A stretch of 20,021 bases of DNA from a virus, in the IMG/VR virus record IMGVR_UViG_3300048107_000240, positions 1 to 20,021 of that record; one strand, 5' to 3'. Below are positions 1 to 20,021 of this stretch, in pieces. Every line of letters starts with the position of its first letter. Within the stretch, counting starts at the first letter, position 1. The translations under genes were made by a program, and so were the position numbers. The notes under the pieces are model-generated. The model ran no database searches. It saw only the letters and a list, made by a program, of their open reading frames with translations, and was not told the origin of the DNA.

Positions 1-179
1 GCTTTAACTTCTGCGCTAATACGTTGTCGTTGCTCAATATCAGCACGAGCAGCTTCACGCATACCTTCTAACGTACGGTTACTATCTTCACGCATACGTG
101 AGATAGCAGCGTCACTAACTTGTTGTGGGGAGAACCCTCTAGCTTTGGCAGCTCCCCTATATTGTACTTGTTTTGCCAT
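1..179 (-). CDS. Internal virion (core) protein, N-terminal fragment, cut by window edge
   Basis: An open frame starts with ATG at 179 and runs off the left edge without a stop, so only about 59 residues are visible. They begin MAKQVQYRGAAKARGFSP and continue as a charged, probably helical stretch (SRMREDSNRTLEGMREAARA). It follows the preceding internal virion protein gene after a 6-base gap. In T7 the genes after the tail-tube genes are 13-16, the ejected internal core proteins, and this position and helical character fit a gp15- or gp16-type core protein of cyanopodoviruses. The fragment is too short to say which. That the frame is coding is fairly sure from its clean continuation and its place in a tightly packed cluster; the function is inferred mainly from position. 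Confidence 0.7.
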   Translation of the reverse strand, partial: MAKQVQYRGAAKARGFSPQQVSDAAISRMREDSNRTLEGMREAARADIEQRQRISAEVK

Positions 180-185
180 GGTTAA

Positions 186-1148
186 TTAATAATTTTGATT
201 ACCTGGCCATCCTGCTGCAACAGCTCGGGATTGTTGACCTATTTGAGGAATGGGGCTTTGATAAGTACTTTGAATCCCGCCTGCAATCTGACCTGCTCCA
301 GAAATAAATCCAGAAAGAATTGGTGCAAACGTACTTTGTTGTCTAGCTGGTTGTATGGCTTGTGGTAATATTTCCATAGGTTCAATAAAGATACGTTCAG
401 GTGCTTGAATAGGTAACGGAGTACTTGGACCTTTTGTAGGTTGAATCATCATAGATGCATTAGCTTGTAAATCAGCAGCATAACGTTGCAGACCAATCTG
501 CTGCATATTACGTTGTGATTGCTCTACAGAACTAGATAGGCTAGCATCCATAATAGCCGCATTACGACCTAAGGCTGCAATATTAGATTGAAGTGCTTTA
601 GTACGTGAATTACCAGCTTGACCTAATGCAGCCCTACCTTCGTTTTGTAATTGATCGACAAGCATACCTTGACGACTAAAAGTATCTTCTGTTAAAATAC
701 TATTCAATGCTTCTTGTTCAGATTCATAAGCTTGCATTGCTGCAATACTATTGTAAACAAGCCTATCATTCGTATTTTCTACAGACTTACCATACTGTTT
801 GACAGCTGCTAAGTAACCAAAATCTTGTTGTTCAGTTTGATACTGCCACCTTTTTATTAAAGTTTCCCGTTCAAATGCACGGGTATTAGCATAGTTTTGT
901 TTATCAACTTCAAATGAGCGTTTGTTATACTCATTCGTTGCATCAGCGGCTTCTTGTGCAGCTTTTTCTGCTTTATCTTGTGCCTTCCTTGCTTCTCTAT
1001 TTTGCTTGTCAGCTTGAGATGAACCGAAGATACCACCAATAACAGAGGTAGCTGCACCAATAATAGCACCGGCTCCAATGACAATGTTCATCTCCAATCC
1101 AGACTCAGCTAACTGCTCACCCAGAAGATCGTAATTTTTATTAATCAT
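186..1148 (-). CDS. Internal virion protein (gp14-like)
   Basis: This 320-residue protein follows tail tube B, overlapping it by one base, and precedes the next core protein. Residues about 20-45 form a glycine/alanine/isoleucine-rich hydrophobic stretch (NIVIGAGAIIGAATSVIGG) that could insert in a membrane. Residues about 45-110 are a long charged, Ala/Lys/Glu/Gln-rich segment that looks like coiled coil. The C-terminal part is Pro/Gln-rich and ends with another Gly-rich segment (GFISGAGQIAGGIQS). T7 gp14, an ejected core protein that forms the outer-membrane channel, has the same rank in the gene order and a similar hydrophobic N-terminal segment, though T7 gp14 is shorter (196 residues). 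The ATG at 1148 overlaps the upstream stop; a later in-frame Met (residue 20, EMNIVIG) is an alternative start. The virion-protein role is inferred from position and composition. Confidence 0.75.
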   Translation of the reverse strand: MINKNYDLLGEQLAESGLEMNIVIGAGAIIGAATSVIGGIFGSSQADKQNREARKAQDKAEKAAQEAADATNEYNKRSFEVDKQNYANTRAFERETLIKRWQYQTEQQDFGYLAAVKQYGKSVENTNDRLVYNSIAAMQAYESEQEALNSILTEDTFSRQGMLVDQLQNEGRAALGQAGNSRTKALQSNIAALGRNAAIMDASLSSSVEQSQRNMQQIGLQRYAADLQANASMMIQPTKGPSTPLPIQAPERIFIEPMEILPQAIQPARQQSTFAPILSGFISGAGQIAGGIQSTYQSPIPQIGQQSRAVAAGWPGNQNY

Positions 1149-3736
1149 TAAGCCCTCCTATAAAAACGTGGTGCATAATATCCTTCCCACATCATCGAAA
1201 CTAGCGATACAGGGTACGGTAAATTACTTGTTACTTTAAGTTCAAAATTAGTATTACGTTGATTGATTGGTACAGTAAAAATTTTATTCTCTTTAATTGG
1301 ATTATTGTCACCTGTATAATAACTACCTTCAGTTACATTTTTTACAGCAACCCATTCGTTAGTACCTTGGGCTTTAGATTTAAATACAACAGCACCAGTC
1401 CTACCAAGTGAAAATTTGACTCTAGCAATAGTTAATGTTGCAGTATAATCAGTAGTGGTTTCGTTACGTCTATAGTAAAATTTAGGTAGTGTTACGTTAA
1501 GTTCATAGTTATAACCTACAAGCATACCGTCAGCATAACCAGTAAAATCACCTTTAATTGCAAAGTAATGATAACCAGTACCTGGTTCAATAAACCCATC
1601 AACTTCAGACCAATAACCAGCATCTGCATCTAGTGCAGCTGTAGTATTATTGACTTCTGCTTTAGGTACATTAAGAAGCATAGCACCTTTTTTATTTTCA
1701 AAAGGTTTGTAAGGTATGTAAATTTTAGTACGATCTAAGGTTTCATCATATACAACCGCTGAGACACCCACAGCAGGGCTTACAGGACGTGTAGCTAAGT
1801 CTAAACATGCATTACCTTCAAAGGTAGTTGTATCCGATACAGAGGTTCCTGTAGGGATCTCATCAAGTACTATAGAACCAATAGAATATTGATCTTGAAT
1901 TTTTTGGATTACTACAACATTATCATTAATAATTTTTGCAGCTTGAATAACACCAGGTAATTCCCATTTGGTCCAAGCTTGAAATAAATCTTTTTCACCG
2001 TTGTTGTAATAACGATATAGGTACAAGTAAGATGTATCTCTATCAACTAACATTACAACAGAGTTAGGTGGGCTTGTAGTAAGATCATCAACAGTAGCAG
2101 GTATCCATTCTAAAACTGCTTTACTGATATCTATAACAATAGGACTTTGCTCTACATCACGTAATGCCATAGTAAAGAGTTTACTGTAACCAGGAACTCT
2201 ACTGATAAATGCAGAAGTAGTACCAATATCTACAGGAGAAATATCAGTAGCCATTTCATAGTTAGCAAGGGCTCGAATTACAGCAGAATTAGGGGTAAGA
2301 GTACTAGCATCAGTTGCATATAGTTGAAACTGTTGACGTTCACTAAATAAGATAAGACCTTGTGGGGAAGGTAATACTTCAGACAATTTAACAGGACGTA
2401 CACTAGAGACGTTTAGATCGATAGGATCTGAATCAATCTGAGTCAATGCTGACTTAACAAAAAAATTATAAGCATCATTGGCGACACCAAGTACAACATT
2501 ATCTGCAGCTAAGACACCAAATCTGTTGCTATAGAAAAATGTAGAATTAATAGGTGATCCAATAAAAGATGGTACAGGGCTAGATAAATCATCACCTGCA
2601 CGTCTTGCTGTGTAATTAATAGGTCCAAACGTAAATGTAGTAGAACTTGTGTTAGCAAACTCGTGTGGCATAGTGTCTGCATTTACACCACTAGATATAC
2701 CACGTGCTAAAGTTTCTTGCCAATAACCACGCCCTCTATTTAAAGAAGTATCATAAGCAATAAATTCAACATAATAATCATCTTGATCAGTATCACTGTT
2801 TAAGATTTTTACATTATGTCCACCAAAAGATTCTAGTGGAAGTTTGCTTATATCAGTTACATCGTCCTCAAATATTTCTAATGCAATATTATTAAGACCA
2901 CCTCTTGCATCAATTGGGAATGATACAGGAGTACCAGTAACTGCTCTATAATCAGTTCTTACTACATTAGTACCAGTACTATGTTTAAGAACAATACTGT
3001 TAGTATAACCTTCTAAATACCAAGTACCATCAAAATTAGGATTGTTTGCTGTATGCTGTGTTTCAATAACATTTTTAATTGCATCAATTAAATGAGCATT
3101 ATTGTTAACATCAGCTGGGTCATACAACAACATGTCATCAAATGTTGTATTATTTTGAGTAGTTACACTGGCTACTACATCATCTGTATTGTTAGCTGCC
3201 ATACCAGGAAAAGTAACAATGTATTCAAACGTTTCCACAACTGTAATTAGTTTTAGTGTAGCGATTGAATTAGGTACAAACGAAGTAGCAGGTAACATCT
3301 CAGTTACAACAGTTTTGTTTGTAATAATTGTTGTATCTTGAATACTACGGAAATGATAATCATCCTGAACAAGACCATTCAGATAAGAAGTAGGGTAGGG
3401 GTCAACTCCGTTTGGTGCGGTGATAGTACAGAACGTACCCTCTGATGCTGTCCAAACAAAAATATTTGTACCTTTAATACAACCAATATAAGAACCAGCA
3501 GAAGCACGATCAATATAAAACCATACTGCATTGGCTAGTTCTGCTTCAGTAAATACATCTCCATTTTGTTTTTTCAAAACATTAACATGTTTCATACCTG
3601 GCCTTTTAAGCAAACCAAAGGTGGGGTCAGGATAACCATTAATGCATTCAGTTAATTGTCCTTCTAATTTTTTGTCGTCATTTTGTTTAGAGACACCACC
3701 AAGAAAGTTAGGTGTCAATTGAGTTGCTGCTGGCAT
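1148..3736 (-). CDS. Tail tubular protein B (T7 gp12-like nozzle)
   Basis: An 862-residue protein, close to the 794 residues of T7 gp12, lies directly after the tail tube A gene with a one-base overlap. The start MPAATQLTPNFLGGVSKQ, followed by CINGYPDPTFGLLKRPGM, is the typical gp12 opening, in which the N-terminus names a set of 'not fully trusted' contacts and then a conserved LxKRPG motif. The remainder is a long beta-rich sequence, including a middle part with FFYSNRFGVLAADNVVLG and LPSPQGLILFSERQQFQL that is common in nozzle proteins of this family. The product would form the distal tail nozzle onto which fibres dock and through which DNA leaves. I see no transmembrane segment or frame interruption. 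Family assignment is confident; individual domain limits are not. Confidence 0.92.
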   Translation of the reverse strand: MPAATQLTPNFLGGVSKQNDDKKLEGQLTECINGYPDPTFGLLKRPGMKHVNVLKKQNGDVFTEAELANAVWFYIDRASAGSYIGCIKGTNIFVWTASEGTFCTITAPNGVDPYPTSYLNGLVQDDYHFRSIQDTTIITNKTVVTEMLPATSFVPNSIATLKLITVVETFEYIVTFPGMAANNTDDVVASVTTQNNTTFDDMLLYDPADVNNNAHLIDAIKNVIETQHTANNPNFDGTWYLEGYTNSIVLKHSTGTNVVRTDYRAVTGTPVSFPIDARGGLNNIALEIFEDDVTDISKLPLESFGGHNVKILNSDTDQDDYYVEFIAYDTSLNRGRGYWQETLARGISSGVNADTMPHEFANTSSTTFTFGPINYTARRAGDDLSSPVPSFIGSPINSTFFYSNRFGVLAADNVVLGVANDAYNFFVKSALTQIDSDPIDLNVSSVRPVKLSEVLPSPQGLILFSERQQFQLYATDASTLTPNSAVIRALANYEMATDISPVDIGTTSAFISRVPGYSKLFTMALRDVEQSPIVIDISKAVLEWIPATVDDLTTSPPNSVVMLVDRDTSYLYLYRYYNNGEKDLFQAWTKWELPGVIQAAKIINDNVVVIQKIQDQYSIGSIVLDEIPTGTSVSDTTTFEGNACLDLATRPVSPAVGVSAVVYDETLDRTKIYIPYKPFENKKGAMLLNVPKAEVNNTTAALDADAGYWSEVDGFIEPGTGYHYFAIKGDFTGYADGMLVGYNYELNVTLPKFYYRRNETTTDYTATLTIARVKFSLGRTGAVVFKSKAQGTNEWVAVKNVTEGSYYTGDNNPIKENKIFTVPINQRNTNFELKVTSNLPYPVSLVSMMWEGYYAPRFYRRA

Positions 3737-4806
3737 TATCGAATCAGGGAATCAAAGGGACTGTAGCTCTTGTAGTAGTTACCTTGTTTTGGTGCGCCAA
3801 AGAAGCTATGGTCTCCTTGATTACAATCATATTCAAGAGCCATGGATCTAGCATAAGCTTCTTTTTGCTGTAGCATTTGATATTGATTTGGATCACCAAT
3901 AATCCTGCTAGATACAATAGCGGCTGCACGTGCTACAATGTAAGATTGAATAGGTTGAGGGATGTCAGAATAATCTCTTTCCCATAGCACATCAAAATAT
4001 AAAGTTTCGTCTGTATCCCAGATGTCAGTATGTTTAATATTATCGTAAACATAACCAGCACGGTTAACAACATTACGACCAAGATTATCTGCATAGTCTT
4101 GGCTTAAATCCATTTGGATTACATTGTTAGGAATAAGTATTTTTTTTGATGCATCAGGTGTGAACTGATCGTAGTTTCTTTCTGTGTTATAAGACCACCC
4201 TTCAGATTGTACTTCACGTAAAACTTCTTTCAATGTATTGTGAGCAATTGCTACATCGGGATTAGTTTGAGTTTCTACTTTTTGAGTAACAATAGCTCTA
4301 GAAAGTTCAAGATTATTATCTGGAGTACCTACTGTTTGCTCAATATTAGTAGTGTAACTATAGAGAATAGGGTCTAATGTTAGCGCAGTAGATGTAGCAT
4401 CAGGTGCACTAACTGTATAAGTATAAGGACCAGAACCACTTGGGCCTGATTGCACTAATACAGTAGAAATTCCAGTTCCAGTAATAAAAGTATTCTTCGG
4501 AATATATGGGGATGGAGAAGTAAGTACATTACTTGTAATAGAACCTGTGGTAGAAAACACGGTTTCTGTAGCAGCAATTGCTGTATTATTAGCAACACCA
4601 ATACCAGAAATGTAAGTACCAGCTGGAATATTATTTGTATTAGTGAAAAGTTTAGTAGAATCTAAGAAGCCTGTAATTCTTGATACCTCATTAAATACGA
4701 GGACTTCTTCTGTATCTAGCGTAGTGACAGGAGCCTGACCAACTGACGCCAGGATCTGATTAACAGCTTGTAGCTCAGTATTGGAGCCAGTATTAGGGAA
4801 AGGCAT
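3736..4806 (-). CDS. Tail tubular protein A (T7 gp11-like adaptor) with inserted domain
   Basis: The ends match the T7 gp11 adaptor family. The N-terminus TELQAVNQILASVGQAPVTT resembles the gp11 opening (AVNDILASIGEPPVSTLE in T7). From about residue 190, LKEVLREVQSEGWSYNTE corresponds to the gp11 segment INRQIQSRGWTFNIE, and NRAGYVYD and the RAAAIVSSRIIG region follow. The protein has 356 residues against 196 in T7 gp11. The excess sits mostly between residues about 35 and 165, a Thr/Ser/Gly-rich, probably all-beta insertion with two related segments (IPAGTYISGIGVANNTAIA and IPKNTFITGTGISTVL) and an SGPSGSGPYTYTVS turn. The adaptor ring joins portal to nozzle, so the insertion probably sits on the outer face. 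The gene lies 35 bases downstream of a strong terminator and overlaps tail tube B by one base. Confidence 0.92.
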   Translation of the reverse strand: MPFPNTGSNTELQAVNQILASVGQAPVTTLDTEEVLVFNEVSRITGFLDSTKLFTNTNNIPAGTYISGIGVANNTAIAATETVFSTTGSITSNVLTSPSPYIPKNTFITGTGISTVLVQSGPSGSGPYTYTVSAPDATSTALTLDPILYSYTTNIEQTVGTPDNNLELSRAIVTQKVETQTNPDVAIAHNTLKEVLREVQSEGWSYNTERNYDQFTPDASKKILIPNNVIQMDLSQDYADNLGRNVVNRAGYVYDNIKHTDIWDTDETLYFDVLWERDYSDIPQPIQSYIVARAAAIVSSRIIGDPNQYQMLQQKEAYARSMALEYDCNQGDHSFFGAPKQGNYYKSYSPFDSLIR

Positions 4807-4840
4807 AATTGATAATGAGTATTATTCTCAATAAATAGTT

Positions 4841-4868
4841 AAAAAAAAGGAGCCTCCGAAGAGACTCC
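4841..4868 (-). terminator. Rho-independent terminator after the capsid gene
   Basis: Read on the minus strand, GGAGTCTC, a TTCG tetraloop and GAGGCTCC make an 8-bp stem with one G-U pair. Eight consecutive T bases follow. It lies 16 bases past the capsid stop codon and ahead of tail tube A. T7 places its main terminator T-phi at the same site, immediately after gene 10, so the capsid mRNA would be the most abundant and the tail genes would depend on read-through. Confidence 0.93.
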
Positions 4869-4883
4869 CATATGACATAAAAA

Positions 4884-6008
4884 TTAGAAATCAGAAGGAG
4901 CAGAAGCACCAACATACAGTTCAACAGAAGCTGCAGGATTAAGATAATCACAGCCACACGCTAAACGGCCAAGCATAACGTCACCCTGGTAAACCACGGA
5001 GACATCACCACTGGTTACTTGAACCTGAGGACCAATTGCTTCAACCATACCGGCTGCTTCTTTCTGGAAGATAAGACCACAGGACTTAGAGCCAAATTGG
5101 GCTGCAGTACCATAATCATTATTAATACCAGTTTGAAGATCAGATGCATCTTCAAGAGATTCACCCACGAAGTCACCAGTATTACCAGGTGCGGTTACAC
5201 CAGTTGTACCACCGTAAGCAGTACCATACTTACCAAGGAACGGGATGTTCATTGATTTGTAGATCTTAATACCAGCAATCTCGATGATGCCGTTACCACC
5301 TTGCAAAGCAGTACCTTGTGCATCACGATTAACCAAACCATTGCTACCAACAGCTTGGATCAATTCATAGTACTGACGAGGGTTCAGGACAGCTACACGG
5401 CCATCAGAAGTAACTCCCTTTTCGTCAAGAGCAGAAGCTGCATCATAAAATGCAGATACCAAGTTAGAAGCAACGTAAGCATCAGAATCGTTAGTTGTTG
5501 CACCAACACGAATCTGTGTACCACCGGGCTCAACATAACCAGTTGCACTGATAGGAGAACCCTTACGTGCACCACGTGCAATAGCACGGAATGCAAGACG
5601 GTCATACTTTTCTGCAAGAGCGTAGCCGATCTTACGTGAGATTTCAGAACGAAGATCGTAGTGAGAAAGTACTTCGTCCAATTCATAAACGAATGCTGAA
5701 CTGATGAGAAGATCATCTACCGTGATCGTCTTTTCAGCCACTGGAGGAGCATTGTTGCTATCTCCGAGAATAGAATTTCCAGGCGTATGAAATTCACTTT
5801 TGGTACGACCTGTGAAGATGAACTGCAATGATTTGCCGTTCTTAAGTGTACGCTTCATGATCAAATCACGAGCGATTGTATTGCGTTGAAATCCTTTGAA
5901 CATTTCTCCACTGAACAACTTCAAGTAGAGAGCGCGGGTCTCACCCGCCAAGTTAGCCTGACCCAGCTGAGTTAGCTGAGCGGGGTTAACAGAAGATTGA
6001 AAAGCCAT
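4884..6008 (-). CDS. Major capsid protein (T7 gp10-like)
   Basis: A 374-residue protein, similar to the 345 residues of T7 gp10A. It starts MAFQSSVNPAQLTQLGQANL and contains ALYLKLFSGEMFKGF, GKSLQFIFTGRTKSEFHTPG and VDDLLISSAFVYELDEVLSHYD, the typical beginning of the HK97-fold capsid proteins of T7-like cyanophages. The middle region includes LNPRQYYELIQ and EIAGIKIYKSMNIP, which are also family-typical. The gene stands alone between a 380-base structured leader and a strong terminator, and base composition is more GC-rich and codon use more uniform than in neighbouring tail genes, as expected for the most highly expressed gene. I see no sign of a gp10B-style frameshift at the 3' end: the stop is followed closely by the terminator. 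There is only a weak ribosome-binding site before ATG 6008. Confidence 0.95.
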   Translation of the reverse strand: MAFQSSVNPAQLTQLGQANLAGETRALYLKLFSGEMFKGFQRNTIARDLIMKRTLKNGKSLQFIFTGRTKSEFHTPGNSILGDSNNAPPVAEKTITVDDLLISSAFVYELDEVLSHYDLRSEISRKIGYALAEKYDRLAFRAIARGARKGSPISATGYVEPGGTQIRVGATTNDSDAYVASNLVSAFYDAASALDEKGVTSDGRVAVLNPRQYYELIQAVGSNGLVNRDAQGTALQGGNGIIEIAGIKIYKSMNIPFLGKYGTAYGGTTGVTAPGNTGDFVGESLEDASDLQTGINNDYGTAAQFGSKSCGLIFQKEAAGMVEAIGPQVQVTSGDVSVVYQGDVMLGRLACGCDYLNPAASVELYVGASAPSDF

Positions 6009-6011
6009 TTT

Positions 6012-6053
6012 AAAAAGAGAGTAATAGTATATCGACTCTCAAAGATCTTTGAG
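6012..6053 (-). promoter_or_regulatory. Two competing hairpins just upstream of the capsid start
   Basis: A perfect 16-base palindrome, CTCAAAGATCTTTGAG, occupies 6038-6053. On the minus-strand RNA the last bases of that palindrome (6040-6035, GAGAGT) can instead pair with ACTCTC (6022-6017) across a 12-base loop, and this second stem is followed at once by TTTTT (6016-6012). The two folds share bases 6038-6040 and so cannot both be complete. The second looks like a weak intrinsic terminator or an RNase-processing stem only a few bases before the capsid ATG. The role is inference. Confidence 0.5.
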
Positions 6054-6082
6054 TTATTAAATTTGTATTGTAGTCTTTCCTA

Positions 6083-6094
6083 CCGTCATGACGG
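6083..6094. repeat. 12-base perfect palindrome in the capsid leader
   Basis: CCGTCATGACGG is a perfect inverted repeat in the noncoding part of the leader, 75 bases upstream of the capsid start. It could be a protein-binding half-site pair or a small RNA hairpin. Nothing else in the sequence identifies a partner. Confidence 0.4.
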
Positions 6095-6132
6095 CAAAGG
6101 TTATCCTCGTAAGGGCCAATGCCAATAGTGAT

Positions 6133-6151
6133 GAGGGGAATTGCACCCCTC
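6133..6151 (-). other. GC-rich 6-bp hairpin in the capsid leader
   Basis: On the minus strand GAGGGG, a 7-base loop TGCAATT and CCCCTC form a perfect stem. There is no T-run behind it, so it is not an intrinsic terminator. The loop resembles a tRNA T-loop, but no acceptor, D or anticodon arms can be matched around it. It starts about 14 bases after the stop of the micropeptide gene and could be an mRNA-stabilising or processing structure. Confidence 0.5.
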
Positions 6152-6164
6152 TGTAAGATCTATC

Positions 6165-6212
6165 TCACTTGGTGTACTTGACACCGCGATAGCAATAAGT
6201 CTTGCTCTGCAC
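6165..6212 (-). CDS. 15-residue YRGVKY micropeptide downstream of riboswitch-like RNA
   Basis: A GTG start at 6212 lies 5 bases after a perfect AGGAGG, the best Shine-Dalgarno in the noncoding stretch, and opens a 15-codon frame, MQSKTYCYRGVKYTK, ended by TGA. The YRGVxY motif is the hallmark of the short cyanobacterial DUF4278 proteins, which often carry two such motifs. The same frame continues after the stop with SYRGVQF, a second copy of the motif. The gene follows an RNA fold resembling the Downstream-peptide class, which is named for the very short genes that follow it. Function is unknown. The evidence is the ribosome-binding site, the motif and the context; the tiny size leaves real doubt. 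Confidence 0.45.
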   Translation of the reverse strand: MQSKTYCYRGVKYTK

Positions 6213-6217
6213 AGTAA

Positions 6218-6223
6218 CCTCCT
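6218..6223 (-). promoter_or_regulatory. Consensus Shine-Dalgarno of the micropeptide
   Basis: AGGAGG is a perfect ribosome-binding site, unusual here because most genes in the window are packed with overlapping starts and weak sites. It is 5 bases from GTG 6212. The segment GGAGGTTA (6222-6215) is complementary at 7 of 8 positions to the loop TAAACTCC of the upstream hairpin (6350-6343), so it could be masked by RNA folding. Confidence 0.6.
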
Positions 6224-6240
6224 AAGAAGCTCCACAAGCC

Positions 6241-6283
6241 CCGTTCCATGCTTATGGTGTCATGCGTCCCGAAGGATGAACGG
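6241..6283 (-). ncRNA. Three-stem structured RNA resembling a glutamine riboswitch core
   Basis: On the minus strand the element opens with CCGTTC and closes with GAACGG, a 6-bp outer stem. Inside are a C(UUCG)G tetraloop hairpin (TCC-TTCG-GGA) and a small CATG...CATG hairpin, giving a three-way junction. The fixed-looking pieces CGTTCATCC, GGACG and GGAACG in this order match what I remember of the core shared by the glnA and Downstream-peptide glutamine aptamers of cyanobacteria and their phages. It lies 18 bases upstream of a consensus Shine-Dalgarno and a very short gene, as the Downstream-peptide class does. The fold is read directly from the sequence; the ligand is inference. Confidence 0.55.
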
Positions 6284-6335
6284 ACGTGTGCAGTTGTAGT
6301 GGCCCCAGGTTTTTCCAGTCCTAGGTCCGTAACCG

Positions 6336-6357
6336 TTCCTTGGGAGTTTACAAGGAA
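6336..6357 (-). other. 7-bp hairpin upstream of the riboswitch-like element
   Basis: Minus-strand TTCCTTG and CAAGGAA pair perfectly across the 8-base loop TAAACTCC. A T5 run precedes rather than follows it, so it is not a terminator. Its loop is complementary at 7 of 8 bases to the Shine-Dalgarno segment of the micropeptide gene, which suggests a kissing or pseudoknot interaction. Confidence 0.5.
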
Positions 6358-6371
6358 AAATCAGATATTAT

Positions 6372-6389
6372 GTGCCTCTGAGGGGGCAC
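6372..6389 (-). terminator. Possible weak terminator after the outer-membrane-like gene
   Basis: One base past the stop at 6391, GTGCC and GGCAC pair across an 8-base loop. A T5 run appears only about 11 bases after the stem, too far for a classical intrinsic terminator. It may be an mRNA 3'-end stabiliser or a weak terminator separating the lysis-type genes from the capsid leader. Confidence 0.35.
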
Positions 6390-6390
6390 G

Positions 6391-6741
6391 TTAAAAGTTA
6401 TACTTGACGCCTACTTTCGTACCGTAATCATTTACGTCGTCAAAGCTTGCAGACAGTTCACCATATACAGACACACGATCTGTTGCTTGGATAGATCCGC
6501 CCAGCTTACCTGTCAACTTGGTCTCTTCTTCACCACCATCAGGTGCGAAGATAGTAGGACCAGCTTGGATATAGTAAGAGCCTACATCATTACCTGATTC
6601 ATAACCCAGATGAAAATCTGTGGCATGGCCATTAAAATTAGATCCACTAAAGCCAGCGTTGTTCTCAACGTTCACGTAGGGACTAGCGATTGCAGGAGTA
6701 GCAAGGAAAGCTACGGCAGGGAGGATAGCAAAAAATTTCAT
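6391..6741 (-). CDS. Small outer-membrane beta-barrel-like protein with signal peptide
   Basis: A 116-residue protein with a clear Sec signal peptide: MKFFAILPAVAFLATPAIA is a charged start, hydrophobic core and AIA cleavage site, leaving about 97 mature residues. The mature part alternates polar and hydrophobic residues (VSVYGELSASF, GTKVGVKYNF) and ends in Phe, the signature recognised by the outer-membrane assembly machine. The mature length is short for an eight-stranded barrel such as OmpX (about 148), so it may form a small or oligomeric barrel. Its ATG overlaps the stop of the lysozyme-like gene by 4 bases, so the two are probably translationally coupled. It could help disrupt the outer membrane at lysis, alter surface permeability or block superinfection. 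The export and barrel prediction is good; the role is inference. Confidence 0.75.
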   Translation of the reverse strand: MKFFAILPAVAFLATPAIASPYVNVENNAGFSGSNFNGHATDFHLGYESGNDVGSYYIQAGPTIFAPDGGEEETKLTGKLGGSIQATDRVSVYGELSASFDDVNDYGTKVGVKYNF

Positions 6742-7190
6742 TGTAGTTTAGTTAAAAAAGAATAAGTGTGTTTTGTACGATTACCATGAATACCCCAGCC
6801 TAACCAGTAGTATGCAGCATTCATGTAATAAGGAACCGTTTGATGATTAGTTTGAAAAGCATAAAGATCTTTTCTAAACCGCATCTCCTTTATCAAGTAA
6901 TCGGTCTGACATTTTAGACCACTAGGATCTTGGTTGCGTTCGGTACAGTGGCTGCCAAGACCCTTGTACCGCTCAATAGATGTCCATTGAATTAAACCGT
7001 ATCCACCACGAAGGCAGCGATCGTAAGGAACGATAGCACCACCCTCGCATACGTTAGATTTAAAATTAGACTCTTGCTGGATGTTACCCATAATGACCGC
7101 CAGTGCTGTACGGTCTGTCACACCAGCAGAAGTCTGTAGTTGTTCTAGAACGTACTGCTGCGGCGCAGTACATTGTGGGCATTCAATCAT
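6738..7190 (-). CDS. Phage tail-lysozyme-like peptidoglycan hydrolase
   Basis: A 150-residue protein with the pattern of the phage tail lysozyme family: MGNIQQESNF with the probable catalytic Glu at residue 40, then GGYGLIQWTSIERYKGL, then a QTDYLIKEM helix and a C-terminal YYWLGWGIHG. Family members cleave peptidoglycan, either as part of the virion or as the endolysin. Here the gene is not fused to a tail protein and is coupled to a gene for an exported outer-membrane-like protein, which favours a lysis role. Six cysteines, including a CPQC near the N-terminus, are unusual for this fold and could bind a metal or form disulfides. It starts inside an ATGA overlap with the preceding 49-residue gene. 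No holin with obvious membrane segments is visible in the window. Confidence 0.75.
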   Translation of the reverse strand: MIECPQCTAPQQYVLEQLQTSAGVTDRTALAVIMGNIQQESNFKSNVCEGGAIVPYDRCLRGGYGLIQWTSIERYKGLGSHCTERNQDPSGLKCQTDYLIKEMRFRKDLYAFQTNHQTVPYYMNAAYYWLGWGIHGNRTKHTYSFLTKLQ

Positions 7191-7336
7191 TTTTTCTTAG
7201 CAGTTTTAGCAGCTCGTTTGAAGTTGGCGGCAGTAGGAGCACCCTTGCTTCCTGGCTTACGCATCTTCTCACCTGAACCTTTTGCGATACGCATTTTCTT
7301 TGCGTGGATGTTAGCGTAGAGACCTTTTTTAGCCAT
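7187..7336 (-). CDS. 49-residue very basic small phage protein
   Basis: The frame begins MAKKGLYANIHAKKMRIAKG and continues with GEKMRKPGSKGAPTAANFKR before ending in a Lys-rich tail. I recognise this pattern as a widespread small protein of marine phages of unknown function. It has about fifteen Lys or Arg residues and no obvious fold. Its ATG overlaps the stop of the preceding 22-residue gene (TAATG) and its stop overlaps the lysozyme-like start (ATGA), so coupled translation is likely. Nucleic-acid or capsid binding is possible from charge alone. Confidence 0.8.
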   Translation of the reverse strand: MAKKGLYANIHAKKMRIAKGSGEKMRKPGSKGAPTAANFKRAAKTAKKK

Positions 7337-7404
7337 TACTTTTTAGTACCTTTCTTAGGTGGCCTACCTTTCTGTGATCCGTAAGTTCCTTTACCTTGTG
7401 GCAT
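7336..7404 (-). CDS. 22-residue basic micropeptide
   Basis: MPQGKGTYGSQKGRPPKKGT, then KK and a stop. Glycine, lysine and proline make up most of it. Short proteins with a GKGTYGS...GRPPKK pattern recur in T7-like phages near the head genes, as far as I recall; the role is unknown. ATG 7404 overlaps the hli stop in TAATG; an in-frame ATG at 7410 would add two residues. Its own stop overlaps the next ATG in the same way. Confidence 0.65.
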   Translation of the reverse strand: MPQGKGTYGSQKGRPPKKGTKK

Positions 7405-7598
7405 TACCATACTCCAGGGATAATTTGACCAGTTAATGCATACGCTCCAAGCGCAGCCATCACACCTAGCATAGCTAGGCGACCGTTTAGTTTTTCTGCT
7501 TTCTCGTTATGATTCACAGTGTAGTTTTCGTCAGTGTACATGGTGGGTTCTTTAGCAAAAAGATTTTGTTGTCCGTGTTCGTTGGTGGTAACAGTCAT
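7404..7598 (-). CDS. hli: High-light-inducible protein (Hlip)
   Basis: A 64-residue protein whose C-terminal half is the single-helix chlorophyll-binding domain: EKLNGRLAMLGVMAALGAYA includes the ExxNGRxAMxG motif, in which Glu, Asn and Arg ligate chlorophyll and stabilise the helix pair. TGQIIPGVW is the usual end of phage and cyanobacterial Hlips. The N-terminal 30 residues are polar. Hlips sit in the thylakoid membrane near photosystem II and protect it from excess light; phage copies are thought to keep the host's photosynthesis working during infection. It lies between scaffold and small virion-region genes, where marine cyanopodoviruses also keep it, and shares one base with the scaffold stop. 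No psbA partner is seen next to it. Confidence 0.95.
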   Translation of the reverse strand: MTVTTNEHGQQNLFAKEPTMYTDENYTVNHNEKAEKLNGRLAMLGVMAALGAYALTGQIIPGVW

Positions 7599-8245
7599 CA
7601 GAATTGGAGATCAGAATTACTAAGTTTACGCATAACGTCATCACGGTATGCTGGATCAGTATCATACTTAGGATCACTCATTGCGGTTACAAGTTCTTGC
7701 TGACTACGGAACTGTTTGTCTTGTTGTGCAGCAGATCTATTACCAGTTAAAAGTTCACCGTCATTACCAACTGAATTAGTGTAATTATTATTCAATGCTT
7801 GTACAGCAAAATAAATAGAATTAGCACTACCGCTAGCCATCACTGAATCATACATTTCAATTTCAGCTTGTGACAAGTTTTCCCCTGCCCAATCAATCAT
7901 TGCTTGATAAGACTGTTTACCACCAACCATTTCAAACAATTGTTCAGCTTGGGTTTCAGATAATTGGTCTTCAGAAGATGTTTCTTCTTGCTGACTTTGT
8001 TCATCAAGTGGTGAATTATCTTGCTGAACTTCTTCTCCAACTTCTGGTTCAATATTTGGTTCACCTAGTTTTTGTTGGAGAGCTAGGTAAGCCTGTTCTA
8101 ATGCTTTTGGATCATTAAATTTACCTGCTAGTAGTGGTTGCTCTTCTCCCGAAATAGATTCCGCAACCGCTAATGAATCTTTCTCATCAGCATTAAACTC
8201 TGGCTGATCAGCGGGTGTATCATTTAGTGTTAGTACTTCTGCCAT
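7598..8245 (-). CDS. Capsid assembly scaffold protein (T7 gp9-like)
   Basis: A 215-residue strongly acidic protein between portal and capsid-side genes. It is rich in Glu, Asp, Gln and Ser (PEVGEEVQQDNSPLDEQSQQ, EETSSEDQLSETQ), contains an early KALEQAYLALQQKLGE segment, and ends with ELVTAMSDPKYDTDPAYRDD and the hydrophobic tail LSNSDLQF. Acidity, helical content and a short conserved C-terminal tail that touches the capsid are hallmarks of T7-type scaffolds, although T7 gp9 is longer (307). It begins one base after the portal stop. The acidic middle is poorly conserved in general, so the assignment rests mainly on position and C-terminal pattern. Confidence 0.88.
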   Translation of the reverse strand: MAEVLTLNDTPADQPEFNADEKDSLAVAESISGEEQPLLAGKFNDPKALEQAYLALQQKLGEPNIEPEVGEEVQQDNSPLDEQSQQEETSSEDQLSETQAEQLFEMVGGKQSYQAMIDWAGENLSQAEIEMYDSVMASGSANSIYFAVQALNNNYTNSVGNDGELLTGNRSAAQQDKQFRSQQELVTAMSDPKYDTDPAYRDDVMRKLSNSDLQF

Positions 8246-8246
8246 A

Positions 8247-9821
8247 TTATTGTGGTGGGGTTGTTTCTGGTGGTTGCTGTTGCATCATTTGCATTGCAGC
8301 TTGTTCACGTTTCTGTTCAACAGCAGCCATCTGTGGCTCTTGTTGTTGAGCAGCCATCATCTGTTGTTGTTCCATAGCTTGTTGCTGTTCACCCTGTTGT
8401 TCTTCCATACTCTTCACAAGGTTAAGTACGTCGATACCAGAGGCAGCTGCAAGACGTTTGATAACTTCATCAGTATTGATGAACTGACCAATAGCTTCAG
8501 GTCCAATAGTTTGTGCAATGATCTGTAGGAATTGACCAAGGCTTTCACGATCTTGACCACGACCAAGGGCATTGATACCAGCAACAATTGTTGGTTTTAC
8601 AATACCACCTTTAGGTAAGCGTGGAATCTCTCCAGTCTTTTGTGCAACAGAAAGTTTGCGGTTCAGGTAAGGCACAAGGAATTCAACAGTCAATAGGCTG
8701 AACAATCCCCCAAGTTGCTGTTCGAGTTCAAGTTGTGTCATTCTGACCTCTTCGGCAGTTGTGCGTTCAGAGTCCCTAACGTTCATGATAAGGAATGCTT
8801 CACTCAAACGTTGAGTCAAAGACCCAATCATTTGATAAGCAGTTTGGAAGTCAGCTGTCTTACCAACCTGTACCACACCAATATCATCAGGTCGACCTTG
8901 GATGATAGCACCATTGCCTGCCTTAGCAAGCGTAGCTGGTTTGGTGGTAGAACTTGGTGAGACAGTAAACACTACCTTAGCAGCTGCCGCGCTGCCTTCA
9001 ACGATGGCTTGTGACAGAGCTTCAAGTGACTTTAGATCACCAATGAACTCTTCCACTCTACCACGTCCATAGACTTCTCCGTCTACGTGGTTAAAGCGTA
9101 AAACAAGCCAGGGGTTACTGTCAACAGGTGCTTTACCTATAGACTTAGTTAGAATTTGATCGTATACTTCTTGATGCCATACCCAACGATTGTTGTCTAA
9201 GGTACAGTGTGTATAGATATCACATTCATCATTTGAAGTGTCATCTACATTTTCCCAATTGTTTTTCAGGTCAAATGCAGGGTAATTTTTTTTGAGAATT
9301 TTTTTTGAGATTGTTTCTTTAGTTACAATTTCTATAACATTACCGTTACCATCTCTATCTACTACATATCGGTTTAAAGGATAAAGTTTAAGTCCATCCT
9401 TACCCATAAATATAAGAGCATTACCAGCTACAACTAAATGCTTTAATGCTTGATGAACTACAACACGATCAGTGGAAGCTGCGATAGATTCCATAATAGT
9501 TCGTTCAATCTTAGCAAATGATAAGTCCATTTCTGATCTAATTTCTGGACCTAACTCTTGAGGCAAGTTAATATCATTTACCTGTAGTTTAAAGAAGCTG
9601 GTTTGTGGCGGTAGCAATGCAAGCATTAGTTTACTTGCAAGAGTTACGACACCTTTTGCTCCTGTTGATTGCCAAGGAGTAGTAAGTTTAAGGGAACCTT
9701 TTGTATAATGTTCGTCCTCTCTGATTAGATAAGGTAAAGTTAAATTAGCTGCTTGTCTAGCACTATTTAGAAATTGTGAACGGTCTGAAGACAATCTATC
9801 ATAACGTGTCTTTGCGTTCAT
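8247..9821 (-). CDS. Portal protein (head-tail connector, T7 gp8-like)
   Basis: A 524-residue protein, close to T7 gp8 (536). It opens MNAKTRYDRLSSDRSQFLNS and contains LTTPWQSTGAKGVVTLASKL and LMLALLPPQTSFFKL, then VLRFNHVDGEVYGRGRVEEF and ERTTAEEVRMTQLELEQQLG, all typical of Autographivirales portals. Twelve copies form the ring at one vertex through which DNA is packaged and ejected and to which the adaptor (tail tube A) binds. The last 55 residues are strikingly Gln/Met-rich, ending in QQPPETTPPQ, a low-complexity tail. ATG 9821 overlaps the previous stop by one base. A PolyQ-like C-terminus is common in this group and probably lies inside the head. Confidence 0.94.
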   Translation of the reverse strand: MNAKTRYDRLSSDRSQFLNSARQAANLTLPYLIREDEHYTKGSLKLTTPWQSTGAKGVVTLASKLMLALLPPQTSFFKLQVNDINLPQELGPEIRSEMDLSFAKIERTIMESIAASTDRVVVHQALKHLVVAGNALIFMGKDGLKLYPLNRYVVDRDGNGNVIEIVTKETISKKILKKNYPAFDLKNNWENVDDTSNDECDIYTHCTLDNNRWVWHQEVYDQILTKSIGKAPVDSNPWLVLRFNHVDGEVYGRGRVEEFIGDLKSLEALSQAIVEGSAAAAKVVFTVSPSSTTKPATLAKAGNGAIIQGRPDDIGVVQVGKTADFQTAYQMIGSLTQRLSEAFLIMNVRDSERTTAEEVRMTQLELEQQLGGLFSLLTVEFLVPYLNRKLSVAQKTGEIPRLPKGGIVKPTIVAGINALGRGQDRESLGQFLQIIAQTIGPEAIGQFINTDEVIKRLAAASGIDVLNLVKSMEEQQGEQQQAMEQQQMMAAQQQEPQMAAVEQKREQAAMQMMQQQPPETTPPQ

Positions 9822-10405
9822 TAGATGTTAACCATGTTGGCTTTAGAAATACTCAAACCAGCATAACTAGGCTTGCTAATTTTAAATTGCTGTCTACGTC
9901 TTTTAAATTTATTTGTTCCAGCTGTGCCAGCAGCAGCAGATTCTGTAGGTCTAATCTGTAACTCAGGTGATTTAAATGCTCTTGATAAGTTAGAGGCGCT
10001 GGTAATTGCTGTTTCTCTAGCGATGTTTTCACGTTTAATACGTGCTTGTTCTGCTACAGCTTGATCGTTTGCAAATTTTTCTCTCTCATCTGTAATTTGC
10101 CCCAATAATTTTTCAGTGTCTGCTCTGTATTTTTTTGACGCTTCACTAATTTGTGGGACGATTGTTTTAGGAGCAGTGGGAGTTGGAGCGGGAGCAGGGG
10201 CTGGGGCTGGGGCAGGTGCTGCCGGTTGATTAGGGATGTATGCGTAATTAGGACGTTTTACACTTCCATCCTTGATCCTTTGAGTAGTATACCCAGTGAT
10301 TACTCTGGTTGCCTTACCTTCCTCGTAGAGTTTTTTGTTTCTTTGTTGTTGTTCAAAAGCCTTAGGGTCTCTGATACCAAGCAGTGGGGCACCGTAGCTA
10401 AACAT
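9821..10405 (-). CDS. Probable virion/tail-assembly protein with Pro-Ala linker
   Basis: A 194-residue protein of uncertain function directly upstream of the portal gene. The N-terminal 60 residues are basic and polar (LGIRDPKAFEQQQRNKKLYE). A PAAPAPAPAPAPAPTPTAP linker at about residues 61-80 follows, then a charged helical part (KYRADTEKLLGQITDEREKF) and a basic C-terminal tail (KFKRRRQQFKISKPSYAGLS) ending KANMVNI. T7 gp7.3, a small tail-assembly protein that sits next to the portal gene, also has a basic tail and ends in GGGINI, so a related role is possible, but the resemblance is short. The Pro-Ala repeat is encoded by a GC-rich near-repeat tract on the minus strand, the most biased stretch in the window. 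It shares one base with each neighbour. Confidence 0.75.
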   Translation of the reverse strand: MFSYGAPLLGIRDPKAFEQQQRNKKLYEEGKATRVITGYTTQRIKDGSVKRPNYAYIPNQPAAPAPAPAPAPAPTPTAPKTIVPQISEASKKYRADTEKLLGQITDEREKFANDQAVAEQARIKRENIARETAITSASNLSRAFKSPELQIRPTESAAAGTAGTNKFKRRRQQFKISKPSYAGLSISKANMVNI

Positions 10406-10587
10406 TAGTTTTCCTCCATATAATTAATGATCCACTCAACAACACTGTGTTGACCAGACCTGTACATAATTTTTTCCATTGTATCCTCAGGGTTAGGGTT
10501 AGTTGGTGGGAATGATTCTTCTAATGCAGCTATAAGTCCACGGGAATTCATCCCTAAGACTTCAAGCGTATTGGGGGAGATTGACAT
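10405..10587 (-). CDS. Small conserved-looking hypothetical protein (60 residues)
   Basis: Starting at ATG 10587 this reads MSISPNTLEVLGMNSRGLIA and ends GQHSVVEWIINYMEEN. It lies between the ribonucleotide reductase small subunit and the virion genes. The frame is open further upstream to 10656, but that part lies inside the reductase gene, so a start at 10587 (25-base overlap) or at the internal ATG 10551 is more sensible. The C-terminal YRSGQHSVVEWIINY segment with adjacent acidic residues reminds me of small proteins preceding the portal in cyanopodoviruses (T7 gp6.5/gp7 region), but I cannot name a family. No membrane segment or metal motif is visible. Confidence 0.65.
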   Translation of the reverse strand: MSISPNTLEVLGMNSRGLIAALEESFPPTNPNPEDTMEKIMYRSGQHSVVEWIINYMEEN

Positions 10588-11287
10588 TACTATGCTCAAA
10601 GAAGGCTGGCATTCTAGCTGATTTAGTTGCAGAAAGTTCTGGGGCTTTGCCCTCATACATTAAGCGATCACTAGAATCAAGCCAAAATTTTTTGTCTAAA
10701 TATTTATCAGTAGTATTGATACCTAGGGGTTGCATTACCCAACTGATAGTCGCCTTGCGGAGTTTATCAAGACTAGGACTGATAGTAAGCCCCAGCTCCC
10801 GACAAACAAGGCTATTGGCAGCAACGTGAATTTGTTCATCTCTACTTATATCCGCACTGACTGTGCGCATTCCAGCGTCACCATTAAAGCGCATGAATGG
10901 TAGAAGAACGAAGAAAATTGCACGTTCGGCAACCATTGCTTTGAGGATTGTATGATCAGGATGCGCAGTCCAAGCTTCCCTGAGTTTGAGAGCTTCCGAT
11001 TCAGCTTTTTCGTCAACACCGTAAGCATTGGCAATGTAACCAAGTGCCAAGTCGTGATTTTCCTCGTCGGTGATATTTGATTCCAATAGCTCCCGCGATA
11101 GTTTTGGTACGTCGGTATCCAATCCATTACGGATAAAATCTCCCACAGGTAGTTCCATATGTCGCAACGCAAGAGCACGGTGTACCGTCTCTTCCGCCCC
11201 TGCCTTGCATAATCCGGCAGTTGTCTGTACTGGTGTCCATTTCCGTTTCCGGTTTAGTAGTTTTTCGTAAGGGTTCATTCTTGGCAA
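10562..11287 (-). CDS. nrdB: Class I ribonucleotide reductase small (beta) subunit, tyrosine-less
   Basis: A 241-residue ferritin-like protein, much shorter than E. coli NrdB (376). The di-metal ligand set can be traced: probably E45, then E75 and H78 in EENH, E121 in AERAIFFVLL (as in E. coli EAIRFYVSF), and E151 and H154 in RDEQIH (as in E. coli RDEALH). Spacings are close to those of NrdB. The residue four after the first His, Tyr122 in E. coli, is Leu82, so the classical tyrosyl radical cannot form there. The C-terminus NVNLPQYA is the tail that normally docks into the large subunit. The gene follows the large-subunit gene with a 13-base overlap, so both are made together. It supplies the radical for reducing ribonucleotides to deoxyribonucleotides. 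Cofactor type (Mn/Fe, Mn2 or other) is open. Confidence 0.85.
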   Translation of the reverse strand: MPRMNPYEKLLNRKRKWTPVQTTAGLCKAGAEETVHRALALRHMELPVGDFIRNGLDTDVPKLSRELLESNITDEENHDLALGYIANAYGVDEKAESEALKLREAWTAHPDHTILKAMVAERAIFFVLLPFMRFNGDAGMRTVSADISRDEQIHVAANSLVCRELGLTISPSLDKLRKATISWVMQPLGINTTDKYLDKKFWLDSSDRLMYEGKAPELSATKSARMPAFFEHSNVNLPQYA

Positions 11288-12645
11288 TCACATGTAAGAT
11301 TTGATTCATTAAATAAGTCACTCAAATAATCATCAATGTCTGTACCTTTCAGGGCGGCATACGCATCTGATTTATCTTGTGTATCACTCATTACTTGTAA
11401 TGAATAATAGAGGCTTGTTTGCGGGGACCGTAGCCACTCTTCCACGAACGCATTGTCGTAGGTCACCATATCACTCCATGAGTTGAAGCTATAACCGTGA
11501 AGAAGCCCTGTGCGGTTTAGTAGAGTCATGATGCCATCAGCAACACGTTTGTAAGCCTCCCAGCCTACCTTAGAGGCGATCTCTACGTCACCATAGTTGT
11601 AAGTTTGTACTCCGAAAGTACCTGAGTCGCGATCAACTGTCTGCGAGATAGGTGGAGCGATTTCTGGTGTGCAAGTATAGCCATCCAGATCCACGCTTCG
11701 ATAACTGCAACTGGCGGTTGGAGCGATAGCAAAGGCTCGAACCATATTATATTCGCGAGCAATTGTGGCTGCTTGGTTAATTCCTGAAGCAATTTGAGAG
11801 ACAAGTTCATACGCAGCTGATCGGATGGATTCGTTGTTGTTGTATTGTTCTAATGCACGACCAAACTGATCGTAAGTTACTCCGTACCGCCGTAGGAGAT
11901 TTGCGAGGCCAAGCATTCCGAGTCCCACTTGTCTATCAATTTCAGGCGGGAGGTATTCTCCAGTATCTCCGACAGCTGTCCTACTATGTAGGCTGCACAA
12001 CTCGGACATACCTTCAACAAATGCTCGTGGGATGTCGTCGAACTCACAGGCTCCAAGACTGATATGTTGTAATAAACAGGTACCTCGTGATGGCAGGTAT
12101 ACTTCGAGACAGACGTTACCTCTGATGCGGTTTCCTTCATTGTCATATTTTACTTTGTTGAGCCAGATGTCACCTGATTTGATTCCATATAGTAGTTCTT
12201 CCTTGAACGTACAATCCTTCCACCACTCTTCGGTGATGTTGATGCAGCGTTTGACCCAAGGTAGTTCGGATCTATTAGCATTGATAAACTCCCTAGCATC
12301 AGGATGGGATAAGTCAAGATGAAGAACAATTGCACCATTCTTATAAATTCCGCCCCGTCGTAGTATTTCATTTAAAGAAGAATAAATTTTACCGAAACTT
12401 ACAGGACCAGAAGCAGTAACCCCTGACTTTCTTGTGTAACCTTTAGGATCAAGTTTAGAGAGATGGATAGCACAACCTGCACCGTACCTAAGAGCATGTG
12501 AGGCAAACCTCCAGCTTGCTTCAATACCATTTGGTCCTTCCATTTCATTTTCAACTACAAACACTGTGCAGCTGACTGGTAGGCGATGTGTAGGATCATC
12601 GATCCATGATTGAACCCGACCTGTGCGGGAGATATAGTTAGTCAT
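11275..12645 (-). CDS. nrdA: Class I ribonucleotide reductase large (alpha) subunit, compact
   Basis: A 456-residue protein against about 760 in E. coli; the N-terminal ATP-cone is absent, so the dATP overall off-switch is probably lost. Active-site residues are present: C26 (PVSCTVF) and C190 as the reducing pair, and N177, C179 and E181 in GNVCLEVYLP, with C179 the thiyl residue. Y413-Y414 (SLYYSLQV) can serve as the radical-relay tyrosines and C452/C454 in the terminal CDCQE as the swinging thiols. IAPTASCSY matches the APT phosphate-binding segment. Small alpha subunits of this kind in marine cyanopodoviruses were long labelled class II; presence of a beta gene next door argues for class I here. 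It begins with an 8-base overlap with the MazG-like gene. Activity makes dNTPs from host ribonucleotides. Confidence 0.88.
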   Translation of the reverse strand: MTNYISRTGRVQSWIDDPTHRLPVSCTVFVVENEMEGPNGIEASWRFASHALRYGAGCAIHLSKLDPKGYTRKSGVTASGPVSFGKIYSSLNEILRRGGIYKNGAIVLHLDLSHPDAREFINANRSELPWVKRCINITEEWWKDCTFKEELLYGIKSGDIWLNKVKYDNEGNRIRGNVCLEVYLPSRGTCLLQHISLGACEFDDIPRAFVEGMSELCSLHSRTAVGDTGEYLPPEIDRQVGLGMLGLANLLRRYGVTYDQFGRALEQYNNNESIRSAAYELVSQIASGINQAATIAREYNMVRAFAIAPTASCSYRSVDLDGYTCTPEIAPPISQTVDRDSGTFGVQTYNYGDVEIASKVGWEAYKRVADGIMTLLNRTGLLHGYSFNSWSDMVTYDNAFVEEWLRSPQTSLYYSLQVMSDTQDKSDAYAALKGTDIDDYLSDLFNESNLTCDCQE

Positions 12646-13021
12646 TGAGTAGATCAGTTAAGTTTGGAGGTTTGTAGTTTGGTCCTTTTAAGACCTTACC
12701 GTCAGGGCGGTAAATAGGTTGTCCATTCTCATCTAGTTTGGACATGTTTGATTTATGGACACGATCCATAGCTTCATCTAGATCCCAACCTTCATTAGCA
12801 GCAAACTGATAACAAACGTAGACAAGATCACAAAGCTCTTTTAATTGTTCGTGTTTATCTTTTAAATGAAAGGCTTCGTGAAACTCTGACCACTCTTCAT
12901 CGATCAAAGATTTCTGGATCAGAGTCCCATTCGGTGAATTGACCACCGAGTAAGCGTCCCGAAATTCTTTTGCCTGACTCAATAGTGTCGTCCCAGTCTG
13001 ATTGTGTTTTGTCGAGTTCAT
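12638..13021 (-). CDS. MazG-like nucleotide pyrophosphohydrolase
   Basis: A 127-residue protein with the metal-binding EExxE...ExxD pattern of the all-alpha NTP pyrophosphohydrolases: DEEWSEFHEA (E43, E46) and KELCDLVYVCYQF (E62, D65). The first helix reads LLSQAKEFRDAY and a basic tail with GKVLKGPNYKPP follows, common in phage members. The enzyme would hydrolyse (d)NTPs, or possibly ppGpp-like nucleotides, to monophosphates; such genes are frequent in cyanophages next to reductase genes. ATG 13021 lies 125 bases inside the previous gene, and a TTG at residue 14 would shorten that overlap. Since LLSQAKEF already belongs to the first helix, at least about 80 bases must be read in two frames. 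Substrate is not inferable. Confidence 0.8.
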   Translation of the reverse strand: MNSTKHNQTGTTLLSQAKEFRDAYSVVNSPNGTLIQKSLIDEEWSEFHEAFHLKDKHEQLKELCDLVYVCYQFAANEGWDLDEAMDRVHKSNMSKLDENGQPIYRPDGKVLKGPNYKPPNLTDLLND

Positions 13022-13187
13022 GTTGTAAATAGTGGATTGCTTTGGCTAAGTCTTTTCTTTTGTCTCCTTTGTATTCACAACGACAAATGTATTTGACAGC
13101 ATTAGCTTGGAAGAAACTAAGGTTTTGATTAACGATGAAGTCTCCTACTTCCCAGTTGTTTCCGTAGTGTTCAGGTGATTGGGCCAT
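12897..13187 (-). CDS. DUF3310-like small protein
   Basis: A 96-residue protein with EHYGNNWEVGDFIVNQNLSF and FFQANAVKYICRCEYKGDKR, then KDLAKAIHYLQHEL. The series (HY, WEVxDFI, F.xNAVKYIxR, KGxxxxDLxKAxxYL) is the DUF3310 pattern; a similar segment exists in T7 gp1.7, which has been described as a nucleotide kinase. That would suit the surrounding dNTP-supply genes, but function is unproven. The recognisable domain ends at about residue 60. The remaining 36 residues are read from DNA that also encodes the start of the MazG-like protein. The start at 13187 overlaps the nblA stop by 43 bases. Confidence 0.75.
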   Translation of the reverse strand: MAQSPEHYGNNWEVGDFIVNQNLSFFQANAVKYICRCEYKGDKRKDLAKAIHYLQHELDKTQSDWDDTIESGKRISGRLLGGQFTEWDSDPEIFDR

Positions 13188-13390
13188 TGTTTGACTAGGT
13201 TAGATACGGTGTTAGCAAGTGCAAAGTTCTGACGTTGTAATGCCATGAACAATGTAATAATATCTTTTTTATCAGCTTTTGGTAATAGGTCTTCAAGTCT
13301 TCTTATCTTGAAGTCCTGTTCCACTGTCAACTCTATAATCGGCGGAGGGGGTAAAAAGGATTGGCTGTTTTGCTCTCCAGTCATAATCAT
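13145..13390 (-). CDS. nblA: NblA phycobilisome degradation adaptor
   Basis: From ATG 13390 the protein has 81 residues. The core LPPPPIIELTVEQDFKIRRL followed by ADKKDIITLFMALQRQNFAL and SNLVKQW aligns well by eye with cyanobacterial NblA, e.g. LPPLPDFSLSVEQQFDLQKY in Synechococcus elongatus. Shared are the (I/L)xLxxEQxFx(I/L) helix start, the acidic/basic turn, a leucine-rich second helix, and the terminal L(V/I)xQ segment thought to contact phycobiliproteins. NblA binds the phycobilisome and hands it to the Clp protease; phage copies would free amino acids and limit light energy. Normal NblA is about 60 residues; the extra 20 here are a polar C-terminal tail and an N-terminal lead. A TTG at 13411 or ATG 13384 are other starts. 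The conserved region overlaps the exonuclease 3' end. Confidence 0.82.
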   Translation of the reverse strand: MIMTGEQNSQSFLPPPPIIELTVEQDFKIRRLEDLLPKADKKDIITLFMALQRQNFALANTVSNLVKQWPNHLNTTETTGK

Positions 13391-14060
13391 CGGTGGTAAG
13401 GATCTTTGCAAGTCTTGCGTTTTGTAGTGCTATGTCTTCACCAAGATCCTTCTCAGCAAAAGCATCCACAACTGTTTTCCAAGTGTAACCTTTTTCTTCA
13501 AACAAAGCAACTGCTCGTTTGATTCCTATGCCAGGTACACCACTGTAACCATCTGTCTGGTCCCCTGCAAGCGCCTGTATGAGGTGCCAGCGTTGTCCCT
13601 CTGCTTCCTCCACATCCACAATTTCATCCATGGTGTAGAGCCTTCCAGGTATCTGTCGCATGTCCTTGTCAGGACTAACGATAATACCGCCAGGATATTT
13701 GGTAGCGTAGATACCCATACTATCATCAGCTTCAAGAGTCGGTAGTATTACTACTTCATACTCATCTTTGAGAGCTTTGATAACACGTTTGTATCCGCAA
13801 GGTTTCTTACGATTACGATGTCCTTTGTAAGCTGGCATGATCTCCTTACGAAAGTTAGTACTATCACTAAAGAATAGAACTATTTCAGGTACATCCCACA
13901 TGAACTTGTTTTTAATTTTATTTAGTTCACGTTTAACTGCTGCGTATGCTTCACTGAATTTGCTGACAACTACAATTACATCATCACCAAAGTCTAGATC
14001 AGACTCACAAGAGGCACAAGCCTTATAAACAATGTAATCTGCGTCAACAAATAACTTCAT
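13293..14060 (-). CDS. 5'-3' exonuclease (T7 gp6-like, FEN/PIN family)
   Basis: A 255-residue protein, smaller than T7 gp6 (300). Acidic metal ligands of the flap-nuclease fold are visible: D6 in LFVDADYIVY, D66 (FFSDSTNFRK), the LEADDSMG cluster at residues 109-116, and SPDKDMRQI at 129-137. LAGDQTDGYSGVPGIGIKRA (164-183) is the helix-hairpin-helix-like motif that grips DNA. The segment FRKEIMPAYKGHRNRKKP is the helical arch typical of these enzymes. It would remove RNA primers and degrade host DNA into nucleotides for phage replication. The start overlaps the previous 42-residue gene by 4 bases (ATGA). Its C-terminal tail is coded on DNA that also encodes the conserved start of NblA in another frame. 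Confidence 0.92.
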   Translation of the reverse strand: MKLFVDADYIVYKACASCESDLDFGDDVIVVVSKFSEAYAAVKRELNKIKNKFMWDVPEIVLFFSDSTNFRKEIMPAYKGHRNRKKPCGYKRVIKALKDEYEVVILPTLEADDSMGIYATKYPGGIIVSPDKDMRQIPGRLYTMDEIVDVEEAEGQRWHLIQALAGDQTDGYSGVPGIGIKRAVALFEEKGYTWKTVVDAFAEKDLGEDIALQNARLAKILTTDDYDWRAKQPILFTPSADYRVDSGTGLQDKKT

Positions 14061-14185
14061 TTACCTTGGCCTCTATATTTCTTTTTACCTTTACGTGGCT
14101 TACTATGCAAACCGTTACCTTGACGGGTTTTTTTTGATGTAAACGGGACTACGGTTTGTACTCCCATCATTGATTTACTTCTCAT
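14057..14185 (-). CDS. 42-residue basic small protein
   Basis: ATG 14185 overlaps the polymerase stop by one base (TAATG), and the stop overlaps the exonuclease start in ATGA, so it is neatly inserted between two replication genes. It begins MRSKSMMGVQTVVPFTSKKT and ends RGQGK, with a lysine-rich middle (SKPRKGKKKYRGQ). The second half is almost entirely Lys, Arg, Gly and Pro, suggesting nucleic-acid binding. I do not recognise a family. Perfect coupling at both ends and the absence of other coding capacity in this gap support a real gene. Confidence 0.72.
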   Translation of the reverse strand: MRSKSMMGVQTVVPFTSKKTRQGNGLHSKPRKGKKKYRGQGK

Positions 14186-15510
14186 TAGTGGGTTTCACTC
14201 CAGTTGTTTCCGGTTTTTGCTTCTGCGTCGATTCTGATTCTGAGGTTGTAGTATTCTCCAGCTGCGAGACTGCTAAATACCAAGGATGTTGATAAGTCAG
14301 CTGTTTGTTCAGGGGAACACTCGAATTGCAATTCGTCATGTATAAAGGCTAGTTGTGAACAACATAAATTTAATTCTTTAATGTTTTGTTGGTTGATAAC
14401 CATCCAACGTTTAGCCAGGATGGCGGAGTTACCTTGAAGACAATAGTTTAACGCTTTATGCGGGCTATCCACCATAATTTTTCTGCCATCGATAGCTTTG
14501 ATAAATCCTCTTTCTGAAGCTGTCTTGATAGCCTCCAAAAGTTTATCGAGTCCATCAATTGCATCAATGTACGCCGATCTGATCTCTTTACCTTTTTTCT
14601 TTGCTTTCGTGGGTGAAAGAAGTTTGTCATAACTGTGTCCAATTTTTTCGTCACCTGCACCATACAGGAATGCGTAAGTAACTGTCTTAACTAATTTCCT
14701 AGAGATACCTATCTTGTCAGCGTTGACCTGATGTATATCTCCATTGAGGAGGATGTCCGCATATCTTCCATCATCATATCTGGCAAGGAAATGAGACAAC
14801 ATACGTAACTCAATCCCAGACAAATCAGCAGCGACCATGACTTGACCTGGAGATGGTAAGAAAAGTTCTCTAAATCGTGGGTCACTGGGAACTTGGGCAA
14901 GGTTTGGGTTTCGGTGTGCGCATCTAAAAGTTGAAGTAGCGACAGAACAATGATGATGTATCCTATTAGCAGTCGTAGATAGCTTCAGCCAAGCGTTCGC
15001 GCCTTCTGATATCATTCCAAGCATCTTCGTTATCGTCAAAATCTGGAGGAATGCAAGGGCAGTCTCTGTTCCTATCTCTTTCAGTATCGGTTCGTCGATG
15101 ATAGGCTTCCCAGTAGGTGTCTTCTGGGTTGGAGTCCAACCATGAAATGTTTGCAGGATCCATGCTATATGATCTCGTGATGTAGGATTTAGTTCTTTAA
15201 GGCGTGTAAAGGAGCACTGCTGTATTTCAATTAATATGCCACAGTGTTCATGTTTTTCGGTATAGTCAGTACCTTTGACATAGCCTTGGGTCCGATTATC
15301 TCGCTTAGGAGTAAATACTGGTCCGGCAACGTAAGGATGCCTGTCACGTAGTAGTTGATAAGTTTCTTCAAGCTCTTGTCTGAGAGTTGATGCAAGTTTC
15401 CATGCAGAGCGTTCATCAAAATACCATCCATGTAGTTCTTGTTTTGTGAGGATTTGTGCTGCGTCATGTTCTAACGCAACCCATTCAGGTATGGCTGGAA
15501 GTGTTTCCAA
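14185..15510 (-). CDS. DNA polymerase, polymerase domain (split T7 gp5-like)
   Basis: A 441-residue family A polymerase domain without its exonuclease half. PEWVALEHDAAQILTKQELH corresponds to the T7 start of the polymerase domain (VDIEHRAAWLLAKQERNG). Further on are NPTSRDHI, CAHRNPNLAQVPSDP, motif A VAADLSGIELRM (D229), the O-helix RKLVKTVTYAFLYGAGDEKI (R271, K275, Y279, Y283) and motif C FIHDELQF (H391, D392). All catalytic residues are present. The frame opens only three codons after a TAA, the sole nearby start is TTG 15510 with no Shine-Dalgarno, and the next Met is at residue 164, inside the domain. It overlaps the exonuclease gene by 40 bases in the -1 frame, next to an A6 run. Expression may need frameshifting; a sequence error is the alternative. 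Confidence 0.9.
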   Translation of the reverse strand: METLPAIPEWVALEHDAAQILTKQELHGWYFDERSAWKLASTLRQELEETYQLLRDRHPYVAGPVFTPKRDNRTQGYVKGTDYTEKHEHCGILIEIQQCSFTRLKELNPTSRDHIAWILQTFHGWTPTQKTPTGKPIIDEPILKEIGTETALAFLQILTITKMLGMISEGANAWLKLSTTANRIHHHCSVATSTFRCAHRNPNLAQVPSDPRFRELFLPSPGQVMVAADLSGIELRMLSHFLARYDDGRYADILLNGDIHQVNADKIGISRKLVKTVTYAFLYGAGDEKIGHSYDKLLSPTKAKKKGKEIRSAYIDAIDGLDKLLEAIKTASERGFIKAIDGRKIMVDSPHKALNYCLQGNSAILAKRWMVINQQNIKELNLCCSQLAFIHDELQFECSPEQTADLSTSLVFSSLAAGEYYNLRIRIDAEAKTGNNWSETH

Positions 15511-16010
15511 AGTTTTTTAGTAACAGTAACGTCTTGTATCATGTAGTCTTCCATTTCTGGTGACCACTCTTTCCAATCGGTATCTTTACAGTAATCACCT
15601 TTAGCTTCGTCAAGGCGGTAACCCCAAGCAGCTAGTGAATGTGATCCGTAAAGTTTAAGTGGCATACCAGGCCAAGTCTTTTGTTTATCCCATTCCATCA
15701 TGTTCGGGTGATAAAGACGGCTAAGCAAAAGAGTATCCAAGCAATCACCAATACGTCTAAACCATGGATAAAACTTATTGATGATGCTAAGGTCATAATT
15801 AATAATGTTATGACCGACAATACAATCAGCGTCTTCGAGGTATTGGATAGCGCGGACGATAGGCTGCGTTGCTTGTTTTTCTGTTGCTGACGTAAACGAT
15901 TGATCATTAAAGACCATCGTTTCTTTAGTGTCAGTGTCGTAGATGCAAATGCAGTGGATTTTGGTAGCATCATTTAATAGTCCGTCTGTTTCTAAATCAA
16001 AGATCAGCAT
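15471..16010 (-). CDS. DNA polymerase, 3'-5' exonuclease domain (split T7 gp5-like)
   Basis: A 179-residue DEDDy proofreading domain that matches the first 180-odd residues of T7 gp5. Exo I is MLIFDLETDGLL (D5, E7), Exo II is GHNIINYDLSIINKF, and Exo III is YMIQDVTVTKKLW with Tyr and Asp in place. Between them, PLKLYGSHSLAAWGYRL is the usual Exo-domain signature of T7-type polymerases. The protein ends LWKHFQPYLNGLR where the continuous T7 enzyme would lead into the polymerase domain. The start is directly against the stop of the 43-residue gene, with AAGGA six bases ahead of ATG. The domain could act as a separate subunit or as the front part of a frameshift product with the next gene. Confidence 0.92.
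   Translation of the reverse strand: MLIFDLETDGLLNDATKIHCICIYDTDTKETMVFNDQSFTSATEKQATQPIVRAIQYLEDADCIVGHNIINYDLSIINKFYPWFRRIGDCLDTLLLSRLYHPNMMEWDKQKTWPGMPLKLYGSHSLAAWGYRLDEAKGDYCKDTDWKEWSPEMEDYMIQDVTVTKKLWKHFQPYLNGLR
15513..15518 (-). other. A6 slippery-type run at the DNA polymerase split
   Basis: On the minus strand the exonuclease frame reads ACT AAA AAA CTT TGG. A -1 slip on the second AAA would continue as ACT TTG GAA into the polymerase frame, bypassing its upstream TAA, and give an uninterrupted exonuclease-polymerase protein. The heptamer is not a canonical X XXY YYZ site because the first base is T, so slippage may be single-tRNA or transcriptional. Confidence 0.5.
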
Positions 16011-16142
16011 TCAACGTCCTTGCCATTGATAGGTTTTATCAATAAATTTAGCACGTTTCACTGCCTCTTCAGTAGGAGGATTAGGACGCTTTAGATTAGA
16101 AGTCTGTTGTTGCGTCGAACTCTGCTGGTGCTGTAGTTTCAT
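16011..16142 (-). CDS. 43-residue small protein between helicase and DNA polymerase
   Basis: ATG 16142 opens MKLQHQQSSTQQQTSNLKRP and then NPPTEEAVKRAKFIDKTYQW, ending QGR. The first 15 codons overlap the helicase 3' end in a different frame. The stop TGA directly abuts the exonuclease ATG at 16010, and the end of this gene supplies that gene's AAGGA. The second half looks like one amphipathic helix with basic and aromatic residues and seems more protein-like than the Gln-rich start, so the true start could be later. I see no Shine-Dalgarno before 16142. No family recognised. Confidence 0.55.
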   Translation of the reverse strand: MKLQHQQSSTQQQTSNLKRPNPPTEEAVKRAKFIDKTYQWQGR

Positions 16143-17715
16143 TGAATTTACAAGTGGATAGGTTGTAGTTTAATCGACAAGCAATGCCTGTTTCCCCAGA
16201 GTAGCGATTCTTGAGAACTCTAACAATTGTATCAGAGTGTTTAGTTTCACTCTGTTGATTTCTTTCGAGTCCAATAACTGCATCGCTAAGTTGAGCGATT
16301 GCCGCACTTCCTCTAAGTTGTCCGAGTGTAACACGTGCACCTTCTTCATGGTTTTGATCGGATGATCCTCGTTTTAAATGTGAAACTAAAAATAATACAA
16401 TGCCAGTGCGCTCAACAAGAGAACGTAAGCGGGTCATGGTTTGATCTATCATGCGTCTCTCATCACCATCAAGACCACTCATAAGAATGGATAGGTGATC
16501 AAGAAAGATAATCTTACAATCAAGTCCTGAAGCTAAGTATTCAATCCTGTTATAAATGATATCAGGATCAAAACTACCAAAGCCATCGAAAAGATAAAGG
16601 TTCCAGTTATTAATACTGGAATCAAATGCTTTTGTAAGGGTGTCATGACTATGTTCTCCTAGTGCTAAGTTGTTACCTACAGCAGCAGACATCAGACCTA
16701 AAGCTGTACGGCGGTTTGACTCTTCAAGTGCCAAGTATCCAACCCGTTCTCCGTTCGATAACAAGTGAGCAGCCAAGTCTCTACACACGGACGACTTGCC
16801 TTGGCCTGATCCTGAAGTAATTGTGACAAGCTCTCCGCGCCTAATCCCGTGAAGCTTTGACTGTAATCCTTGAAATGGGTAGTCATAATCTGCTGGTGGT
16901 TGTGGTGTTGTTACTAATTCAAGTAAAGATTTAGCATCTACAATACCATCAGGTCTGAATTCTTTACGTTTAAAGAATGCATCATCAATAGCATTGTAAT
17001 CGCTAGCCTGTAAAGCGTCTGAAAGGTCTTTGTAAGCCTCTAGACGGGCGATGTAAACCTTACCAGGTGGTAATACACTCGCAGCATCTTCAGCAGCCTT
17101 CTGACCGGCTTCATCTGCATCGAACCAAAGCAGTATTTCTTCATAACCTTGAAGGAACTCTAGGTTCTTTTGAATTGCTTTTTTGGCTCCGGCTGCACCA
17201 CTAGGTAATGATACTACAGGCCAAGTTGGATATAGCTCTGCATAAGACACACAATCAAGTTCACCTTCTGTGATGATTATGCGCTTACCACTGCTTCCCC
17301 ATAAATGTTGACCGAAGAATGTACCAGGTGTTTCTCCTTCATAAGTAAATTGTTTGTCTTTAGTTTTTATCTTAGCACCTTTTACAATGCCAGATGGATC
17401 GTGATAGTAAAACCTTAGCTTGTCCCCATCACGATATACTTTAAATTTCTCACAAGTCTTCTGACTGATCTTGCGTTTCTGCAACCGTTCGGCTGAGCCT
17501 TTGATCTGCACAATAGAATTAGTGTGAATGTGTGTTGTTATTTCTGGTCCATTAGTGTAAGTATGGCATACAAAACAATAGCTATGGCCATCTGTATAAA
17601 GACTATTGCCATCAGATGAGCCACAACTATTACATGATTCATGTCTTACAAACTCAGAGGAGCCAGTCGATTGGGATGTTATGGAAGGAAGTCCACGGTA
17701 TGTCGTGTTTGTCAC
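16096..17715 (-). CDS. Primase-helicase (T7 gp4-like)
   Basis: A 539-residue bifunctional protein close to T7 gp4A (566). Residues 28-50 are the zinc-binding primer-template domain with C28, C31, C47 and C50. The TOPRIM primase part has IITEGELDCVSYAE (E151) and LWFDADEAGQKAAE (D199, D201). The RecA-like helicase has Walker A SGSGQGKSS at about 301-309 and Walker B KIIFLDHLSIL at about 400, then LVSHLKRG and GQLRGSAAIAQLSD, the usual helicase motifs. It primes and unwinds DNA at the phage fork. The ATG at 17715 lies 62 bases inside the endonuclease gene, and no nearer start is apparent since the zinc domain follows so soon. The C-terminus is acidic-aromatic (AEFDATTDF), as in T7 gp4, where it binds the polymerase. 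Confidence 0.95.
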   Translation of the reverse strand: MTNTTYRGLPSITSQSTGSSEFVRHESCNSCGSSDGNSLYTDGHSYCFVCHTYTNGPEITTHIHTNSIVQIKGSAERLQKRKISQKTCEKFKVYRDGDKLRFYYHDPSGIVKGAKIKTKDKQFTYEGETPGTFFGQHLWGSSGKRIIITEGELDCVSYAELYPTWPVVSLPSGAAGAKKAIQKNLEFLQGYEEILLWFDADEAGQKAAEDAASVLPPGKVYIARLEAYKDLSDALQASDYNAIDDAFFKRKEFRPDGIVDAKSLLELVTTPQPPADYDYPFQGLQSKLHGIRRGELVTITSGSGQGKSSVCRDLAAHLLSNGERVGYLALEESNRRTALGLMSAAVGNNLALGEHSHDTLTKAFDSSINNWNLYLFDGFGSFDPDIIYNRIEYLASGLDCKIIFLDHLSILMSGLDGDERRMIDQTMTRLRSLVERTGIVLFLVSHLKRGSSDQNHEEGARVTLGQLRGSAAIAQLSDAVIGLERNQQSETKHSDTIVRVLKNRYSGETGIACRLNYNLSTCKFNETTAPAEFDATTDF

Positions 17716-18007
17716 ACCATTTAGCGTATGTTGTTTTTGATTTCTTGCTGATTGTATTAAATGGTGCCTGGAAGACCATACGTAAATCTAATTCAGGATG
17801 CTGTTGTTTGACTGCTTTAATCTTGCGTCTGTCATCAGCATCCCAATAGCCTTTACATTCTAGCACAACGCCATTCGGTAAAAAAAAGTCTGGCGTGTAT
17901 AAATGTGGAATTGTATAAGGTACTTTTTCAGTTTCATATTCGTACTTGACATCCAGGTTGCAAAGAAGATCAGCGACCTTCTCTTCAAGACCTGATCGGA
18001 ATGCCAC
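17654..18007 (-). CDS. Endonuclease I, Holliday-junction resolvase (T7 gp3-like)
   Basis: A 117-residue protein, slightly shorter than T7 endonuclease I (149). The catalytic set is plain: an early Glu in SGLEEKVADLL, then YTPDFFLPNGVVLECKGYW with D40, E50 and K52, spaced exactly as T7 D55, E65 and K67. The enzyme cuts branched DNA and helps break down host DNA. It starts on the stop codon of the SSB gene with one shared base and overlaps the primase-helicase start by 62 bases. Truncation relative to T7 is at the N-terminus, where T7 has the domain-swapped beta bridge, so dimer geometry may differ. Confidence 0.93.
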   Translation of the reverse strand: MAFRSGLEEKVADLLCNLDVKYEYETEKVPYTIPHLYTPDFFLPNGVVLECKGYWDADDRRKIKAVKQQHPELDLRMVFQAPFNTISKKSKTTYAKWCDKHDIPWTSFHNIPIDWLL

Positions 18008-18570
18008 TAGAAGTCGTCCTCAGTGCTCTCAGATGGCGTTACATTAGGCTCACTAGCCTTGAACCCTTCAGTCTTACCAAAGAGTGCTGCAACGTTCTCA
18101 GCAGACATATCACCAGTATCTACACCAGCTGCTGTATTGAGAGACACCAGTTGTACACCAACCAATTTAAGGCTTGTTCCATACGTAACTCCATCACGAA
18201 GGATATACGGCTTTTGATAGAACGCAAGCTTAACACGACTACCAGCATACATAGGTGTATTGTCATCATCAATAACTGTCCCTTCAGTATCGACAACAGG
18301 TGGACGAGATTCTTCATTCCAAGAGAACTTAACTTTGTATTGTCCTTCAGTAACTTCTTCCCAAGGTTCAGGCTTAAGAGTAGAACGCTTAGGATTCTTC
18401 AGTTTAGTTTCAGCCCATTTAAGGGATTCAACACGATCATCTTCTAGTACATCAACCATTGATTGATCAACTAGAGCAGCAAGAGAATAACCAAACTTAC
18501 TTGGTTTCAGTACAGCTTGATAACCTTCAAGGATTACAGGCTGTGCGGTTTTGTGGATTGTACGTGGCAT
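18007..18570 (-). CDS. Single-stranded DNA-binding protein (T7 gp2.5-like)
   Basis: A 187-residue protein in the T7 gene 2.5 position, between RNA polymerase and endonuclease I. It has beta-rich OB-fold-like segments (GYQAVLKPSKFGYSLAALVD, YKVKFSWNEESRPPVV, RVKLAFYQKPYILRDGVTYG) and KLVGVQLVSLNT. It ends ESTEDDF, the acidic tail with terminal Phe that in gp2.5 contacts polymerase and helicase. T7 gp2.5 has 232 residues. It coats single-stranded DNA, promotes annealing and coordinates the replisome. The gene starts directly after the RNA polymerase stop. I see no other fold candidate. Confidence 0.92.
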   Translation of the reverse strand: MPRTIHKTAQPVILEGYQAVLKPSKFGYSLAALVDQSMVDVLEDDRVESLKWAETKLKNPKRSTLKPEPWEEVTEGQYKVKFSWNEESRPPVVDTEGTVIDDDNTPMYAGSRVKLAFYQKPYILRDGVTYGTSLKLVGVQLVSLNTAAGVDTGDMSAENVAALFGKTEGFKASEPNVTPSESTEDDF

Positions 18571-20021
18571 TTAACAGAAAAAATAAGTGGAATCAATTAC
18601 GGAGCTAGGTTCTAGATCTCCAATAATCGGTGGGTTAGACTCTGCTCCTATTTGGTTAGCAAAGTCTTGCAAGTAATTGTGTTCGGCAAAGAGGTGCATA
18701 TATGTCTCTCGTACAATTGCACTGAGAGCAGACATGTCGGTAGCACGACACAATACAGAATCATGAATGAGAGCGATCGGTGCATTGAAAGCCAATGCGC
18801 TGAAGTGTAGAAGGGAAGCATCAAGTGAATGTATTAAGTTAGGTGCAGTTGCATTCTTGTGGTGTTGTTTGTCAACCTTGTCACTATCTTGTGTAGCAAC
18901 AGTTAGTTTACAACGACCAAGCAACTGTAATTCTAATTGAATTGTTTCTTTCTTCATGAGCTTTTGAGTGACAACAAAACCTGATGGTGTAGACCATGTT
19001 AGTTCTGTTTTACCCAAGTCGATTGCTTTAGCAACCTCCTCTTCAATCCAACTCATGACAGCCATAGGACCAGGTACGACCTCATCCATAGCATTTCTAA
19101 CAGCCTCAACAGTTTTTGTCAAGTCATCTTTATCAATCTCAATATTTTTTTCAAGTAGTGCGTCCTTGATGTACCCACGATTAGAGAAAGGTTTTGCATT
19201 GTAAGGTACCGTCATTACTACTCTTTTGACTACCTTTCTATCCATATAATTGCGGATAGAATTGGGGCAGAAAGGAGTAGCAGTACGAGCGACGACAGCA
19301 TAAGCATCCTGCGGTTTATCAGACGGTAATACGTTAACAAGACTAGCAGTATTCTTATCTTTAGCAAGACCTGCTAATATCTGTAACCCGCTACAAGTAG
19401 CATCTGTAGCTACAGGCAAGCTTGTAAAATGACGATCACACTTAAGCACACAATGATAATATTCATCACATGCTGCAAGAAATTGCCATGGCTCATCTGC
19501 TGCTTCCCAGTTGTGTATGTGTAAGATAGGATCACTAGCGACACAAGTTATAAGATGAGTATTATTTTTTACCCAATCTAATCTTTCTTGCATCGTAGCT
19601 TTATCTAGACCATAAGTAGTAGCTACTTGAAAGGCTAACCAGTCTTCAGCTTCAGGAGTCATGTAAGCTGGTTCAGCAAAAGACAATAAACTTTTTCCAA
19701 AGTCTGTGTCTTGTGGTGTTAAGAATGCAGGGATTGGGTAAGCTCTACCTCTGTAATCAAAAGACCAAGGAATAAAGAATTTATCTTTACCTTTAAATCT
19801 TTGTACAGCTTCCATTGTCATTCTTGTTCTACATGACTTCTTAAACTCTTGTGCTTGTAGATTATAAACATTAGCAGCTTGTCTATTATAACTATGACGA
19901 GCTTCTTTATTAGTTGCTATGTCTACAGGCTTAGGAGGTAAGTCATGATGAATAATAGGGAGAAACTTACCGACAGCTCGTTCCAATCTATCTAGTTCTT
20001 CCGCTACACCCACAGTAAAGG
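18571..20021 (-). CDS. T7-type RNA polymerase, C-terminal part (5' end outside window)
   Basis: The open frame continues to the right edge without a needed start; a GTG at 20013 is only an internal codon. The visible 480-odd residues match the second half of T7 RNA polymerase (883). IPWSFDYRGRAYPIPAFLTP leads into the palm, ATDATCSGLQILAGLA carries the first catalytic Asp (T7 D537), and KRVVMTVPYNAKPF holds the Lys and Tyr of the O-helix (T7 K631, Y639). IALIHDSVLCRATDM carries the second catalytic Asp (T7 D812), and the protein ends in TYFFC, similar to the T7 FAFA foot. It transcribes the middle and late phage genes from its own promoters, none of which I could identify by eye in this window. 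Confidence 0.96.
   Translation of the reverse strand, partial: FTVGVAEELDRLERAVGKFLPIIHHDLPPKPVDIATNKEARHSYNRQAANVYNLQAQEFKKSCRTRMTMEAVQRFKGKDKFFIPWSFDYRGRAYPIPAFLTPQDTDFGKSLLSFAEPAYMTPEAEDWLAFQVATTYGLDKATMQERLDWVKNNTHLITCVASDPILHIHNWEAADEPWQFLAACDEYYHCVLKCDRHFTSLPVATDATCSGLQILAGLAKDKNTASLVNVLPSDKPQDAYAVVARTATPFCPNSIRNYMDRKVVKRVVMTVPYNAKPFSNRGYIKDALLEKNIEIDKDDLTKTVEAVRNAMDEVVPGPMAVMSWIEEEVAKAIDLGKTELTWSTPSGFVVTQKLMKKETIQLELQLLGRCKLTVATQDSDKVDKQHHKNATAPNLIHSLDASLLHFSALAFNAPIALIHDSVLCRATDMSALSAIVRETYMHLFAEHNYLQDFANQIGAESNPPIIGDLEPSSVIDSTYFFC

Follow-up and report, generated by a model that had tools for sequence, protein, structure and literature searches.

A probable glutamine-II riboswitch for a YRGxxY micropeptide ahead of the capsid gene in T7-like marine cyanophages, with aptamer variants that contain a gene in the P1 loop

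Upon binding glutamine, type-2 (glutamine-II) riboswitches turn expression on; they are tied to the DUF4278 domain, which matches the N-terminal portion of IF17, a glutamine synthetase inactivating factor (PMC6316151). Their proposed mechanism is translational and operates by way of a ligand-stabilised pseudoknot (PK), in the groove of which glutamine sits (PMC6698751). In marine picocyanobacteria, for example upstream of PMM1846 in Prochlorococcus, this class (the Downstream-peptide motif, RF01704) has the same core of P1, PK and P2 as the element described here, and likewise a Shine-Dalgarno sequence and a short DUF4278-type ORF directly 3′ of it. The host Prochlorococcus and Synechococcus genomes that were checked hold 1–10 RF01704 copies each; many of the host aptamers precede DUF4278-type proteins of 55–65 aa in which YR[GR] is repeated two or three times, and one such protein passes the Pfam DUF4278 model (42.4 bits).

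Glutamine aptamers have also been met in marine phages, as here. They are mentioned for the T4-like cyanophages S-SCSM1 and S-CREM1 (PMC9602691, PMC9964418), and in another marine phage, Melnitz, a glutamine riboswitch is linked to tmRNA (PMC9004378); the relevant passages of these accounts mention neither nested genes nor a capsid position in T7-like phages. Our search of the openly licensed literature found no account of either a T7-like capsid-leader position or a gene nested in an aptamer, and the novelty of both is accordingly provisional.

The DNA analysed here, referred to as the window, is a 20,021-nt viral stretch (IMG/VR record IMGVR_UViG_3300048107_000240). Relative to the picocyanobacterial loci, its glutamine-II copy stands within a long run of genes, ahead of the one for the capsid; its peptide is 15 aa long with a single YRGxxY, as against 55–65 aa in many hosts; and its P1 loop is a natural UUCG, at a place where relatives house a whole gene. 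We propose, with a probability of about 0.78, that this is a genuine glutamine-II riboswitch of a T7-like marine cyanophage, which controls translation of a 15-codon YRGxxY micropeptide, a cut-down relative of DUF4278 proteins.

The aptamer and its conservation

In the 20-kb window, a single match at the Rfam gathering level was obtained (cmscan, Rfam 15), namely RF01704 on the minus strand at 6233–6285, an interval that includes three flanking nucleotides. The score of 42.8 bits stands against a gathering cut-off of 33 bits, model positions 1–60 are matched in full, and the E value is 1.3e-7 over the whole window and 2.7e-9 in a permissive scan of 411 bases (5990–6400), where nothing else credible appeared. 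The 14 control genomes gave no Rfam gathering matches. The glutamine-I (glnA) model, RF01739, had no match in the window at gathering level, nor in the permissive scan, and in this the window element, which scores as glutamine-II only, differs from the compact second aptamer copies of T4-like loci that do match RF01739 (38.8 bits in L439 and 35.9 in L470). A preliminary description of this DNA, made from the sequence alone, had offered the Downstream-peptide and glnA classes together; the covariance search that it proposed returns the former above threshold, and with the covariation and conserved core set out below the glutamine-II half of that assignment stands while the glnA half falls away.

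The anatomy of the element was assigned by visual comparison with the crystal structure in the literature (PMC6698751). Proceeding along the minus strand, the first ordered core piece, CGTTCATCC, is read at 6282–6274, and the 5′ strand of the PK helix, CGUUC (6278–6282), complements GGAAC(G) at 6247–6242 and is invariant in 26 of 26 phage aptamers. The P1 hairpin of the Rfam structure, UCC-UUCG-GGA, occupies 6267–6276, and its natural UUCG loop is the very tetraloop that the crystallographers engineered (PMC6698751). The core piece GGACG is read at 6269–6265, followed by the CGC linker strand (6264–6266) that enters the PK groove; CGCA is invariant in the phage aptamers, and in the crystal-structure model, mapped onto the window by eye, the last C of the linker pairs with G6241 (PMC6698751). 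The P2 hairpin (6232–6257) comprises 8 bp, 6257–6250 with 6239–6232, includes covarying pairs and holds the PK strand GGAACGGG in its loop; the 3′ PK strand GGAACGG (6241–6247), which contains GGAACG (6247–6242), is again invariant in 26/26. The pieces named in the preliminary description were thus all found on the minus strand and in the order given there. Overall, CGUUCA, CGCA and GGAACGGG with their PK complementarity are all present, as are the glutamine-contact nucleotides named in the structural study (PMC6698751). In each of its testable features the window element belongs to glutamine-II, and it is predicted to bind the ligand. The plain minimum free energy (MFE) fold has a z of −1.56, which would be weak as sole evidence, and the case for the aptamer therefore rests on the covariance-model score and on covariation.

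Comparison loci were gathered by a capsid-protein search and a DNA pattern search of IMG/VR, supplemented with isolate genomes. Our own covariance model, built on 26 diverse phage aptamers whose core columns are invariant, scores the element at 50–79 bits in most related phage loci, and isolates that carry the aptamer include P-SSP7, S-RIP1, S-TIP37, S-RIP2, 9515-10a, NATL2A-133, P-SSP10, P-GSP1 and P-SSP3. Across 80 distinct phage sequences, 98.0% of the P1/P2 cells are paired, and 146 cells carry double changes relative to 37.5 ± 4.5 after shuffling (none of 500 shuffles reached as high). Compensatory changes on both sides were seen at nine of the ten P1/P2 pairs; in P2, double compensatory changes occur in relatives at all seven modelled pairs, and in P1 the pairs exchange as UA/CG/AU and CG/UA and are 100% formed. 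With slid partners as controls, the pairing signal collapses. The covariation envisaged in the preliminary description is thus present in both stems, far above chance. It also contradicts the notion that the aptamer is a decaying relic taken from a host, a reading to which we give almost no credence: although the aptamer is wholly absent from some relatives, its core is invariant in 26/26 representatives, and where it is lost it is lost together with the peptide.

The micropeptide and the expression platform

The micropeptide ORF, VQSKTYCYRGVKYTK, runs on the minus strand from a GTG at 6212 to a TGA at 6165 (15 codons), with the Shine-Dalgarno sequence AGGAGG (6218–6223) 5 nt ahead of the start, both as noted in the preliminary description; its YRGxxY motif takes the form YRGVKY. 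Using as criterion an ATG or GTG ORF with Y.G..Y within 15–60 nt of a 3′ aptamer half, we found a YRGxxY micropeptide ORF after 148 of the 151 unique T7-type 3′ halves and in none of 481 control windows. These ORFs are 13–51 codons long, and Y, R, G and Y are invariant among 94 distinct core sequences. At the codons for R and G, the entropies are 0.15/0 at the first position (H1), 0/0 at the second (H2) and 1.34/1.19 at the third (H3), which means that variation is almost solely at third positions and synonymous. Of the 52 capsid loci for which 800 nt or more of upstream sequence was available, 39 have both aptamer and peptide and 13 have neither; the two are gained or lost jointly. The co-occurrence in 148/151 cases and the restriction of changes in the R and G codons to synonymous ones support the micropeptide as a real gene under selection.

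With respect to the origin of the peptide, its 15 residues fall below the 20-residue limit of the Pfam search, and longer relatives were scored instead against PF14105 (gathering score 25.3 bits). A 38-aa relative from the T7-like phage S-TIP37 reaches 14.1 bits with DUF4278, below the cut-off, and a 40-aa peptide with two YRG units on the viral contig L096 reaches 28.2 bits, above it. By sequence resemblance, the micropeptide is likely to be a cut-down relative of host DUF4278 proteins that has kept a single YRGxxY unit. It could be argued that the ORF is a cis-acting leader of which the translation matters and not the product, for instance by shielding or exposing downstream RNA and so tuning capsid translation. 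The ORF is indeed very short (13–51 aa), its site before the capsid gene does not vary among T7-like phages, and a structured RNA element directly follows it. Such a leader would, however, have no need to hold YRGxxY while its synonymous sites vary; the glutamine aptamers of T4-like cyanophages precede two-YRG proteins of 38–47 aa with no capsid gene near, the 40-aa peptide above passes Pfam DUF4278, and the downstream RNA element is retained in phages that have no riboswitch. We therefore regard a purely cis-acting leader as improbable.

The RNA is likely to be a translational ON switch for the YRG peptide, a view that we hold because the element belongs to the glutamine-II class, whose ON behaviour is published. 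In a glutamine-replete infected cell, the ligand would lock the pseudoknot, the Shine-Dalgarno sequence and GTG start would thereby be freed, and the peptide would be made. The peptide would then probably act in trans on host nitrogen metabolism and not on the capsid gene, with glutamine synthetase or its DUF4278/IF17-type partners as putative targets. When the aptamer fold was imposed on 110 loci, mean accessibility of the Shine-Dalgarno sequence rose from 0.314 to 0.333 (p = 0.002), with no gain in the window itself. A possible expression-platform strand in the window is CTGCACA (6287–6293, minus strand), complementary to TGTGCAG (6213–6207) at the GTG start, a weak candidate predicted in the MFE fold. 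Within the clade of the window, GTG starts are mostly accompanied by an upstream GCAC and some ATG starts by CAUA, with exceptions, and the duplex of the upstream 45 nt with the start region has a mean z of −0.39 compared with 0.08 in controls; an anti-start helix is thus supported in only part of the set. Read-through of a terminator was also considered as a switching mode and was rejected, as there is no terminator-like site in 6000–6420.

These observations show that a glutamine sensor of the host type, coupled to a minimal DUF4278-like micropeptide, is widespread among T7-like cyanophages, whose hosts are abundant cyanobacteria of the ocean. Whether phages control the nitrogen status of the host or respond to it thus becomes directly testable in P-SSP7 and other model isolates.

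The capsid gene and a second structured RNA

The major capsid gene lies downstream at 4884–6008 on the minus strand, where the DNA matches annotated T7-like cyanophage capsid genes, and relatives of its protein are encoded in 585 viral stretches. The position ahead of the capsid gene of a T7-like phage that was described earlier is borne out more widely, at 39 of 52 capsid loci, and in relatives the aptamer mostly stands 270–600 nt ahead of the capsid start. The further suggestion that late or capsid expression might be affected fares less well. The peptide ORF has its own stop and the capsid ATG lies 156 nt beyond; between them is a separate conserved structured RNA, outside the riboswitch, at 6042–6151 (minus strand), recognised by covarying pairs in a 33-sequence alignment. 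It comprises a hairpin resembling the T arm of tRNA, GAGGGGUGCAAUUCCCCUC (GGGGUUCGAUUCCCC in relatives), or the variant CACCUCAGAGUCGGAC, and then UUGGC...CC-UACG-GGAUACC...GCCG and the hairpin GUGG-GAUAGA-CCAC. Pairs within it exchange as AU/UA/GC and GC/UA/CG (RNAalifold, 33 sequences), the interval 6042–6151 has no credible Rfam match and contains no tRNA, and the element is retained in phages without the riboswitch (L025, L026 and L063).

Because the peptide ORF ends 156 nt before the capsid ATG and this separate conserved RNA intervenes, control of the capsid gene by the riboswitch is not supported. A broader form of the idea, in which the aptamer would chiefly control the capsid operon through transcription or mRNA stability such that late expression tracks the nitrogen status of the cell, draws on the conserved synteny and on the 270–600 nt that mostly separate aptamer and capsid start. 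Against this, 6000–6420 has no terminator-like site, the capsid gene has its own leader with the second RNA, a quarter of the related phages lack the aptamer yet have the capsid leader, and T4-like phages have no capsid gene near the element; we consider control of the capsid operon highly improbable, and control of the micropeptide remains the preferred reading.

Several other features of these gene rows were noticed. The gene upstream of the riboswitch, at 6391–6741 on the minus strand, encodes a cyanophage outer-membrane-like beta barrel (PF24653, E 2.7e-39), and in several relatives psbA takes its place and ends ~10 nt before the aptamer. In a T7-like phage (L072), a group I intron (RF00028, 94.8 bits) lies at 1056–1284 inside the major-capsid match, which at 964–2311 is longer than usual. 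The DNA polymerase region of the window (14185–16010, minus strand) consists of two overlapping ORFs, identified by eye as an exonuclease-like N-terminal part of 179 aa (15471–16010) and a polymerase-like C-terminal part of 441 aa with a TTG start (14185–15510), on the same strand; the gene may be split or frameshifted, or the sequence may contain an error.

Genes in the P1 loop

At seven of the 52 capsid loci, the aptamer seemed degenerate to the covariance model and proved on reading to be intact but split. One of these is the nearest relative of the window (L005, capsid 97% identical), whose P1 loop holds a complete gene. In the split aptamers, the 5′ half is CGUUCAUCC or closely similar to it. 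Next comes an ORF of 53–60 codons, with its ATG within the P1 5′ strand or adjacent to it and its stop codon either in the 3′ strand of P1 or in the conserved GACGCAUGA; the 3′ half, with P2 and GGAACGGG, follows in full. Homologue searches and scripts brought together 141 unique nested elements, with genes of 52–70 codons and 153–227 nt between CGUUCA and CGCA (n = 141); the start codon begins 9–18 nt past the first base of CGUUCA, and the stops end between −9 and +16 nt from CGCA. Examples are at 1965–2186 in L048, 560–790 in L005, 2155–2347 in L490 and 1476–1930 in L484. The nested ORFs have a pooled pN/pS of 0.25–0.26, indicative of purifying selection. Pair 3 of P1 is formed in 141/141 elements (C-G, U-A, U-G or G-C), compared with 116 ± 2 when partners are shuffled, and pairs 4 and 5 likewise exceed all shuffles; the uninterrupted P1 helix averages 7.5 bp in the T7 type (4.6 shuffled) and 5.6 bp in the T4 type (3.7 shuffled). 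In 108 of the 141, two or three nucleotides of the start codon are paired in the P1 register.

The nested genes of T7-like phages belong to phrog_628 and lie in glutamine-II aptamers, and those of T4-like phages belong to phrog_6471 and to phrog_504 or kin and lie in tandem glutamine-I-like aptamers, often one gene in each, followed by a YRG protein. Five isolates have the nested form: P-HM2, P-RSM4, P-SSM4 and P-SSM3 (two nested genes in tandem), and the T7-like S-SBP1, in which the nested gene is gp32, between psbA and the capsid gene. Assembly artefact was rejected as the source, the same arrangement being found in these cultured isolates. Rfam models miss or truncate nested copies; the inserted gene breaks the models, which is why the T4-like copies are invisible to them and probably why the nested variant stayed hidden from standard RNA searches. 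Nested proteins had no significant Pfam match where tested, and phrog_628, phrog_6471 and phrog_504 are families of unknown function; no kinship was detected between phrog_628 and phrog_6471 (hhalign probability 0.4%). The phrog_628 protein is confidently predicted to be a two-helix hairpin (mean pLDDT 90.9). Its gene also occurs free-standing, at 39 unique loci without aptamer halves and in many T4-like isolates; insertion of the gene into the aptamer, or its escape from there, therefore seems to have taken place. Nesting requires six changes on the capsid tree for six nested rows, at least three of which are forced by well-supported branches. In host genomes, phrog_6471 was met in one of 16, a MAG labelled Rhodospirillaceae; the contig concerned (L306) carries a cyanophage-type nested aptamer and a YRG ORF and is probably a mis-binned phage contig.

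Group I introns can carry ORFs in peripheral loops, and the nested form is like them in housing a protein gene in a loop of a structured RNA; it differs in that the housing RNA senses a metabolite and that the start and stop codons overlap helices and core. As CGUUC is locked in the PK, the AUG lies in or at P1 and the stop codon falls within the core or next to it, folding of the aptamer and translation of the nested gene should be mutually exclusive. A formed aptamer would block ribosomes from starting on the nested gene, and a ribosome that reached the nested stop would cover the aptamer. This could amount to a two-way switch, in which closure of P1 by the ligand would hide the nested start at a time when the downstream peptide is switched on, and ribosomes translating the nested gene would keep the aptamer from forming. 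A long insert in the P1 loop is structurally plausible, since the crystallographers split the aptamer into two molecules and obtained glutamine-induced assembly (PMC6698751).

The nested anatomy is observed; that phages use it as a glutamine-controlled toggle is what we infer. We see the chances as evenly balanced that cyanophage aptamers serve as gene-housing switches, in which one glutamine-sensing RNA toggles a nested gene and the YRG peptide oppositely, with repeated origin and with different genes in T7-like and T4-like phages. If true, this would be a new wiring of genes, in which a ligand-binding fold and translation of an inner gene exclude one another. Alternatively, the aptamer halves of the nested variants may be no more than conserved flanks of an interchangeable gene cassette, and nesting may have no regulatory meaning. 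The patchy gene content of the P1 loop on the capsid tree would suit such a cassette, as would the presence in the loop of at least three small-protein families, two of which were compared without detectable kinship. That account is nevertheless doubtful, in that compensatory changes maintain P1 pairing across the insert, the core is retained in full, with PK strands, CGCA and 3′ half, such that the RNA seems still to fold around the gene, and the start and stop codons are at fixed places in P1 and core. Enlarged P1 loops of tens of bases with no obvious ORF were also noticed in capsid-leader aptamers (L024 at ~1865–1975, L029 at ~5493–5603 and L023 at 455–517), which are possibly remnants or a third kind of insert.
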